Shown here in pieces: positions 1 to 64,000 of a stretch of 64,000 nt of DNA. A model generated the notes under the pieces. It was given only the letters and a program-made list of their open reading frames with translations, was not told the origin of the DNA and ran no database searches. Source of the stretch: Desulfosarcinaceae bacterium (GTDB lineage Bacteria > Desulfobacterota > Desulfobacteria > Desulfobacterales > Desulfosarcinaceae); contig JASJCL010000012.1 of assembly GCA_030066015.1 (NCBI GenBank), forward strand, positions 124,001-188,000, read 5' to 3'. Both the position numbers and the translations under genes were made by a program. The stretch's first letter is position 1; each line of letters begins with the position of its first letter.

Positions 1-1727
1 TTGACGGTGACGCCGCCCTTCTCCTTTTTCTTGCGGACCTTGTCGATAATCTTGTCGAGTAGATTGGCGTCCGGCGTCTCCTCCGACTTGGGTTTGATGC
101 GCCGGATGATCTGAAGCGGGGTGATCTTGCCGTAGCCCACGCTGGCGATGAGGTCGTCGACCGTCTTGAACCCGAAATGGCGGACCGCCTTTTCCATCTC
201 GTCCGATTTGACCAGGGTGTTGAAATTCAGGCGGTACTTGCGAAACTCCTTTTCGCACATCTCCCGCCCCAGACTGAGGCTGCGCTCCTTCTCCTGGATC
301 TTGATCCACTGACGCACTTTGGAGCGCGCCTTGACGGTTTTAACGAAACTGATCCAGTCCTTGCTGGGGTGGTGGCCTTTGGTGGTGATGATCTCGACAA
401 TCTCACCCGTCTGCAGCTCATACTTGAGGGGCACCATGCGGCCGTTAACCTTGGCGCCAGTGCACTGGTTGCCCACTTCGGTGTGGATCAGGTAGGCGAA
501 ATCCACCGGTGTGGCCCCCTTGGGCAGCGACTTCACCTCTCCATGCGGCGTAAACACGTATACCTCATCGGGAAACAGATCGATGCGCACATTTTCCAGG
601 AACTCGGCCGGATCCTGGAAATTCTCCTGGTTCTCAACCAGATTTTGTACCCAACTAATGGTGCGGTTGAGATTCTCGTCTCCCCTGACACCCTCCTTGT
701 AGCTCCAGTGGGCGGCGATGCCGGACTTGGCCACCCGGTCCATCTCGTGGGTGCGAATCTGGATCTCGATGCGTTCCCCGTACAGCCCGATCACCGTGGT
801 GTGCAGACTTTGGTACATATTGGGCTTGGGCATGCCGATGTAGTCTTTGAATTTCTGGGCGATGGGCCGCCAGAGGCTGTGGATAACGCCCAGTGCCTCG
901 TAGCAATGGGGGACGGTGTCGAGGATGATGCGGAACGCGATAATGTCGTAAACTTCTTCGAAGCTGAGGTTCTGGGACAGCATCTTCTGGTGAATACTGA
1001 AGAAGTGCTTGAACCGACCAAGCACCAGACAGGGCAGGCCGTTCTCCTCCATCTTCTGCTCGATATAGCTCTTTACCGTCGCGACATACTCCTCACGCTC
1101 CTCTTTCTCTTTGGCGACGAGGGACTCGATCTCGGTAAACTTCTCGGGTTCCATGTACCGGAAGGAGATGTTCTCCAGCTCTTTCTTGATCCAGTAGATC
1201 CCCAGGCGGGAGGCGATGGGGGCGTAAATGTCCAGGGTTTCGCGGGCGATTTTACGCTTCTTCTCCTCATTGTGATGGTACTGCAGGGTTCGCATATTGT
1301 GCAGACGGTCGGCCAATTTGATCAAGATGACCCGGATGTCATCGGCCATCGCCAGGATCATTTTGCGGATACTCTCCGCTTCGCGGGCCTGGGCGTTGTT
1401 GGCGAAGGGCAGGGTCGAGAGTTTGGTCACCCCGTTGACGATGTGGGTCACCTCCTTGCCGAAGATCTCCGTCAACTCCTCTTCGGAAGCATGGGTGTCC
1501 TCGATCACATCGTGCAGCAGACCGGCCGCCACGCTGACGGGGTCCAGTTTCATGTCCGCCAGGATACCGGCAACCTCGAGCGGATGACTGAGGTAGGGCT
1601 CGCCGGAGAGACGCACCTGGCCGTCGTGGACACGGGCCGAGTAAACATAGGCCCGGTCGACCACGTCCAGATCGGCCTCCGAATTGTACTCGACCATCTT
1701 GTCGAGAATGTCGGTGATACGTATCAT
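1..1727 (-). CDS. rel: Bifunctional (p)ppGpp synthetase/hydrolase, Rel/SpoT family (3' end cut by window)
   Basis: This protein makes and degrades the stringent-response alarmone (p)ppGpp in the cytoplasm. The visible N-terminal 575 residues hold, in order, the HD hydrolase domain (LLHDVIEDT, about residues 50-60), the synthetase domain (YQSLHTTV, about 310) preceded by KFKD, which is the basic RXKD-type motif of bifunctional enzymes, and a TGS domain (VFTPHGEVKSLPKGATPVDF). The C-terminal ACT part lies outside the window. The ATG at 1727 opens on the motif MIRITDILDKM typical of the family. It follows proS by 46 bases and is probably co-transcribed with ispG-proS. Intact HD and synthetase motifs argue for a bifunctional enzyme. 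Confidence 0.93.
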   Translation of the reverse strand, partial: MIRITDILDKMVEYNSEADLDVVDRAYVYSARVHDGQVRLSGEPYLSHPLEVAGILADMKLDPVSVAAGLLHDVIEDTHASEEELTEIFGKEVTHIVNGVTKLSTLPFANNAQAREAESIRKMILAMADDIRVILIKLADRLHNMRTLQYHHNEEKKRKIARETLDIYAPIASRLGIYWIKKELENISFRYMEPEKFTEIESLVAKEKEEREEYVATVKSYIEQKMEENGLPCLVLGRFKHFFSIHQKMLSQNLSFEEVYDIIAFRIILDTVPHCYEALGVIHSLWRPIAQKFKDYIGMPKPNMYQSLHTTVIGLYGERIEIQIRTHEMDRVAKSGIAAHWSYKEGVRGDENLNRTISWVQNLVENQENFQDPAEFLENVRIDLFPDEVYVFTPHGEVKSLPKGATPVDFAYLIHTEVGNQCTGAKVNGRMVPLKYELQTGEIVEIITTKGHHPSKDWISFVKTVKARSKVRQWIKIQEKERSLSLGREMCEKEFRKYRLNFNTLVKSDEMEKAVRHFGFKTVDDLIASVGYGKITPLQIIRRIKPKSEETPDANLLDKIIDKVRKKKEKGGVTV

Positions 1728-1773
1728 GGCCCCACCATGCAGCTGGGTCCGGCCGGCGCCACCGACCGCGGGT

Positions 1774-3291
1774 TCAATAGGCCTTGGCGAAGATGGCGCG
1801 CCGTTCACTGGATCTGCCGCAGCAGATACAGGCGCCTGTCTCCTTGGGCCCCTCCAAGGGCAGGCAACGCAGGGTCACCGATAAGTCGCTTTTGATCCGC
1901 TCCTCACAGGCATCCTCACCGCACCAATGGGCGTGTGCAAATCCCCCATGGATCTCCGGTTTATCGGGATTTCGCGGGGTGAAGAAACGATCGAATTCAG
2001 ATCGATCGTCGATCTGACGGCTGTGGGCGTCACGGAGATCACTGGCCCGCTGGAACAAAGTGGCCTGAATCTCATCCAGCAGCGCCGTGAACCCTTCGAG
2101 GAAAGCGCTGCGTGCCAGAGAGGTCTTGTCCCGCGGGGTTTTGTCCCGGCGCCCCACGAAAACGGCGTCGGCGGCGATATCGCGCGGTCCGATCTCCACC
2201 CGCAGGGGAATACCCTTCTTGATCCAGTCCCAATTGCGTGTGCCGCCGATGTCACGATCATCCACCTCCACCGTCACGCGACGACCGGCGTAGCGGATCC
2301 GGCGCAGGTCGGCAGCCAGTTTCGCGGTGTACGCCATCACCGCCGAGCGTTCATCGGGTTTGCGGTAGATGGGCAGCAGGACCACCTGGGCGGGGGCGAT
2401 GCGGGGCGGCATGATGACCCCGTCGTCATCGCCGTGGGTCATGATGAGCCCCCCGACCAGACGGGTAGATGTTCCCCAAGAGGTCGTCCAGGCGAAGGCC
2501 TCACCCTCCTGATCGGTCTGGAATTTGATATTGGACGCCTTGGCAAAATTCTGTCCCAGGAAGTGGCTTGTACCCGCCTGAAGGGCCTTGCGGTCCTGCA
2601 TCATCGCCTCGATGCAGAGGGTGTCCACCGCGCCTGGAAAGCGCTCCAAGGCCGATTTGCGTCCCTTGATAACCGGAATGGCAAGATAGTTCTCAGCGAT
2701 GTCGGCGTAAACATCAAGCATCATTTTCGTCCGCTCGGTCGCCTCCTCGGCGGTGGCATGGGCGGTGTGCCCCTCCTGCCAGAGGAACTCGCTGGTGCGC
2801 AGGAAGAGGCGTGTGCGCATCTCCCAGCGCACCACGTTGGCCCACTGGTTGATGAGCAGCGGCAGGTCGCGATAACTGGACACCCATTTGGCGAAGCTGT
2901 CGCCGATGATGGTCTCCGAGGTGGGTCGCACGACAAGCGGCTCGGTGAGTTCGCCCCCGGGCACCAGACCGTCGCCGCTCTGTTCGAGACGGTGGTGGGT
3001 CACCACGGCGCACTCCTTGGCGAAACCCTCCACGTGTTCAGCCTCTTTCTCCAGAAAGTGCAATGGGATGAAAAGGGGAAAATAGGCGTTGCGGACGCCC
3101 GTCTCCTTGAACCGTTCATCCATCTGAAACTGGATGTTCTCCCACAGGGCGTAGCCCCATGGTTTGATCACCATACAGCCGCGCACCGGCGAGCGCTCCG
3201 CCATCTCGGAGGCGCTGATGACCTGCTGATACCACTCGGGATAATCCGCTTGACGGGTTGGTGTGATTGCCGTCTTGACCGCTTTTGCCAT
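1774..3291 (-). CDS. proS: Prolyl-tRNA synthetase, archaeal/eukaryal-like short type
   Basis: Class II synthetase that charges tRNA-Pro in the cytoplasm. At 505 residues it lacks the roughly 180-residue editing insertion of the usual bacterial type. Motif 2 is RWEMRTRLFLRTSEFLWQEG near residues 155-175, and motif 3 lies near GLIMTHGDDDGVIMPPRIAP. The C-terminal part has paired cysteines (HWCGEDACEE and ACICCGRSS) of a zinc-binding domain and ends in a terminal tyrosine (FAKAY), both features of the archaeal/eukaryal-like group. The open frame extends upstream, but the ATG at 3291, five bases after the ispG stop, is chosen because the family homology begins there. It sits between ispG and rel in one operon. 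Confidence 0.95.
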   Translation of the reverse strand: MAKAVKTAITPTRQADYPEWYQQVISASEMAERSPVRGCMVIKPWGYALWENIQFQMDERFKETGVRNAYFPLFIPLHFLEKEAEHVEGFAKECAVVTHHRLEQSGDGLVPGGELTEPLVVRPTSETIIGDSFAKWVSSYRDLPLLINQWANVVRWEMRTRLFLRTSEFLWQEGHTAHATAEEATERTKMMLDVYADIAENYLAIPVIKGRKSALERFPGAVDTLCIEAMMQDRKALQAGTSHFLGQNFAKASNIKFQTDQEGEAFAWTTSWGTSTRLVGGLIMTHGDDDGVIMPPRIAPAQVVLLPIYRKPDERSAVMAYTAKLAADLRRIRYAGRRVTVEVDDRDIGGTRNWDWIKKGIPLRVEIGPRDIAADAVFVGRRDKTPRDKTSLARSAFLEGFTALLDEIQATLFQRASDLRDAHSRQIDDRSEFDRFFTPRNPDKPEIHGGFAHAHWCGEDACEERIKSDLSVTLRCLPLEGPKETGACICCGRSSERRAIFAKAY

Positions 3292-3296
3292 GTCAC

Positions 3297-4430
3297 CTAC
3301 TCTCCATTTGAAGCTGTGATGGTCGACGTCGAGGTCGGCTCCGCCGCCGGATCCGATGTCAGTTCCGCTTCCAGTCGATCGATCTCCTCCAGCAAGGTGG
3401 CGACCAGATCCGCCTGCGGCACCTTGCGGACCACCTCGCCCTTTCGGAAGAGGATACCCAAACCAGCTCCGCCGGCAATGCCGATATCCGCTTCGCGGGC
3501 CTCCCCGGGACCGTTCACCACGCATCCCATGACGGCCAATTTGATGGGAATCTTGCGCTTCAGGACCTCCTGCTCCACCACTTCGACCACCTTGAAAAGA
3601 TCGATATCGCAGCGCCCACAGGTGGGGCAGGAGATGATTTCCGGGCCCCGCTGCCGCAAGCCCAGGCTGCGCAAGATCTCATAGGCCACCCGCACCTCCT
3701 CAACGGGATCGCGGGTAAGGGAGACCCGGATGGTGTCTCCGATCCCTTCCGCCAGCAACATGCCGATCCCCAATGCCGATTTTACGCAGCCCGATATGAG
3801 GGTACCCGCCTCGGTGACCCCAACATGGAGGGGCAGATCGGTGCTCTCGGCCATCAGGCGGTAGGCCTCGATGGTGCGGGGCACATCCGAGGCCTTGAGG
3901 GACACCTTGATCTGATCAAAACCGTGACGCTCGAGGAGCTTCACGTGGCGCAGCGCGCTGGTCACCATGCCCTGGGCGGTGGCATGCCCGTTCTCATCCA
4001 AGAGCGCCTTTTCCAGGGAGCCGGCGTTTACGCCGATTCGAATGGGCAGACCACGCTCTTTGGCGATATCCACCACGGCGCGCACCTTACGATCACTGCC
4101 GATGTTGCCGGGATTGATGCGCAGCCCGTCTGCCCCGGCCCGGGCAGCTGCCACGGCCAGGCGATGGTCGAAGTGGATGTCTGCGATGACGGGGATCTGA
4201 ATCTGAGCTTTGATGGCCTGGATGGCCTGGGCGGCGGGCATATCGGGAACGGCCACGCGGACGATCTCGCAGCCGGCTTCCTCCAGACGTCGAATTTGCG
4301 CCACGGTTGCGGCCACGTCGTGGGTCTTGGTGTTGGTCATGGACTGCACGCGGATTGGTGCAGCAGCCCCAACGGTCACGCCACCAACCGAAAGCTGACG
4401 CGTCTGTCTGCGTTTGATTGAAAAACCCAT
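3297..4430 (-). CDS. ispG: 4-hydroxy-3-methylbut-2-enyl diphosphate synthase (flavodoxin)
   Basis: This [4Fe-4S] enzyme catalyses the penultimate step of the MEP isoprenoid pathway, turning MEcPP into HMBPP. The 377-residue length is normal for the short bacterial form. The N-terminal TIM-barrel part begins [20 protein letters not shown] and contains QSMTNT. The cluster ligands lie in SCPTCGRCD (about residue 265) and [10 protein letters not shown] (about residue 300). It is the first gene of the ispG-proS-rel operon, with a candidate sigma-70 promoter at 4526-4554. The C-terminal tail ([12 protein letters not shown]) is low complexity and probably not structured. Confidence 0.97.
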
Positions 4431-4525
4431 CGGTCCCGCATTGTCGAGGGTATCGGCTCGGTGCCGCCGAGCGACGGCGCCGACGCCCGGCCCTGTAGAG
4501 GTGAATGCTTGCCGCGAAATTAAAA

Positions 4526-4554
4526 TTTATACTTTATCCGCATCGTAAACACAA
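4526..4554 (-). promoter_or_regulatory. Candidate sigma-70 promoter of ispG-proS-rel
   Basis: Reading the minus strand, TTGTGT (4554-4549) is followed after 17 bases by TATAAA (4531-4526), five of six matches to the -10 consensus but only three of six to the -35. It lies about 95 bases before the ispG ATG. The leader contains a perfect 6-bp hairpin (4456-4472, GCTCGG/CCGAGC). The position and spacing are seen directly; activity is inferred. Confidence 0.45.
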
Positions 4555-4667
4555 TTGGAAATCAGGCCGCAGGGCCGGTTCACCGTGCGGATGGCAGGGG
4601 TGGGCCCCCTTGAACCGGGGCGGATCCTCATGTTAAGGCTACGGGACGCCGTGGATCTCCCGCGGCC

Positions 4668-6152
4668 ATGATAGTGACGCCTCACATGTCCAAACCCAGC
4701 ACCATATCCGCAGCACCCCCCGATCACCGGTCGGTGCTGCCACTGCCCTGCCTGGCCAGGCACAGACGCGTTTCCCTGCTCGCCCTTGTTCTGCTTCTCT
4801 ACCTGGGATCGACCAGTTGCGAGTGGATGGCGCCCTACCAGAGCCTTCATCAAATTCGCAAATCTGGTGAGCTCGTCGTCGTCACCCGCAACAACGCCAA
4901 TTGTTACTATGTCTACCGCGACGAGGAGATGGGCTTCGAATACGAGCTGGCCAAGGCCTTCGCCGACCACTTGGGCGTTCGTCTGCGGATAAAGATCGCC
5001 GATCAGTGGAGCGATCTGATCCCCGAGGTCCTCTCGGGAAAAAGCGCCCTCATCGCCGCCAGCATGACCGCCACCGCGGCCCGCGGGAAGCAGATCCGCT
5101 TCTCGGACAGCTATATGACCATCCGTCAGCACCTCATCGTCCATCGCGACAATGTCCATATCAACACCTTCGAGGAGATTGGAGAGGGGGCTATCCACGT
5201 TCGCGAAGGCACCTCCTACCAGGAACGCCTTCAACTGCTCCAGCGGGAGGGCCATGCCTACCGCATCATCCTGGCCCCCAACGTCCCCACCGAGGAGTTG
5301 ATTCGTCGGGTGGCCCTTCGCGAGATCGCCTTCACCGTCGCCGATGACAACATCGCCCTGCTAAACCGACGCTACTACCCGCAGATCGTTATCTCAACTG
5401 CCGTGAGTGGACATCAGGGTCTGGCCTGGGGTGTCCACCCCAAGGCCCGCGAGCTGGCGGCAGAAATCAACCGCTTCCTTCGGAAAATTCAGTCCGACGG
5501 CCGTTTCAAGGAGATTTACGAACGCTATTACGGGGATGTCAGCCGCTTCGACTATGTCGATCTGCGCACCTATCATCGCCGCATCACCTCTCGATTGCCC
5601 AAGTTTGAGGCCATCATCCAGGCGGCCGCTGATGAATTCGGCTTCGACTGGCGCCTCATCGCCGCCCAGATTTATCAGGAGTCCCATTTGCGGGTCTGGG
5701 CCCGCAGCCATGCCGGTGCCTATGGCCTCATGCAGCTCACCCGGTCCACCGCCAAGAGCCTTGGGGTCACCGACATCTATGCCCCCGAGCAGAACATCCC
5801 CGCCGGCGTGCGTCACCTCAAGAATCTCTACGACCACTATCGGGAGATCGATGGTGACGACCGCCTCTGGATCGCCCTGGCCGCCTACAATATCGGCATG
5901 GGCCACATCCAGGACGCCCGCGATCTTACCCGCGATCGGGGTGAGGATCCCAATAGTTGGGCCGCCCTCAGGCAAACCCTGCCGCTTCTCAGCCAGAAAG
6001 CCTTCTACCGCAACAGCCGCTACGGCTTCTGTCGTGGTGAGGAGCCGGTGGCCTATGTCCGCCAAATCCAATTGTACTACGACATTCTCAAGCGGCTTGC
6101 GATTCAGAACAGTGATGCCGGGCCCGAGGTCCTGCTGAATCCCATCCTGTAA
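4668..6152 (+). CDS. mltF: Membrane-bound lytic transglycosylase F-like protein (SBP domain plus SLT domain)
   Basis: This cell-wall enzyme cleaves the glycan strand of peptidoglycan. The N-terminus has a hydrophobic segment (SLLALVLLLYLGSTSC) that ends in a possible lipobox cysteine, so the protein is likely a periplasm-facing lipoprotein. Residues about 60-290 form a family-3 solute-binding domain (GELVVVTRNNAN onwards), and about 305-475 an SLT lysozyme-like domain with the catalytic glutamate in QIYQESHLRVWARS and the signature GAYGLMQLT. The two-domain order matches MltF. The start is uncertain: ATG at 4668 or at 4686 (MSKPST); neither has a strong ribosome-binding site. It is divergent from ispG and monocistronic. 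Confidence 0.9.
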   Translation: MIVTPHMSKPSTISAAPPDHRSVLPLPCLARHRRVSLLALVLLLYLGSTSCEWMAPYQSLHQIRKSGELVVVTRNNANCYYVYRDEEMGFEYELAKAFADHLGVRLRIKIADQWSDLIPEVLSGKSALIAASMTATAARGKQIRFSDSYMTIRQHLIVHRDNVHINTFEEIGEGAIHVREGTSYQERLQLLQREGHAYRIILAPNVPTEELIRRVALREIAFTVADDNIALLNRRYYPQIVISTAVSGHQGLAWGVHPKARELAAEINRFLRKIQSDGRFKEIYERYYGDVSRFDYVDLRTYHRRITSRLPKFEAIIQAAADEFGFDWRLIAAQIYQESHLRVWARSHAGAYGLMQLTRSTAKSLGVTDIYAPEQNIPAGVRHLKNLYDHYREIDGDDRLWIALAAYNIGMGHIQDARDLTRDRGEDPNSWAALRQTLPLLSQKAFYRNSRYGFCRGEEPVAYVRQIQLYYDILKRLAIQNSDAGPEVLLNPIL

Positions 6153-6481
6153 ATCAGCTCCTCGACACTCAAGCGCCTGGTTCGGCCGCCATCCCGCGCC
6201 ACACGCCCGGGTCATTCCCCCCACGCTTAGGCGATTTCGCCCACCAGCGGGGCGTCCCCATCGCCGCGCCGTCCCCATCGTCCCGCAGGCACCGGCCGTA
6301 AGCCGCTGCCTTCATTCGGTGACTCGGGTTGGTACACTTTTAGCTGTTATGAAAAGCACCCCAGCAGGGGGCCTCCAAGAGCCCCCCAACTACCGGCGCA
6401 CATCGGTGGCTGAGTTGCAGCACCACTTGCACGGCGTCTGGCGCCGGCCAGCTTCCATATTCAATAGAAAGAGGGTGCGGC
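6153..6481. other. Intergenic stretch upstream of the PilZ gene
   Basis: No convincing gene is seen between the lytic transglycosylase and the PilZ gene. The stretch holds a sigma-54-like promoter at 6330-6345 and therefore a leader of roughly 125 bases. I see no known riboswitch consensus in the leader. Confidence 0.5.
6330..6345 (+). promoter_or_regulatory. Candidate sigma-54 promoter upstream of the PilZ gene
   Basis: TGGTACACTTTTAGCT has the invariant GG, ten bases, then GC, and matches the sigma-54 consensus TGGCACG-N4-TTGCW at most fixed positions (TGG, AC, T, GCT). It points at the PilZ gene about 136 bases downstream. A chance match in GC-rich DNA is possible; an enhancer-binding-protein site was not identified. 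Confidence 0.38.
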
Positions 6482-6850
6482 ATGCTCATCAAGCGACTGC
6501 TGAAACTCCAGATCCGCAAACAGAAGCGGCATAGTGCCAAGGACGGGGTCTATGTGGTCTACGGGCACTCGCTATCCAAACGGCAAATCAACGATATCAG
6601 CATGGGGGGCCTCTCCTTTTACTACGAGGACAAAGGTCGCCAAATCGATCGGGGCTTCCGCGAGCTCTCCCTGGTCGATCGCGACCGGGTCTGCCTCAAG
6701 GAGATCGCCTTCGAGACGGTTTCCGATGTGGAAACCGGGGAGGTGATGTTCCGCAACAAGTGCGTAAAGCGCCAGAGCGTGCGCTTTGGTCGGCTCACCC
6801 GACGGCAGCGGCACCAGCTCAAGGCCTTCATCGCCGATTGTACTGAGTGA
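6482..6850 (+). CDS. Small PilZ-domain-like protein
   Basis: A 122-residue cytoplasmic protein. RKQKRHSAKD near residue 12 gives an RxxxR motif, and NDISMGGLSF near residue 37 matches the [D/N]xSxxGG motif; together these are the c-di-GMP contact signature of PilZ domains. The rest is basic, with C-terminal RRQRHQLKAF. A GAGGG ribosome-binding site precedes the ATG. It stands alone, convergent with the metallo-hydrolase gene and separated from it by a large hairpin. A role as c-di-GMP effector is family knowledge; the target is unknown. Confidence 0.75.
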   Translation: MLIKRLLKLQIRKQKRHSAKDGVYVVYGHSLSKRQINDISMGGLSFYYEDKGRQIDRGFRELSLVDRDRVCLKEIAFETVSDVETGEVMFRNKCVKRQSVRFGRLTRRQRHQLKAFIADCTE

Positions 6851-6907
6851 GGTCGTCGTCAGGATTTCACCGGCCCCGCTGTGAGTGGCGCCGGCCGGCG
6901 CCCAGCA

Positions 6908-6956
6908 CAGACGCCATCACGGATGGATGGCGTCCATCACAAATGGATGGCGTCTG
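6908..6956. terminator. Hairpin with nested 20-bp tandem repeat between convergent genes
   Basis: A perfect 10-bp inverted repeat (CAGACGCCAT 6908-6917, ATGGCGTCTG 6947-6956) encloses a further small stem (GATGG/CCATC). The same DNA is also a tandem repeat of a 20-bp unit (6914-6933 and 6934-6953, two mismatches). It lies between the stops of the convergent PilZ and MBL genes and could act as a two-way terminator, though no T-run follows. Confidence 0.5.
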
Positions 6957-6989
6957 CAGCTGCGCGCTATTCGGTTCTGCCGTGAAGCG

Positions 6990-7622
6990 CTACATTCGAC
7001 AAAAGGGGTTGGTGCTTCGCTCCTGGCCGATGGTGGTCTCGTGCATGTGGCCGGGGTAGACCGTCACCTCATCGGGCAGGGTGAAGAGTTTGGAGTGGAT
7101 GCTGGCGATGAGGGTGTTGTAGTCGCCGCCCGGAAAGTCGGTCCGACCGATAGATCCGGCGAAAAGGGTATCCCCCACGAAGACGGCGGCGGGGGTTTCG
7201 CTGTAGAGGGAGATACCGCCCAGGGTGTGTCCGGGGGTGTGCAGCACCTTGAGCCGAATCTCCTGGCCAACGGCGATCTCGTCGCCGTCGGCCAATTCTC
7301 GATCGGCGGCGGGGGAATCCTCCGCCTTGAGGCCCCATGCAGCGGCATGCTGAGATAGCTGCCCGAGCATGGGGGCGTCTTTGGTGTGAATCATCAACGG
7401 CGCACCGGTGGCGTTTTTCATCTCGCTGTTGGCGCCGACATGGTCGAAATGACCATGGGTGTTTACGATGGCCTTGACCGTCAGCTTGTCGTTGGCCAGG
7501 GTCATGAGGATGCGGTCCCCTTCGTCGCCAGGATCGATGACCACGGCCTCACGGGTCTGTTCACATCCCAGGATGAAGCAATTGGCCTGAATCGGCCCCA
7601 ATGTCAATGTTCGAATCAGCAC
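6990..7622 (-). CDS. MBL-fold metallo-hydrolase (glyoxalase II-like)
   Basis: A 210-residue soluble metallo-beta-lactamase-fold hydrolase. The metal motif THGHFDHVGAN (HxHxDH) is near residue 55, followed by HTPGHTLGG near 130 and GDTLF near 152, and YPGHMHETTIG close to the C-terminus, all in family order. Length fits the YcbL/GloB-like group, which hydrolyses thioesters such as S-lactoylglutathione; the actual substrate is not clear. It starts at a GTG (7622) with AAGGAGA seven bases upstream. It is the last gene of the rib-nusB run, 43 bases after nusB. Confidence 0.88.
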   Translation of the reverse strand: MLIRTLTLGPIQANCFILGCEQTREAVVIDPGDEGDRILMTLANDKLTVKAIVNTHGHFDHVGANSEMKNATGAPLMIHTKDAPMLGQLSQHAAAWGLKAEDSPAADRELADGDEIAVGQEIRLKVLHTPGHTLGGISLYSETPAAVFVGDTLFAGSIGRTDFPGGDYNTLIASIHSKLFTLPDEVTVYPGHMHETTIGQERSTNPFCRM

Positions 7623-7665
7623 AGGTAATCTCCTTGCGTAACAGTCTGCCGGAAAACACTATCGA

Positions 7666-8193
7666 TCACTGCTCGTCCTCGCTCAAAGCGGCCACCTTTA
7701 TCTGGCGCACGGCCCGGATCAGGTCGGTGCTGCCGGTCACCTCCCCCGCCGCCATGGCGATGCGGATACTGTCGAGGATGCCGTTGATGAAGGCGCCGGA
7801 CTCATCCGTGCCATATTTTTTACCCACATCGATCGCCTCGTTGATGGACACCTTGGCCGGAATGTCGTCACAATACAGGAGTTCAAACACGGCCACCCGC
7901 AGGACGTTGCGATCCACGCACGACATGCGGGTGATCTTCCAATTGTTGGAGTAGCGCTCCACCACCGCATCAATCTCGGCGCGGGTGCGGCGAACCCCTT
8001 CGACGATCAGGGTGAAGAAGGGGTGGGCTTTTTTGGATGGCGGGAAGTTGCGGCAGTACAGATCGATTGGCTCTTCCGAGTCTAGCGAGGCCGCACCGCC
8101 GGTATCGCCCTTGGCGGCGCTCTCCTCTCTCTGCATATCCAAATGGAACAAGGCCTGCATGGCCAGTTCCCGTGCGCGTCGTCGTGTTCCCAT
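7666..8193 (-). CDS. nusB: Transcription antitermination factor NusB
   Basis: NusB pairs with NusE (S10) at boxA RNA in rRNA antitermination. The 175-residue protein opens with RRARELAMQALFHLDMQ, the typical first helix, and has the conserved FFTLIVEGV, then NWKITRMSCVDRNVLRVAVFELLY and PAKVSINEAIDVGKKYGTDESGAFINGILD. All conserved blocks are intact. The ATG at 8193 sits two bases after the ribH stop, so translation is likely coupled to ribH. The ribH-nusB pairing is widely conserved in bacteria. Confidence 0.97.
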   Translation of the reverse strand: MGTRRRARELAMQALFHLDMQREESAAKGDTGGAASLDSEEPIDLYCRNFPPSKKAHPFFTLIVEGVRRTRAEIDAVVERYSNNWKITRMSCVDRNVLRVAVFELLYCDDIPAKVSINEAIDVGKKYGTDESGAFINGILDSIRIAMAAGEVTGSTDLIRAVRQIKVAALSEDEQ

Positions 8194-8195
8194 GG

Positions 8196-8669
8196 TTAGA
8201 GGTTGTCCACCACCTCCATCAGGTTGGCCATCTCGATGGCGGCGATCGCCGCCTCCCAGCCCTTGTTGCCAGCCTTTGTTCCGGCCCGTTCGATGGCCTG
8301 CTCAATCGTGTCGGTGGTCACCACACCGAAAATCACCGGCAGGCCCGCCTCCAGGCCCACCTGGGCGACCCCTTTGGAGACCTCGGCCGACACGTAGTCG
8401 AAGTGCGGCGTAGCGCCCCGAATAACGGCGCCCAGACAGATGACGGCCGCATGCGCGCCTTTGTCTACCAGCTTGCGGGCAGCCAGGGGGATCTCAAAGG
8501 CGCCGGGGACCTTGACCACGTCAATGTCGTCGGCCTGAGCACCGCTGCGCGTCAGTGCGTCCAGGGCGCCGCCCACAAGGCGGTCGGTGATGAAGTCGTT
8601 GAACCGGCTGACCACAATGGCAAATCGTTTGCCGTCGGCCTGCAGTGGCGCCTCGATGATGTTCGTCAT
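8196..8669 (-). CDS. ribH: 6,7-dimethyl-8-ribityllumazine synthase
   Basis: This enzyme joins 5-amino-6-ribitylaminouracil with dihydroxybutanone phosphate to give lumazine, the penultimate riboflavin step. It forms an icosahedral or pentameric shell in the cytoplasm. Visible motifs are [46 protein letters not shown] (with the catalytic histidine), [17 protein letters not shown] and [10 protein letters not shown]. The start is the ATG at 8669 (157 aa), preceded by GGAGGAG; a frame extension to 8687 lacks support. A 208-base gap separates it from ribBA. Confidence 0.97.
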
Positions 8670-8877
8670 GAGTATTCTCCTCCTCAAATTCGGGCGTGTT
8701 CATCCATCGCACTAATATGTGGTACCCGGGCATTGTCGAATCGGTTTGCCCGTTAGCCGGTGGATGGTTGATTGCATTGATGCTTGGAAATTCGTCTCCG
8801 GTGAATTCAGCGACGCGCCTGATAGCCGCCACTGCCGTTCCCGGCGCATTGGTCCACCGCCGCTCGGACGCAGCCGC

Positions 8878-10086
8878 TCAATCCAGGTTGAGCAAATGCC
8901 CCATCTTGAGTTTTTTGCATTCCAGGTAGCAGCGGTTGTGCTCATTGGTGTTGCCCTCCAGGGCGACCTGCTCAACGATGCTCAGACCATATCCCTCGAG
9001 CCCCACCATCTTCTTGGGATTATTGGTGAGGAGCCGCATCTGACGAACCCCGATGTCCCGCAGCATCTGGGCCCCAATGCCATAATCGCGCATGTCCTCC
9101 TTGAACCCCAGCCTGAGGTTGGCCTCGACGGTATCCAAACCGCAGGTGCGTTGCAGTTCGTAGGCCTTGAGCTTGTTGATGAGGCCGATCCCGCGCCCCT
9201 CCTGACGCAGATAGAGAATGACGCCCTGCCCTACAGCGTCGATCATCCCCATTGCCTGGTGGAGCTGATCCCCGCAATCGCAGCGCATCGACCCGAAGAT
9301 GTCACCCGTCATACACTCGGAGTGAACCCGCACCAGGACCGGTTTTTCCGGATCGATCTCACCTTTGACCAGGGCGATGTGGGTCAGTTCATCCACGTCG
9401 TTCTCGAAGGCGATCATCTGAAAATCACCCCCGAACGCCGTGGGAATGATGGTCTCGGCGGCGCGATGAACGAAACTCTCGTTGTGGATCCGGTACTCCA
9501 CCAGGTCGGCGATGGTGCAGATGCCGATGTCGTGCTTTTCGCTGAATTTTTGAAGGGACGGCATTCGGGCCATGGTGCCGTCGTCATCCATGATCTCGCA
9601 GATCACGCCAAAGGGTTTCAACCCGGCCAGACGCGCCAGATCCACGGAACCCTCGGTCTGTCCCACCCGCACCATCACCCCGCCGTCGCGGGCGCGCAGG
9701 GGGAAGATGTGCCCGGGACGCACCAGGTCGGTGGCTTTGGCGTCGTCGGCGATGGCGGTCCGGATGGTGGTGGCCCGGTCATGGGCCGAGATGCCGGTGG
9801 TCACGCCGCAACGGGCTTCGATGGAGACGGTGAAACCGGTCTCGAAAGGGGAGGTATTGTTACGGACCATGAGGGGCAGATCGAGGTCGTCGCACTTCTC
9901 ACCGGTGAGGGTCAGGCAGATGAGCCCGCGGCCGTATTTGGCCATGAAGTTGATCACTTCGGGTGTGGCCATTTCGGCAGCAATGGTCAGATCCCCCTCG
10001 TTTTCACGATCCTCGTCGTCCACCAGGATAACCATCTTGCCGGCCTTGATGTCGTCGATCGCCTGTTTAATGCTGATGCGTGGCAT
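8878..10086 (-). CDS. ribBA: Bifunctional 3,4-dihydroxy-2-butanone-4-phosphate synthase / GTP cyclohydrolase II
   Basis: A two-domain riboflavin enzyme of 402 residues. The N-terminal DHBP synthase (residues 1-200) has DDEDRENEGDL and the RPGHIFPLRARDGGV block. The C-terminal GTP cyclohydrolase II (about 210-400) has the zinc motif HSECMTGDIFGSMRCDCG and LRQEGRGIGLINKLKAY. Both active sites look complete, so it should supply both riboflavin precursors. An AAGGAGA site lies about ten bases before the ATG. It lies between ribE and ribH in the rib operon. Confidence 0.97.
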   Translation of the reverse strand: MPRISIKQAIDDIKAGKMVILVDDEDRENEGDLTIAAEMATPEVINFMAKYGRGLICLTLTGEKCDDLDLPLMVRNNTSPFETGFTVSIEARCGVTTGISAHDRATTIRTAIADDAKATDLVRPGHIFPLRARDGGVMVRVGQTEGSVDLARLAGLKPFGVICEIMDDDGTMARMPSLQKFSEKHDIGICTIADLVEYRIHNESFVHRAAETIIPTAFGGDFQMIAFENDVDELTHIALVKGEIDPEKPVLVRVHSECMTGDIFGSMRCDCGDQLHQAMGMIDAVGQGVILYLRQEGRGIGLINKLKAYELQRTCGLDTVEANLRLGFKEDMRDYGIGAQMLRDIGVRQMRLLTNNPKKMVGLEGYGLSIVEQVALEGNTNEHNRCYLECKKLKMGHLLNLD

Positions 10087-10223
10087 GGTGTGGAGCTCTC
10101 CTTGTATACGGCGGGCTTCTCCCCGCTAGGTAAGGCCGACACGATTCCTGTCGACTGCAGATTCGGTCACAAAGGCACCGCGCGGATGCCGCTTAAATCG
10201 CATAATTCACGCCGACCGACGTA

Positions 10224-10895
10224 TCACAGAAAACCGGTCTTGTGCAGAAATTGGAGGTCGACCCCGCCCGAAGCGCCCTCCTCATGAGCGGAATCCGATC
10301 TCTCACGGCCTTTCAGGACGAATTTCTCGACGTACTTGCCGATCATGTCCGTCTCGATGTTGACCCGCGTTCCCACTCGGCTTGTGCCGACGGTGGTGAG
10401 ATGGGCCGTGTGGGGAATAATGCTCACGTCGAAGCCGGCATCGTCGCAGCGGTTGATGGTCAGGCTGGCACCGGCCACCGCCACCGACCCCTTCTCGATC
10501 ATGTAACGCGACAGCGTTTTGGGAACGTCGATTCGGATGATGATGGCGTTGCCCTCCCGACGGCGTTCATTGACCCGGCCGATACCGTCGATATGACCGG
10601 ACACCAGATGTCCATCCAGTCGGTCACCCAGTCGCAGGGCCCGCTCCAGATTGACCCGTCCACCAGAGCGCAGGTCCCCCAAGGTGGTTCGTCGCAGGCT
10701 CTCCGGTGAGACATCTGCGGTGAACTGGCGCCCCGACAACTTTACGGCAGTCAGACAGGCGCCGTCGACGGCGATGCTGTCCCCCAGCTTGGTTCCCGTG
10801 AGGTCGAAGTCCGCCCCAATGGTTAGGGCCTGGCCCTGCTGACCCGGGACAACGCTGACGACGGTCCCCAACCCTTCAATGATGCCTGTAAACAT
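10224..10895 (-). CDS. ribE: Riboflavin synthase, alpha subunit
   Basis: Dismutates two lumazines into riboflavin. The protein shows the typical MFTGIIEGLG start and two homologous lumazine-binding barrels, each with a DGACLT- or GASLTI-type motif (IAVDGACLTAV near residue 45, VAVAGASLTIN near 135) and a SGHIDG motif between. At 223 residues it is slightly long because of a C-terminal tail rich in charged residues after YVEKFVL. It follows ribD after a 216-base gap that contains no recognisable FMN riboswitch. Confidence 0.96.
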   Translation of the reverse strand: MFTGIIEGLGTVVSVVPGQQGQALTIGADFDLTGTKLGDSIAVDGACLTAVKLSGRQFTADVSPESLRRTTLGDLRSGGRVNLERALRLGDRLDGHLVSGHIDGIGRVNERRREGNAIIIRIDVPKTLSRYMIEKGSVAVAGASLTINRCDDAGFDVSIIPHTAHLTTVGTSRVGTRVNIETDMIGKYVEKFVLKGRERSDSAHEEGASGGVDLQFLHKTGFL

Positions 10896-11111
10896 AAGCG
10901 TTCCACAATTGTGTGTCCATCCAGAATCCGCCGCTGTTGACCAAGCGGCGTCGGCAGATCGGCGAGGGGCCCCCGGATGGAGAAAATAGTGTCGAAAACA
11001 GCGCCGCCGGAGCCAAGTTCATCCCATCCACAAGGGGCTGGACGGACGCGCCCATCTCCGGCGTCAATGTCCGCATCTGTCGGCAAACCCGCCCACCGCC
11101 CGAGACTTTGG

Positions 11112-12260
11112 TCAGCGCAGATAGCCCTCTATCATCACATCGGGTCCATAGCAGGCCACCCGTACCCGGTCCAGCGCGAGCGCGTCGGCCATCTTTTCGG
11201 GCCCCGCGCCCGCGCACATGGGCACCCCGTCATTGCCACCCAGCAGCTTGGGAGCGAAGAAGAGGTTGACCTTGTCCACCAGCTTGGCCTGCAGGGCCGA
11301 GGCGATCACATGGCCGCCGCCCTCCAGGAGGATGCTCGTAATACCGGCGGCACCGAGAGCCCTCATCACCGCCGAGAGGTCGAGGCCACCATCTCCTGGC
11401 GGCACCTCGATCAGTCGCACGCCTCGGTTCGTCATATGGTTGCGGCGGTCCGCGTCCGCGTCCGGGCCGTGGATGAGAAAGGTGGTCGCCGCCGACCCCT
11501 TCTGCAGAACGCGGGCAGCCGGATCGATGCGGAGTCGCGAATCGAGGACCACGCGGGCCGGGTCGCGGGCCGGGGGCGCCGCACCATCCGCCCCGGCTGT
11601 GCGGCGGGTGGTCAGGCGCGGGTCGTCGGCCGCGACGGTGCCTCGCCCCACCATGATGGCATCCAGGTGATGGCGCAATTCATGGACCGCGGCGCGCGCG
11701 GCCGGACCGGTGACCCACTTGCTGTCCCCGCTGCGCGTGGCCAGCTGACCGTCGAGGGTCATGGCACACTTGAGGAGTACGAAGGGGCGTTTGGTGCGGA
11801 TGTACTTGACGAATACCTCGTTGAGCAGCTGGGCTTCCGCCGCACAAACGCCGGTAACCACCTCCACGCCTTCGGCCCGCAATGCCTGGCACCCGCCCCC
11901 GGTGACGTCCGGATTGGGATCCGGCATCGCCACCACTACCCGCTGAATCCCGGCCGCCAATACGCGTTGGGTGCAGGGGGGCGTGCGGCCGGTATGGTTG
12001 CAGGGCTCCAGTGTAACGTAGAGCGTGCCCCCCCGGGCGGCGTCTCCGGCCGCATCGAGAGCGTTCACTTCAGCGTGGGCCTCCCCCACCCGCTCATGGT
12101 AGCCTCGGCCGACAATGGTGCCATCCTTGACCACCACGGCACCCACCATGGGGTTGGGCGAGGTGAATCCCCGCCCCTGGGCGGCCAGCTCCAAGGCCAG
12201 CTCCATGTAGGCCTGGTCCTGTCTGTTGTGATCCGATTTGCCGCTGTCCGGTTCACCCAT
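11112..12260 (-). CDS. ribD: Bifunctional diaminohydroxyphosphoribosylaminopyrimidine deaminase / 5-amino-6-(5-phosphoribosylamino)uracil reductase
   Basis: Carries out the second and third steps of riboflavin synthesis. The N-terminal deaminase has the zinc motifs HAEVNAL and PCNHTGRTPPC (residues about 50-85); the C-terminal reductase has PFVLLKCAMTLDGQLATRSG and the ILLEGGG motif. The start at 12260 gives 382 residues and overlaps the nrdR stop by eight bases, which suggests coupled translation; the open frame reaches further upstream but lies inside nrdR. Both domains look complete. Confidence 0.95.
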   Translation of the reverse strand: MGEPDSGKSDHNRQDQAYMELALELAAQGRGFTSPNPMVGAVVVKDGTIVGRGYHERVGEAHAEVNALDAAGDAARGGTLYVTLEPCNHTGRTPPCTQRVLAAGIQRVVVAMPDPNPDVTGGGCQALRAEGVEVVTGVCAAEAQLLNEVFVKYIRTKRPFVLLKCAMTLDGQLATRSGDSKWVTGPAARAAVHELRHHLDAIMVGRGTVAADDPRLTTRRTAGADGAAPPARDPARVVLDSRLRIDPAARVLQKGSAATTFLIHGPDADADRRNHMTNRGVRLIEVPPGDGGLDLSAVMRALGAAGITSILLEGGGHVIASALQAKLVDKVNLFFAPKLLGGNDGVPMCAGAGPEKMADALALDRVRVACYGPDVMIEGYLR

Positions 12261-12735
12261 GATCGGGGCTGTCCTTCTTGGCGCCAGTGTTGAGCATGCG
12301 CTTGAGCTCGTCCACAAAATCGTTGACGTCCTTGAACTCCCGGTAGACCGAAGCGAAGCGCACATATGCGATGTCGTTTAAATCGTGGAGCTTCTGCATC
12401 ACCTGCTCACCGATGACGTAGGAGGGGATCTCCTTCTCGCCAGTCTCCCGTAGAGACCGCTCCAGGTCGTCGATGATGGCGTCGATGGTGTTCATGCTGA
12501 TGTCCAGCTTCTCACATGCCCGCCGGATACCGGCGCTGACTTTATCACGGTTGAACACCTCCCGGCGACCGTCCTTCTTGACGATCATAATGGGGATCTC
12601 CTCGATCTGCTCGTAGGTGGTGAAGCGGTGGTTGCAGTCCATGCATTCGCGCCGGCGCCGTATCGCCTCCCCGTCCTTGCTGACCCGTGAATCGATCACC
12701 TTGTTGTCCATGACGCCGCAAAACGGACACTTCAT
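12253..12735 (-). CDS. nrdR: Transcriptional repressor NrdR
   Basis: NrdR is an ATP/dATP-sensing repressor of ribonucleotide reductase genes. The N-terminal zinc ribbon is MKCPFCG with CMDCNHRFTTYE, and the ATP-cone follows (VKKDGRREVFNRDKV). The 160-residue form starts at the ATG at 12735, with a G-rich AGGGGGGGC site directly upstream; the frame is open to 12801 but the family starts at MKCPFCG. It sits between dCMP deaminase and ribD, a common placement. No ribonucleotide reductase gene lies in this window, so its target sites are elsewhere. Confidence 0.96.
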   Translation of the reverse strand: MKCPFCGVMDNKVIDSRVSKDGEAIRRRRECMDCNHRFTTYEQIEEIPIMIVKKDGRREVFNRDKVSAGIRRACEKLDISMNTIDAIIDDLERSLRETGEKEIPSYVIGEQVMQKLHDLNDIAYVRFASVYREFKDVNDFVDELKRMLNTGAKKDSPDHG

Positions 12736-12838
12736 GCTGCCCCCCCTGGCTGAATTCAGATCCTTGGTCTCACTTTCCGTGCTCCGCACAACCGCAACCA
12801 CGCTGCGCCGCCGGCCAATGCCGTATGTCGACCTTCAG

Positions 12839-13342
12839 TTAGACGTTGAAATTCACCTCTATCCGACTGCGGGCCACTGTGATACGCCGGCAGTGCACGC
12901 CCACCTGATCGAACATGATCTTGGCGGCTCTGACCGAATCACTCTCGGCGTACTTGTTTGACAGGTAGACCACCTCGCGGATACCCGATTGAATGATCAC
13001 CTTGGCACACTCGTTACAGGGAAAGAGCGCCGTGTAGATGGCGCAACCGGCAAGGCTGCCGGGGATGCTGTTGAGGATGGCATTCAATTCGGCGTGGCAG
13101 ACGTAGGGATACTTGGTGTCGAGGAGGTCGCCGCTACGGCCCCAGGGCAGGATCTCGTCTGAGCAGCCGATGGGAAAGCCATTGTACCCCACGCCAACGA
13201 TCTTCTTTTCGGCATTGACGATGCAGGCGCCCACTTGGGTGTTGGGATCCTTACTGCGCTGGGCCGACAACAGGGCCACGGCCATGAAATACTCGTCCCA
13301 ACTGAGATAATCGCTGCGCTTGCGGGTTTTGTCCGTCACCAC
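12839..13342 (-). CDS. Cytidine/deoxycytidylate deaminase (dCMP deaminase, ComEB-like)
   Basis: A zinc-dependent deaminase that likely turns dCMP into dUMP for thymidylate synthesis. The catalytic motifs [10 protein letters not shown] and [10 protein letters not shown] (HAE and PCxxC) are intact, and the N-terminal [20 protein letters not shown] is typical of dCMP deaminases. The frame is open from 13357 directly after the glyA stop, but the GTG at 13342 (167 aa) has GGAAAGG six bases upstream and is preferred. It lies between glyA and nrdR, so the neighbours all touch nucleotide or one-carbon supply. Confidence 0.93.
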
Positions 13343-13357
13343 TGGTCGCCTTTCCAC

Positions 13358-14644
13358 CTACCGATAGAGGGGGAACTCGCTGCACAGCGCGCGCACCGCT
13401 TCGCGGGTGGCGTTGATCCGGGCCGCATCGTTCGGCTGGCGCAAGGTGTCCACCATCAGTTCACCGATGCGCCGCATCTGGTCCGTGCCCATTCCGCGGG
13501 AGGTCACATAGGGTGTCCCGAGGCGGATGCCGCTGGTCACCGCGGGGCCGCGGGTATCGAAGGGGACGGCGTTCTTGTTGACCGTCATGCCCGCCCGCCC
13601 CAGCACCGCCTCGGCCTCCTTGCCGGTGATCCCGAGGCTGCTCAGATCGGCCAGCATCATGTGATTGTCGGTGCCGCCGGACACCAGCGCCACGCGTTGG
13701 CGCACCAGCACCTCGGCCAGGGCTTTGGCGTTGGTCACGGTTTGCACCTGGTATTGCTTGAAGTCGTCGCTCTCAGCCTCCTTGAATGCAACCGCCTTGG
13801 CGGCGATGGTGTGCATCAGGGGTCCGCCCTGAATGCCGGGAAATACCACGCTGCGCAGCTTGGCGGCGTGGGCGCCCTTGGCCAGAATCAAGCCCCCGCG
13901 GGGCCCCCGCAGGGTCTTGTGGGTGGTGGAGGTGACCACATCCGCGTAGGGGACCGGCGACGGATGGACACCGGCGGCGACCAAGCCGGCGATGTGGGCC
14001 ATATCCACCATGAATAGGGCGCCAACGGAGCGGGCGATGGCACCGAAGGCCTCAAAATCGATGATCCGGGGATAGGCCGATGCGCCGGCCACGATCATGG
14101 CGGGCCGCTCGGCTTCCGCCTGGCGGGCCAGAGCTTCGTAGTCGATGCGGCCCGTATCGCGGTCAACGCCATAGTGGATGAAGTTGTAGAACTTTCCGGA
14201 GAAGCTGACTGGGCTGCCATGGGTGAGGTGCCCCCCATGGGCCAGATCCATCCCCATGACGGTGTCGCCGGGCGAGAGCAGGGCAAAATAGACGGCCATA
14301 TTGGCCTGGGAGCCCGAGTGCGGCTGCACATTGGCATAGTCGGCGCCAAAGAGGGTTTGGGCGCGGTCAATGGCCAGCTGTTCCGCCCGATCGACACACT
14401 CGCACCCCCCATAGTAGCGTTTGTCCGGATATCCCTCGGCATACTTGTTGGTCAGAACGCTCCCTTGGGCGGCCATGACGGCCGGGCTGGCGACATTTTC
14501 GGAAGCGATCAGCTCGAGGTGGGATTGCTGTCGCTCCGTCTCGGCGGCGATGATGGCGGCGATCTCGGGATCGACGGCGGCGATCTCGGGATCGACGGCG
14601 GCAGTTCGCTGGGAGCCGTTGGGTGCTTTGGTTGGGTTTTGCAT
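13358..14644 (-). CDS. glyA: Serine hydroxymethyltransferase
   Basis: PLP enzyme that interconverts serine and glycine with tetrahydrofolate. The PLP lysine is in [22 protein letters not shown] and [11 protein letters not shown] are other signature blocks. The ATG at 14644 (428 aa) has GAGG eight bases upstream and is preferred over 14653 and over the long upstream extension, which would overlap rpiB. Close to the N-terminus a 21-bp unit is exactly duplicated (14561-14602), repeating VDPEIAA in frame just before the conserved AAIIAAE helix. Confidence 0.96.
14561..14602. repeat. 21-bp exact tandem duplication inside glyA
   Basis: The 21-bp unit at 14561-14581 is repeated without a mismatch at 14582-14602. 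It keeps the glyA frame and adds a second copy of the heptapeptide VDPEIAA near the N-terminus. An exact copy suggests a recent slippage event. Confidence 0.9.
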
Positions 14645-14720
14645 GGTGTCCATCCTCAATGCGGCGCGGGGCGCCCTGCGGCGTGCGCCCGGTTGACGGC
14701 TAAACCAGTGATCCCCGGCC

Positions 14721-15185
14721 CTAGGTTTCGCTGCGGGGCGGGGCGAATTTCGCCAGGCGGCGTTGGTGGCGCCCCCCTTCATAGGGCGTGTGCAACCAGG
14801 CTTTGACGATTTCAGTGGCCAGCACGTCGCCGATCACCCGCCCCCCCATCACCAGTATGTTGGCATCGTTGTGCAGCCGGCTCAGTTGAGCGGAAAAGAG
14901 GTCGTTGCAGAGGGCCGCGCGCACATGGGGGTGCTTGTTGGCCACCATGGACATGCCCAGACCGGTGCCACAAAGGAGGATACCGCGCTGGTAGGCGCCA
15001 GCGGAGACGGATCCCGCCACCTGGTTGCCGATGTCGGGATAATCCACCGCGTCGGTCGTATGGGTGCCGACGTCGTTCACCTCAATTTCGAGGGAGCGCA
15101 GGAAGTCGACAATGATGTTCTTCAAGGTGACGGCGCCGTGGTCGCAGCCGATAATGATCGCCGTCGGGTCAGCGGGTGCACTCAT
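14721..15185 (-). CDS. rpiB: Ribose-5-phosphate isomerase B
   Basis: Interconverts ribose-5-phosphate and ribulose-5-phosphate, the latter a riboflavin precursor used by RibBA. The 154-residue protein has [11 protein letters not shown] near the start and the catalytic cysteine loop [30 protein letters not shown]. It is the first gene after the fabF terminator and heads the rpiB-glyA-deaminase-nrdR-rib run, so a promoter is expected in the 212-base gap upstream (a weak candidate is at 15293-15319). Confidence 0.95.
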
Positions 15186-15292
15186 GGATCCACCTCACGA
15201 GGTTTTGCCGTCAAGGGGTCAGTCCGGGGGCCCAAATCGCTGCCGGGTATGGATCTGAACCCCTGCCGACGGTAAAAAGCGTAACCTTTTTT

Positions 15293-15319
15293 CTTATATG
15301 GAAGCGGATGGCAGGGCAA
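15293..15319 (-). promoter_or_regulatory. Weak candidate promoter of the rpiB-glyA-rib operon
   Basis: On the minus strand TATAAG (15298-15293) is a good -10, but the nearest -35-like hexamer TTGCCC (15319-15314) is only 15 bases away. The site lies just after the fabF hairpin and 108 bases before rpiB, where a promoter is expected. Confidence 0.28.
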
Positions 15320-15332
15320 GGGGAAAATGGCC

Positions 15333-15366
15333 GGCGCCATCGTCGGGGAATCCCGACAATGGCGCC
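15333..15366 (-). terminator. Rho-independent-like terminator after fabF
   Basis: A long near-perfect hairpin: GGCGCCAT (15333-15340) pairs with ATGGCGCC (15359-15366) and CGTCGGG with CCCGACA inside, loop about three to four bases, one mismatch. Read on the minus strand it follows the fabF stop by about 30 bases and is followed by CCATTTTCCCC, a weak T-run. Confidence 0.65.
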
Positions 15367-15397
15367 CGTTCGGCCCTTCGCATCAGGCGGGTGCCGG

Positions 15398-16642
15398 TCA
15401 GTCGCCAGCGTACTTCTTCAGGATCAGGGAGGCGTTGGTGCCACCGAAACCAAAAGAGTTGGTCATGGCGTAGGTCACCGTTTTCTGGCGGGCCACATTG
15501 GGCACATAGTCCAGATCGCACTCCTCGTCAGGATTCTCCAGGTTGATGGTCGGCGGAATCATGTCGTGATAAACCGATAAAGCGGTGAAGACCGTCTCAA
15601 TGCCGCCGGCGCCACCCAGGAGGTGGCCCGTCATCGATTTGGTGGAACTGATCGCCAGCGCAGTGGCGGCATCTCCAAAGGCGGTTTTGATGGCCCGGCT
15701 CTCATACAGGTCGTTGAGCGGTGTCGAGGTGCCGTGGGCGTTGATGTAGTCGACGTCCCCCGGGGCGATACCCGCATCCGTCATGGCGGCCTGCATGCAA
15801 TTGACGGCCCCCTCGCCATCCGGCGGCGGGGATGTCATGTGATAGGCGTCGCCACTCATCCCGTAGCCGACCATTTCGGCATAGATCTTGGCACCGCGCT
15901 CCAGGGCACTCTCCAAGGACTCGAGGATCATAATTCCGCTGCCTTCGCCGACGACGAAGCCGTCCCGGTCGCGGTCGAAGGGTCGCGACGCCTTCTGGGG
16001 GTCTTCGTTGCGGGTGGACAACGCCTTCATGGCGTTGAAACCGGCAACGCAGGTGGGGGTGATGACGGATTCAACCCCGCCGGTGATCATGGCATCGGCG
16101 TGTCCGTGTTTGATCAACATGACGGCGTCGCCCACAGCGTGGGCGCCGGCCGCGCAGGCGGTGGCCACCGATTTGTTGGGACCTTTGGCCCCCAATTGGA
16201 TGGAGACGATGCCCGGGGCCATGTTGCCGATGAGCATGGGGATGAAGAAGGGGCTGGCCCGTTTGGGGCCCTTGTTTTCCACGGTGCGGGCCGTCAGCTC
16301 CAGCATGGCGAGACCGCCCAGCCCACAGCCGGTAAGGACACCGACGCGCTCGGCGTTGGCGGCATCGATGGTGTACCCCGAGTCCTCCAGGGCCATCCGC
16401 GAGGCCGCCACGGCATAGGCGATGAACTCTTCGGTCCGTTTGGCGTCCTTCTTGGGCATGAAGTCGATCGCCTTAAACCCTTTCACCTCGCCCGCAATCT
16501 TGGTGACATGCTGGCTGCAGTCGAAGCGGGTGATCTCGCCAATGCCAGATTTGCCGGCGCAGATCCCCGACCATGTATCCGCCACCCCTATGCCAATGGG
16601 TGTCACCAATCCAACACCTGTAACAACGACCCTTCTATCCAA
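15398..16642 (-). CDS. fabF: 3-oxoacyl-[acyl-carrier-protein] synthase II
   Basis: Elongates acyl-ACP with malonyl-ACP in fatty-acid synthesis. The Cys-His-His triad is visible: TACAAGAHAVG (Cys), NAHGTSTPLND (His) and STKSMTGHLLGGAGG (Lys, His). A TTG at 16642 with GAGGAGGGG upstream gives 414 residues beginning LDRRVVVTG, matching FabF length; the longer frame to 16729 is judged not to be translated. It is the last gene of the rpmF-acd-fabG-acpP-fabF run and is followed by a terminator hairpin. Confidence 0.95.
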   Translation of the reverse strand: MDRRVVVTGVGLVTPIGIGVADTWSGICAGKSGIGEITRFDCSQHVTKIAGEVKGFKAIDFMPKKDAKRTEEFIAYAVAASRMALEDSGYTIDAANAERVGVLTGCGLGGLAMLELTARTVENKGPKRASPFFIPMLIGNMAPGIVSIQLGAKGPNKSVATACAAGAHAVGDAVMLIKHGHADAMITGGVESVITPTCVAGFNAMKALSTRNEDPQKASRPFDRDRDGFVVGEGSGIMILESLESALERGAKIYAEMVGYGMSGDAYHMTSPPPDGEGAVNCMQAAMTDAGIAPGDVDYINAHGTSTPLNDLYESRAIKTAFGDAATALAISSTKSMTGHLLGGAGGIETVFTALSVYHDMIPPTINLENPDEECDLDYVPNVARQKTVTYAMTNSFGFGGTNASLILKKYAGD

Positions 16643-16787
16643 CGAACCCCTCCTCGCCGCGAGGGCGATGTCGGCGGACGCGCGTCCGCCCGCTGTAGTA
16701 GACCGCGGCCGCCAGTTCCTGCGATTCAACCGGATCGCACGCGACGGGCGGCAGCGATGAAACCACCATCAAAGCTGGGAACTTGAC

Positions 16788-17015
16788 CTAATTCTTGGCA
16801 ATGTAGTCAAAGGCATCCTTGACCGTTACCAGCTTTTCGGCGTCCTCATCGGAGATGTCGATATCGAACTCCTCCTCCATGGACATGATCAGCTCAACCA
16901 GGTCCAATGAATCGGCGCCCAGATCATCCACGAAGGAGGCTTCCGGCACGACCTCTTCCAGATCCACGCTCAACTTCTCGGCTATGATCTTTTTGACTTT
17001 ATCTTCCACTGACAT
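16788..17015 (-). CDS. acpP: Acyl carrier protein
   Basis: Carries growing acyl chains on a phosphopantetheine arm. The 75-residue acidic protein has the attachment serine in [13 protein letters not shown] (about residue 36). The ATG at 17015 ([10 protein letters not shown]) has AAAGGAG seven bases upstream; a start at 17036 is in frame but unlikely. It lies between fabG and fabF, the classical arrangement. A stem-loop at 17098-17114 in the gap after fabG may tune the higher expression expected of ACP. Confidence 0.97.
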
Positions 17016-17097
17016 GATGTTCTCCTTTCGCAGCATCCGGGGTAAAGGCGCGCTGCTAGATTAATTTCGGCTCTATGATTCGATTCAATATCGGCGA

Positions 17098-17114
17098 CGG
17101 CGGTCACTCCGCCG
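17098..17114 (-). other. GC-rich stem-loop between fabG and acpP
   Basis: CGGCGG and CCGCCG pair around a five-base loop (TCACT on the plus strand). It lies just after the fabG stop in a 144-base gap. It could be an attenuator or an RNA processing site; there is no T-run. Confidence 0.35.
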
Positions 17115-17159
17115 CCACCGGTGAACAATACGCAGATGTGAGTTGTCGACTGGATCGGA

Positions 17160-17912
17160 CTACATGTACATGCCGCCGCTGACGTGAATCACCTGGCCTG
17201 TGATGTAATCCGCGGCAGGTCCGGCCAGGAAGGCCGCAGCGCCGGCGATGTCTTCGGGCCGGCCGGCGCGTTTGAGGGGAATCTGGTCGACCATGGCGGC
17301 TCTGGCCTTTTCGCCCAGGTCGGCGGTCATATCCGTCTCGATAAAACCGGGCGCAATGGCGTTTACCGTGATATTGCGCGAGGCCAGCTCTTTGGCCACG
17401 GACCGGGTAAGTCCCTCCAGGCCCGCTTTGGCCGTCACATAGTTGGCCTGTCCGGGATTGCCCATGGCGCCCACCACTGACGAGATATTGATGATGCGAC
17501 CATAGCGCTGCTTCATCATCGGTTTCGTCGCCTGCTGTATACACCGGAAGGCGCCACCGAGGTTGGTCTCAAGAACCCGGCCCCAATCCGCCGGCTTCAT
17601 GCGAACCAGCAGGCCGTCCCGTGTGATTCCGGCGTTATTGACGAGCACATCGACGCGACCGGTGGCTTCTAAAACCGTCTTGAACATGGCGGCCACCGCA
17701 TCGGGCTGAGCCACATCGGCCTGGACGATGGTGGCGCTGCCACCGGCACGGCGGACCAGTGCGGCCGTCTCCTCGGCCGCCTCGCCGGCAGCGGCGAAGT
17801 TGACGAAGATGTGCGCCCCGGGCGCCGCCAGCGCTTGGCAGATGGCGCGCCCGATCCCGCGGGAGCCGCCGGTCACGACGATGGTGCGGGCTGCTTGATC
17901 CGTCGCTGTCAT
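17160..17912 (-). CDS. fabG: 3-oxoacyl-[acyl-carrier-protein] reductase
   Basis: NADPH-dependent short-chain dehydrogenase that reduces beta-ketoacyl-ACP. The Rossmann motif TGGSRGIGRAI is at residue 14, NNAGITRDGLLVRM at about 91, the catalytic serine in INISSVVG and the YxxxK pair in NYVTAKAGLEGLT (about residue 155). At 250 residues it is the usual size. The ATG directly abuts the stop of the acyl-CoA dehydrogenase gene, so the two are translated from one message. Confidence 0.95.
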   Translation of the reverse strand: MTATDQAARTIVVTGGSRGIGRAICQALAAPGAHIFVNFAAAGEAAEETAALVRRAGGSATIVQADVAQPDAVAAMFKTVLEATGRVDVLVNNAGITRDGLLVRMKPADWGRVLETNLGGAFRCIQQATKPMMKQRYGRIINISSVVGAMGNPGQANYVTAKAGLEGLTRSVAKELASRNITVNAIAPGFIETDMTADLGEKARAAMVDQIPLKRAGRPEDIAGAAAFLAGPAADYITGQVIHVSGGMYM

Positions 17913-19604
17913 TTAGGCCCTCCCCTTGGAAGCACTGGACCTGCCGAAGAGGGCGTCGGCGATGGTATCCATATCGGAGACCATACCGCTGCCGGCCGAT
18001 CCCAGTTGCACCGCACCGGCTGCCTCGAGGAGCGCGGCGCCCGCCTCCGGCGGCACCAGATCGGTGCCCATCGCCAGCGTTCGCAGATCGCGGGCGAACA
18101 GCTGGCCCGTGTCGGCACTGAAGAGCCGTGCGGCGGCGGCCAGCACCGCCGCCTCCCCATCACCGGCGGAGGCCGCTGCCGCGGCCTTGCGGGTGAGGGC
18201 CATGCCCACTTCCAAGGCCGTTGTCATATCGGCCAGACGGAACATGAGATATTGCTGCTTGGTCAGCCGCTGGACGGTGGCGAAATCGAAGGCGAGCTGC
18301 ATCGCCTTGGCGGCCTGCGCCAGCGTGGCGGCCCCCAGCTCTGGCTGCTGGGCGGCCAGGGCCTCCATCTCGGCCGCCATCTCGCCGTAGAAGGCGCCCT
18401 TGCTCTTGCGCGCGGCCTTCCAGCGGAAGGTGGAGATGATGCTCTGTTGAATTTCGCTGGTGCCCTCATAAATACAGGTGATCTTGACGTCGCGCTTGAT
18501 CTTCTCCACCTCGAACTCGGTGATGTAGCCGTAGCCACCCAGCGCCTGCATGCAGGCGTCAGCGCACCAATTGGCCGCCTCGGTGACGAACAGCTTGCCG
18601 ATGGAGCCCTCCACCTGCAGATCGCGGGTCTCGCTGTCGATGCGCAGGGCAACCTCGTCGAGATACGCCTTGCCGGCCAGCATGTTGACCTTGTGGGGAA
18701 CGATGAGCTTGTGGGTATAGCCCTGTTTGTCGCAGAGCGGGCCGCCGAACTGGATGCGCTCCTGGGCATAGGGAATGGCGATGTCCAAGGCAGCCTCGCC
18801 GGCGCCGAGGGCCATGGCACCCACCATGAGACGGGTGTAGCCGAACACCTGGTTGGCCTGCTTCAGGCCCTGCCCCGGAACGCCACCGACAAGGTTCTCT
18901 ACCGGAACGACCACGTCGTCGAGCGTCAACGGAGAGGTGTTTGAGGCGCGGATCCCGTGCTTCTCCTCCCCCTTGCCCTGACTGAAGCCGGGGGTTCCCT
19001 TCTCCACGACAAAGAAGGTCGGCCCCTCGGGCGTCAGGGCCAATACGGTGAGCAGATCTGCATATCCGCCGGTGGAGATGAACTGTTTAGCGCCGTTGAG
19101 CTTGTAGTGGGTGATCGTCCCGCCGTCGTCGGCGATGGGCTCGGCCTTGGTTTTGAGGGCGGCCAAGTTGCTGCCCGCTCCGGGCTCGGTGACGGCGTAG
19201 GCCACCAGGGTCTCGCCTTCGGCAATGGCCCCCAACCACTTCTGCTTTTGCGCATGGGTAGCCCCCACCAGGATGGGATCGGCGCCCAGCTGGATGGCGA
19301 AAAAGGCCGTGGCCACTCCCAGACAGATCCTGCTCATCTCGCGGGTAACGGCGAAGCAATCCCGTGCGCCGCCCCCCATGCCACCGTATTTTTCAGGAAT
19401 GAACAGGAGCTGCAGCCCGATATCGGGACTGAGTAGCTCGCGAATCTCCGCCTCGGGGAACACTTCCGCGCGATCCCAGGCCAGAATTTTCTCACGGGTC
19501 AGGAGACGTGTTCGCAATTGCCGCAGCGTCTCCAGGACCATTTCACGCATGTCGTCATCCAGCCCGTAAGGTGCCGAATTCGATGTCAGTTCGGTAGTTG
19601 CCAT
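17913..19604 (-). CDS. Acyl-CoA dehydrogenase family protein within the fatty-acid synthesis operon
   Basis: A FAD flavoenzyme of 563 residues. The N-terminal and middle domains show AVTEPGAGSNLAALKTKA and NGAKQFISTGGYADLL; the C-terminal helical domain has ALGGYGYITEFEVEKIKRD and IYEGTSEIQQSI, where the Glu is the catalytic base of most family members. A C-terminal extension of about 150 residues, rich in alanine, is like that of bacterial AcdA/very-long-chain types. It sits between rpmF and fabG, where plsX, fabH or fabD are often found. It may act on acyl-CoA or acyl-ACP; the substrate cannot be told from sequence. Confidence 0.9.
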   Translation of the reverse strand: MATTELTSNSAPYGLDDDMREMVLETLRQLRTRLLTREKILAWDRAEVFPEAEIRELLSPDIGLQLLFIPEKYGGMGGGARDCFAVTREMSRICLGVATAFFAIQLGADPILVGATHAQKQKWLGAIAEGETLVAYAVTEPGAGSNLAALKTKAEPIADDGGTITHYKLNGAKQFISTGGYADLLTVLALTPEGPTFFVVEKGTPGFSQGKGEEKHGIRASNTSPLTLDDVVVPVENLVGGVPGQGLKQANQVFGYTRLMVGAMALGAGEAALDIAIPYAQERIQFGGPLCDKQGYTHKLIVPHKVNMLAGKAYLDEVALRIDSETRDLQVEGSIGKLFVTEAANWCADACMQALGGYGYITEFEVEKIKRDVKITCIYEGTSEIQQSIISTFRWKAARKSKGAFYGEMAAEMEALAAQQPELGAATLAQAAKAMQLAFDFATVQRLTKQQYLMFRLADMTTALEVGMALTRKAAAAASAGDGEAAVLAAAARLFSADTGQLFARDLRTLAMGTDLVPPEAGAALLEAAGAVQLGSAGSGMVSDMDTIADALFGRSSASKGRA

Positions 19605-19690
19605 GCCGTCCGCCCTTCGATTGAACTAGAGGGTTCGCTACGATGGGCCCCCAAAACGGGGCGCCCTGATCCAGACTAAAGCAAGCTGGC

Positions 19691-19873
19691 CTAGGCTTCG
19701 TCACTCTCCATGACATTGCGCCCCTTGTAGGCACCGCAGCTTGCGCAGGCATGATGGGGCTGAACCGCTTCGCCGCACTCGGGACAGGTGGTCAGACTGG
19801 GGCCGTCGAGCTTCTTGTGGGTCCGGCGCATATCTCGCTTTGACTTGGATGTCTTTCTTTTGGGTACTGCCAT
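19691..19873 (-). CDS. rpmF: 50S ribosomal protein L32
   Basis: A 60-residue ribosomal protein with the typical N-terminus MAVPKRKTSKSKRDMRRTH and a four-cysteine zinc ribbon (TCPECGE and HACASCG), the C+ form. A GGAG site precedes the ATG. It heads the fatty-acid operon, the usual link between rpmF and lipid genes, with a good promoter at 19947-19975. The usual upstream partner YceD/DUF177 is absent here. Confidence 0.97.
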   Translation of the reverse strand: MAVPKRKTSKSKRDMRRTHKKLDGPSLTTCPECGEAVQPHHACASCGAYKGRNVMESDEA

Positions 19874-19946
19874 GAGTAATCTCCTAACCTATTGAAATAT
19901 ATTATATAAAATAAGAAAACCATGCCTTGCAAAAAGCGTGACGCCT

Positions 19947-19975
19947 CTAGTAATTGAAATAATTTCCAATGTCAA
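19947..19975 (-). promoter_or_regulatory. Candidate sigma-70 promoter of the rpmF-fab operon
   Basis: On the minus strand a perfect TTGACA (19975-19970) is followed after exactly 17 bases by TACTAG (19952-19947). The -10 is weak, but the -35 and spacing are ideal and the site is about 75 bases before rpmF in AT-rich DNA. Confidence 0.55.
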
Positions 19976-20207
19976 GGATTTTCGGCGCGCGCTCTCCAAG
20001 GGCAGGGGCGGATCTTTGAGAGGTGGGTCTCCCGCATCGATAGAGGCCGGCGGACGGGATCATAGACCAACTAACCACCCGATATAATGCCGACTTCCTC
20101 CTGGCAGCTGACGGCCGCCATACACCCGCCCGATCCATCACCGGCCCACCTACCCCGCTGCAGGCGCTGGACAGGCGGCCGTACCCGGAGAGGAAGCTTG
20201 TGCGATA

Positions 20208-20231
20208 TGACCCATTGTGCTAATGGGGTCA
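20208..20231. other. Imperfect inverted repeat upstream of gltX
   Basis: TGACCCATT and AATGGGGTCA face each other over a five-base spacer, with one extra G in the right arm. It could be an operator or a small RNA hairpin. No protein binding is implied by any other evidence. Confidence 0.3.
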
Positions 20232-20249
20232 GCCGGCAAGGGAGACCAT

Positions 20250-20354
20250 ATGCGCGCTGAAACCAGCCTCTCCCGGCGGATTTTGCACCGTCACAACGAC
20301 TTGTACGACTTGACTAGCTATAAAATAAGTCAAGAAGCCATGCGAAACACCTAA
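20250..20354 (+). CDS. Possible 34-residue ORF upstream of gltX
   Basis: An ATG at 20250 with AAGGGAGA about five bases upstream opens a 34-residue frame (MRAETSLSRRILHRHNDLYD onward) that ends at TAA 20352-20354, seven bases before the gltX ribosome-binding site. It is hydrophilic and basic. It could be a leader peptide or small protein, or chance. The frame covers the inverted repeat at 20309-20334, and I recognise no family. Confidence 0.25.
   Translation: MRAETSLSRRILHRHNDLYDLTSYKISQEAMRNT
20309..20334 (+). promoter_or_regulatory. Inverted repeat around a TATAAA box before gltX
   Basis: CTTGACT (20309-20315) and AGTCAAG (20328-20334) form a perfect 7-bp inverted repeat enclosing AGCTATAAAATA. 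The enclosed TATAAA (20319-20324) is -10-like, but no -35 at proper spacing was found. It may be an operator overlapping the gltX promoter. Confidence 0.35.
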
Positions 20355-20377
20355 TCCTCGCGAGGAGTTCTAGCCAT

Positions 20378-21811
20378 ATGTCGAACACTCCAGATACTCT
20401 GGCTGATACGATCGTCACCCGGTTTCCCCCCAGCCCGACCGGTTACCTGCATGTGGGGGGCGCCCGCACGGCCCTCTTCAATTGGCTCTACGCCCGCCAC
20501 ACCGGCGGCAAGATGGTCCTGCGGATCGAAGACACCGATACGGCGCGATCCACCCAGGCCTCGGTGGACGCCATCTTCGAAGCGCTGGAGTGGCTGGGTA
20601 TCGACTGGGACGACGGCCCCTACTACCAGACCCAGCGTTTCGATCTATACAAGGCCCACATCGACCAACTGGTGGCCTCGGGAGATGCCTACTTCTGCAC
20701 CTGCACGGCCGAAGAGATCGAGGCCATGCGCGAGCGGGCCAAGGCCAGCGGCGACAAACCCCGCTACGACGGCACCTGCCGCGAGCGCAACCTGTCGCCC
20801 AGTACCGACGCGGTGGTCCGCTTCAAGGCGCCGTTGACGGGCACCACCGTGGTTCCCGACACGGTCAAGGGCAACATCGTCTTCCAGAACAATGAACTGG
20901 ACGACTTCATCATCTGCCGCAGCGACGGTACTCCCACGTACAACTTCGTGGTGGTGGTCGACGACATCACCATGGGCATCAACACCGTGATTCGGGGGGA
21001 CGATCACGTGATGAACACCCCCAAACAGATCCTGCTCTACAACGCCCTGGGGGCCGCACTGCCCACCTACGCCCATGTCCCCATGGTCCTCGGCAATGAC
21101 CGCACCCGTCTCAGCAAGCGCCATGGCGCCATGTCGGTGACCGCTTACCGCGACATGGGCTTCCTGCCCCAGGCGGTACTCAATTACTTGGTACGGCTGG
21201 GCTGGTCCCATGGCGACCAGGAGTTCTTCACCGTGGCGGAGCTGATCGAGAAGTTCGGCCTCGACAGCATCGGCAAGTCGGCCGGCATCTTTGACGCTGA
21301 CAAGCTCCAGGCCTTGAACGGCGATCACATCCAGGCCTCGGCGGCGGCCGACCTCGTGCCCCACCTGCTGCCCTTCATGGCAGCGGAAGGCTACAGCGCA
21401 GAAGCCGGCCCCTACCTGGAGGCCGTCATCAAGACCCTCAAACCGCGCAGCAAAACCCTGGTGGAGATGGCCCAGGCGGCCCACTTCTACTACAACGATC
21501 CCATTGTTTATGAGGAAAAGGCCGCCAAGAAATTCCTCAAGGCCGCCGCCCTGGAACCGGTCCAGCTGCTGACGGAAAAGTTGAAGGCGTCTGAATCCTT
21601 CGAGGAGAAAGCCCTGGAGCAGGTGTTCACCGCGGTGATGGCGGAGACCGGCCTCAAACTGGGCAAGATCGCCCAGCCGGTGCGTGTGGCCCTCACCGGA
21701 ACCACCGTCAGTCCGGGGATCTTCGAGGTCATCGCCGTGTTGGGGCGCGAACGCGTGATCACCCGGCTGACCGCGGCCCTATCCTATATCGCGGCATTGC
21801 CGGAGGGATAG
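20378..21811 (+). CDS. gltX: Glutamyl-tRNA synthetase
   Basis: Class I synthetase that charges tRNA-Glu. The HIGH-type motif is in SPTGYLHVGGART (residue about 20) and the KMSKS-type motif is RTRLSKRHGAMSV (about 245). At 477 residues it has the usual bacterial length, with the C-terminal anticodon-binding helical domain. GAGGAG at 20362-20367 precedes the ATG. tRNA-Gln and glnS follow downstream on the same strand, making a glutamate/glutamine decoding cluster. Because GlnRS is present, this enzyme is probably discriminating, but that is inference. Confidence 0.97.
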   Translation: MSNTPDTLADTIVTRFPPSPTGYLHVGGARTALFNWLYARHTGGKMVLRIEDTDTARSTQASVDAIFEALEWLGIDWDDGPYYQTQRFDLYKAHIDQLVASGDAYFCTCTAEEIEAMRERAKASGDKPRYDGTCRERNLSPSTDAVVRFKAPLTGTTVVPDTVKGNIVFQNNELDDFIICRSDGTPTYNFVVVVDDITMGINTVIRGDDHVMNTPKQILLYNALGAALPTYAHVPMVLGNDRTRLSKRHGAMSVTAYRDMGFLPQAVLNYLVRLGWSHGDQEFFTVAELIEKFGLDSIGKSAGIFDADKLQALNGDHIQASAAADLVPHLLPFMAAEGYSAEAGPYLEAVIKTLKPRSKTLVEMAQAAHFYYNDPIVYEEKAAKKFLKAAALEPVQLLTEKLKASESFEEKALEQVFTAVMAETGLKLGKIAQPVRVALTGTTVSPGIFEVIAVLGRERVITRLTAALSYIAALPEG

Positions 21812-21842
21812 CGCCGGACGGCCTGGAGAGCCCATTTTTCCC

Positions 21843-21872
21843 TTGACCCGTCCGCCGAGCTTACGCTAAAAA
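21843..21872 (+). promoter_or_regulatory. Promoter of tRNA-Gln
   Basis: TTGACC (five of six) at 21843-21848 is followed after 18 bases by TAAAAA at 21867-21872, ending 12 bases before the mature tRNA 5' end. The position is right for a dedicated tRNA promoter. Confidence 0.6.
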
Positions 21873-21884
21873 AAGGGCTTCCGC

Positions 21885-21958
21885 TGGGGGATCGTCTAAT
21901 GGTAGGACAGCGGACTCTGACTCCGCCAGTCCAGGTTCGAATCCTGGTCCCTCAGCCA
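21885..21958 (+). tRNA. tRNA-Gln (anticodon CUG)
   Basis: A 74-base tRNA with encoded CCA. The seven-pair acceptor stem joins TGGGGGA (21885-21891) with TCCCTCA (21948-21954); the anticodon stem GCGGA/TCCGC encloses loop CTCTGAC with anticodon CTG at 21917-21919, reading CAG. The T arm has the normal GGTTCGAATCC core, and the discriminator is G. It has its own promoter and a strong terminator and lies between gltX and glnS. Confidence 0.96.
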
Positions 21959-21976
21959 CTACAGCATCATGCGAAA

Positions 21977-22008
21977 GGAGTGACGGATCCGCCGTCGCTC
22001 CTTTTTTT
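21977..22008 (+). terminator. Rho-independent terminator of tRNA-Gln
   Basis: GGAGTGACGG (21977-21986) pairs with CCGTCGCTCC (21992-22001) over ten positions with one G-U, five-base loop, followed by seven T (22002-22008). This is the clearest intrinsic terminator in the window. Confidence 0.93.
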
Positions 22009-22090
22009 GTTGAGACCGATCCTGGACTTCGTTAAGACTTGAGTGTGCTGGTGGTGCAGGACAGCACCGCCCGATAAGCGAGGAGCCACC

Positions 22091-22336
22091 ATGACCGATA
22101 GGCAATCCCCCTCCGATCCGCCGGACCGCCACGGGTTTGAGCGCCGCTGGATCAAGAATGCCAACTACACCGGGCCGGAACGGCGCAGCGGCAAAGACCG
22201 TCGCCGCTACCCGCCGGCCAAACAGCCGGCGCCAGGCGACGACGCAACGCCGGATCCCACGGATTCGCCGACAACGGCCGAGGAGATGCCCGCCAAGCCA
22301 AAGCGGCCGCCTACCTTTAAACCCTACCGTCCGTAG
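22091..22336 (+). CDS. Small basic hypothetical protein with ERR/DRR motif
   Basis: An 81-residue hydrophilic protein starting at the ATG at 22091, with GAGGAG upstream of it. The core [20 protein letters not shown] is arginine-rich; the C-terminal half is proline-rich low complexity ending FKPYRP. Similar [11 protein letters not shown] motifs occur in short bacterial proteins of unknown role, sometimes near signalling genes. There is no signal peptide or membrane segment. It follows the tRNA terminator and precedes glnS by 130 bases. I do not recognise a function. Confidence 0.65.
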
Positions 22337-22466
22337 GCCGCCACCAGTGGATTGGGCGTGCCCGGCATGGGTACCGCCGACACGGCAATCGATTCGAAAA
22401 GCGACCCGGAAGGGGCACCGCAGCCCCCTGAACACCCAAACCGCAACGGCAGGAGCATCCCGCATC

Positions 22467-24200
22467 ATGAATGAGACGGCGCCGCCCTCAAACTTCATCA
22501 AAACCATCATCGAAAACGACCTCAAGGAGAATAAGAACGAGGGGCGTGTGGCCACCCGCTTCCCGCCGGAGCCCAACGGCTATCTCCACATTGGTCATGC
22601 CAAGTCCATCTGTCTCAATTTCGGCATCGCCAAAACCTACCAGGGCACCTGCAACCTGCGCTTCGACGACACCAATCCCACCAAGGAGGAGGTCGAGTAT
22701 GTCGATGCGATCAAAGCGGATGTGGCCTGGCTGGGGTTCCAGTGGGAAGGGCGGGAGCACTATGCCTCGGACTACTTCGACCAGCTTTTCGACTACGCCC
22801 TGGCCCTCATCGACCAGGGGTTGGCCTATGTGGACAGCCAGAGCGCCGAGGAGATCCGCCGCACGCGCGGGACGCTGACCGACCCGGGGAGCGAAAGCCC
22901 CTATCGCGGGCGCAGCGTGGCGGAAAACCGGGATCTGTTTTATCGCATGAAGGCAGGCGAATTCCCCGACGGCACTCACGTGCTGCGCGCCAAGATCGAC
23001 ATGGCCCACCCCAATGTCCTGATGCGCGACCCGACCCTCTACCGCATCCGCCACGCCCATCACCACCGTACCGGCGACAAATGGTGCATCTATCCCATGT
23101 ACGACTTCACCCACTGCCTGTCGGACGCCATCGAAGGGATCACCCACAGCCTCTGTACCTTGGAGTTCGAAAACAACCGCCCCCTCTACGATTGGGTCCT
23201 GGACAGCGTACCGCACGAAAATCATCCCCAGCAGATCGAGTTCGCCCGTCTCAACCTGAGCTACACCATCCTCAGCAAGCGCAAGCTGATCCAACTGGTC
23301 CAGGAGGGCCATGTGGCGGGCTGGGACGATCCGCGCATGCCCACCATCTCGGGCCTACGCCGACGGGGCTACACCCCGGCGGCGATCCGCCACTTCTGCG
23401 ACCGCATCGGCCTGGCCAAACGCGACAGCGTGGTGGACGTGGCCCTGCTGGAGCACAGCCTGCGGGAAGACCTCAACGCCCACGCCCCCCGGGTCATGGG
23501 GGTGCTGAATCCCGTCAAGCTGGTCATCGAGAACTACCCAGAGGGTCAAGAGGAGTCCCTGGAAGCGATCAACAATCCCGAGGACGCTTCTGCCGGTACC
23601 CGTCAGGTGCCCTTCTCGAGGGAGCTCTACATCGAACGGGAAGACTTCATGGAGGATCCCCCCAAGAAGTTTTTTCGCCTGGGCCCGGGGCGCGAGGTGC
23701 GTCTGCGCTACGCCTACTTCGTCACCTGCACCGGCTTCGACAAGGACCCCGAGACGGGGCAGATCACCACCATTCGCTGCACCTACGACCCGGCCACCAA
23801 GGGCGGCAACGCCCCCGACGGTCGCAAGGTCCGCGGCACCCTCCATTGGGTATCGGCCGCCCATGGTCTGCCCGCCGAAGTGCGCCTTTACGATCGTCTG
23901 TTCAACAAGCCCAACCCGGATGAAAAGGAAGCGGGCAAGCGCTTCATCGACAACCTCAATCCCGACGCCCTCAAAGTGCTCATGAACTGCCGCGTGGAGC
24001 CCAGCCTGAAGGCGATGGCGGCCGGCAGCAACTGCCAGTTCGAACGCATGGGCTATTTTTGCCTGGACAGTCGCGACACGCGCCCCGATCACCTGGTGTT
24101 CAACCGCATCGTCACCCTGCGTGACACCTGGGCCAAAGTGCAGAAACAGCAGGCAGCCCGCGCCTCGACGTCGAAACGGCGGCGCCGGCGGGAGCGGTAG
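22467..24200 (+). CDS. glnS: Glutaminyl-tRNA synthetase
   Basis: Class I synthetase that charges tRNA-Gln directly. The HIGH motif is in [15 protein letters not shown] (about residue 36) and the KMSKS-type motif is LSKRKL (about 272). Following are the [12 protein letters not shown] block and the beta-barrel anticodon-binding part. The ATG at 22467 gives 577 residues; AGGAG lies eleven bases upstream. The longer open frame is not homologous. The cognate tRNA-Gln(CUG) lies about 500 bases upstream. In most bacteria Gln-tRNA is made by GatCAB; GlnRS is a gene acquired in some lineages. Confidence 0.97.
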
Positions 24201-24243
24201 GCAAAGGATTTATAGGGCCAGGCGCCTGCCACCCGATTTTTCG

Positions 24244-24268
24244 AGCCCTGATGGGAGTGTCCAGGGCT
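24244..24268 (+). terminator. Weak hairpin after glnS
   Basis: AGCCCTG (24244-24250) and CAGGGCT (24262-24268) form a 7-bp stem with an 11-base loop, 43 bases after the glnS stop. No T-run follows, so termination here would be weak or Rho-assisted. Confidence 0.3.
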
Positions 24269-24481
24269 TGCCGGTACTTGTGTCCGGAATCGCTCAGCGC
24301 TCGATGGCGCTCCTGAAAACCGCAGCCCCTTTTCATTTCAGCCCCCCTTTTCACCACTTGGTCGGTCATCGGTTGCGGAACCGCCGCCGGATTGATAGCG
24401 CGAAGCTATTCTCCCCATCTGGGCGTGGCCGCCGGCACCCCGGATGCCAGGGATCAACCGGCCCACCGAAAGGCGATTCGC

Positions 24482-26125
24482 ATGCCAAAAGAGGCTTTTA
24501 CCAGACGTCAATTCATCGCCGCCGCCGGGATGGCCGCGGCATCATTGGGGATGGCGGGAGGGCCTTTGCCGGCAGGTGCTACCGAGACAGGACCGAAACC
24601 GGCCTACCCCGTGGTGGTGATCGGGGCCGGGTTGGGGGGGCTGACCTGCGCGGCCTACCTGGCCAGGGCGGGATTCCCGGTCACCGTGGTGGAACAGCAC
24701 AGCGTACCCGGTGGATACGCCACCGCCTTTGATCGAGCGGCGGGCAAATTTCGCTTCGAAGTCTCCCTTCACGGCACCTCCATTCACAACAACATGCCGT
24801 CGACCATTCTCGCGGAGTTGGGCATTCTGAATCGGCTTGAGTTGGTCCCCCTGCCGGAGGTGTATCGCATCCGATCCGACCGGGGTGACCTAGTGGTTCC
24901 CCAGAGCGATCCCCAGGGGTTTATCGATCGCCTCTCACAGCGATACCCCGCGGATGCCGAGGGGATCGCCGGCGTCGTTCATGAGATGCTGGCCATCCAC
25001 GACGAAACGGAAGCCTATGGCCGCCAAAGCGACTGGGTCAAGCGCTGGACCAAGCCCCTCTTTCCCCTGCTCAATCCCCATATGTGGAAGGTACGCCGCC
25101 AAACCCTGGCGGATTTGCTGGCCGAGCATGTCGGCGGGGAGGACGCCCGCCGCGAGCTGGCCTTTTTGTGGGGGTACTATGGCCTCCCGCCAGAGAAGCT
25201 CTCGGCCTTTTACTACGCCGTCGCCACGGCCAGTTATCTTAAAAATGGTTCCTACTACATCAAAGATCGGTCTCAGGCCCTCAGCGATGCCCTCGCGGAC
25301 GCCATCGAAACCGCCGGCGGAGAGCTGCTGTTCGACACCGCGGTGGAACAGGTGCAGATCGAGCAGGGGGCGGTCACCGGGGTTCGCCTGTCGGACGGCG
25401 GGCGCCTGTCGGCCCGCGCGGTGGTCTGCAACGCCAGTGCGGTCACCCTTTTTAACAAGATGCTGCCACCGGACGCCATCTCCGACGACTACCGCCGGCA
25501 GATCAACCGTTATCGCCCCAGCATCTCCTGTTTCATCGTCTGGCTGGGTCTCAACCACAGCCTGCGCGGCAAGTTGCCCGGATACAGCACCAGCGTGTGT
25601 GGAGCGTTGTCACCCCAAGAGGGCTATGCCAAGGCGCTGAAGGGGGATATCGCCGGCGTGCCCTATAACGTCTGCCTGTACGACAACCTGTACGCCGACT
25701 ATTCCGCACCGGGCACCGCCACCATGATGCTCTTCGCCCTGAGCGGCTACGATCCGTGGCGCCGCTTCGAGAGCGAGTACCGCGCCGGCGACAAGGCGGC
25801 CTATGCCGCCGAGAAGAACCGCTGGCGCGATATCCTGATTGGGCGGACGGAGCGCGATCTGCTACCCGGGCTGAGCGAGATGATCGCGGTTAGCGAGGCG
25901 GCCACCCCCCTTACCAACTGGCGGTTTACGGGCAACACCGATGGGGCCATCTACGGGTTTGAACAGAGCATGCAAAATGCGTATATGAGCCGCATCCGCA
26001 ACAAGACCCCCATCAAAGGGCTCTATTTGGCCGGGGCATGGGGCGAACCGGGTGGCGGCTTCGCCGGCGTCCTGCGCAGCGGTCGGCGGACCTTTGTCGA
26101 ACTGATGAGGGCCAGGGGCGCCTGA
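24482..26125 (+). CDS. Tat-exported FAD-dependent oxidoreductase, phytoene-desaturase/retinol-saturase type
   Basis: A 547-residue flavoprotein. The N-terminus has a twin-arginine signal (FTRRQFIAAAG) and a hydrophobic stretch ending near PAGATE, so it is likely exported folded with FAD. The dinucleotide-binding motif VVVIGAGLGGLTCAAYLARA is at about residue 47, and the C-terminal FAD motif is GLYLAGAWGEPGGGFAGVL. The closest family knowledge is the CrtI/retinol-saturase superfamily, which acts on polyenes or other hydrophobic substrates. The ATG at 24482 has GAAAGGCG upstream. It is followed 42 bases later by a LytS/LytTR pair, so regulation by or for that pair is possible. Confidence 0.85.
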   Translation: MPKEAFTRRQFIAAAGMAAASLGMAGGPLPAGATETGPKPAYPVVVIGAGLGGLTCAAYLARAGFPVTVVEQHSVPGGYATAFDRAAGKFRFEVSLHGTSIHNNMPSTILAELGILNRLELVPLPEVYRIRSDRGDLVVPQSDPQGFIDRLSQRYPADAEGIAGVVHEMLAIHDETEAYGRQSDWVKRWTKPLFPLLNPHMWKVRRQTLADLLAEHVGGEDARRELAFLWGYYGLPPEKLSAFYYAVATASYLKNGSYYIKDRSQALSDALADAIETAGGELLFDTAVEQVQIEQGAVTGVRLSDGGRLSARAVVCNASAVTLFNKMLPPDAISDDYRRQINRYRPSISCFIVWLGLNHSLRGKLPGYSTSVCGALSPQEGYAKALKGDIAGVPYNVCLYDNLYADYSAPGTATMMLFALSGYDPWRRFESEYRAGDKAAYAAEKNRWRDILIGRTERDLLPGLSEMIAVSEAATPLTNWRFTGNTDGAIYGFEQSMQNAYMSRIRNKTPIKGLYLAGAWGEPGGGFAGVLRSGRRTFVELMRARGA

Positions 26126-26167
26126 GGCTCCATCGCCGGATCGCGCCAAGCTGAAAGTGAAGGGGTC

Positions 26168-27280
26168 ATGAAAACAGAAGCGATCCCCGTCGGAATAAAG
26201 TGGTCGCGTCAGCACAAGCTGCTGAGCACCCTGCTGGTAACGGTCCTGTTCAACACCGCCATCGCCGGGCTGCTGGCCATCGTTGGATTTGGACGGAGTT
26301 TCGGACATTGCCTGGTCTTCTCCCAGTGCATCGGGCTGACCATCTGCCTTTTTGTCAGTACGGGGCTGCACCGCTTCCAGACAGCCGCCGCTCGGGACAA
26401 GCTGATCGTCCTGTTGGCGACCCTCTCTCTGGGAGCGGTGACAGGCACGGGCCTTGGGGCGTGGGTGATTCGGATGATGGACAGCGATGTCGCCCTGGAA
26501 AGTGGCTTTCTGTGGCGCGTGGTGGGCATCAGTATTCTGTTCGGCCTGATCATCACCTACTTTTTCTACGCCCGGCAGCAGTTGGTCGACGCCGCCGAAC
26601 TGCTCAACGCGGAGCGCATCCGCCGTCTGGCGGGCGAGAAGCAGATCCTTGAGGCCGACCTCAAGCGGCTCCAGGCGCAGATCGAACCCCACTTTCTCTT
26701 CAACACCCTGTCCAACATCGTCAGCCTGATGGAGGAGGATCCCGGCCGCGCCAAACGGATGCAGCTCGATCTGATCCGTTACCTGCGCACCTCCTTGCGG
26801 CGAACGCGGGACCGCACCACCACCTTGGGCCAGGAGGCCCAGCTGCTTACAGCCTATCTGGACATCTACAAGATCCGCATGGGAAAGCGCCTCTCATATG
26901 GGGTGGACATCCCCCCCGATCTGCGCGCACACCCCTTTACCCCTTTGCTGCTGCAGCCGCTGGTGGAGAACGCCGTCATCCACGGCCTGGAGCCGAAAAT
27001 CGACGGTGGCCGAATCCGCATCACCGCCGAACGCCGGGAGGGCTGGCTGCAGGTTGCCGTCAGTGACGATGGCCTGGGCATGTCCGAAGGCATCCCACCG
27101 GGGATGGGCCTGACCAACGTACGCGAACGGTTGGAGAGCCTCTTCACGCCGCCCGGTCGTCTCGTCATCGAGCCGCAGCGGCCTTCCGGCGTAAGGGCGT
27201 TGCTGGCGGTGCCCTTGGACGGCACGGGGCCGGTGGCCACCTGCACGGAGAGCGCCGACCCATTGGTGAAAGGGACCTGA
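26168..27280 (+). CDS. LytS/YehU-type sensor histidine kinase
   Basis: A membrane histidine kinase of 370 residues. Four hydrophobic segments lie in residues about 18-145, followed by a short coiled linker (ERIRRLAGEKQILEADLKRL). The His_kinase family motif QIEPHFLFNTLSNIVSLMEE (phospho-His about residue 178) and the ATPase motifs PLVENAVIHGLEPK, DDGLGM and GMGLTNVRERLESLF follow. There is no obvious periplasmic sensor domain, so the signal is probably sensed in the membrane. It is the partner of the LytTR regulator three bases downstream and follows the Tat oxidoreductase. Confidence 0.93.
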   Translation: MKTEAIPVGIKWSRQHKLLSTLLVTVLFNTAIAGLLAIVGFGRSFGHCLVFSQCIGLTICLFVSTGLHRFQTAAARDKLIVLLATLSLGAVTGTGLGAWVIRMMDSDVALESGFLWRVVGISILFGLIITYFFYARQQLVDAAELLNAERIRRLAGEKQILEADLKRLQAQIEPHFLFNTLSNIVSLMEEDPGRAKRMQLDLIRYLRTSLRRTRDRTTTLGQEAQLLTAYLDIYKIRMGKRLSYGVDIPPDLRAHPFTPLLLQPLVENAVIHGLEPKIDGGRIRITAERREGWLQVAVSDDGLGMSEGIPPGMGLTNVRERLESLFTPPGRLVIEPQRPSGVRALLAVPLDGTGPVATCTESADPLVKGT

Positions 27281-27283
27281 CAC

Positions 27284-28084
27284 GTGGTGCGTCGTCTAAA
27301 TAACGGTCCGGTCGTTGAGCCGCCGACGGCCGTCATCGTCGATGACGAGGCCGAACTGCGGGGCTACCTGAAACGCCTTCTGGCGGCGTTGTGGCCGGAG
27401 TTGAGCATCTGCGCGGAAGCTGCCGACGGGGCGCAGGCGCTCAAGCTTATCCACGATCATCGACCTCAGATCGCATTTCTCGATATCCGCATGCCGGGAC
27501 TATCGGGGTTGGAGGTGGCCGCCAGACTGACCCCCAAGCGCCCCTGCCATATCGTCTTCGTGACCGCCTACGACACCTACGCGGTCGACGCCTTTGAGCA
27601 GCGGGCCGTCGACTATCTTTTGAAACCCATCACTGAAGAGCGTCTGCGCCAAACCGTCGACTGCCTGAAAGAAAAACTGGCGGCGGCGGCGCCGCCCACC
27701 GAACTGGCGGCACTGGTGGCGGACCTGCTGGCGAAGCGGGCGGCAGAGCGGTCGGCCCCCTATCTGGAGTGGCTGCGGGTCCAGCGCGGCGATGGGGTGG
27801 AACTCGTCCCGGTGGCGGACATCATCTATTTCCAATCCCAGGACAAGTACACGGGCGCCGTTTCCCGCACGCGCACCCACCTCTTGCGAACCACCATCCG
27901 TGCCCTCTGCGCCCAGCTGGATCCGGACCGGTTTTGGCAGGTCCACCGCAGTACCATCGTCCAGGTGGCGCAGATCGCCAACGTCGACCGCAGTCTGACC
28001 GGTCGGGGCCTCATTCGTCTCAAGGAGCGGCCCGAGACATTGACGGTGAGCCGACCCTATCTGCAGCGCTTCCGGCAGATGTAG
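27284..28084 (+). CDS. LytTR-family response regulator
   Basis: A 266-residue two-domain regulator. The receiver has IVDDEAELRGYL, the phospho-acceptor in FLDIRMPGLSGLEVA (about residue 65) and the lysine in YLLKPI. The LytTR DNA-binding domain covers about residues 163-265 (YLEWLRVQRGDGVELVPVAD, then HRSTIVQVAQI). A GTG start at 27284 lies three bases after the kinase stop, with GAAAGGGA upstream. LytTR proteins bind pairs of direct repeats; no such target was recognised near the operon. Confidence 0.93.
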   Translation: MVRRLNNGPVVEPPTAVIVDDEAELRGYLKRLLAALWPELSICAEAADGAQALKLIHDHRPQIAFLDIRMPGLSGLEVAARLTPKRPCHIVFVTAYDTYAVDAFEQRAVDYLLKPITEERLRQTVDCLKEKLAAAAPPTELAALVADLLAKRAAERSAPYLEWLRVQRGDGVELVPVADIIYFQSQDKYTGAVSRTRTHLLRTTIRALCAQLDPDRFWQVHRSTIVQVAQIANVDRSLTGRGLIRLKERPETLTVSRPYLQRFRQM

Positions 28085-28102
28085 CGCCTTCGCCCCATCG
28101 AC

Positions 28103-28119
28103 CAGCGGCGTCACCGCTG
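28103..28119. terminator. Short hairpin between convergent regulator and molybdoenzyme genes
   Basis: CAGCGG and CCGCTG pair around loop CGTCA in the 41-base gap between two convergent stops. It is a plausible but weak two-way terminator with no T-run. Confidence 0.3.
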
Positions 28120-28125
28120 CCGGCG

Positions 28126-30099
28126 TCAGGTCGCCTCGATGCGGCAGAAAGCGTCGTAGTAGGCCGCCTGCAAGCCCATGTCCGAAAGCTGCTGACCCAC
28201 CAGCCGGTTGATCGCCCCGCTTTTGTGCCACCAGCCTTCGTACACCTTGACCACGCCGGGGGGCACGCCGGGGGTGCCATGAAGGGTCACCGCCACCGAT
28301 CCGGTTTCGCCCACCAGGCGGACCTCGGTCCCCGTGAGAAGGTCGTGCCGCCGCAACTCTTCAGGATGCACGAAGGCCTCGGTCATCCCCTCCTCGAACG
28401 CGAAACCCTGACTGTGGAGGCTGTCGTGGCGGTGGGGCGTGAGGAGGCGCAGGGGGAAGCGGGGCATCGCCCCACGGGGGGGATGATAGGCCGGCAGGGG
28501 ATCGCATCCCACCGCGGCGGCCCCCCGGGAGTAGAGCTCATATTTTTGCGAGGTCGTCTCGAAAATGCCATCCTCCCAGGGCACCGCCGTGTTCGGCAGC
28601 GCGAAGGGCGCCGATGAGAGCTGTGCGAGGGTCAGCCCGTAGCGCTCCGTCAAGGGCAACAGGGATCGCTCGAGAAAGCGCTCCTTCTCCATGTCGGGGT
28701 AGGCCTCCAGCCCCAGGCGCCGGGCCAGTTGTCGGAACACGTCAAATTCGCCCATCACCCCCTCGGGCGGCGCCACCACCTGAGGGGAGTAGAGCAGGTA
28801 GGGCGAGAACATGGCGGAGAAAAACAGATCCGCCTCCTCCAGCACCGTCGTCGTTGGCAGCACCCAATCGGCGTGACGGGCCGTGTCGGTGAGAAAATGA
28901 TCGAAGACGACGGTGGTGGGCAGATCGGCGAAAGCGCGGGTCAGCGCCCGTGTGTCCGGCGCCTGGACCAGGGGATTGGCTTTGCTGATGACGGCCATTG
29001 CGATGGGCGGGTCGCGCAGCTCCGTCAGCGCGGCGGCCAACTTGGGCAGCGCGAAGCTGCGCCTATTTTCGGCCTGAAGTGCGCTCTCCTGAACGAGGCC
29101 GCTGATCCAGGGGCTGGTGTGACGGTTGGCGTAGCTGACCCCGCCCCCGCTCCGTCCGATGTTGCCCGTCAGCGCGCCCAGGGCGTCGATGCAGCGGATC
29201 GTCTGCCCCCCGTTGCGGTACCGCTGCAGACCAAGGCCCAACAGGATAGCGGCAGGCGCCGTCTCCCCATAGGCCCTGGCCACCGCTGCGATGGTCTCAA
29301 CGGATAGACCGGTCTCCCGGGCGGCCCACTTGGGGGAGTAGGGCGCCAAAGCGGCGATGAAGCGACGCCAGCCGATCGTGTTGGCCGACAGCCAGGCCTT
29401 GTCAATGAGGTCCCAATTCACCAGCAGGTGGGCCATTGCCAAGGCCAGGGCACCGTCCGTCCCCGGCCGGATCCGCAGGTGCTCCTCGGCCAGCCCCGCT
29501 GTGGCGGTGGTGAGGGGATCGATGAGAAAGATGCGGGCGCCACGCCGCCGCGCCTGCTTGAGGAAAGGGACCAGATGCGGACCGGTGGCGGCAGGATTAC
29601 GGCCCCAGATGAGGATGACGCGGGCCCGGGCGATGTCCTCGGGGGCATGGCTGCGGGCCTGGCCGAAATCAAAGCTCTGGGCGGCCATGCCGGCGCCCCA
29701 GCAGAGGCTGCCCTTGGGTCGGGTCACGCCGCCGTAACAATTAAAGAAGATATGATCCACCCGCTTGGAGAGGCCCTCGTGGCCGCTTTCGGCGTAATGC
29801 AGCACGGCTGTCGTGCCGAGGCGCTCCCGTATGGCCGACAAACTCTCGGCCAGGCTGTCCAGCGCTTCCTCCCAGGTGACCGGCCGCAGCGCATCCCCGA
29901 TCCGTTTGAGCGGCTGGCGCAGGCGCTGGGGATGGTATTGACGCTGGAGCAGGCGCTTTCCCTTGATGCACACCTTACCGCGGGTAAAAGGATGGTCGGC
30001 GTCCCCGCGGATACGCACCACCCGTCCGTTCTGAACGTCGGCCACCAGGCCGCAGGTGTCGTAACAATCCAGTGGACAGGCGAATCGAACCGCTGGCAT
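28126..30099 (-). CDS. Molybdopterin-dependent oxidoreductase with [4Fe-4S] site
   Basis: A 657-residue DMSO-reductase-family protein. The N-terminus carries a four-cysteine cluster motif (CPLDCYDTC and later GKVCIKGK). Residues in GSLCWGAGMAAQ occupy the place of the molybdenum ligand, apparently cysteine. LIWGRNPAATGPH, HADWVLPTTTVLEEAD and the C-terminal barrel (GWWHKSGAINRLV) are family blocks. There is no Tat signal, so it should be cytoplasmic. The ATG at 30099 has AGGAGG seven bases upstream, better than the GTG at 30105. No electron-transfer subunit lies next to it, so its partner and substrate are unknown. Confidence 0.88.
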   Translation of the reverse strand: MPAVRFACPLDCYDTCGLVADVQNGRVVRIRGDADHPFTRGKVCIKGKRLLQRQYHPQRLRQPLKRIGDALRPVTWEEALDSLAESLSAIRERLGTTAVLHYAESGHEGLSKRVDHIFFNCYGGVTRPKGSLCWGAGMAAQSFDFGQARSHAPEDIARARVILIWGRNPAATGPHLVPFLKQARRRGARIFLIDPLTTATAGLAEEHLRIRPGTDGALALAMAHLLVNWDLIDKAWLSANTIGWRRFIAALAPYSPKWAARETGLSVETIAAVARAYGETAPAAILLGLGLQRYRNGGQTIRCIDALGALTGNIGRSGGGVSYANRHTSPWISGLVQESALQAENRRSFALPKLAAALTELRDPPIAMAVISKANPLVQAPDTRALTRAFADLPTTVVFDHFLTDTARHADWVLPTTTVLEEADLFFSAMFSPYLLYSPQVVAPPEGVMGEFDVFRQLARRLGLEAYPDMEKERFLERSLLPLTERYGLTLAQLSSAPFALPNTAVPWEDGIFETTSQKYELYSRGAAAVGCDPLPAYHPPRGAMPRFPLRLLTPHRHDSLHSQGFAFEEGMTEAFVHPEELRRHDLLTGTEVRLVGETGSVAVTLHGTPGVPPGVVKVYEGWWHKSGAINRLVGQQLSDMGLQAAYYDAFCRIEAT

Positions 30100-30291
30100 G
30101 GGCACGCCTCCTGGCTATTGCGGGGATATTACGGGCAGCAAGGGCTCGCGGCCGTCGCAGAGGACCCTTGCCAACCCGTATGGAATTGCATAGGGTATGG
30201 CTCCGGTCCGGTGGGTGCAACGGAACCGCATCGGCCCAAACCGATTCAGGACGGACCATCAACCACGCACAATCCGCAATGGAGGTTTCCC

Positions 30292-30687
30292 ATGCGCGGC
30301 ATCACCCTGCGCTGGCTCACCCTCACCGGCGCCATCCTACTTGCAGCCTATCTTTTTGACGGGATACGGGTCAGCGGGTTTTTCAGCGCCGTTTTGGCCG
30401 CCGGCCTGCTGGGCATTCTGAACGCCTTTTTCAGGCCCATCGCCCTCATCTTAACCCTGCCGATCAACATCCTCTCCCTGGGACTATTCACGTTCGTGAT
30501 CAACGCCCTCATGCTGAAGATGGCCTCCGGCGTGATCGCCGGATTCGATGTGTACGGATTCTGGACAGCCGTCTTCGGGTCCCTGTTCATCAGTATCATC
30601 AGCTGGGCCCTCAACACCTTCATCAGCGACAAGGGACGCGTGGACGTTATCGATCTTCGCCACCGAGGCGGCAACCGGTGGTCCTGA
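30292..30687 (+). CDS. Phage holin family / YvlD-like four-helix membrane protein
   Basis: A 131-residue membrane protein with four hydrophobic segments: LTGAILLAAYLFDGI, FSAVLAAGLLGILNAF, LILTLPINILSLGLFTFVIN and FGSLFISIISWALNTF. The pattern LLGILNAFFRPI and LTLPINILSLGLFTFVINA matches PF04020, present in many bacteria and of unknown role despite its holin label. GGAGG precedes the ATG. It is divergent from the molybdoenzyme. It is unlikely to be of phage origin. Confidence 0.85.
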   Translation: MRGITLRWLTLTGAILLAAYLFDGIRVSGFFSAVLAAGLLGILNAFFRPIALILTLPINILSLGLFTFVINALMLKMASGVIAGFDVYGFWTAVFGSLFISIISWALNTFISDKGRVDVIDLRHRGGNRWS

Positions 30688-30717
30688 TGCCGTCCCGAAT
30701 CCGGCGGCGGCCGCCCA

Positions 30718-31044
30718 TCAGCGCCCAAAGCGATCCAGCGCCAACATCAGCATCGCCCCCAGGAAGGCCCCCACGGCGATGGCATTGGCACGCCCCTGGT
30801 TCCTGAGCAGGGTCACCACCGTCTCGTCCCGCAACCCTCCCAGTGCGATCCGCCGCTTGAGCCGACCTCTGTGCAGGCGCGCACCGAAGAAGTAAGTGAA
30901 GCGCCGCCAATGGTCCGGTGCCAGGGTGCGCAGGCGCCCGATGATCCTTCTTTCGAGCCAATAGGCCACTTGAAGGGCGGCCACCGAGCTGAGGAAGAGA
31001 AGAACGAACCCAAGCTGACCCAGGGCAGAGCGCATCTCCATCAT
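30718..31044 (-). CDS. Hypothetical membrane protein
   Basis: A 108-residue protein with a hydrophobic segment near the N-terminus (LGFVLLFLSSVAALQVAYWL), a basic central loop (RRIIGRLRTLAP through RGRLKRRIALGG) and a second short hydrophobic segment at the C-terminus (AIAVGAFLGAMLMLAL). It overlaps the end of the upstream thioesterase gene by four bases, so the two are probably translated together. I do not recognise the family. Confidence 0.65.
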   Translation of the reverse strand: MMEMRSALGQLGFVLLFLSSVAALQVAYWLERRIIGRLRTLAPDHWRRFTYFFGARLHRGRLKRRIALGGLRDETVVTLLRNQGRANAIAVGAFLGAMLMLALDRFGR

Positions 31045-31493
31045 TCGCCGTCACTTGCCGGCGACGCCGCTGGATCGGTCGGCGCAAACCAGGATTTCTT
31101 GCGATAGGCCAGATCTTCACTGCGCGCCACCAACGCCCCCGTGCGGGCATCTGTGATGGTGACCGTGTAAAGGGCCATGGGTCCTTCTGCGTGACAATAC
31201 CGGGCTTCGGCCACGAGACGATCCCCTGCCTGGGTGGGCTTGAGATAGTTGATGGCCACGTTGATGGCCACGGCGGTTTGGCCGAAGCTGTTGGCTGCCG
31301 CGGCGAAAGCCATGTCGCCGAGGGCGAAGATGACGCCACCGTGAGTGACACCGTGGAAGTTGACCATCTCCTCACCGATGGTGAGGGTCGCGCGGCTGTG
31401 TCCCGGCGATAGAATCTCCACCCGGGCGCCCAGGTGGCGGACAAAGGGATCGCGCTCAATATAGGCCGCAATCTGCTGCTGGGTCGATGTCAT
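31041..31493 (-). CDS. PaaI-family hotdog-fold acyl-CoA thioesterase
   Basis: A 150-residue hotdog-fold protein. The diagnostic block is NFHGVTHGGVIFALGDMAFA (about residues 47-66), with HGG and the acidic residue of the active site. The N-terminal PFVRHLGARVEILSPGHSRA also fits the family, which cleaves aromatic or medium-chain acyl-CoA. The ATG at 31493, preceded by GAGGGGATC, is preferred over the longer frame. It is upstream of, and overlaps, a small membrane protein gene. Confidence 0.9.
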   Translation of the reverse strand: MTSTQQQIAAYIERDPFVRHLGARVEILSPGHSRATLTIGEEMVNFHGVTHGGVIFALGDMAFAAAANSFGQTAVAINVAINYLKPTQAGDRLVAEARYCHAEGPMALYTVTITDARTGALVARSEDLAYRKKSWFAPTDPAASPASDGE

Positions 31494-31694
31494 AGCTGTC
31501 GATCCCCTCGCAATGGTTGGAATGGATCCTGTCAGCGAATGGAAACCGTCATCAGGGCGTCGCCGCTTGGGGGCGGCTAGGGGCCGGTCCTGCCGGCAGG
31601 CCAATCATAGCGCAATAAGGCCCGGCGCGGTAGTCCCCCGCCATCGCTGCGATGGCCGTCGTCGGCGGGATTAAACTGCGAATCTGCAAACGGT

Positions 31695-31931
31695 TCAGGT
31701 CGGTGTTTCAATCCGCTCATGGCCTTCCGGGGTCAGCCAAACACTGGTTTTCAGAGCGTTCATATCCACCAGACCGGATTCAAAGAGGGTCTTCACGGCA
31801 CGCAGCACTTCGCTGGGTGCCAGCGGCAGAGCGGCGACCACTGCACTGATATCCAGAATGCCCGGGGGACCGGTCAGGTCCCACTCCTTGGCCAGCAGGC
31901 CCAACACCTGGTCTTCGCTGGAACTTTGCAT
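31695..31931 (-). CDS. Small winged-helix-like protein
   Basis: A 78-residue soluble protein starting at the ATG at 31931. The pattern DQVLGLLAKEW, DISAVVAALPLAPSEVLRAV and TLFESGLVDMN...VWLTPEGHER reads as three helices plus a two-strand wing, like a small winged-helix domain. There is no sensor or metal motif. A weak GAAAGAA precedes the start. It lies 200 bases before the thioesterase gene. DNA binding is inferred from fold-like pattern only. Confidence 0.55.
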   Translation of the reverse strand: MQSSSEDQVLGLLAKEWDLTGPPGILDISAVVAALPLAPSEVLRAVKTLFESGLVDMNALKTSVWLTPEGHERIETPT

Positions 31932-32287
31932 CGTTCTTTCCGTGAAGGCAGTGGCATTTGATATAAATAGAGGATACCGCTTGTCGCCTAAATTGCACCG
32001 GACAACCGTGCGGGCCACCCGGTTGGCACCCGGCGTCGTGCGGTATTCCGAGGGCTTCACCCGGTTAAGATAGCCACCCGTGGCCATCTGACAACCCGCT
32101 TCGGCGGCACCGCGATGCGTCGTGGCTGCCGGTGATGCGGCCACCGCCGCCCACCCCAATGGCGTAGCGGCGTATTGTCACCGGGGGGGGATTTTGTTAG
32201 CGTTCAAGATGTACCCCAAAGGGGCGACCCGCCGCGGTGCCCAGCGGCGGGCAATCCGTGCAACACCGCTTGAAACAGGAGGTAGGG
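31932..32287. other. Divergent intergenic region, no gene seen
   Basis: About 356 bases between the small winged-helix gene and the DUF169 gene. It contains a locally AT-rich patch (31955-31995) where the minus-strand promoter probably lies, and a run of nine G at 32181-32190. No conserved RNA or repeat was recognised. Confidence 0.5.
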
Positions 32288-33133
32288 ATGGAATCTGCGA
32301 TCGCCGAGGCCTTGCCCGAGTTTCTGACCCGCTTGGGACTCCATGAGATCCCCATGGGCCTGGCCTACACAGACCATAGACCAGCGGAGGGCCTGGCACC
32401 CAAGGCGTCACCACTGCCCACCCGCGAAAAGGAGCTGGCGGGCGAGATCGACTGGCAGGCGGTTTTCGGCAACTTCTCCTGCGCCCTGGGCCTTATTTGG
32501 CGGGCGCGCCGGAAGCAGACGGCCGCCTATTTTTCGGCCGAGCAGTTCGGCTGCCCGGGAGCTGCCTTCTGGCTTGGGTTCAACAAACCCCAGACAGAGA
32601 CCATTATCAACTATGTCTCCAGCGGGATCCCCAACTGGACCGATGGCGAGCACTATTGCGAATCGCCGGAGGCCCTGCGGCAGATCTTCGCATATGTGGA
32701 TCCACCGGCGGCGCCGAAACCCTATTGTGTCGTCCAGCCACTGACCCAATTCGCGGCGAAGGCGACACCCGAGCAGGTGCTCTTCTTCTGCCGACCGGAG
32801 GCCCTCTGCGGCCTTCATCAGCTGGCCGCCTTCGTCACCAACGATCCCGAGGTGGTGGTCTCGCCCTGGAGCGCCGCCTGCGGCAGCCTCGCCGTATGGC
32901 CGCGCCACTATCAGGCCCGCGGTCTGAACAAGGCCGTCATCGGGGGCTGGGACCCCTCGGCGCGCAAGTTTTTCAAGACGGACGAACTCTCCTTCGCCGT
33001 CCCCTACGCCATGTTCTCGGAGATGATCCGCCGCCAGGGCGAATCCTTTCTGGCCACCAAAACCTGGCGGATCGTGCAGAAGAAGATCGCCCGCAGCCGC
33101 CAGGCGTGGGGAGAGGGAGATCCGGCGGCCTAG
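32288..33133 (+). CDS. DUF169 domain protein
   Basis: A 281-residue soluble protein of the DUF169 family, common in anaerobes and methanogens and of unknown function. Visible blocks are HEIPMGLAYTD, FSAEQFGCPGAAFWLGF, VLFFCRPEALCGLHQLAAF and SPWSAACGSLAVWP. Cysteines in GNFSCALG, FGCPGA, LCGL and AACGS could bind a metal or cofactor. A strong AGGAGG precedes the ATG at 32288. It stands alone between divergent and convergent neighbours, so context adds nothing. Confidence 0.85.
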   Translation: MESAIAEALPEFLTRLGLHEIPMGLAYTDHRPAEGLAPKASPLPTREKELAGEIDWQAVFGNFSCALGLIWRARRKQTAAYFSAEQFGCPGAAFWLGFNKPQTETIINYVSSGIPNWTDGEHYCESPEALRQIFAYVDPPAAPKPYCVVQPLTQFAAKATPEQVLFFCRPEALCGLHQLAAFVTNDPEVVVSPWSAACGSLAVWPRHYQARGLNKAVIGGWDPSARKFFKTDELSFAVPYAMFSEMIRRQGESFLATKTWRIVQKKIARSRQAWGEGDPAA

Positions 33134-33151
33134 CCACCAACGCCAAACCGG

Positions 33152-33760
33152 TCAAGCGTCCAGGTCGCAGACCATCAGCAGACAGCCGCCCCTATGGGGG
33201 ATCCAGTCGTTGCCCTCCAAGGGGACCTCGCGGACGGTGCGGAAGCCGATCGTTCGGTACAATGCCAAGGCCGGTTCGTTGTCGGCAAAAACGATGAGGC
33301 TCAGGGCCCGATACCCCCGCTCAAGGGCCTGTTGGCGCACCCGTTCGATCAAGTGCCGACCGATGCCTTGACGCTGGTGCGCGGGGGCGACGCCCAGGGC
33401 GTCGAGGAACCAGCTGCCTTCGACCCTGGCGGAAAAGAAGGCCCGCATGTGGTCCAAGCGCTGGGCGGGGAAAAAAGCCTCCATCTCCTCGGTGATGCCG
33501 TGACGATGGGCGGGGAAGGCCAATGCCATGCCGACCACGCTATCGCCCTTGACGGCGACGATGGCATTTTCGTATCCGTGCGGGTCGTGATTCCGAGCCA
33601 GGTTGTGGGCCACGACCTGCACCGGTGTCATGCCCTCGATGAGATCGTGGAACAGGTAGTCCACCGTCCCGCCGGCGGCCATGCCGATCAGCTCTGCGAG
33701 GATGCCACAATCGGATCGGCGCCCTTTTCTATAATGGATCTCAGACCTCGCTTCCGTCAT
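33152..33760 (-). CDS. GNAT-family N-acetyltransferase
   Basis: A 202-residue acetyltransferase with acetyl-CoA-binding motif A in DALGVAPAHQRQGIGRHLIE (about residues 130-150), followed by YRALSLIVFADNEPALALYR. The N-terminal IHYRKGRRSDCGILAEL is the usual first strand and helix. The ATG at 33760 has AAGGAGG upstream. It follows the AlkD gene by 21 bases, so the two may be co-transcribed. Substrate unknown. Confidence 0.88.
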   Translation of the reverse strand: MTEARSEIHYRKGRRSDCGILAELIGMAAGGTVDYLFHDLIEGMTPVQVVAHNLARNHDPHGYENAIVAVKGDSVVGMALAFPAHRHGITEEMEAFFPAQRLDHMRAFFSARVEGSWFLDALGVAPAHQRQGIGRHLIERVRQQALERGYRALSLIVFADNEPALALYRTIGFRTVREVPLEGNDWIPHRGGCLLMVCDLDA

Positions 33761-33781
33761 CCCGAACCTCCTTCACCGTGT

Positions 33782-34489
33782 TCAAATGGTTCCCGCCAGA
33801 TACGCCTTTCGCTCCGGGGTCGGGAAGCGCTCAATGGCGTACCGCAGCAAGGTCCGCGGCATCTCCTGGTAGCGGGAGAACAGGAACCGCTTCAAACGGT
33901 CTCGATCCCGCTTGCCCACCTCCCTGAGCATCCAGCCCACCGCCTTGTGGATCAGGTCCTCCGGATCGGAGCGCAGCTGATCGGCAATCGCCAGGGCGGT
34001 GTCGAACTGATGGTGGCGGATGAAGGTGAAGGTGGCGATCATGGCGATACGGCGCTCCCAGAGACTGTCGGATGCGGCCAATTGGTGAAGGATGCGCTTC
34101 TCCCCCGCGAGAAGATGACGGCCCACGATATGAGGGGCCGATGTATCCACCAGATCCCAATTGTTGATATGGCGGGTATGCCCGAGATAATGGGTATAGA
34201 TCTCGTCCCTGCGCGCCTCGTTACCGCGCTGGTACTTGTCCACCAGCATCAAGAGGGCCAAAAGACGGGCCTCGTGATAGGGGGATTTCAGCAGCCGCTT
34301 CACCTCGGCCAGCGCCATTGCCTTGTGGCGGCGGGCCAACTGCCGCAGCACCGGCACCCGGATCCCCAAAAAGCGGTCGCCCTCGCCGTACTCCCCCGCG
34401 CCTGTCTTGAAAAAGCGTTGGGAGTGGGCGGCGACGGCCGCGTCGCCCACTCCTTTGAGGTGGGCCACCATCGCTTCTGCCCGCATCAT
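33782..34489 (-). CDS. DNA alkylation repair protein, AlkD type
   Basis: A HEAT-like-repeat DNA glycosylase family protein that excises 3- and 7-alkyl purines. Signature blocks are FFKTGAGEYGEGDRFLGIRV, INNWDLVDTSAPHIVG, LWERRIAMIATFTFIR and EDLIHKAVGWMLREVGKRD, with the catalytic aspartate in NNWDLVD. The frame is open to 34507; the ATG at 34489, with AAAGGCGGG upstream, gives 235 residues and is preferred. A second, AlkC-type, repair gene lies four kilobases to the right. Confidence 0.9.
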   Translation of the reverse strand: MMRAEAMVAHLKGVGDAAVAAHSQRFFKTGAGEYGEGDRFLGIRVPVLRQLARRHKAMALAEVKRLLKSPYHEARLLALLMLVDKYQRGNEARRDEIYTHYLGHTRHINNWDLVDTSAPHIVGRHLLAGEKRILHQLAASDSLWERRIAMIATFTFIRHHQFDTALAIADQLRSDPEDLIHKAVGWMLREVGKRDRDRLKRFLFSRYQEMPRTLLRYAIERFPTPERKAYLAGTI

Positions 34490-34653
34490 CCCGCCTTTCT
34501 CCATCAATATGATGGCGGTTCACGACGCCCGCACCGCAGCGAACGGCAGCGGATCGGCCCTGCCGCGCTCCGTACCTTACAGCCGCGACGTCAAGGTCGA
34601 CACCCCGACGCTCCTGGGGGTCGATATGCCTCGGACGGATAGAGCGGCCCGGC

Positions 34654-35190
34654 TCAGGCCTGACCTTGCGCCAATGCCGCTTTGAGCCGACGGAAGCAGT
34701 GGCGCCGCATCCTCTCCACCGTTCGGGCTTCCGCCATGGGCAAGACGGCCCGATCCCGGTATTTGAAGCGCTCCGGCATCACCTGGAGGACGTAAGTATT
34801 CACCTGTTGATCCCAGAACCAGGTGGCACTGCCCAGCTGGATGGTGCCGGGTGACAGGGCAGTCAGGGCTTCCAGGAGGGCCAAGAGCCGTTTGCCGCTG
34901 TCACAATTGTCGACGCAAAGTGCGAGGTAGGCGATGCGGTAGCTGACCTCTGCAGGGCCCCCATGCGACGGCAGGGGCGCCAGGTTGTTTGGATCGGTCT
35001 GGTCCACATGGACAAAGTGGCCCCAGCAGCACTGGAGTGTGAAGCAGTGCGGCAGGGCGTTGAGATCCCGGATCAGGCCCTGGAGGGGACCATCGATCAC
35101 AGTGCCGGTCAGACCGGTTTGGCTTCGCCTGCGCTGGGAGGCAAATTCCGGATTGGCCACCAAGGGCTTGACGGTTGTGAAGGTTTCCAT
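34654..35190 (-). CDS. Conserved hypothetical protein
   Basis: A 178-residue soluble protein starting at the ATG at 35190 (METFTTVKPLVANPEFA). It is rich in conserved-looking aromatic and cysteine positions (HCFTLQCCWGHFVH, LCVDNCDSGKRLL, SATWFWDQQVNTYVLQV). There is no signal peptide. The open frame extends to 35337 but the extension overlaps the VOC gene. I do not recognise a family; the CxxC-like pairs could bind metal. It lies 41 bases after the VOC gene. Confidence 0.7.
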   Translation of the reverse strand: METFTTVKPLVANPEFASQRRRSQTGLTGTVIDGPLQGLIRDLNALPHCFTLQCCWGHFVHVDQTDPNNLAPLPSHGGPAEVSYRIAYLALCVDNCDSGKRLLALLEALTALSPGTIQLGSATWFWDQQVNTYVLQVMPERFKYRDRAVLPMAEARTVERMRRHCFRRLKAALAQGQA

Positions 35191-35231
35191 GTTCCGCGTC
35201 CGCAATGCAGGGACATAGACGATGGGGGCGG

Positions 35232-35645
35232 CTAGGCGGTATAGCCGGCCTGGTATTCCGCCGCCGGTTCGATCGCCTGGACCACGTCCAGGTAGACACC
35301 GTTGGGATCCCGCAGGCTGAAATGGCGTTGACCCCACGCCTCGGAGCGCAGCGTCAGGAATATATCGAGGCCCTGCGACTGAGCGAACGCGTAGGCTGCA
35401 TCGGCATCGTCTACCTCCAGGCTGAAGATGACACCGGCACCGCCATATTCGGTTTTAAATTCATCCGGCTGGGTAGGCTGCTTCGGCAGCATGAAACCGA
35501 CCTGGATGCCGGTTGCGGCGGCCAAATGCAGATACCACTCGTTTTCGAAAACAACCTGAAAGCCGAAATAGTGGGTGTAGTAATCCTTGGCCCGGTCCAG
35601 GCGCGCGACGATGAAGAGGGGGAAGGCGGCTTGGGGCGCAATCAT
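35232..35645 (-). CDS. VOC-family (glyoxalase/bleomycin-resistance-like) protein
   Basis: A 137-residue vicinal-oxygen-chelate protein with two beta-alpha-beta-beta-beta units: PLFIVARLDRAKDYYTHYFG at the start and VIFSLEVDDADAAYAFAQSQ in the middle, ending HFSLRDPNGVYLDVVQAIEP. The C-terminal HFSLRDPNG motif with a metal-type Glu/His pattern is typical. AAAGGAG precedes the ATG. The substrate is not predictable. It may share a message with the hypothetical gene downstream. Confidence 0.88.
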   Translation of the reverse strand: MIAPQAAFPLFIVARLDRAKDYYTHYFGFQVVFENEWYLHLAAATGIQVGFMLPKQPTQPDEFKTEYGGAGVIFSLEVDDADAAYAFAQSQGLDIFLTLRSEAWGQRHFSLRDPNGVYLDVVQAIEPAAEYQAGYTA

Positions 35646-35694
35646 GGGAGACTCCTTTCACTTGGCGGTCTTTGCCAACGACCGTCGTCACCGG

Positions 35695-36153
35695 TCACTG
35701 GGCGGCCGGCGACCGCTCCAGGGGGACGACGAAACTGAACCCGTGGCGTTCAAATCCTAAACTTTCGTAAAACCGATGGGCGTCGATGCGCCTGAGATCG
35801 GCGCTCAAGGTCATCTTGTAGCACCCCCTGGCCCGGCAGCGTTCCATGGCGAACTGCATCATCGCCCTGCCGATGCCGCTGCGGTGACGTTCCGGTGCCA
35901 CGACGACCGATTCCACCACCCCCGAGGGTTTGCCCAGGTGACCGAGGTTGGGCATGATCAGCAGGGCGAAGCTGCCCACGATCCGATCCGCCTCCGTGGC
36001 AACAAAGAGGTGGTAGGCAGGATGGCGGCCCATCTCCTTAAAAAGCGCTTCGGCACGCGCGATGTCCAGATAATGGCCATCGTCGATCGCCGGCTGGGCG
36101 TAGAGCGCCAGGATGGCCGGAAGTTCTGCACGGCAGGCTTCGCGAATCTCCAT
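35695..36153 (-). CDS. GNAT-family N-acetyltransferase
   Basis: A 152-residue acetyltransferase. Motif A is in ESVVVAPERHRSGIGRAMMQ (about residues 80-100), followed by YKMTLSADLRRIDAHRFYESLGFERHGFSF, the typical C-terminal half. Two starts are possible, ATG at 36153 (MEIREA) or 36168 (MGDRQM); the former has GGGGGA eight bases upstream. The long open frame further upstream overlaps the ICMT-like gene and is not used. Substrate unknown. Confidence 0.88.
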   Translation of the reverse strand: MEIREACRAELPAILALYAQPAIDDGHYLDIARAEALFKEMGRHPAYHLFVATEADRIVGSFALLIMPNLGHLGKPSGVVESVVVAPERHRSGIGRAMMQFAMERCRARGCYKMTLSADLRRIDAHRFYESLGFERHGFSFVVPLERSPAAQ

Positions 36154-36175
36154 CTGTCGATCCCCCATCCGTATC

Positions 36176-36757
36176 TTACCAGCGGGGCAAGTAGCGGCCC
36201 GTCTTCGCCCGGTAGCGCATGTAGGCCTCGCCATGCAGGCGCTGCAGATGACGCTCCTCCTTGAGCACCAAGCGGTGAAAGATCCACATCGCCGCGCCCC
36301 CCAGGGCCCCGCTAACAAGGCTCGGGCGCACCAAGAGCAGGCCGGCGAAGATGAAGACGTAGGTGCCGAAGTAGGGATTGCGCACCCGGGCATACACACC
36401 GCTCTGGATCAATTCGGTCTGCTGATCCGCGTGGACGCCCACCCGCCAGGCGGCTTTCAATTGGGCCGATACGAACCACCCCAGAACGATACCGGCCCCG
36501 AACAGAAGGAACCCCAAAGCGGCCACCATGGTGCTGCGCAGCGGCGGAAGGGGGCCCATGAGGGTATAGACCTTCTCCGAGAAGACGCACAGAATGACGA
36601 CCGCAATGCTGGCACCGGTTGTGGCAATGCTGGCGTTTACCAGGGGATCGGCGGCGCGGATCCGTTGACCGGTGTGTTGCTTGACCTTCCGGTTGCGGGC
36701 GATGAAGCTGCCCAGATAGGCCACCGGCAAGGCGATGACCAGAAAGCGTTCCCACAT
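36176..36757 (-). CDS. Isoprenylcysteine carboxyl methyltransferase (ICMT)-family membrane protein
   Basis: A 193-residue membrane methyltransferase-like protein with about five hydrophobic segments. The SAM-binding C-terminal block is GVYARVRNPYFGTYVFIFAG, followed by EERHLQRLHGEAYMRYRAKTGRYLPRW, which is diagnostic for the ICMT/PEMT superfamily. Bacterial members methylate lipids or unknown small molecules. GGAGGCG precedes the ATG. It lies 30 bases after the cupin gene and may share its message. Confidence 0.9.
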   Translation of the reverse strand: MWERFLVIALPVAYLGSFIARNRKVKQHTGQRIRAADPLVNASIATTGASIAVVILCVFSEKVYTLMGPLPPLRSTMVAALGFLLFGAGIVLGWFVSAQLKAAWRVGVHADQQTELIQSGVYARVRNPYFGTYVFIFAGLLLVRPSLVSGALGGAAMWIFHRLVLKEERHLQRLHGEAYMRYRAKTGRYLPRW

Positions 36758-36787
36758 GCCTGCGCCTCCTTGGGGATCGGTCGGTGA

Positions 36788-37162
36788 CTACGCCCCCACC
36801 TCGATATCGTCGTAGACTGCCGGTGTAAACCGCGGTGTGCAGATGGCCAGGAAAATCAAGTCCTCGGATCCGGTGTTGGCGATTCGTTGGCGACACATGG
36901 GGGGAATGAGGACAACGTCCCCCGGTCCCACCGCCGCCGGCTGCAGATCCCCTATCTCCACCCGCCCCGCACCGCTAAGGATCACGTAGCGCTCGGCGGT
37001 CCCCTGGAGGCGGTGCCAGCGGGTCGTGACGCCGGGGGCCACCCGCGCCCGGGCGATGGAGAGTTCCGGGTCGTCCTCGCTGTTGGAGACCTCTATGATA
37101 TGGCAGTTCTCTTCGGTGTAGAACTCGGCGCCGGGATGCAGGTGTCGAACGGCGGCATTCAT
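36788..37162 (-). CDS. Cupin-domain protein
   Basis: A 124-residue single-domain cupin. The metal motif region is TRWHRLQGTAERYVILSGAG (about residues 47-66), followed by the second motif VGPGDVVLIPPMCRQRIANTG. AAGGAGG precedes the ATG at 37162, which overlaps the stop of the upstream hydrolase gene by one base (TGATG), so translation is coupled. The function of such small cupins ranges from isomerases to sensors. Confidence 0.9.
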   Translation of the reverse strand: MNAAVRHLHPGAEFYTEENCHIIEVSNSEDDPELSIARARVAPGVTTRWHRLQGTAERYVILSGAGRVEIGDLQPAAVGPGDVVLIPPMCRQRIANTGSEDLIFLAICTPRFTPAVYDDIEVGA

Positions 37163-37884
37163 CACCGCGACCTCCTTTCCGCCTGATGGATGGGCGTCCA
37201 TCGAGCGTTTGCGCTGCCCACCGCTGCGGGTGTTGCCACCGGCGGGGCAACGGCGGGCCGATTCTCAGCGGCCCCATTGGTGGGTAAGCGCTCGTGGCGG
37301 TCCGCATCGCGGAGGATCTCCTCGCAGCGGACCTCGGTCTGAAGGCGCCGACGGTAAACCCCATAGGCGGCCGCATCGAAGTTGACCGAGAGGCGGTTCA
37401 TGAAGCCATGCAGATAGGCGGTTCGCCGGCAGGCCACTCCCGCCGTGGCGGAGAGGCGGTCCGCCAGTGCGGTCACATCGAAGTGGGGCTCGCTGGCGGG
37501 TAAGATCATTTGCACCGGCATCTGCGGCCGAACCGACAGCAGGTGACGGATCTGGGCACCGTAGAAGCAGATGGCCCGACTCCCCCTGGGCAGATCGGCC
37601 ATGCCGCTCAGGGCCCAGACAGCGGTGGCGCCGACGCTGAACCCGATCAGACGCAGTGGCTGGGTGCACGCCTCGGTCGCCGAACCGAGGGTCTCGATGT
37701 AGCGGTCGAGGCCCACCTCGCGCTGGAAGGCCGCGTATGCTTCCGGTTCCGATGAGAAGTTTCGCAAGCTCCCCTTGTAGGGATCGATGATGCGGGGCAC
37801 GCCGTGGCGGGATGCCAGTTGACCGGCAAGCTTTTCCAGCGCCGTGGTGCGACCGAAGATATCGCTGACGATGAGGGTATGCAT
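37162..37884 (-). CDS. Alpha/beta-hydrolase-fold protein (dienelactone-hydrolase-like)
   Basis: A 240-residue soluble protein. The nucleophile elbow is LIGFSVGATAVWALSG (GxSxG, about residues 86-102), after an N-terminal MHTLIVSDIFGRTTALEKLA. ICFYGAQIRHLL and a late histidine (YLHGFMNR) fit a dienelactone-hydrolase-type core. The C-terminal 45 residues (NRPAVAPPVATPAAVGSANA) are low complexity and may be disordered. The ATG at 37884 is the likely start. It is coupled to the cupin downstream. Confidence 0.8.
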   Translation of the reverse strand: MHTLIVSDIFGRTTALEKLAGQLASRHGVPRIIDPYKGSLRNFSSEPEAYAAFQREVGLDRYIETLGSATEACTQPLRLIGFSVGATAVWALSGMADLPRGSRAICFYGAQIRHLLSVRPQMPVQMILPASEPHFDVTALADRLSATAGVACRRTAYLHGFMNRLSVNFDAAAYGVYRRRLQTEVRCEEILRDADRHERLPTNGAAENRPAVAPPVATPAAVGSANARWTPIHQAERRSR

Positions 37885-37898
37885 GCTGTCGCGGCCCG

Positions 37899-38393
37899 TC
37901 AGCGGAGGCATCGTTCAAACCGCTGCTCGTTGACCGCGGCGCCCCACTGCGTGCCGCGGTGTTGTTCCACGAGCGTGAATCCGGCTGCGGTGTAAAGGTG
38001 TCTCGCGGCATCAAGCCCCTCGAAGGTCCATAGGTAGATGCGCCGGAAGCCGCGTTGCCGGCAAAAACCGATCGCCGTTTCGATGAGGCGTTTGCCAACA
38101 CCGCCGCCCTGCAGGGCTTCGGAAACGATAAACCACCGGAGATGGGCGCCCGCGTGCATCGCCCGGTGGCCATCAATGGTGATGGAACCCTCAACGCGGC
38201 CGGCAGTTTTGGCGAGCCAGAAACCGTCGCGAGCATCATCGTAGCGCTCCAAGAAGGTGGCCAGCTCGATGGCCACCTTGGATTCGAAAAACAGACCGAA
38301 TCCCCAATGCTCGTGGTAGTAGCGGCCGTGCAGTTCGGCCACTCTGCCGATGGAGCCGGGTCGGTAGCCGCGGGTGATTTTCACGGTTGACAT
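37899..38393 (-). CDS. GNAT-family N-acetyltransferase
   Basis: A 164-residue acetyltransferase with motif A in LRWFIVSEALQGGGVGKRLI (about residues 85-105) and the C-terminal block RIYLWTFEGLDAARHLYTAAGFTLVEQ. This pattern is close to the acetyltransferase domain fused to MarR regulators in some bacteria, but no MarR part is present here. GGAGACG precedes the ATG. It is upstream of the hydrolase-cupin-ICMT run with a 14-base gap, so it may lead that operon. Confidence 0.9.
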   Translation of the reverse strand: MSTVKITRGYRPGSIGRVAELHGRYYHEHWGFGLFFESKVAIELATFLERYDDARDGFWLAKTAGRVEGSITIDGHRAMHAGAHLRWFIVSEALQGGGVGKRLIETAIGFCRQRGFRRIYLWTFEGLDAARHLYTAAGFTLVEQHRGTQWGAAVNEQRFERCLR

Positions 38394-38457
38394 CGCCCGT
38401 CTCCTGAGGAACGGCGGGTCCGTGGGGGGTGGGGCTGCATTCCGCGGGCCGCAGGGC

Positions 38458-39243
38458 TCAGGACGGCCCCAAGCCGTCCAGGATTCCCTTCGCCGACGGG
38501 TCCCCTTGCTGCCTTAGATTGCGGAGCGCATGCCGGATGATCCAGCGCCGCTGCGGGGTGGCGCCACGGGACCAGCGCCGCAGGAGGTCGAGGGCGAGTG
38601 AGCGATTGTCCTTGAGAATGTCGTTGACATTGTTGGCCACCGATTTCTGGACGAAGCGTGACGGATCGTCTTTGAGATGTTCGATGACCTGGATAACGGG
38701 CCGCGGGTCGCGAACGAAGCGATCCAGCTTCTTGGACCAGGGCAGCCGCGGTCGCAGTCCCTCGCTGGCCAGGCGTCGAAGGTGAACGTTGGCATCCTTC
38801 GACCAAGCGGTCATCTTCTCCAGGGTCTTTTCCGGATAGCGGTCGAGAAAGGGACGGATGCAGTACTCCCCGGTGTTCCGCTTGGTGATCTCACAAATGG
38901 CCGCCAGGGATGGTGCATACGCTTCCAGCCCATAGCGCTCGACAAATGCGGCGATGGGCATGATCCAATAGTACTCCGAGAACATGCCGGTCTCGTTGGG
39001 GTTCTCCGGGCCGAGGATCTTCATGAGAATGCTCAGTGCAGCACGGTAGTCGGGTGGCAGATGGGCCCGCAGTTGGTCAGCGATCAGGGCCACCCTGGCC
39101 TTCAATTCCAAGGCATCGATCTCCGCTGCAATCGCTGCGGTGAAACCCTCGGCGTCGAAATCCGGGGCGTGGGGAAGGATCGCCTGCGCCAAGCGCTCGG
39201 CCAGCGCCTTGTCGAACCAGTGTTTCAGCTTCTTGGTGGCCAT
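38458..39243 (-). CDS. DNA alkylation repair protein, AlkC type (HEAT repeats)
   Basis: A 261-residue HEAT-repeat protein like AlkC (COG4335), a glycosylase family for 3-methyladenine-type lesions. Diagnostic blocks are DANVHLRRLASEGLRPRLPW, PSRFVQKSVANNVNDILKDN and RRWIIRHALRNLRQQGDPSA. The start is the ATG at 39243 (MATKKLKHWF); the long upstream frame runs antisense-free but overlaps lysE and is not homologous. It is a second, distinct alkylation-repair gene close to AlkD. Confidence 0.88.
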   Translation of the reverse strand: MATKKLKHWFDKALAERLAQAILPHAPDFDAEGFTAAIAAEIDALELKARVALIADQLRAHLPPDYRAALSILMKILGPENPNETGMFSEYYWIMPIAAFVERYGLEAYAPSLAAICEITKRNTGEYCIRPFLDRYPEKTLEKMTAWSKDANVHLRRLASEGLRPRLPWSKKLDRFVRDPRPVIQVIEHLKDDPSRFVQKSVANNVNDILKDNRSLALDLLRRWSRGATPQRRWIIRHALRNLRQQGDPSAKGILDGLGPS

Positions 39244-39332
39244 CGCAGGGACAATCCCCTCTGCAAATCGGGTGGTGGCCGATGGGCCGGAAGGGTCGCA
39301 ACCGGCACCGCGTGACGCCGACTCGGGTGGCA

Positions 39333-39968
39333 TCAGGCCCGCAGCTCGCGAACCCCCTCGACCAGCAATTTTCCGCCAATCGCCCCGAAAAGGGCACCGA
39401 AAGCCGCTTCGCAGAGGCTGGCCGTCTTGGCGTAGATCCGCTGGGCGGGCGCCGTCGAGAAGAGCAGGCCGTAGCTGCCGTATATCAGCAACGCCGTCAG
39501 AGATCCCAGCGGGGCAAAGAGCAGAACTGCCACCGACGGCAGCCCTGACGCCAGGAGAAAGGCGGATACGGCCGCCCACAGCATGGCCGCCTTGGGATTG
39601 GTCAACACGACGAAGAGGCCCCGCCGGTAAGCGGCGGCCAGGGTGAGTCGCCTGCCGGCGGCCTGAATCAGCGAAGGCGCTGCGACACAGGCGGAGCGGA
39701 GCGCCTTAACCGCGATGAAGAGAAAATAGCTGCCGCCCACCAACTGAAGCCCTACCGCCGCATTGGGGAAGGCGACGAAGAGGGCCGACAAGCCGGCGGC
39801 AAAGGCTGCCGCCCACACCAGAATTCCGGTGGCGACACCGGCCACGACACACAGCGCGGCCCGCCGCCCCTGGGACAGGGCCACCCCCGCGACCGCGATC
39901 AGGTTGGGCCCCGGCGCCACTTGGGCGGCCATGGTGCCCAACAATGCCGTGATGACAATGGTCAACAT
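39333..39968 (-). CDS. LysE/RhtB-family exporter
   Basis: A 211-residue membrane protein with about six hydrophobic segments. The N-terminus MLTIVITALLGTMAAQVAPG followed by PNLIAVAGVALSQGRRAALC matches the LysE/RhtB family, which exports amino acids or related metabolites. A further match is GLFVVLTNPKAAMLWAAVSA. GGAGGAACC precedes the ATG at 39968. It lies upstream of the AlkC-type gene with a 89-base gap. Confidence 0.92.
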   Translation of the reverse strand: MLTIVITALLGTMAAQVAPGPNLIAVAGVALSQGRRAALCVVAGVATGILVWAAAFAAGLSALFVAFPNAAVGLQLVGGSYFLFIAVKALRSACVAAPSLIQAAGRRLTLAAAYRRGLFVVLTNPKAAMLWAAVSAFLLASGLPSVAVLLFAPLGSLTALLIYGSYGLLFSTAPAQRIYAKTASLCEAAFGALFGAIGGKLLVEGVRELRA

Positions 39969-40042
39969 TTGGTTCCTCCGTATGGCCGGGGTCATGGGAG
40001 CCCCCATATGACCGGCGGCACCGTCGTCGTTCGGGCCTGCGC

Positions 40043-40069
40043 GGTGCCAATCGGCGTCGGATTGGCACC
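40043..40069. other. Perfect 10-bp hairpin upstream of the LysE gene
   Basis: GGTGCCAATC (40043-40052) and GATTGGCACC (40060-40069) pair perfectly around a 7-base loop. It lies 75 bases before the LysE start and 118 bases after the stop of the gene behind it. A second stem (CATCACT 40114-40120, AGTGATG 40150-40156) lies between. Either could end the upstream transcript or be an operator; no T-run is present. Confidence 0.45.
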
Positions 40070-40186
40070 CTGGCTGTCGCGGCGCGAACCATCGACACAG
40101 CCGCCCAACTGTACATCACTCGCCGGGTTTTGCAAGCCCTCGGGGCGACAGTGATGACGGCGTCCCCACACGCCTCGCGCCATCGC

Positions 40187-40558
40187 CTATCCCCAGGCGC
40201 CCCAGGCGATCAGCGCCGCTGAAAGGGTGAAGATAGCGGGGCAGAGGCGGAAGGGCAGAAATCGGATCTGGAATCCGGTGAAGAGGGACACCACGGCCAG
40301 CACGATCAAGGTGGCAATGGCCACCGCGTAAACGGCACCGGCGAGTACCGTACCGGACGCCACCGCCGTGGTAACGCCCACGAAGGCTGCCGTTGACAGG
40401 AGGGCCACGCCCTCGGTGATCCACTCCATGGTGACGATACGGCGGTTGTCGGTACTCAAGGGACCGAAACCGGCCACCACGCCCCGCGTGGCAAAGAGGT
40501 GGGCGATGCCCCACAGCGCAATGAGGACAGATGCGGCATAGATGGCGAAAGCGTGCAT
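40187..40558 (-). CDS. Hypothetical four-helix membrane protein
   Basis: A 123-residue membrane protein with four hydrophobic segments (FAIYAASVLIALWGIAHL, ITEGVALLSTAAFVGVTTAV, GAVYAVAIATLIVLAVVSLF, LCPAIFTLSAALIAWGAW). The pattern of GIAHL and DNRRIVTMEWITEG is seen in uncharacterised bacterial membrane proteins. GAGGAGAAAGG precedes the ATG. It follows the cysteine-rich gene by 89 bases. No function can be assigned. Confidence 0.78.
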   Translation of the reverse strand: MHAFAIYAASVLIALWGIAHLFATRGVVAGFGPLSTDNRRIVTMEWITEGVALLSTAAFVGVTTAVASGTVLAGAVYAVAIATLIVLAVVSLFTGFQIRFLPFRLCPAIFTLSAALIAWGAWG

Positions 40559-40647
40559 CGGCGCCTTTCTCCTCTCCCCTGCATGGATCCTGATTCGCCG
40601 TCGGGCGGCCCCGCCGTCGCTGCACCAATTTCAGTCGGGGCGTTCCG

Positions 40648-40935
40648 TCAGCGGTGTTTCCGGAAGCGGTGCAGATATTCCGCAAATGCCTCGCCCGGCG
40701 GACAGGGCGCACAGCCGAGACAAGCGTGCATCTTCTGGCGGTCGACTTTCCAATGGGCAATCACGGCCGCCAGATCGGTGGGGATGGATGGATCGCGATC
40801 GGCCGCCGCGTCGAGCTCTAGCTGGGTAAGGAGGGCCTGGAAGCACTCACAACAGCGGCAGTCCTCGCGCGGCAGTTGCGTCGTTGTCTGCGCCAGCAGG
40901 GCCTTCATCCGTGACTGGGTTCTCTTTGCTCGCAT
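40648..40935 (-). CDS. Small cysteine-rich hypothetical protein
   Basis: A 95-residue soluble protein with two cysteine clusters: EDCRCCECFQALL (about residues 25-37) and HACLGCAPCPPGEAFAEYL (about 70-88). The CxCCxC and CxxCxxC spacing suggests binding of zinc or an iron-sulfur cluster. An N-terminal basic segment precedes it. The start could be ATG 40935 or 40908 (MKALLAQ). Family not recognised; the conserved-looking C-terminal CAPCPPGEAFAEYLHRFRKH suggests a real domain. Confidence 0.68.
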   Translation of the reverse strand: MRAKRTQSRMKALLAQTTTQLPREDCRCCECFQALLTQLELDAAADRDPSIPTDLAAVIAHWKVDRQKMHACLGCAPCPPGEAFAEYLHRFRKHR

Positions 40936-41292
40936 ATCGAAGTTTCACTTGACCTTGGCCGTCATCAGCATCAGCCCCGTATGGCGTGGCGGGCCATATT
41001 GGCCACCGCAGGTGGTGGAAGGGCCGCATGAGATTGCAGGTGACGGCCCCAGTCCCGTGCGGGCAGGAGACGCTCGTCACAACGGACAAACGGCATTTAA
41101 CCGTATCAAGGGCGTCGCGGACGACACCCCAATATACCCTGAGATACCTGAAGGCGTCACATCGACGACATCGGCACCGTCGACGCAGGACGCCTGCACC
41201 TGGAGATCGCCCACGTCGGCCAGTTCCACCTCGCCGGCGGATTACTGGGAGACGGCGCGCTTAGGGACCAGGTGCGCGGCCCTTTCTGAAGT
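40936..41292. other. Intergenic stretch with a possible decayed plus-strand gene
   Basis: No intact gene is present. On the plus strand a protein-like stretch (WPPQVVEGPHEIAGDGPS through GVADDTPIYPEIPEG, about 41000-41155) seems to continue in another frame as HIDDIGTVDAGRLHLEIAHV and on to a TGA at 41287-41289, three bases before the RidA stop. This looks like a frameshifted remnant, but GC-rich non-coding DNA can mimic it. Confidence 0.25.
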
Positions 41293-41673
41293 TCAGTCCG
41301 GCAGCTCGGCGATGCACTCGATCTCGACAAGAGCGTCGAGCGGATTCTGCTTGACCGCAATGGTGGTGCGGCTGGGTCGGTGGCCGTCAAAGATCTCAGC
41401 GTAGACCCGGTTCATCTCCTGGAAGTCTTCCATGTTCTTGAGGAAGACCGTTGTCTTGGCCACATGGGCGAGGGTCAACCCCATCCCTGCCAAGACGGTG
41501 GCCAGATTCGTCAACACCTGGCGGGTTTGGTCGGCGACGCTGTCGCCCACTAGGGTCATTGTCTCCGGGTCCAGCGGCGTCTGCCCCGAGCAGAACACCA
41601 ACCGGCCGACCTGCATGGCGTGGCAATAGGGGCCGATGGCCGCCGGTGCGGCCTCAACATAAACACTCTGCAT
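41293..41673 (-). CDS. RidA/YjgF-family protein
   Basis: A 126-residue member of the RidA family, which hydrolyses reactive enamine/imine intermediates. Visible blocks are AAPAAIGPYCHAMQVGRLVF, SGQTPLDP, QTRQVLTNLATVLAGMGLTL and TTVFLKNMEDFQEMNRVYAE. The C-terminal signature RTTIAVKQNPLDALVEIECI has glutamine-asparagine in place of the arginine-proline type (usually VxRLPxxAxVE), so the active-site arginine may be missing. The ATG at 41673 has GAGGAGATGG upstream. Confidence 0.9.
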   Translation of the reverse strand: MQSVYVEAAPAAIGPYCHAMQVGRLVFCSGQTPLDPETMTLVGDSVADQTRQVLTNLATVLAGMGLTLAHVAKTTVFLKNMEDFQEMNRVYAEIFDGHRPSRTTIAVKQNPLDALVEIECIAELPD

Positions 41674-42025
41674 CCATCTCCTCACTTCCGCAACAGGGGC
41701 GTCTGGAGGCGCCGACGGCACCATCCAGACAGTTCTCCGCCCTGGCAGATCGATATTACCTCGAAGGTAATCGCAATTCACCGGCACGATGATACAATGG
41801 CCGGCGATACGTTGGCAAGCAGGGAGCGCCGTACGGGCCCATGCGGAGATGGCGCCCGGTGGCCGATCTCGCAAATCTAAGGTGAGTTCCAGTTCTTCGG
41901 CCAGGGCGCCACCTGTGTGGGGAGCGCTGCGAGGCGCTCAGCGGCCTTGCGTGGCGTGCCCAATCGCTGGCGCTGGCGATCTGATCCGGTCATCACGCGA
42001 TCACTTCATTGGAAGGGAGGGTATC
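41674..42025. other. Divergent intergenic region upstream of RidA
   Basis: No gene is seen between the divergent RidA and membrane protein genes. It contains a palindrome, ATTACCT-CGA-AGGTAAT (41755-41771), about 82 bases before RidA, which could be an operator. No other structure was recognised. Confidence 0.5.
41755..41771. promoter_or_regulatory. Operator-like palindrome upstream of RidA
   Basis: Perfect 7-bp inverted repeat ATTACCT/AGGTAAT with a CGA centre in an otherwise GC-rich stretch. Size and symmetry suit a dimeric repressor. The binding protein is unknown. Confidence 0.3.
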
Positions 42026-42391
42026 ATGAAAGCATTCCGAACACTGCTAGCGGTATTTAGCATCGTCATCATCAGCTACACCGGTGTGGTGGGCGCCCGG
42101 CACGGCTGGAACCTACTGCCCATCTTCTTCGGCGACATGGCGGCCATGACCTGGCCCGGACAATTCAATGTGGACATCATGTGCTTCCTGATCCTGGCGG
42201 GAGTGTGGATCGCCTGGCGTCACCAGTTCAGTGCCGGTGGGTTGGCCATGGGCGTCATTTGCGCGTTCCTCGGGATGATGATGCTGGCCCCCTATCTGCT
42301 GATCGCCAGCTTCATCGCCCGTGGGGACCTGATTGTGCTCTTGCTGGGAAAATCCCGCGCCGAACGGGCGACCCTGCTGCCATCGGCCTAG
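42026..42391 (+). CDS. Hypothetical membrane protein
   Basis: A 121-residue membrane protein with four hydrophobic segments (TLLAVFSIVIISYTGVVGA, LLPIFFGDMAAMTWPG, FNVDIMCFLILAGVWIAW, GLAMGVICAFLGMMMLAPYL). It resembles short uncharacterised membrane proteins that start MKxFRTxLAVF and contain a HGWNLxPxFF block. GGAAGGGAGG precedes the ATG at 42026. It is convergent with the MmyB-type regulator. No function assigned. Confidence 0.78.
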   Translation: MKAFRTLLAVFSIVIISYTGVVGARHGWNLLPIFFGDMAAMTWPGQFNVDIMCFLILAGVWIAWRHQFSAGGLAMGVICAFLGMMMLAPYLLIASFIARGDLIVLLLGKSRAERATLLPSA

Positions 42392-42401
42392 CCCGTCCGC
42401 C

Positions 42402-43247
42402 TCACCCGGCGCCGGCGGACGGGCGGCATGCCGGCGATCCTGCGGTCCGCTGCTGGAACCAGTGGCGGGTGATCTCATCGGCCGGAAAGAGAGACTCAAT
42501 GCGCAGCTCCTGGGCGGTTACATCCAGGGGGGTGCCGAAGGTGGTGATGGTGGAGAAGAAGCTGACTGTCAGCCCCTTCTTCTCCATGGCGAAACGCAGG
42601 ATGGGCAGCTGCTGGTCGATGGGATCTTCGGTCGGAACATCGCCATTGCACAGCTGGGTCATCTCCTCATACAAGGTGAAAAGCGCTTCGTGTTGGGAGG
42701 CCAGCGCCTCTGCCTGCAGGCGATTGAGCATAAACCGCGCCACCATGTCCCAATTTTTGAACGCGCTGCGCAGTCCATCTTTGGCGAAGGTGAGGCGATA
42801 GATGTTGGGATAGCGGCGCAGGGCCGCCTCGCCGGCGAACCAGGCGACCGTCTCGTCGAAGGCGCTGTTGGTCATCAGGATCTCGTGGGCGCTGTCGACC
42901 GCCAGTGCTGGATAGGGCTCATGCGTGTCCAAGACGCGCCGCAGGGTCTGGTGAACGAGGGCCATCTGCGCACCGTTCAGGGGCGTATGGCCGAATTCCG
43001 GCGCGAAACCGGCCGCCGTCAACAGGGAATTGCGTTGTCGCAGGGGCAGATCCAATGCAGCGCCGAGCCGCAGCACCAGCTCCCGGCTGGGGTGTGAGCG
43101 GCCATTCTCCACAAAGCTCAGGTGCCGTGGGGAGACATCCACCAAGAGCGCCAGATCCATCTGGCTGATCTTTCTGCGAGCACGCCAGTAGCGCAACATC
43201 TCTCCCAGCGGCTTGCCCGCACCCATGGTCGGCATCACTGCATGCAT
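42402..43247 (-). CDS. XRE-family transcriptional regulator with MmyB-like ligand domain
   Basis: A 281-residue regulator. The N-terminal helix-turn-helix covers about residues 14-70 (LGEMLRYWRARRKISQMDLA then LSFVENGRSHPSRELVLRLG). The rest is the PAS-like MmyB domain, with ALAVDSAHEILMTNSAF and the fatty-acid-binding pocket type NIYRLTFAKDGLRSAFKNWD. Such proteins usually control a divergent gene; here the divergent gene is the broken DUF2834 locus (43334), so the original target may be lost. Confidence 0.92.
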   Translation of the reverse strand: MHAVMPTMGAGKPLGEMLRYWRARRKISQMDLALLVDVSPRHLSFVENGRSHPSRELVLRLGAALDLPLRQRNSLLTAAGFAPEFGHTPLNGAQMALVHQTLRRVLDTHEPYPALAVDSAHEILMTNSAFDETVAWFAGEAALRRYPNIYRLTFAKDGLRSAFKNWDMVARFMLNRLQAEALASQHEALFTLYEEMTQLCNGDVPTEDPIDQQLPILRFAMEKKGLTVSFFSTITTFGTPLDVTAQELRIESLFPADEITRHWFQQRTAGSPACRPSAGAG

Positions 43248-43333
43248 CGCTTATCTCCCGGGTAGTGGATTCGATTCCCCGGCGAGGATACAAAAGGAGC
43301 TCCCCAAATTCAACTGTCGCAAGCGGAGGGCAG

Positions 43334-43708
43334 ATGGCACGCGATAAACGCTTCTACCGGATCTGCGGTCTCATTGGCGCCATCGTCCCCTGGTGCTTCG
43401 CGGCCCCCTTCCTGGTGCGGACGGGCTTTAATCCGACCGTGCTGCGGCAAAGCCTCTTTGCCAACGGCGCGGCCGCCGGGTTTACGGCCGACCCGCTCAT
43501 CTCGGCTCTGGTGTTCTGGGTCTGATCTTATGACGATGCCAGGCGTCACGGCGTCACGCACTGGTGAGTGGTCCTGTTCGCCGGGGCCGTCGTGGGGTTG
43601 TCTTTGGCCCTGCCCCGCTATCTCTATCTGCGCCACGACGCCGAGGCCACCGTTCCTAGCATGCGGAATATTGGCAGTGTCGCCCCATATCTATTGACGG
43701 GACCCTGA
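43334..43708 (+). pseudogene. DUF2834 membrane protein gene with two in-frame TGA codons
   Basis: The ATG at 43334 (GGAGGG upstream) starts a DUF2834-type membrane protein (RFYRICGLIGAIVPWCFAAP, FANGAAAGFTADPLISALVFWV). The frame hits TGA at 43523-43525, but in the same frame homology continues as SYDDARRHGVTHW, hits a second TGA at 43565-43567, and goes on as VVLFAGAVVGLSLALPRYLYLR to a final stop at 43706-43708. DUF2834 proteins are continuous across both points. Two nonsense changes suggest a recent pseudogene; both are TGA, so readthrough or selenocysteine was considered but neither site is a known Sec position. Confidence 0.75.
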
Positions 43709-43746
43709 TCGCCTCAGGATGAACGCCGCGGCCCACTGGTCGACCA

Positions 43747-44133
43747 TCAGGCCAGCTTGGCCCCCCGTTCGACCAGCAGATCGCGCAGCACGGATCGGTG
43801 GCAGCGGGCCTCCGTCCGGCAGTAGCAGCCGATGGAGAGGTTGGTGGTGTGGCTGAGAGCGGCCAGCAGTTCGAGGATGCGGCGCGCATCGGGCCTGGCC
43901 ATCTCGGCGCGGTATCTACGCACGAAGGTCCGCCACGCCTTGTCGGTTGTCGCCGCCCGCCCCAGCTTCATCAACTCGGCTGTCGGCGCCACATTGGGCA
44001 GCCAGACATCGTAATAGTTGCGGCTGGCGAACGCGCTTTTGGGCACGCCCCTCGGCGGCCGCCGAACTGTGCCGATACGCAGCCCCTCCCTTTCCAGGCG
44101 ATCGCTTCCCAGTCGTACGATGCGGATCGTCAT
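43747..44133 (-). CDS. DUF488 family protein
   Basis: A 128-residue DUF488 protein. The N-terminus has the IGTVRRPPRGVPKSAFASRN block and NYYDVWLPNVAPTAELM; the C-terminus has SIGCYCRTEARCHRSVLRDL, the conserved cysteine/histidine site of the family. The biochemical role of DUF488 is unknown. GGAGACCG precedes the ATG. It lies between the DUF2834 remnant and the efflux operon, both apparently unrelated. Confidence 0.9.
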   Translation of the reverse strand: MTIRIVRLGSDRLEREGLRIGTVRRPPRGVPKSAFASRNYYDVWLPNVAPTAELMKLGRAATTDKAWRTFVRRYRAEMARPDARRILELLAALSHTTNLSIGCYCRTEARCHRSVLRDLLVERGAKLA

Positions 44134-44294
44134 CGGTCTCCTCCAATCCCCCAGATCTCACGGGAGGCCTTCCAGCGGTGTCGCTGTACAGCTCCATCAA
44201 TGGGACAGCATCCGCGAGAACGCTGCCAACGGTGGTCCAGCCGCCAGCGAAGAGGCGGCCCACCGCTGTTACCGAACCTGGGGCGTGCGCTGCA

Positions 44295-45629
44295 TTAACG
44301 CAGCACCTTGATCTGATCGCCGATCTCCAGTCCCTCCACCACCTCGATGGTGATGCCGTCCGAGAGCCCGGTCTGCAGCTCCCGCCGCTCGAAGCCGCCA
44401 TCGGGGGTGGCCACGAAAGCGTAGGTTTTCGCACCGTCGAATTCCAGGTTGCCCTCCTCCACTGCCAGCACCTGCTCGCGCTTGTCGAGGATGATGTCGG
44501 CGCTGGCGCTGTAGCCGGCGCGGATGAAGCGGCCTTGTTTGGGGGCCACGCGCGCTTCCACGGCGAACTGGATAGTGCCCTCCACCGACTTGCCCTTGGG
44601 GGCTATCTGCTCAATGGTGGCGGCAAAGGTCTCCCCCTCGATGGCGCCGATGGTGAGGCGCAGATCCATCCCCGGGCGGATCTTGCCGATGTCGGTCTCG
44701 TCGATCTGTCCCTTGAACACCATGTCGCCCATGTCGGCCACCACGGCGATGGTGGTGCCCGGGTTCTGGGGGTTGCTCTCGATGATGTGGGTGCCCGTCT
44801 TGACGGGAATCTCCAGGACCATCCCCTCGATGGTCGAGCGGATCAGGGTGTTGCTCTCGTCGGCCATCTCGGCCGTCTCGCCCTCACGAACCAATTGGAG
44901 GTGGCGCTCAGCAGCGGCCAGGGCTTCGGCAGCCTGTCGGCGGTCCATCTCCGCCCGTTGGAACGCGCGCTCGGCGGCTTCGATGGTCTCCTCGCGAATG
45001 AGGCGCAGCATGTCCTGGGCCCGTCGATGGGCCTCGACGGCCTGATCCAACAGGTGCTTTTTGTCCTGGAGCTGGGAGGCCGTGGCGATCTTCTGCTCGA
45101 AGAGTGCTTTCTCGCGACGATAGGTTTCACCGGCGTCGGCCAGGGCCAGAGCCGCGGCTTTTTCATCCGCCACCGCCTGGCGCAGCTTGATCAGGTGGGG
45201 CGATTCGGTATCGGTGAGCAGGGCGCCCTGCTTCAGGGTCCGCTCGAAATCGCGCTTCTCGCGCCGCCAGGTCTGTTCGGCATCCTCGCGGCTGATCCGC
45301 GCCCGTGCCAGGCGGGCCTCGGCCTCGTTGACCTGGATGAGATTGGGCGTGATGCGGATGGTGGCCAATATCTCCCCCATCTGGACCACCTGCCCCTCCG
45401 AAACCGAAATGGTCTCGATGATGCCCGAGACCTGGGACTTGATCTCGATCTCTTTGCGGGGCTGAACGGACCCCGTGGCCACGATCTTCTTGAAGATGTC
45501 GGTGACCTGGGGCAAAGTGGTGCGCACCGCTTCTGCCCGTGGCCGCGATCTCTGGAAGAGAAACAGAAAGGTGCCGATGAAGGTGGCCACTATTACCAAG
45601 GCCATCAGAATCGTGACTGCTTTTTTCAT
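44295..45629 (-). CDS. HlyD/MacA-type periplasmic adaptor subunit
   Basis: Membrane-fusion protein linking an inner-membrane ABC exporter to an outer-membrane channel. A single N-terminal membrane helix (KAVTILMALVIVATFIGTFL) is followed by a lipoyl-like half (GSVQPRKEIEIKSQVSGIIE), a long coiled-coil hairpin (about residues 85-215, rich in REDAEQTWRREKRDFERTLK-like heptads), the second lipoyl half (SNTLIRSTIEGMVLEIPVKT) and beta-barrel. The ATG at 45629 gives 444 residues. It is the last gene of the ATPase-permease-permease-adaptor operon. Confidence 0.93.
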   Translation of the reverse strand: MKKAVTILMALVIVATFIGTFLFLFQRSRPRAEAVRTTLPQVTDIFKKIVATGSVQPRKEIEIKSQVSGIIETISVSEGQVVQMGEILATIRITPNLIQVNEAEARLARARISREDAEQTWRREKRDFERTLKQGALLTDTESPHLIKLRQAVADEKAAALALADAGETYRREKALFEQKIATASQLQDKKHLLDQAVEAHRRAQDMLRLIREETIEAAERAFQRAEMDRRQAAEALAAAERHLQLVREGETAEMADESNTLIRSTIEGMVLEIPVKTGTHIIESNPQNPGTTIAVVADMGDMVFKGQIDETDIGKIRPGMDLRLTIGAIEGETFAATIEQIAPKGKSVEGTIQFAVEARVAPKQGRFIRAGYSASADIILDKREQVLAVEEGNLEFDGAKTYAFVATPDGGFERRELQTGLSDGITIEVVEGLEIGDQIKVLR

Positions 45630-45661
45630 AAGGTCTCGTCTCGGATGTGACTGCAAAATGG

Positions 45662-46951
45662 CTACAATTCATACCGCAGGGCTTCCACAGGCCGGATACG
45701 CGCGGCCCGGTAGGCGGGCAGCAAGCTGGCCAGTGCGCCGGAGAGCATGAGGGCCAACAGGGCCAGGAGGGCGACGGAAAGATCAACCCCTGGATTGCGG
45801 AACATCTGGGCGCGGACACCCATCAGCGCCATTGCCCTGTTGACCAGCGCCAGCGTACCGACCCCGGCCACCAGCCCCAGGTAGCCGCTGCAGGCGGTCA
45901 GCAGCACCGTCTCCACCATCACCTGGCGGATGATGTCCCCTGGCGTGGCGCCCACGGCCCGCTTGATGCCGATTTCGGCGGTGCGCTCTTTGACCGCGAT
46001 CAACATAATGTTGGAAACCCCGATCACCCCGGCCACCAGGGTAAACAGGCCCACAAACCAGATCAGAAAGCGAATCCCGACGAAGAGGCTCTGGATCTTC
46101 TTGAATTCGGTTTCCATGTTCCAGTGGCCGAAGGCCCGACGATCGTCGGGGGCCACCTGGTGCCGGCGGGCCATCATGGTCACCAGCTTCTCTTTGACGG
46201 CGGTGGCAGACGCACCCGACCGGGCCGTCAGCGAGAAGTAGCCCACCACATCGCCCCAGTTGAAGAGCTGTTGGAAAGTGGTCAACGGCAGGAAAATCGC
46301 CTTGGCGTCCTCCTTCTCGTCGCGTTCATTGGGGTGGGTGAAGCGAAAGACGCCCACTACCTGGAAGGAAACCCCATTCACGCGGATGTAGCGGCCCACC
46401 GGATCCACCCCCGAATCGAAGAGCAGCTCCTCGGCCCGATAGCCGATCACCGCCACCTTGCGCTTTTCGCGGATATCGCGCTGATTGAGAAAGCGCCCGC
46501 GCTGGATCCGCATCAGGCGGATGTGTTGAATGGCCGGGTAGTCGCCGTAAATGGTGACGGTGGCCTTGCGATCCTCATAGACCACGTTGTTGCCCCCCGC
46601 CTCTGCGCCCCGGATGCGGCCCCGGGGGGCGAGGTGCTCGATCTCAGGGATATTTCGGCGCAGGGCCTGGATGTCACTGTTGCGAAAGTGGAAGCGACGG
46701 CCGCGGGGCAGCCCTTGGTAGGGTTTGGTGGTGGTGCGCGTCCAAATAAAAACGCTGTTGGTGGCCAGGCTGCCGAAGCTCTCGTAGGCACCGCTCTGCA
46801 GACCGTTGCCCACCCCCACCAGGACGATGATCATGTATACCCCCCAGCAGACGCCGAAGGCCGTCAACGCCGAGCGCAGTTTGTTCTGCCGCAGGGTGAA
46901 GAGAGTTTCTCGCAATCCGTCCAAATCGATGAAGGGTCTTCGCATCGTCAT
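45662..46951 (-). CDS. ABC transporter permease, MacB/FtsX type (second)
   Basis: A 429-residue permease with one N-terminal helix (LTAFGVCWGVYMIIVLVGVG), a large periplasmic MacB_PCD domain (about residues 50-270) and three C-terminal FtsX helices, including RFLIWFVGLFTLVAGVIGVS and the cytoplasmic KERTAEIGIKRAVGATPGDI. There is no ATPase domain, which is on a separate gene. The ATG at 46951 (or 46945) starts nine bases after the stop of the other permease gene. The two permeases are homologous but clearly diverged. Confidence 0.93.
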   Translation of the reverse strand: MTMRRPFIDLDGLRETLFTLRQNKLRSALTAFGVCWGVYMIIVLVGVGNGLQSGAYESFGSLATNSVFIWTRTTTKPYQGLPRGRRFHFRNSDIQALRRNIPEIEHLAPRGRIRGAEAGGNNVVYEDRKATVTIYGDYPAIQHIRLMRIQRGRFLNQRDIREKRKVAVIGYRAEELLFDSGVDPVGRYIRVNGVSFQVVGVFRFTHPNERDEKEDAKAIFLPLTTFQQLFNWGDVVGYFSLTARSGASATAVKEKLVTMMARRHQVAPDDRRAFGHWNMETEFKKIQSLFVGIRFLIWFVGLFTLVAGVIGVSNIMLIAVKERTAEIGIKRAVGATPGDIIRQVMVETVLLTACSGYLGLVAGVGTLALVNRAMALMGVRAQMFRNPGVDLSVALLALLALMLSGALASLLPAYRAARIRPVEALRYEL

Positions 46952-46959
46952 CAATCGCT

Positions 46960-48195
46960 CTACTCGTCCCGCAGGGCCTCCACCGGACGGATCACGGCCG
47001 CTCGCCGAGCAGGAAAGATGCCCGCCAGGGTGCCGCAGACCACCAGCAGTCCCATGGCGCCGAAGGCCACCCACAGGTTGACGGCGGGGTTGTGGAAGTA
47101 GTCGACATCCCGTATCAGGCGCGCCGCCACTTCGAGCGCACCGATCCCCGCCACCAGTCCCAGGTAGCCGAATACCACCGTGGTCAGGATCGCTTCGGTG
47201 AGGATCATATCGATGATGGCCCTGGGCGTCGCTCCCAGTGCTTTACGGATGCCGATCTCCCGTGTGCGCTCCTTGACCGTGATCAGCATGATATTGGAGA
47301 TCCCCACGATGCCGGCCACAATGCTGCCGATGCCGACCAGCCAGATGAAGGTGCGAATGTTGGCGAAGAGGGTCATGTAGCGCGTATACTCCTCGAAGGT
47401 GTTATGGATGAACACCGCGCGCTCGTCTTCGGCATCGAAGCGGAGGCGGGCCGCCAGTCTCGTCAGCAGCGCTTTTTCCACCGCCTGTGACGCCGCCATG
47501 TCGTCGGCAGCAATGGTGAACGCCATGTTGTGAATGCGGTCATCGCCGGTATAAACCCGTTGCAGGGTGGCAAGGGGGATGTAGATCGTCTCCTCCTGAC
47601 GGTCGTCACCGGGATCGTGGAAAACGCCGACCACCTGGAAGGCCACCCCGTTGATGGTCATGAACTGGCCGATGATGGGGGTGTCACCGAAGAGCTCACG
47701 CGCCACCATCTTGCCGATGATGGCCGTTTTGCGGATCTCGGTGCTGTCGCGGGGGTTGAGGGGCCGTCCCTGCAAGAGACGCAGATTTTCGATGGCCTGA
47801 AAATCGGCGTGAACCCCCACCACGTCAAAGCGCGACGCCTTGTCGCCGAAGCGAATCGTCTTGTCGCCCCAGAGATAGAGCCGCGCCGAGCTCAGCTCCA
47901 CCGCCCTCAGGTGGGTCTTCAGATCGGAATGATCCGGGTTGCGCAATTGTATATGCCGGCCCTGCCGCAAGCCGTGATGGGCCAGGCTGGTCTGCCCAGG
48001 ATACACCCATAGGCTGTTCACCGCGTCTTCGGCGAAGGCTCGGCGGACCCCGTTCTCCAGCCCGTAACCAGCGCCAAGCAGTACCACCAGCATGAAAATG
48101 CCCCAGGAGACGGCAAACCCCGTCAGCAGCACCCGCAGCTTATGACTGCGGATGTTGTGAAGAATCTCGCCCATGCGGTCCCCGAAGCCCCCCAT
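46960..48195 (-). CDS. ABC transporter permease, MacB/FtsX type (first)
   Basis: A 411-residue permease of the same build as its downstream neighbour: N-terminal helix in LTGFAVSWGIFMLVVLLGAG, periplasmic domain (about 50-260), and FtsX helices with FIWLVGIGSIVAGIVGISNI and KERTREIGIRKALGATPRAI. Its ATG at 48195 overlaps the ATPase stop by one base. The pair could form a heterodimeric transporter driven by one ATPase, instead of the MacB homodimer. Confidence 0.93.
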   Translation of the reverse strand: MGGFGDRMGEILHNIRSHKLRVLLTGFAVSWGIFMLVVLLGAGYGLENGVRRAFAEDAVNSLWVYPGQTSLAHHGLRQGRHIQLRNPDHSDLKTHLRAVELSSARLYLWGDKTIRFGDKASRFDVVGVHADFQAIENLRLLQGRPLNPRDSTEIRKTAIIGKMVARELFGDTPIIGQFMTINGVAFQVVGVFHDPGDDRQEETIYIPLATLQRVYTGDDRIHNMAFTIAADDMAASQAVEKALLTRLAARLRFDAEDERAVFIHNTFEEYTRYMTLFANIRTFIWLVGIGSIVAGIVGISNIMLITVKERTREIGIRKALGATPRAIIDMILTEAILTTVVFGYLGLVAGIGALEVAARLIRDVDYFHNPAVNLWVAFGAMGLLVVCGTLAGIFPARRAAVIRPVEALRDE

Positions 48196-48923
48196 CAGCC
48201 GACGCTCCCCAGGGATGCCGGTCGATGGGCGGGAGAGCCGAACCGAGCGCCGGTGCCATCGTCGGGAACGATGATGCCGTCACGGATTCGCACCACGCGG
48301 TCGGTCATGGCGGCGATCTCGCTTTCATGGGTGATGACGACGATGGTGACCCCGTCCGCATGGATGCCCTGCAGGACCTGCATCACCTCGCGAGAAGTGG
48401 TGCTGTCCAGGGCGCCGGTGGGCTCGTCGGCCAGGATCACGGCCGGTCGGGTGATCAGCGCCCGCGCGATGGCCACCCGCTGCTTCTGGCCACCAGAGAG
48501 CTCGTTGGGCAGGTGGTGGGCCCAATCGGCCAGGCCCATCTTCTCCAGGTATTGCATGGCCACAGCGTTGCGCTTTTTCTTCCCCACCTTCTGATAGAAG
48601 AGGGGCAGGGCCACATTCTCCTGGGCGTTTTTAAACGGAATCAAATTGAAGGATTGAAAAACGAATCCCAGGTGGCGGTTGCGCAGCCGGGCGGCGCGCT
48701 TCTCCGACAGTTCCCAGATCCGATCTCCGCCCAGAACGTAGTCGCCGCGATCAAACGTGTCGAGCAGCCCCAGTATGTTGAGCAGGGTGGACTTGCCCGA
48801 ACCGCTGGCCCCCATGACGGCCACGAACTCACCGCTCTCGATGGTCAGGTCGATCCCCTTGAGTACCTCCAGGCGGTTCGGCCCCATGGGGTAGGACTTA
48901 TACAACTGGGAGACCGCTATCAT
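48195..48923 (-). CDS. ABC transporter ATP-binding protein, MacB/LolD type
   Basis: A 242-residue ATPase with Walker A GASGSGKSTLLN (about residue 40), Q-loop FVFQSFNLIPF, signature LSGGQKQRVAIARAL (about 140), Walker B VILADEPTGALD and H-loop THESE. It belongs to the MacB/LolD/FtsE class that works with FtsX-type permeases. AGAGGGGACG precedes the ATG. It is the first gene of the four-gene export operon, followed by the two permeases and the adaptor. A TolC-like channel is not in the window. Confidence 0.95.
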   Translation of the reverse strand: MIAVSQLYKSYPMGPNRLEVLKGIDLTIESGEFVAVMGASGSGKSTLLNILGLLDTFDRGDYVLGGDRIWELSEKRAARLRNRHLGFVFQSFNLIPFKNAQENVALPLFYQKVGKKKRNAVAMQYLEKMGLADWAHHLPNELSGGQKQRVAIARALITRPAVILADEPTGALDSTTSREVMQVLQGIHADGVTIVVITHESEIAAMTDRVVRIRDGIIVPDDGTGARFGSPAHRPASLGSVG

Positions 48924-48986
48924 CTCGTCCCCTCTCTGAGAGTGTCCTCGCCCATCGATCCCTGCCGCCGCTGCCCAATGGCGCTG

Positions 48987-49841
48987 TCACGCCGTTTGCA
49001 GCAGCTGTCCCACCGCTTCACGGTCCTCCGCGGAAAGTCCAAACGCGAAGATGTCGAGATCTTCGCGCATATGCTGCTCAGAACAGGTTCCGGTGAGCGG
49101 CACGATACCGATGTGGCTGAGATAGCGGAAGAAAATCTGCGCCGCGGTTTTTCGATATTTGTGCGCCATCTGGCATAGGCTGCGACTGTCAAGAATGTGG
49201 GGGTTGGCGGTAAGGGTCCAGAAACTTTGGTATACGATACGCTGTCGGACGCACCATCGACGCAGCGCCGCATCATAGTCCGTTGCCGGGTAGAACCGAT
49301 TTTGCACCACCGCGGGCTTCACTTGGGCGTCGTCGTAGAGCGCGCGGAGGAGATCCAGGTGGTAGCAATTGCTGATACCCAATTGGCGTGCGCCGCCGGT
49401 TTGATGGATCTCCTCCAAGGCGCGCCACGCCCGCATGAGGCGTGCATAGGGTGCCAGCGGGGAGTGCAGGATGAGCGAGTCCACATAATCTGTTTGCAGG
49501 TTGTGTTGCGATGTTGCGAAGGATTGGGCGACCTGCTGCTCAATCGGCGCGGTGCCGTCGTAGGGCACTTGGCGGGAATCCTGACCGGCATGGGGCGAAA
49601 ATTTCGTCTGGAGGAAGATGTCCGCCCGGCGGATGCCATCCGCTGCCAGCCGTTGGAGCGCCGTGCCCACCAGATCCTCTCGATAATGTTTGGGCTGACA
49701 GGCGGTGTCGAGCCCGTTGAATCCGGCGCGCACGGCCATTACGACCAGATCCGCTGTGCGCTCCTCTTTCCACGCCGTGCCGTAGATGATGCCGGGCATG
49801 TCGACGCCCGCGGTCGTAGTGACCCATTTCTGATCTGCCAT
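48987..49841 (-). CDS. Aldo/keto reductase
   Basis: A 284-residue NADPH-dependent reductase of the AKR superfamily. The tetrad is visible: Asp in FNGLDTACQPKHY (with the Tyr of KHY), Lys in FLQTKFSPHAG and His in SLILHSPLAPY. The spacing between Asp and Tyr is longer than in most AKRs because of QPKH. Also seen are QLGISNCYHLDLL and the C-terminal KTAAQIFFRYLSHIGIVPLT. The ATG at 49841 is chosen; the frame is open upstream. The substrate is unknown. Confidence 0.9.
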   Translation of the reverse strand: MADQKWVTTTAGVDMPGIIYGTAWKEERTADLVVMAVRAGFNGLDTACQPKHYREDLVGTALQRLAADGIRRADIFLQTKFSPHAGQDSRQVPYDGTAPIEQQVAQSFATSQHNLQTDYVDSLILHSPLAPYARLMRAWRALEEIHQTGGARQLGISNCYHLDLLRALYDDAQVKPAVVQNRFYPATDYDAALRRWCVRQRIVYQSFWTLTANPHILDSRSLCQMAHKYRKTAAQIFFRYLSHIGIVPLTGTCSEQHMREDLDIFAFGLSAEDREAVGQLLQTA

Positions 49842-50198
49842 GAGGGGTATCCCTGTGCGAAATTGCGGTTGCGGCGGACAACTTCGATCCCTTTTAGCAC
49901 GTTCCGATGGCGGAAGGAAAACGGCGGATGTGAAGGACAAGTGCCTGGTCCGGCAACCGGATGCCGCCGTAAGGTCATAACAGCAGTTTCCCGAAATCCC
50001 AAAGGTGAATATTCCCCTTCGGTCCGGCAGGTATCCTGCTCACGGCGTCGAGATGACGGGGCCGGGTGCCCCGTGGTGATGCTCGGGGGGTCGCCCGCTC
50101 TCTTCAGCAAGATCGCCGTCGGACGCATGCCGACCGGCCCCGTACGGTGACGGATGGAGCGTCTCCAGTCGTAGAATCCGGCCTTGCGGTCCATCGAT
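49842..50198. other. Intergenic stretch, no gene seen
   Basis: About 357 bases upstream of the aldo/keto reductase and behind the GNAT gene. A small hairpin (ACGGGG 50056-50061, CCCCGT 50069-50074) is present. No gene, repeat or riboswitch was recognised. Confidence 0.5.
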
Positions 50199-50756
50199 CT
50201 ATCCGGGCGACCGCGCCAGGTACCCCTCGCGATCGATGGTGTAATACCGCTCGCCGAGATACCACTCGGCCCCTGCTGGCACCCGATCGATGATGCCACG
50301 GTAGGAAAGGCCGATCTTCTCCAGGACACGGATGGAAGCGCGGTTGCCGGGTTTGACGCCGGCGACGATTTGGTCCAACGCCAACGCTTCGAAGCCATAG
50401 GTCAAAACAGCCCCGGCGGCCTCGCTGGCGTAGCCCTGCTCCCAATAGGCCGGCGATACACCATAGAAGATCTCCATCTGGTCGGGATAGGCATCGAAGG
50501 GCTGCAGTCCGCACCAACCGATAATGCAGCGGTTCCTGCGAAGCGTGAGGGCGAAGTTGGTCCCGATGAAGCGATTTCGTCGGTTGTGGGCGTCCCGCTC
50601 GATGAACCTGGCGATAAGCCGCTCGCAATCGGCCAGTTCGGGCACCGCCTCGGGGAGATAGGTGAAGATGCGCGGATCGCTGAGGGCCCGGGTAAGGGCG
50701 GGCGCATCCTCGGCTGCGAAGCTGCGGAGCGTGAGACGGGGGGTGATCAGTTGCAT
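50199..50756 (-). CDS. GNAT-family N-acetyltransferase, RimJ/RimL type
   Basis: A 185-residue acetyltransferase. The N-terminus MQLITPRLTLRSFAAEDAPA is typical of RimJ/RimL proteins. Motif A is EIFYGVSPAYWEQGYASEAA (about residues 95-115), then FEALALDQIVAGVKPGNRAS and SIRVLEKIGLSYRGI. Such proteins modify ribosomal protein N-termini or small molecules; the real target is unknown. No clear ribosome-binding site is seen. It is separated from the barrel-like protein gene upstream by ten bases, so the two may be transcribed together. Confidence 0.9.
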   Translation of the reverse strand: MQLITPRLTLRSFAAEDAPALTRALSDPRIFTYLPEAVPELADCERLIARFIERDAHNRRNRFIGTNFALTLRRNRCIIGWCGLQPFDAYPDQMEIFYGVSPAYWEQGYASEAAGAVLTYGFEALALDQIVAGVKPGNRASIRVLEKIGLSYRGIIDRVPAGAEWYLGERYYTIDREGYLARSPG

Positions 50757-50766
50757 GGGTGGATAC

Positions 50767-52026
50767 TTATTGATTGAAGAGTTTGTTGACGCTGTCGGTG
50801 ATCACCTCTACCGGAATGGTATAGCCGATGGCCACGCTCCAGGGATTGATGCCCTCGCCTTCCAGATTGGAGGTGAAGCGCCCCCCCATGGTGACAAATC
50901 CATTATTGCCGATCGGGAAACGGATGTCGCCGCGCCAGATGAGCGACCATTCCAAGGCGAACTCGGGATAGCCGTCCTTGGATTTTACTTCATTGGTGTC
51001 GCCGCTCACCAGTTGCGGCTTGTCCGTCATACCGAAATAGGCGCCTCCCAGGACTTCGATCAGGCGCCCAGTATCCTTTGCATCCGCATCCAGCAGCGGG
51101 ATTCCGACGGAGACGGTGGGACCGAGCCCGTAGTAAAAATGCAGGTCCTGGGCGCCTTCGTCGGTAATAATGCCGATAAGGAGCTCTGCGTTGGTGACCC
51201 ATTTGACCCCTTCGGATTTGGCGCGGGGAATGTTGTTCAGGTTCGGGATCAGTTTCCCGATGCTGAATTCCATGTACGCATCACCGGCGCCCGATACCAC
51301 TGCGCCCGTGGGATCGTTGTCGGCGCCGGCAATGCCCAGGCGCATCTCGTAATCCATCGCCCATTTATTTCGAAGCGCTTTATTCTGCCAGGCGTAGCGG
51401 TTGCGATACATCGCTTCGACGAAAAAACGGGTGTCGGAGTCACCACTATCTTCCAGCATGAAATTGCCGTCAGCGTTTCTTTTAATGGTATACGGATTCA
51501 GTAAAATCCCACCTGAATGCACGAAAAACAGGGCCGTATTGTAGTCGATGGCCGGTTGGGACCTGGCCACAGCAGCATGCAGGTTTTCATCCGGAAATGC
51601 CAGCGTCCATGTCTTGCTGACCAGATCCTTCATGGCCGGATCATTTTGCTGAAAAGCCGCCACCAGTCGCTTTTGCAGCGCGGCGGCGACATCGGGACTC
51701 TGCTTTACCGCGGCGTTGATTTCTTCACGCATGAACAATTCCTTCATCGCCGTGGCCGCGGCAAGGCGCCGAACCTGATTTTGGCCGAGGAGCTGTTGTC
51801 CGAACTGAGACGAGGTCTGATGGGGATGCGCCTTCAAAACGGTCAAGGTAGGCTCCTCGTTGAGGTAGGCCGCCCCCTGCGCCGGCGCTTTCTCGTATGC
51901 TTCCAAATATTCTTCCACGATCTTTTGCACCGCCTCTTCCGGTGTGACAGCGACCCCAGGCACGCTAATGAGCCCCATCATCAACGACAGCATGCATATC
52001 CGCCAAGTCCACATATACGCCCTCAT
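50767..52026 (-). CDS. Secreted or outer-membrane protein of unknown function
   Basis: A 419-residue protein with a signal peptide (TWRICMLSLMMGLISVPGVA, cleavage near residue 26). The first part (about 30-170) is helical and charged (TPEEAVQKIVEEYLEAYEKA). The second part (about 200-419) is rich in alternating hydrophobic and aromatic strands (FFVEAMYRNRYAW, YEMRLGIAGA, LHFYYGLGPTVSVGIPLL, FALEWSLIWRGDIRFPIG) like a beta-barrel, but does not end in phenylalanine. GGGGGAGG precedes the ATG. I do not recognise the family. Confidence 0.75.
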   Translation of the reverse strand: MRAYMWTWRICMLSLMMGLISVPGVAVTPEEAVQKIVEEYLEAYEKAPAQGAAYLNEEPTLTVLKAHPHQTSSQFGQQLLGQNQVRRLAAATAMKELFMREEINAAVKQSPDVAAALQKRLVAAFQQNDPAMKDLVSKTWTLAFPDENLHAAVARSQPAIDYNTALFFVHSGGILLNPYTIKRNADGNFMLEDSGDSDTRFFVEAMYRNRYAWQNKALRNKWAMDYEMRLGIAGADNDPTGAVVSGAGDAYMEFSIGKLIPNLNNIPRAKSEGVKWVTNAELLIGIITDEGAQDLHFYYGLGPTVSVGIPLLDADAKDTGRLIEVLGGAYFGMTDKPQLVSGDTNEVKSKDGYPEFALEWSLIWRGDIRFPIGNNGFVTMGGRFTSNLEGEGINPWSVAIGYTIPVEVITDSVNKLFNQ

Positions 52027-52248
52027 AATGACCTCCCCCAATGGCTTTACGGTAAAAACACTTCGGTGGATGGTATTGCGCCGATGTCCAATCCGAGCAA
52101 ACCGATCCCGCTCGGGAATTGGTGTGAAGGATTGCGTTTTTTGCATGTCCTCGGAACGAGAAGGGGTGGTGCGCTGACAGGGAGTCGCCTCTAGTTACCC
52201 ATAGCAGGATGGTGTGGCTAGCGAAACTCGAAAAACACCGGATCTGAC

Positions 52249-52299
52249 GGCAGGGTGCCTGCTCGGGCAGGGTGTCTGCTCGGGCAGGATGTCTGCTCG
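52249..52299. repeat. Three tandem 17-bp repeats
   Basis: Units at 52249-52265, 52266-52282 and 52283-52299 of the form GGCAGGGTGYCTGCTCG differ from one another at one position (unit 1 to 2, and 2 to 3) and follow without spacers. They lie in non-coding DNA about 220 bases before the secreted protein gene. Confidence 0.9.
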
Positions 52300-52388
52300 T
52301 CGGAAAAAAGCGATGTGAAGAAAAGCCCCGAAGATGGGCGCGACTACCAATCGCTGCAGCCGTATTGGGAGAAACTAGAAGGGATAAC

Positions 52389-52423
52389 ACACCCGACACG
52401 ACCACTGGGGTCGCATCGGGTGT
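52389..52423 (-). terminator. Long stem-loop after the EamA gene
   Basis: ACACCCGA (52389-52396) pairs with TCGGGTGT (52416-52423), and inside it CGACC (52399-52403) with GGTCG (52409-52413), separated by two-base symmetric bulges. It begins seven bases after the EamA stop read on the minus strand. No strong T-run follows, so it may work as a weak terminator or mRNA-end stabiliser. Confidence 0.55.
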
Positions 52424-52429
52424 TCCGGT

Positions 52430-53356
52430 CTAAGCGGATTTGCGGCTCAACACCACCTCCAGTAGAACGGAGGTACAGATGACGGCGATGGCCAGCATCT
52501 GCCAGGCGGTGAGATCGGCGGAGAGAAACCACACCGCCAGGCAGGCGGCGATGACGGGCTTGAGGAAGAAGAGATAGCTGCCCCGGGTGATGTCGGGGAC
52601 GGCGGCTAGACCGCCGATCCAGAGAAACTGGGTGATGGTGGTGTTGTATAGCGAGATGGTGAGCAGGGCGCCGACCTGGCCCGTGGGGCGATCGAAGAGG
52701 GTCAGGGGATTGACGGCAATATTCCAGAAGAGGTCCACCAGGACCCAGAGCCCGATGGCGCCCAGGAACATGGTGATGGCCGTGATCCGCATGGCGCCGT
52801 ACTCGGCGATGATGGGGCGCACCAATACCATGTAAACGGCGATGGTGGCCGCACACCCGAAGGCCATGAGGACGCCGATGAACGCCTGGCCGGTGCCGGC
52901 CAGCTTGGCCAGATACCCGTCGGTGATGAGCAGGGCCACCCCCAACACAGCGGCGATGCCGCTGATGATCTTGGCGGTGGAGAAGGGCTGCTTGTTGATG
53001 GCCAGGTTGGCCAATCCCACGAGGATGGGGATGGTGGTGACCATGGTGGCCACCTGGGGTACGGAGGCGAAATCCAGCGACCAATGGAAGAGCAGGTAAC
53101 CGACGGTGACGCCCATAAAAGAGAGCAGCATCAGGCGCACCCCGTGGGTCTTGAAGGGGGCCAGCAGGTTGCGGCTCTGGGGCAGCAGAAGCGCGATGAC
53201 GACCAGGCCGAAGCCCCCCAACAGAAAGCGCCAGACAGAGAGCTCGGGCCCGCCCACACCGGAGATCTTGGCCACAAATTCGCTGGTGGCGTGACCGACG
53301 ACCCCTGCCATGACGGCCAGATAGGCGATGCTCGCATTGCGATGCCAGATGGCCAT
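52430..53356 (-). CDS. EamA-family (DMT) transporter
   Basis: A 308-residue membrane transporter of the drug/metabolite family with about ten hydrophobic segments and two EamA repeats. The first begins NASIAYLAVMAGVVGHATSE; the second has GCAATIAVYMVLVRPIIAEY and the conserved end part SYLFFLKPVIAACLAVWFLS. AGGAGGTG precedes the ATG. It starts one base after the stop of the alpha/beta-hydrolase gene, so the two form an operon. The exported compound is unknown. Confidence 0.92.
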   Translation of the reverse strand: MAIWHRNASIAYLAVMAGVVGHATSEFVAKISGVGGPELSVWRFLLGGFGLVVIALLLPQSRNLLAPFKTHGVRLMLLSFMGVTVGYLLFHWSLDFASVPQVATMVTTIPILVGLANLAINKQPFSTAKIISGIAAVLGVALLITDGYLAKLAGTGQAFIGVLMAFGCAATIAVYMVLVRPIIAEYGAMRITAITMFLGAIGLWVLVDLFWNIAVNPLTLFDRPTGQVGALLTISLYNTTITQFLWIGGLAAVPDITRGSYLFFLKPVIAACLAVWFLSADLTAWQMLAIAVICTSVLLEVVLSRKSA

Positions 53357-53357
53357 G

Positions 53358-54173
53358 CTACACCTCCTGTGCGAATTGGATCAGCTGGTCGGCCAGAGCT
53401 TCGGGCCGCTCGGCGGGAATCAGGTGGCCGGCGTCGGGCATGTCGACGCGCCGCCCTTTGGGCAGGCGGGCGGCCAGTTCGGCCACCACTTCGGTTTCCA
53501 GGAAGACGTGATCCTGGAGACCGGTGATCACGAGGACGGGGAGATCGAGTTGCTCGTAGGGCAGGTCCCAGTCGGCGCTGCGGCCCGCCTCGGCCAGGAG
53601 TTTGTAGTGTCCGTGGTCGGACGGCAGCGGGGTATAGTTCGCCTCGGGGGCAATGAAATTGGCCCGATTGGCCTGCTGCCACTCCTCGTTGACCAGAAGG
53701 GGCAGAAAGAGATCGCGGAACAGCTCCAGGCCCCCCACCTCGGCGGCCCGCACCAGGGCGTCCCCGATCCACTGCAGGCGGGGACCGTCCTTGCGCAAGG
53801 TGTTGATCAGCACCAGTGCTTCGGCCGAGGCGCCCGCTAAAAACGCCCGTGCGGCGAAAAGTCCGCCGATACTCAGCCCCACCAGAACAGGGCGCTGGGG
53901 ACGGACGGCGCCCAGCAATTCGGCGGCGTCGGCCGCCATGAGGTCGGCATCCAAGGCGATATCGGAGGAGAAGGGGCTGTCGGTCTGGCCACGAAAGTTA
54001 AACGCCAGGGTACCGTGGCCGGCGGCGCGGAGGCGCGGGCCGATGACGGCCTGCCAGCCGCCGGTGTCGCTGGTGAGGGCGTTGAAGAAGACAAAGGTGA
54101 CGCCCCCTTCGGCATCGGGCGGCGTGTGTTCGTAGTATAAAAGATCTTGGGGACCGAGTTTGAAGACGGACAT
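53358..54173 (-). CDS. Alpha/beta hydrolase
   Basis: A 271-residue soluble hydrolase. The oxyanion region is FVFFNALTSDTGGW, the nucleophile elbow is LVGLSIGGLFAARAFL (GxSxG, Ser about residue 100), the acid follows VITGLQDHVF, and the histidine is in DAGHLIPAERPEAL. The cap region in the middle is short. AAAGGAGTCC precedes the ATG. The gene is directly followed by the EamA transporter, which suggests a processed metabolite that is exported, but this is speculation. Confidence 0.9.
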   Translation of the reverse strand: MSVFKLGPQDLLYYEHTPPDAEGGVTFVFFNALTSDTGGWQAVIGPRLRAAGHGTLAFNFRGQTDSPFSSDIALDADLMAADAAELLGAVRPQRPVLVGLSIGGLFAARAFLAGASAEALVLINTLRKDGPRLQWIGDALVRAAEVGGLELFRDLFLPLLVNEEWQQANRANFIAPEANYTPLPSDHGHYKLLAEAGRSADWDLPYEQLDLPVLVITGLQDHVFLETEVVAELAARLPKGRRVDMPDAGHLIPAERPEALADQLIQFAQEV

Positions 54174-54312
54174 GCAGGACTCCTTTCCAGATCCGTAACG
54201 GGAGCATGACGAAGCGGTTGTCGGTGCGGCCGCATGGCCCAGCCGTTTGGGTACACCAGGGTCGGCTGAAACTCAAGCTTTTTGGGATAGTGACCAGAAT
54301 CAGGCGTCAACC

Positions 54313-55095
54313 TCACGCGCGCGCGGCGGCTGGCGACAACCGCAGGAGGGCCACCAGGTAGAGCGTGGCAACACCGAAGGCGGCCGCCGTCCCCAGATAG
54401 ATGCCGAGCGGTGGGTAGAGCAGATGAACACTGATGCTGTAGAGGACCAGCGCCCCCATGCCACGGGGGAAGTTCTTGATGATGGTGTGCACGTGGGTTG
54501 ACCGGTAGGTGAGGTGGATGATGAGGATCAGAGGGAAGAGCGTGATGGGAAAACCGGAAAGCAGCCCGGCCCACCGTTCGCCCACCAGTCTGGCGATGGC
54601 GGTGATGAGGACGATGAGGCCTGCGGAGAGGAGGGCCCGCAGCAGCAGCACCCGCGGCCCCAGCCGAACGGGCCGGCCGATGGTGACATCGGGCAGCTTG
54701 CGCAACAGGTAGATGAAGAGCCCCATGGAGAGCACCGTCAAGGTCATAACAAGGGACGGCACCGCGGGCAGGTGGCTGAACATCTGGGCCACGAGGAGAA
54801 AAGCGGTGGTGGCGCCAAGGGAGGAGAGCAGTGCACTCCAGCGCCGCAGCCTTAGTGAGAGGTGGTAGTAGATGTAGACAAAACTCTCGGTGGCGATGAG
54901 GCCGAGGAGCGCATAAACGGCAGCGTCGGCAGCGAAGCGTGGTCCCAGCTCGAGGCCGTAGAAGAACAAGGCCATGGCGGTGCCCAATGGGTATCCGGCC
55001 AGCAGCCCCGAAATGCGCGGGCTGACCTTTTCGGCCACCACCGAGAGGGTGACCACGATGAGGGTGGCGGTGAGAATCTTGACAATCAGAAGCAT
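54313..55095 (-). CDS. Hypothetical membrane protein with two GlpM-like halves
   Basis: A 260-residue membrane protein with about eight hydrophobic segments. Two homologous-looking parts are seen: VSPRISGLLAGYPLGTAMAL in the first half (about residue 25) and VGERWAGLLSGFPITLFPLI in the second (about 165). The motif GLLAGYP is like that of GlpM-type proteins, so this may be a tandem fusion of that domain. The function is unknown. It stands between an alpha/beta-hydrolase gene and an SDR gene. Confidence 0.75.
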   Translation of the reverse strand: MLLIVKILTATLIVVTLSVVAEKVSPRISGLLAGYPLGTAMALFFYGLELGPRFAADAAVYALLGLIATESFVYIYYHLSLRLRRWSALLSSLGATTAFLLVAQMFSHLPAVPSLVMTLTVLSMGLFIYLLRKLPDVTIGRPVRLGPRVLLLRALLSAGLIVLITAIARLVGERWAGLLSGFPITLFPLILIIHLTYRSTHVHTIIKNFPRGMGALVLYSISVHLLYPPLGIYLGTAAAFGVATLYLVALLRLSPAAARA

Positions 55096-55157
55096 TGGCG
55101 GTGCGTCTCGTCAGCAGGAGGGCCAATAGCGACCGCAATGGCGGTGAACGCCACGCC

Positions 55158-56018
55158 TCAGCAGGCCTTGGGTGGTGGTGGCAGGTCGGGCAGACGCCCT
55201 TCGCCCAGGGCTGCCAGGCGGTCCCGGTAGTACGGCTCCAGCTCTGGATGGGTGTGGATGAGAAAGCGCTCCTCCGAGATCGCCGTGAAGACCTGTTCGG
55301 CCACCCGGGCTGGGGGCAGCCCGGCGGCGACCATCCGCCGAAATAGGGCCTCGGATTCCTCGCCGCCGTGGGACGGTGGGCCCGTGTCCGGATCGTTCTG
55401 CAGATGGACGGGCCGGTTGCGCTCGGCGTCCATGATGCGGGTGTTGACAAAACCGGGGCAGAGTATCGACACCCCGATGGCCGCCCCCCGCAGGCGCAGG
55501 TCGTGCTGGAGCTGCTCCGAAAGGGAGACCACGGCATGTTTGCTCAGGTGGTAGAGGGCCGAGGGGTGAAATGTGAAGAGGCCGGCCACCGAGGCGGTGT
55601 TGACGATGTGGCCTGGGGTCCCTTGGGCCAGCATGCGCGGCACGAAACTGCGAATGCAGTGGATCACGCCCCAGAGATTGACGCCCATCACCCAGTCGCA
55701 GTCCCGGGTCGTGCTTTCCCAGAGCGCGCCCCCGGCGGCCACTCCAGCGTTGCAGAAGAGCAGGTCCACTCGGCCGAAGGCCGCCAGCGCCTCTTCGGCC
55801 AGACGCTCCACGTCGGCTGCATCCGCCACGTCGACCCGCACGGGATGCACCTGGCCGCCGGCACCATCCAAATCGGCGGCGGTCTCCGCCAGCGCGCCCG
55901 CTTCGATGTCACCCAGAACGACCTTGATCCGCCGCTGAAGGCAGTGCTCGGCCAGACCACGGCCAATACCGCTGGCCGCACCGGTGATAACGGCCACCGA
56001 ATCGTCGAACGACGTCAT
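55158..56018 (-). CDS. Short-chain dehydrogenase/reductase
   Basis: A 286-residue classical SDR. The coenzyme motif is AVITGAASGIGRGLAEHC (about residue 9), NAGVAAGGALWE follows (about 90), the catalytic serine is in IVNTASVAGLFTF and YxxxK is in SALYHLSKHAVVSLSEQL (about 160). The coenzyme preference cannot be judged safely, though the acidic residue in LGDIEAGAL suggests NAD. GGGAGGCATCC precedes the ATG, which overlaps the stop of the upstream GNAT gene by four bases (ATGA), so they are coupled. Confidence 0.92.
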   Translation of the reverse strand: MTSFDDSVAVITGAASGIGRGLAEHCLQRRIKVVLGDIEAGALAETAADLDGAGGQVHPVRVDVADAADVERLAEEALAAFGRVDLLFCNAGVAAGGALWESTTRDCDWVMGVNLWGVIHCIRSFVPRMLAQGTPGHIVNTASVAGLFTFHPSALYHLSKHAVVSLSEQLQHDLRLRGAAIGVSILCPGFVNTRIMDAERNRPVHLQNDPDTGPPSHGGEESEALFRRMVAAGLPPARVAEQVFTAISEERFLIHTHPELEPYYRDRLAALGEGRLPDLPPPPKAC

Positions 56019-56467
56019 GGATGCCTCCCTGCGGGCCGGCGTTTTTTCAGGTAACGGTTCTGGTCGAGTTTCCAGTCGCGCCAGCCGCTATGCCGGTAAA
56101 AGCCCACGGCGCGCACCGTCTCGTCCGGATCCGTGGTTAACCAGATCTCCTCCCAGCCGGCCGCCCACAACCACGCTTCCACCTGGGCAAGCAGATGCCG
56201 GCCGATGCCCAGCCCCTCGTAGGCCTTGAGAACGGCAATCACCCACATCTCACCGGTGTTGCGGTTGCCCATGGCAAACCCCACCGCCTGCCCATTGACC
56301 TCGCACAGCCAGCCACGATGACTGCCATTCGCCAGCATCTCCAATACCGCCGCCGGCGTGATGCCGAGTGCCGTCATCTCATCAACGGCGTTGGGCGAAT
56401 GCCAGGTGGCCACTCGCACGGCGAAGATGGCGTCCATATCCTCTGGTTGGATGGGTCGGTATTTCAT
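56015..56467 (-). CDS. GNAT-family N-acetyltransferase
   Basis: A 150-residue acetyltransferase. Motif A is MWVIAVLKAYEGLGIGRHLL (about residues 75-95), followed by WLWAAGWEEIWLTTDPDETV and VGFYRHSGWRDWKL. The start is the ATG at 56467 with GAGGGG upstream; the open frame runs on but is not homologous. It is translationally coupled to the SDR gene downstream. The C-terminal KKRRPAGRHP tail is basic and probably unstructured. Confidence 0.88.
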   Translation of the reverse strand: MKYRPIQPEDMDAIFAVRVATWHSPNAVDEMTALGITPAAVLEMLANGSHRGWLCEVNGQAVGFAMGNRNTGEMWVIAVLKAYEGLGIGRHLLAQVEAWLWAAGWEEIWLTTDPDETVRAVGFYRHSGWRDWKLDQNRYLKKRRPAGRHP

Positions 56468-56867
56468 GTGTCCCCTCGGCCCAAAAGCGCTTCTGAGCGG
56501 ATGGAAATTCAACCGCTTCGAAAGGGCAAATCGCCATTGCGGTGGCCGCCTTGCGTCCCACGGTGCGGCGGCGGTAGGGTGTGCCGCAATGACGGCGCAG
56601 AATTGACCGCCCTTTGATGGCATGGTAGGGTGACGCTTGTCCAGTCCCTTCCACGAATTTCCCCGGATATCGCTGATCCCACTTTTCCGGCAGCCCGCTC
56701 ATCTTCGCCCGCCCCTCGCCGTAGCGCCCGATCCACGAAATCCCCCAATCCGCGAACGCCTCTCATTGGCCGGCACCGGACCGCGCCAACCTGTCGACGC
56801 TGACGTCGCCAAATACCAATCGTCGCGCCTCCACTCATGGGAGGCCTTGCCACAAAGGAGGAACGCC
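56468..56867. other. Divergent intergenic region with a nested hairpin
   Basis: About 400 bases between divergent GNAT and methyltransferase genes. It contains a nested inverted repeat: CATTGCGG (56535-56542) with CCGCAATG (56584-56591), and GCCGCC/GGCGGC inside. No gene is seen. Confidence 0.5.
56535..56591. repeat. Nested inverted repeat
   Basis: Outer 8-bp perfect arms (CATTGCGG, CCGCAATG) enclose an inner GC-rich stem (GCCGCC, GGCGGC). It lies in non-coding DNA and could be a dispersed REP-like element, but a second copy was not seen in this window. Confidence 0.4.
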
Positions 56868-57863
56868 ATGAAATCGACCGAACACACCCCCAATCCCCTG
56901 TTGGACCCCATGCTGCCAGCGCTGCAGTCCACCGCCCTGGTAACTGCGGCCGCCATCGGCCTCTTTGCCGCCCTGGCGGATGGGCCGTTGACCGCCACTG
57001 GGCTGGCCGCCCGGCTGAGATGCGATCCCACCGGTATTCTTCGGCTGACCGAGTTCCTGGCGGCAGCGGGCTACCTGGTGCGCCAAGGGGATCGCTTTGG
57101 GCTGAACGCCATCACTCGGGCCACCTGCACCACCGACGGTGAGATGCCCCTTACCCACTGGCTGCGCTTCTGCGGGATCCAACTAGCGGCTCTCGGCCAG
57201 CTCACCGAATCGATCCAGGACGGCCGGGCGGTGGATCTATTCGATCTGATGTCGGGTCCGGAAGCGCGCCTCACGCACCAACGCGCCATGGCCCAGACCG
57301 CCCGCCCGGCGGCCGAATGGGTGGCCGATCAGGTCCCAGTGCCCAAGGATGCCCGGCGCCTGCTCGACGTGGGCGGGGCGCATGGGATCTATAGCGCCGC
57401 CATCTGCCGTCGGCACCCGCCCCTGGCCGCCGAGGTGCTGGAGCTGCCTGACAGCCTGGCATCGGCCACCCGGGTAGCGCATGAATTCGGTTGCAGCGCC
57501 CATGTCACCCACCGGCCCGGCGACATACGCACCACCACCCTGGAGGGCCGCTACGCGGTGGTGTTTCTAGGCAACTTGATCCACCATTTCCCGCCCGAGA
57601 TCTTGGCGGAGGTGCTGGCAAAGCTCGTCACGCACTTGGATCCGGGGGGAACCATCGCCATATGGGACCTGGCGATGGCGGAAGGGACGGCCGACCCGGT
57701 AGCGGCCGGCTTTGCCCTCTTTTTCTACCTAACATCGGGAGCCGGCTGTCACCCGTCATCGGCGCTGACCGCCGCCCTTGAAGCGGCCGGATTCGCCGAG
57801 ATCGCAGTCGCCCGCCCCCCTCAGGGCACCACCCACATGTTGGTGACGGCCAGACGGATCTGA
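56868..57863 (+). CDS. Class I SAM-dependent methyltransferase with N-terminal dimerisation domain
   Basis: A 331-residue O-methyltransferase-like enzyme. The N-terminal winged-helix dimerisation part has LVTAAAIGLFAALADGPLTA and GILRLTEFLAAAGYLV (about residues 25-80). The SAM motif is LLDVGGAHGIYS (about 168), followed by the VLELPD motif and FLGNLIHHFPPE, the acid-base region of plant-type OMTs. AAAGGAGGAA precedes the ATG. The substrate is unknown. The gene's 3' end overlaps, in antisense, the frame of the secreted protein at 57628-58575. Confidence 0.9.
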   Translation: MKSTEHTPNPLLDPMLPALQSTALVTAAAIGLFAALADGPLTATGLAARLRCDPTGILRLTEFLAAAGYLVRQGDRFGLNAITRATCTTDGEMPLTHWLRFCGIQLAALGQLTESIQDGRAVDLFDLMSGPEARLTHQRAMAQTARPAAEWVADQVPVPKDARRLLDVGGAHGIYSAAICRRHPPLAAEVLELPDSLASATRVAHEFGCSAHVTHRPGDIRTTTLEGRYAVVFLGNLIHHFPPEILAEVLAKLVTHLDPGGTIAIWDLAMAEGTADPVAAGFALFFYLTSGAGCHPSSALTAALEAAGFAEIAVARPPQGTTHMLVTARRI

Positions 57864-58575
57864 GCTGCTGGCCGACGCGCGCCGTGGAGAAGATGACCAA
57901 AGGTGTTTCTGCGGATCGGTGGCGAAGGGTCAGGGTGACCGGCCGGAGGGGCTTCGCGGATGATGTGATTGGCGGGCAGATCGGGTGCCGCCCATTGCCG
58001 TGGGTGAGCGCTACACGATCATCCCGCAGCCCATGGATGGGCCCGGAGAGCACCAGCTCCAGGCCGTCACCCATCTCTTTCAGCCGGTCGGCCTGATGGC
58101 CAGAAAGGGGGCCGATGCAGATACGGCCCCAGGGATGGTCCGCATCGGGACAGAGACGGGCGACGGCACCATCGAAGTAGGCGGTATGCAGCCAGATACC
58201 ATCGAATACCGAGCTGGGAGGCGCCGTCCCCGGTTGCCCCAGTGACACCAGCCCACCATACCCCTTCGGAAAGTGAAGGGTGAGCCGACGATCAGCCGGT
58301 GAATAGGTGATGCGGAGGGGAGCCCGGCTGCAGCAGACCAGCATGCGGCCGCAGAACCAGACCGCGGCGGTACCGCTCCCGGGGGCGTCAGCCCACTCCT
58401 GGATGATCTTGTACAAGAGCACCGGCTGGTCGTCGATGGTGTAGCTGTCGGCGGCGGCACCAGCGGGTTCGCCCCCGAGGAGGCCGATGCAGAGGCCAGC
58501 GAGCAACCAACCGCCGATCCGCCGTCGCCCGCTCAGGCCGCAGAAGAGGCAGGGTCGTCTCTTCGGCACCATCAC
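57628..58575 (-). CDS. Secreted hypothetical protein, C-terminal part antisense to neighbour
   Basis: A frame of 315 residues with a signal peptide (RIGGWLLAGLCIGLLGGEPA then GAAA, cleavage near residue 42). Up to about residue 225 it reads as a plausible globular protein (IWLHTAYFDGAVARLCPDAD, WGRICIGPLSGHQADRLKEM). The last 75-80 residues are arginine- and proline-rich and lie antisense to the methyltransferase gene (57628-57863); they are probably an accidental extension after loss of the original stop. Family not recognised. It lies 13 bases after the Tat amidohydrolase gene and likely shares its operon. Confidence 0.55.
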   Translation of the reverse strand: MMVPKRRPCLFCGLSGRRRIGGWLLAGLCIGLLGGEPAGAAADSYTIDDQPVLLYKIIQEWADAPGSGTAAVWFCGRMLVCCSRAPLRITYSPADRRLTLHFPKGYGGLVSLGQPGTAPPSSVFDGIWLHTAYFDGAVARLCPDADHPWGRICIGPLSGHQADRLKEMGDGLELVLSGPIHGLRDDRVALTHGNGRHPICPPITSSAKPLRPVTLTLRHRSAETPLVIFSTARVGQQLRSVWPSPTCGWCPEGGGRLRSRRIRPLQGRRSAPMTGDSRLPMLGRKRGQSRPLPGRPSLPPSPGPIWRWFPPDPSA

Positions 58576-58588
58576 CGTTGCAGCTCCA

Positions 58589-59854
58589 TCAAACCGGTAT
58601 CATCCAACCACGGCGCATTGCCAGGCGGATTCGGCCCAAGTTTTCGAGGTTGGCGAGCGGATTGCCGTCCACCACCAAGAGGTCGGCCGCTCGGTCGGCT
58701 ACGAGGGTGCCCAGCGTCTGCGCCAGATTGCAGGCGCGGGCCGCGTTGCGGGTGCCGGCGACCAGGATCTGGGCGGGCGTCATTCCGGCTGCCGCCATGA
58801 GTCGAATTTCAGCGAGGGGCATCCCCAGTTCAAAGGGGACGGGGGCCCCAGCGTAATCGGTTCCCAGGGCGACTTCGCCCCCCGCCTGGACAAAGCGGGC
58901 CAAGTTTTCGACAGCCACCTGATCGTAGTGGATATTGTGTCGCCGGCTGACCCCCTGCCATAGCTCGAGGGTGGGCACCCAGCGGACGCCAGCGGCGGCA
59001 GTCCGCTGAATCAGCTCATCCGGACAGGGGTCGACCACCATGTGGGCAATCTCGTCCACACCGGCATCCAGGGCCAGCGGGAGATCGCGTGCGCTGGTGA
59101 CATGGGCCGTGACCGGTACGCCCCGCTGATGGGCGGCCGCCACCAGGGCCTTGGCCGTTGCGGGAGGGAGCAAGGGCCAGCCACTCTGGGCGAAGGTGTA
59201 GCCCGATTCAAAGGCGGTCTTGATCACCTCGGCGCCGTCATCCACAAGGCGGTTGACCTCGCGCTCCGCGTCGGCCGGAGTGTCGACGGTGACGGCGAAT
59301 CCGTTCCAATAGGCGATGGGATAGCCGCCGGTCACATTGATAAAGGAGCCAACAGCCACGAGTTGGGCGCAGCGGGGGTTGGCGCAGAGGGTGTCGCGGA
59401 TCTTGAAAAGATTGGCCGAGTAGATGCCGAGTGCCCCCAAATCGCGCACCGTGGTCACCCCGCCGCGGGCCCATCCGGTAAGAACATCCGCCCGGTAACC
59501 ACCGTGGACATGGGCATTGATGAAGCCGGGCAGGAGGGTGCCGCCCCCCATGTCCAGGCGCGCCACGCCCTGCGGAATCTCCACCTGGCCCCGCGGGCCG
59601 GCGTCCTGGATGCGGCCCTGGTGGATCACCACCGCGGCGTCTGGCACTGGCGGCGCCCCCGTACCGTCGATGAGGGTCAGATTAATCAGGGCCAGAGGCG
59701 GCGGCTCCTCCTGGGCAGCGGCGACCCAGCCGCCGGCAAAAAGATCGCTCACCAGCAGGCTTCCGGCGGCGAGGCCGGTCTGTTTGAGGAAGGACCGTCG
59801 GGTTAGGCGGGCGGAAAGGGGCGGATCCTTGAGCGGGAGCTCTGGAGATGACAT
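58589..59854 (-). CDS. Tat-exported amidohydrolase
   Basis: A 421-residue metal-dependent hydrolase. The N-terminus has a twin-arginine signal (LTRRSFLKQTG then AAGSLLVSDLFAGGWVAAAQ), so it acts in the periplasm. Metal motifs are INAHVHGGY (HxH, about residue 99), lysine in VIKTAFESG, VTAHVTS, EIAHMVVDP and LGTDYAG, all in amidohydrolase order; it resembles imidazolonepropionase/prolidase-like members. The ATG at 59854 is chosen; no strong ribosome-binding site is seen. It is followed by the secreted hypothetical gene. Confidence 0.9.
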   Translation of the reverse strand: MSSPELPLKDPPLSARLTRRSFLKQTGLAAGSLLVSDLFAGGWVAAAQEEPPPLALINLTLIDGTGAPPVPDAAVVIHQGRIQDAGPRGQVEIPQGVARLDMGGGTLLPGFINAHVHGGYRADVLTGWARGGVTTVRDLGALGIYSANLFKIRDTLCANPRCAQLVAVGSFINVTGGYPIAYWNGFAVTVDTPADAEREVNRLVDDGAEVIKTAFESGYTFAQSGWPLLPPATAKALVAAAHQRGVPVTAHVTSARDLPLALDAGVDEIAHMVVDPCPDELIQRTAAAGVRWVPTLELWQGVSRRHNIHYDQVAVENLARFVQAGGEVALGTDYAGAPVPFELGMPLAEIRLMAAAGMTPAQILVAGTRNAARACNLAQTLGTLVADRAADLLVVDGNPLANLENLGRIRLAMRRGWMIPV

Positions 59855-60376
59855 GGCAAACTCCTTTGCGTTGGATGGGCATTGGATTCGAGGCCCTAGC
59901 CAGATCCGGCGGGCGTTTCCTCCGCCGCCCAGTAACCCCCATCGCCCCCCGCTAAAGGGGTGACCCGGCGGCGCCACGTTTGGCCGAGCGTGCCCACAAC
60001 TGGTGTGGCGCCGGAATGCGGGTAAAAAGATCTCAACTGCGGTGAGCGTTGGCACATCCCCATCCGGTCCGCGTTGAACCGCCGGATAAACGGATGGTGT
60101 TGGAACGCGATCCGCAGGGGATGCGGGCCTGCCGGCGAATCGGGTCTGGAGACGGGTCATGGGGTGCCGACGGAAGACCCGCCGGCCGGCGAAGCCTCTC
60201 AAGGCGACCCTGCGGGTTGGAGGGCGAGACGCAGGGACCAGGGCAGCCCAACCGGTTGGTGCTGTCCGGCCGCTTGATCGGACCGGCGATGGGGATCGGC
60301 GCGCCCGTATCGGCGGCCATGCTACCCGCTGTGATCGGGCAGGCGTCTTCTCCCCTTATCACACCAACCCGTGGTG
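59855..60376. other. Intergenic stretch, no gene seen
   Basis: About 520 bases between the methyltransferase stop and the amidohydrolase start. A nested hairpin at 59923-59973 (CGCCGCC/GGCGGCG with an inner CCCC/GGGG) lies in the amidohydrolase leader. Short frames here look like chance frames of GC-rich DNA. Confidence 0.5.
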
Positions 60377-61177
60377 TCAAACGGTCTCGGCTTCGATCTC
60401 CAGGCGCACCATTTGCACCCGGGTCCGCCCGTCAGCAGCGGGGGGATGGTGCTCGAGATAGCGCGCCACAACCGCCTCCAGAAACGGATCCCGCATTTCC
60501 TCGGGCAGTCGGTCGGTGTAGGGAAACCAGGTGGTCCGGAGCCACCCTTTGAGCCCCTCCCGATCCGGGTGCCGCATCTCCTTGGGGATGAGCTCGGCCC
60601 GCCGCAACCGGAAGCCGCAGGCCGGCAGCCACGCTTCGTATTGCGCCGGGGTCAGGAAATGGTAGGGAAAGGCGACCGCCTCGAGATGGGGGCGCCAGTC
60701 CCCCTGCGGCACGACAGTCTGGAGCGCTTCGTAGACCGCCTGGGCGTTGCCGCGCCCGCCCATCTGAAACAGCAGTCGGCCGCCCGGCTTGAGGCAGGCC
60801 CGCACGCCCCTCAGCACGGCGGGGTGGTCGGCCACCCAGTGGAGGGCAGCGGTGGAGAAGGCCACATCGAACCCCCGCGCCAATTGGATCCGGGCGGCAT
60901 CCATCTGTTGAAAGCGCAGGTTGGGGTGGCTGCGGCCGTCAAAGCGTTCCCGGGCCAGTTGGATCATGTCGGCCGACAGATCGATGCCGTGCACGCGGCC
61001 CAGCGGCAGGACGCGGGCAAGCCGGGCGCTGACCTTGCCGTCCCCGCAGCCGATGTCCAGGAGGGCTTCGTCCCCCTTGAGGTCGAGCTTGGCGATGAGT
61101 TCACGGGCCCACTCCAACTGGGCACCGGAGTTCTCGGCATAATCGGTGGCGTTCCAGCGTTGGCAATCGGTGGTCAT
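60377..61177 (-). CDS. SAM-dependent methyltransferase, trans-aconitate methyltransferase-like
   Basis: A 266-residue class I methyltransferase. The N-terminal NATDYAENSGAQLEWARELI is typical of Tam-like proteins, motif I is ALLDIGCGDGKVSARLAR (about residue 38), and motif post I is HGIDLSADMIQLARER, then FDVAFSTAALHWVADHPAVL. This matches the trans-aconitate/methyltransferase-11 group; the exact substrate is not clear. GAAAGAGGTCCC precedes the ATG. It is 13 bases after the AAA-type kinase gene, probably in one operon. Confidence 0.9.
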   Translation of the reverse strand: MTTDCQRWNATDYAENSGAQLEWARELIAKLDLKGDEALLDIGCGDGKVSARLARVLPLGRVHGIDLSADMIQLARERFDGRSHPNLRFQQMDAARIQLARGFDVAFSTAALHWVADHPAVLRGVRACLKPGGRLLFQMGGRGNAQAVYEALQTVVPQGDWRPHLEAVAFPYHFLTPAQYEAWLPACGFRLRRAELIPKEMRHPDREGLKGWLRTTWFPYTDRLPEEMRDPFLEAVVARYLEHHPPAADGRTRVQMVRLEIEAETV

Positions 61178-61190
61178 GGGACCTCTTTCT

Positions 61191-61730
61191 TTACTCGCGG
61201 AAGCGTGAACGCTTGGCGGCGGTGATGTGCCGCTCCAGCTCGGCTCCGAGCTGCCGGAAGCACTGCGCCGGCGTGCGGCCGGCCGTGTCGACGACGATCC
61301 GGCCGGTGGTCCACGGATGGTATTCCCGGGCCGTCACTGCGGCCCAGTCGGGCAGTACCAGCCCTGATAGGTCCGTTTTCCGGGTTGCCACCCGTCGGCG
61401 GTGTTCGGCCCTGTCGGTGCAGATCACTTCGATATCGACGGCGGCGGCACCCGCCGCGTGGGCCACCTGTCGCCACTCCCTTCTGGTCAGCGCGATGGGA
61501 TTGCAGGCATCCGCCACGACATCGTGACCCAGCCCGAGATTGTCGGCGGCCAAACGATAGCTGAGCCGGTACCCTTCGCCTTCCACCTCGATGGCGCAAA
61601 GCTCCCGAAGGGCCTGCTCCACGGTGTCGATGCGCAGGTAGACGGCGCCGGTGCGCCGTGCCAACATGCGGGCCAGGGTGGTCTTGCCGGTGCCCGGCAG
61701 ACCGGAGAAGATATGGAGGACGGGCGCCAT
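61191..61730 (-). CDS. P-loop (AAA/kinase-like) ATPase
   Basis: A 179-residue P-loop protein. Walker A is IFSGLPGTGKTTLARML (residues about 7-23), followed by TGAVYLRIDTVEQAL (the nucleoside/substrate site of zeta-toxin- and chloramphenicol-kinase-like proteins), VVADACNPIALTRREWRQVA and VDIEVICTDRAEHRRRVATR. The arginine-rich part RRRVATR fits a lid. It is a small-molecule kinase by inference. The ATG at 61730 is chosen because homology starts with MAPVLHIFSG. Confidence 0.85.
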   Translation of the reverse strand: MAPVLHIFSGLPGTGKTTLARMLARRTGAVYLRIDTVEQALRELCAIEVEGEGYRLSYRLAADNLGLGHDVVADACNPIALTRREWRQVAHAAGAAAVDIEVICTDRAEHRRRVATRKTDLSGLVLPDWAAVTAREYHPWTTGRIVVDTAGRTPAQCFRQLGAELERHITAAKRSRFRE

Positions 61731-62056
61731 GTCACGATCCCTTAAATGCCGGCGGTGTCGCGCCGGATCTGGATCCGCTCGAAATCGGCCAGAATTTTCT
61801 GGTTTACGGGGCGATGTATGCACGCCGCCAGGACGAGCGGGACGGATACCAGAGAGCGATCGGCCGCCAGCAGCAGGCCGAGGGTGATCCCTTTGGCGAA
61901 GCGGTCAGCGACGACCCGGAATCGGGGTGATCGGGACCGTCGGCAGCGATCCCGTCTCAGCCTGCCGCGACATGGGTTCCCCCCAGTGTCGAGCGGTCAT
62001 CATCCGCTCCGGGCCGCAGGTCGAACCGGGGGTCCACGACACTCGCCGCCACGTAC
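61731..62056. other. Intergenic stretch with a possible small coding remnant
   Basis: No sure gene. On the plus strand one frame (61754-61930, possible GTG start) reads DLDPLEIGQNFLVYGAMYAR and ends DDPESG; it looks protein-like but has no good ribosome-binding site. It may be a remnant or chance. Confidence 0.25.
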
Positions 62057-62401
62057 CTAGCCCGCCACGCTTTCGGCGCACGCCACGCAAAGCTCCGCTT
62101 CGGGCAGCACCACTAGGCGGGCGTGGGGAATGGGCTCTTCGCATTCCCGGCAGAGACCGAAATCGGGATCATCGATCCGCGCCAGTGCGCGCGTCAATCG
62201 GGTATGGCGCTGTTTGGCCTTGCGCAAAGCTGCCGCGTTGATACTTCTGCTGTTGATCGCTTCCATGCGCGTCAGCCGTCCAATGGCGTTGTCCGGAGAG
62301 ACCGGCTCGGCGAGGGATTGAAAGGTGGCAATATCATTCTCGGCGATGGTGATCTTCTCCTGGATGACGGCTGCCAGCTGATCTTTCTGCACCTGGTCCA
62401 T
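62057..62401 (-). CDS. TraR/DksA-type zinc-finger protein
   Basis: A 114-residue protein of the TraR/DksA C4-type family. The zinc finger is GLCRECEEPIPHARLVVLPE through ELCVACAESVAG (CxxC-x17-CxxC, about residues 84-108). The N-terminal two thirds form a helical coiled-coil-like hairpin (EKITIAENDIATFQSLAEPV, RKAKQRHTRLTRALARI) with a D-I tip. Family members bind RNA polymerase in the secondary channel; whether this shorter one does so is inferred. GGAGGGAGA precedes the ATG. Confidence 0.9.
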   Translation of the reverse strand: MDQVQKDQLAAVIQEKITIAENDIATFQSLAEPVSPDNAIGRLTRMEAINSRSINAAALRKAKQRHTRLTRALARIDDPDFGLCRECEEPIPHARLVVLPEAELCVACAESVAG

Positions 62402-62448
62402 GTCGACTGTCTCCCTCCAAATGGCTGCGCTACCGCGTCTAGCCGCTC

Positions 62449-62991
62449 TTATTCGCTAAAGGTCAGCGCTGCACTCTGCACCGCCTCGATCCGGGGCCCG
62501 AAACTGCGCATGCCGGGCAAGGTGGCGTTGTGATGGGTCCGAATCTGTTTGGCCGAGGCGTGCGCCTTGTCGTCCGTCGTGTGGGCGTCGGCCACGAGCT
62601 GGACCGGATACCCCAGCGCCGCCGCGCGGCGCACGGTGGTGTCGACACAGTATTCGGAGGCATATCCGCAGATGACCAGATAATCCACCCCGCGGGATTG
62701 CAGAATCATCTCAAGTTCGGTGCCGAGAAATGCATCCGGGGTCGTTTTTCCCACCCGGATGTCGTGGGCGATCACCTCAAGGCCGGACGCCAGCCGCCAA
62801 CCATCGCTGTTGGGCAGCAACCCCTCGCTGGCCTGCTCGTGCTGGACGAAGATCACGGGAGCGCCCGCCGATCTCGCCCGCCGAGCAAGTGCGTTGATGC
62901 GCGCAATCACCGCTTCGGCCTCGAAGGCCTTGGGGTCCGAATCGAAAAAACGCCGCTGAACATCGATGATCAAGAGGGCGGATGAGGTCAT
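62449..62991 (-). CDS. Isochorismatase-family cysteine hydrolase
   Basis: A 180-residue cysteine hydrolase. The catalytic triad is visible: Asp in LLIIDVQRRFF (residue about 10), Lys in RVGKTTPDAFLGT (about 100) and Cys in VICGYASEYCVDTTVRRAAA (about 135). Family members include nicotinamidases, isochorismatases and uncharacterised amidases. The ATG at 62991 overlaps the stop of the upstream gene by four bases (ATGA), so it is translationally coupled. The metal-ligand pattern of nicotinamidase is not obvious, so the substrate stays open. Confidence 0.9.
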   Translation of the reverse strand: MTSSALLIIDVQRRFFDSDPKAFEAEAVIARINALARRARSAGAPVIFVQHEQASEGLLPNSDGWRLASGLEVIAHDIRVGKTTPDAFLGTELEMILQSRGVDYLVICGYASEYCVDTTVRRAAALGYPVQLVADAHTTDDKAHASAKQIRTHHNATLPGMRSFGPRIEAVQSAALTFSE

Positions 62992-63497
62992 TTCGTCTCG
63001 CTTTCCTTTGCGGCTAAGGCGGAAGGGGTCACCCCCGCCAGCCCCCACCTGCCGAGGGCGGTTTCGAGCTCCGCACGCCAGCCCTCAGTTTCGATAAGAT
63101 CGGCCATCTTCTCTTTGAGGGTGGTCAACACCCCAAAAACGAGGTCGCGATGCGCTTCTGCGAACAATTGGAATTGATTACCGGCCGGGCCCTCCAGAAC
63201 GAAATGGATGAACCGCACCGCAAAGGGGCCGCCATCGACGTCGGCAGTATTCTTCAGGGCCAGTTCCATCAGCCTCGGCATGAAATGGGCCATCGCCGCA
63301 GGGCTCATATGCGGTATGGGCGACCAGGAGGTTGAACCGATCTGCTCGATTGACAGCGAGCGATGGTCCGCCAGGCACAGGGTCTGGTTGTGCTCCCGGC
63401 AATCGGGGCAATCGTCGTCATGCAGGGTGCACCGGACGGGTTTTGCAAACCCCGCAAAGCGCTCGTAGGCGATGCGAATCAGCGTGTCCCTGTCCAT
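62988..63497 (-). CDS. Conserved hypothetical protein with CxxC motif
   Basis: A 169-residue soluble protein starting at the ATG at 63497 (MDRDTLIRIAYERFAGF). The N-terminal half contains TLHDDDCPDCREHNQTLCLA, a likely metal or redox site. Downstream blocks are MAHFMPRLMELALKN, FAVRFIHFVLEGPAGNQF and FAEAHRDLVFGVLTTLKEKM. I do not recognise the family firmly. It is coupled by a four-base overlap to the isochorismatase-like hydrolase, so they may act together. Confidence 0.72.
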   Translation of the reverse strand: MDRDTLIRIAYERFAGFAKPVRCTLHDDDCPDCREHNQTLCLADHRSLSIEQIGSTSWSPIPHMSPAAMAHFMPRLMELALKNTADVDGGPFAVRFIHFVLEGPAGNQFQLFAEAHRDLVFGVLTTLKEKMADLIETEGWRAELETALGRWGLAGVTPSALAAKESETK

Positions 63498-63566
63498 TGG
63501 GGGTTCTCCAGCCTGGGCCAGGCGAGCCTGCAACGGCAATGACGATCGTCTCTAAAGGGGCCTCAC

Positions 63567-64000
63567 CTAACCGGCATAATCAAACGGATGCAGCGGCGGC
63601 GCGGCCCGGTGAAGCCACACCGCGTCCCTGTGATACCACCGCCAGGCGGCCAGGGCGGCGGCGCAGGCGGCCACATAATGGTCGCTGGGGTCGGCCACCT
63701 CACCGATCCCCTTTAGCCCTTGCTGTTGCAGCCACACCAGCAGGTTCCGGCGGGCGGATGCGTGCTGTTTGAGCCCCATGATGTCCGTCGGCGGCGCCCC
63801 CCGCAGCGCCATGGTCGCCCCGGGATGCACTTCCACGATCTGGATCTTTCGGCAAGTACTGCGCAGTAATCTGGCCACCGCTATGCCGCGCAGGGTCAGG
63901 TAGGCCATGCGGGTCATGGTTGGCGGCATGACCGCGCCGGGCCTGAGCCCGGCAGCCACCACGCGTTTGCGAAGCTCGGCATCCGCGGGCCGGTCCCCGC
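63567..64000 (-). CDS. DUF429 family protein (5' end cut by window)
   Basis: The C-terminal 144 residues of a DUF429 protein, a predicted nuclease-like (RNase H fold) family. Visible blocks are MTRMAYLTLRGIAVARLL, QIVEVHPGATMALRG, LLVWLQQQGLKGIGEVADPS and DHYVAACAAALAAWRWY, with the conserved D/H residues of the C-terminal active site. The frame is open to the window edge (DRPADAELRKRVVAAGLRPG), so the apparent GTG start at 63962 is not used. Confidence 0.82.
   Translation of the reverse strand, partial: GDRPADAELRKRVVAAGLRPGAVMPPTMTRMAYLTLRGIAVARLLRSTCRKIQIVEVHPGATMALRGAPPTDIMGLKQHASARRNLLVWLQQQGLKGIGEVADPSDHYVAACAAALAAWRWYHRDAVWLHRAAPPLHPFDYAG

What the first reader, a model, noticed from the sequence alone, without database searches (positions are those of the whole stretch)
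43334..43708. DUF2834 gene carries two in-frame TGA codons with coding homology on both sides
The frame stays readable across TGA 43523-43525 and TGA 43565-43567 without a shift, and the second half (VVLFAGAVVGLSLALPRYLY) is a good DUF2834 C-terminus. Both interruptions are TGA and none is TAA or TAG. A pseudogene with two point mutations is the simplest reading; TGA recoding is the exciting alternative, since sulfate reducers of this group often have selenocysteine machinery. The regulator gene beside it (MmyB type) is intact.
Basis: partly seen in the sequence, partly recalled or inferred. Interest (0 to 1): 0.6.

Follow-up and report, generated by a model that had tools for sequence, protein, structure and literature searches.

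The report
Broken membrane-protein gene, two Trp stops
A small membrane-protein gene beside its probable regulator has been switched off by two point mutations that turned conserved tryptophan codons into stop codons, and nothing suggests that the cell reads through them, so it is an ordinary broken gene.

Summary
One uninterrupted frame (43334-43708, +) encodes a DUF2834 membrane protein and holds TGA at 43523-43525 and 43565-43567, with clear homology before, between and after. Read through, it matches PF11196 at 1.4e-23 over residues 8-101.

Alignment shows what the TGAs replace. Both sit at Trp positions (W64 and W78). All six closest homologues (53-57% identical) have TGG at both, W78 is invariant in a 15-row alignment, and no homologue has Cys at either site. 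Each stop is one G-to-A change from TGG.

The genome does have selenocysteine machinery (tRNA-Sec, SelB) and other genes with in-frame TGA. Selenocysteine is still contradicted here: no Cys relatives, two UGAs in one short membrane protein, no SECIS-like hairpin at the second, and an unremarkable one at the first. Genome-wide UGA=Trp is excluded by normal TGA terminators and RF2. Both tRNA-Trp genes have anticodon CCA and an ordinary D-stem, and no suppressor tRNA was seen.

The frame also carries 11 private changes at columns invariant in its six relatives, including Val-to-Pro and Leu-to-Arg. Best reading: a recently inactivated pseudogene. Reads were unavailable, so assembly or strain-mixture error is not excluded.

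The parts
43334..43708 (+). DUF2834 pseudogene: one frame, no indel, two internal TGA
43523..43525 (+). first in-frame TGA, codon 64; TGG (Trp) in the six closest homologues
43565..43567 (+). second in-frame TGA, codon 78; Trp in all 15 rows of alignment A4 (this sequence read with TGA=W), TGG in the six closest
43334..43522 (+). what ordinary termination would make: 63 residues, first membrane segment and part of the second, third segment missing
   Evidence: placement of membrane segments is my inference from the sequence
42402..43247 (-). intact divergent regulator: HTH plus MmyB-like ligand-binding domain (PF17765), itself ending in TGA
42026..42391 (+). intact 121-aa small membrane protein, no NCBIfam match (nor Pfam for the longer ORF that holds it); homologues (70% and 56%) lie beside MmyB orthologues in two genomes of the order

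Best explanation
It is a recently inactivated gene. A DUF2834 small membrane protein, transcribed divergently from an MmyB-type regulator that probably controls it, acquired two G-to-A transitions in Trp codons (TGG to TGA at codons 64 and 78). Translation ends at the first TGA, giving a 63-residue product without the third membrane segment. The rest of the frame is still readable because little time has passed and no indel has occurred. Shown: the two TGAs, TGG at both places in relatives, no second copy found, no suppressor tRNA seen, and private changes at conserved positions. Inferred: regulation by MmyB, the order of the mutations and the loss of function.
For: Both TGAs align with Trp, and the six closest homologues have TGG at both; W78 is invariant in 15 rows. 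Of the 11 transition routes to a stop in the homologous core, 10 are in Trp codons and 5 give TGA, so two independent hits both giving TGA has a chance of roughly 5/11 x 4/10, about 18%, which is unremarkable. The sequence has 11 private changes at 50 columns invariant in the six relatives, including V>P at 54, P>F at 82 and L>R at 95; each of the others has 0-2. Its leave-one-out profile score is the lowest of the seven, 125 against 142-165 bits. TGA is a normal terminator: 25 of 49 long ORFs in the window end in it, the adjacent regulator ends in it, and RF2 is present (517.8 bits). The gene is patchily kept: 3 of 97 relatives, 6 of 389 in the class, 14 of 395 in the phylum, each count including this genome. 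Another genome of the phylum has a frame-shifted copy.
Against: There is no indel or TAA/TAG, and the frame keeps coding-like codon bias and most of its conserved residues, so it is either young or still under some selection. The private changes are partly explained by distance: the six comparison sequences come from another group (mostly Alphaproteobacteria), so the control is not matched. Reads and transcripts could not be examined.
Confidence: 0.86

Rival explanations
1. Assembly, polishing or strain-mixture error: the organism has TGG at one or both places and the gene is intact.
For: The genome is a 155-contig draft; only two single-base differences are needed.
Against: Two independent G-to-A errors 42 bases apart in one short gene, with no other clear case in the window by a coarse codon-bias scan, whose top hits looked like frames antisense to real genes. 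Several conserved positions are also changed, which two base errors do not explain.
Confidence: 0.08
2. UGA is read as Trp here, by leaky near-cognate tRNA-Trp or an unseen suppressor, so that some full-length protein is made.
For: Both UGAs stand exactly at Trp positions, which is what UGA=Trp would give. The frame is otherwise open.
Against: Every TGG-to-TGA pseudogene looks the same. Both tRNA-Trp genes have anticodon CCA and a C11-G24 D-stem, not the G24A change of the known Hirsh suppressor. The only UCA anticodon seen is that of tRNA-Sec. Other Trp codons in the gene are TGG. Two leaky stops in series would give very little product. RF2 is present.
Confidence: 0.04
3. Selenocysteine insertion at one or both UGAs.
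For: tRNA-Sec and SelB are encoded, and molybdopterin-oxidoreductase genes with one in-frame TGA exist in this genome. A hairpin with a GGC loop lies 24 nt after the first TGA, like one in a probable selenoprotein gene (L074, 23 nt).
Against: No relative has Cys at either position. A GG-loop hairpin at 20-27 nt follows 111 of 1200 ordinary codons of this window, 16 of them at least as stable. The second TGA has none. Folding of the first is no better than shuffled sequence (z -0.17).
Confidence: 0.01

Closest known systems
DUF2834 (Pfam PF11196) small membrane proteins
   Same: Whole-domain match in one frame, 53-57% identity to alphaproteobacterial members
   Different: Two conserved Trp codons are TGA; Pro, Phe and Arg at conserved hydrophobic or Pro positions
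Ordinary bacterial pseudogenes by nonsense mutation
   Same: Two single-base transitions, sense codons in relatives, normal use of TGA as stop
   Different: Nothing unusual, apart from both stops being TGA at Trp, which is a likely outcome in this gene
Bacterial selenoproteins such as formate dehydrogenase
   Same: In-frame TGA in a genome with tRNA-Sec and SelB
   Different: No Cys homologues, two UGAs, no convincing SECIS

Membership tests
DUF2834 (PF11196) | profile match above the curated cut-off over the whole domain | tested here: met
   83.3 bits against 22.9, positions 2-95 of 96, read with TGA=W; 73.3 bits from six-frame DNA with stops read through
DUF2834 (PF11196) | intact reading frame able to make the protein | tested here: not met
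   two internal TGA codons
pseudogene | sense codons at the stop positions in homologues | tested here: met
   TGG in six of six closest homologues at both positions
pseudogene | relaxed constraint outside the stops | tested here: inconclusive
   11 private changes at invariant columns against 0-2, but the comparison is not matched for phylogenetic distance
selenoprotein | tRNA-Sec and SelB in the genome | tested here: met
selenoprotein | Cys (or Sec) at the same position in homologues | tested here: not met
   Trp mostly, otherwise Phe or Tyr; never Cys
selenoprotein | bacterial SECIS hairpin just downstream of the UGA | tested here: not met
   absent at TGA2; at TGA1 a hairpin of a kind that follows 9% of ordinary codons; no Rfam match of note
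UGA=Trp code or suppression | tRNA-Trp with UCA anticodon or known suppressor change | tested here: not met
   both tRNA-Trp have CCA and C11-G24; the tRNA list of 38 may be incomplete
UGA=Trp code or suppression | TGA not used as terminator, RF2 lost | tested here: not met
   25 of 49 long ORFs end in TGA; prfB present

The most novel reading that the evidence does not exclude
The two UGAs are decoded as Trp at low level, so that full-length DUF2834 protein is made only when UGA readthrough is high, a conditional switch in a gene controlled by an MmyB regulator.
Probability: 0.03. Interest if true: 0.5.

Novelty: already known. Interest (0 to 1): 0.1.

Why it matters
It matters little in itself: gene loss by nonsense mutation is routine. 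It is a useful caution that paired in-frame TGAs in a genome with selenocysteine machinery need a check of what relatives carry at those positions. Trp codons are one transition from TGA, so decaying Trp-rich membrane proteins mimic recoding.

Tried and rejected
A second intact DUF2834 copy in the genome: none found. A conserved in-frame TGA in relatives: none in the class or phylum samples. SECIS: a loose definition fits 113 of 150 random TGAs and is useless; a stricter one fits 9% of ordinary codons. A suppressor tRNA: none seen. Plasmid homologues: two, both under 60% identity, not informative. DUF2834 papers: two hits in the held library, neither on function by title; not read. Promoter and terminator scan: nothing. 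DNA-level relatives of the region: only short pieces at roughly 67-88% identity, none over the DUF2834 gene. The first alignment translated L003 on the wrong strand and was replaced by A3 and A4. A look at the top hit of the codon-bias scan was made in a wrong frame; the ORF list was used in its place.

Full report
Observation. The frame 43334-43708 on the + strand has exactly two internal stops, both TGA, at codons 64 and 78, and no shift. Read with TGA as Trp it is a full-length DUF2834 protein (PF11196, 1.4e-23, residues 8-101). The search of the whole genome with the family finds this copy only and counts '2 TGA' inside. Codon bias is positive in this frame (0.27 per codon) and negative or near zero in the other five, so it is a former or present coding frame and not chance.

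What the TGAs replace. The scan of species genomes returned ten homologues; the six closest are 53-57% identical and mostly alphaproteobacterial by record title. All six have TGG at both positions. With relatives from the same family and phylum added, codon 78 is Trp in all 15 rows, and codon 64 is Trp in most and Phe in the rest. In a second set the alternatives are Phe and Tyr. Cys never occurs. Each stop is therefore one transition away from TGG.

Is two TGA at two Trp surprising? In the homologous core there are 11 transition routes to a stop, 10 of them in five Trp codons, and 5 of the 11 give TGA. Two random transition hits would both give TGA in roughly 18% of cases (5/11 x 4/10). That both stops are TGA is not evidence for recoding.

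Selenocysteine. At this gene the case fails: no Cys homologue, two UGAs, and no SECIS beyond background. The hairpin after TGA1 has a GGC loop 24 nt downstream, resembling one after a TGA in the formate-dehydrogenase-like locus L074, but a GG-loop hairpin in that range follows 111 of 1200 ordinary in-frame codons, 16 of them at least as stable. TGA2 has none. Folding z-scores of the 50 nt from each TGA are -0.17 and -2.05; the latter structure has no loop of the right kind at the right distance.

Tryptophan decoding. TGA terminates 25 of 49 long ORFs of the window and also the neighbouring regulator. RF2 is present at 517.8 bits. ARAGORN on the tRNA loci found two tRNA-Trp genes, both CCA, and no UCA anticodon other than tRNA-Sec. 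In both the D-stem has C11-G24 (positions counted by me), so the classical G24A (Hirsh) suppressor change, known to me from general knowledge, is absent.

Relaxed constraint. At 50 columns invariant among the six closest homologues this sequence differs at 11, against 0-2 for each of them in the same test; the changes include V54P, P82F and L95R, and the leave-one-out profile score is the lowest. Part of this is phylogenetic distance, so I count it as suggestive.

Neighbourhood. The divergent MmyB-type regulator is intact and has about 50%-identical orthologues in several genomes of the order. In G024 (L002/L083) and in a gammaproteobacterial contig (L013) a DUF2834 gene lies divergently beside such a regulator. 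In G043 and G014 the divergent gene is a more distant DUF2834-like protein that also has Trp at what look like the two places. The small membrane protein at 42026-42391 recurs beside the regulator in G043 and G095 at 70% and 56% identity. The cluster is thus a recurring regulator with small membrane proteins, and here one of them is broken.

Verdict. An ordinary recent pseudogene is by far the best reading. Base-call or strain-mixture error remains possible because reads are not available. Readthrough as Trp cannot be excluded at low level but has no positive support.

Noticed in passing
42026-42391 (+) with 42402-43247 (-): A 121-aa membrane protein without a Pfam or NCBIfam match recurs beside MmyB-type regulators in other genomes of the order (L079, L082): a regulator/small-membrane-protein cluster that I could not name.
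   Followed up: partly
L063:143-220: ARAGORN reports a tRNA-like gene with a four-base anticodon (ctct) in the same genome (C107), a possible eight-base anticodon loop.
   Followed up: no
L074 and L076: Molybdopterin-oxidoreductase genes with one in-frame TGA each in this genome, probable formate dehydrogenase selenoproteins.
   Followed up: partly
L096 (G519:C113): DUF2834 gene split between two frames in another genome of the phylum, a frameshifted copy.
   Followed up: partly
L012:5067-5069: DUF2834 frame of a Chloroflexi MAG holds one internal TAG, another interrupted copy.
   Followed up: no
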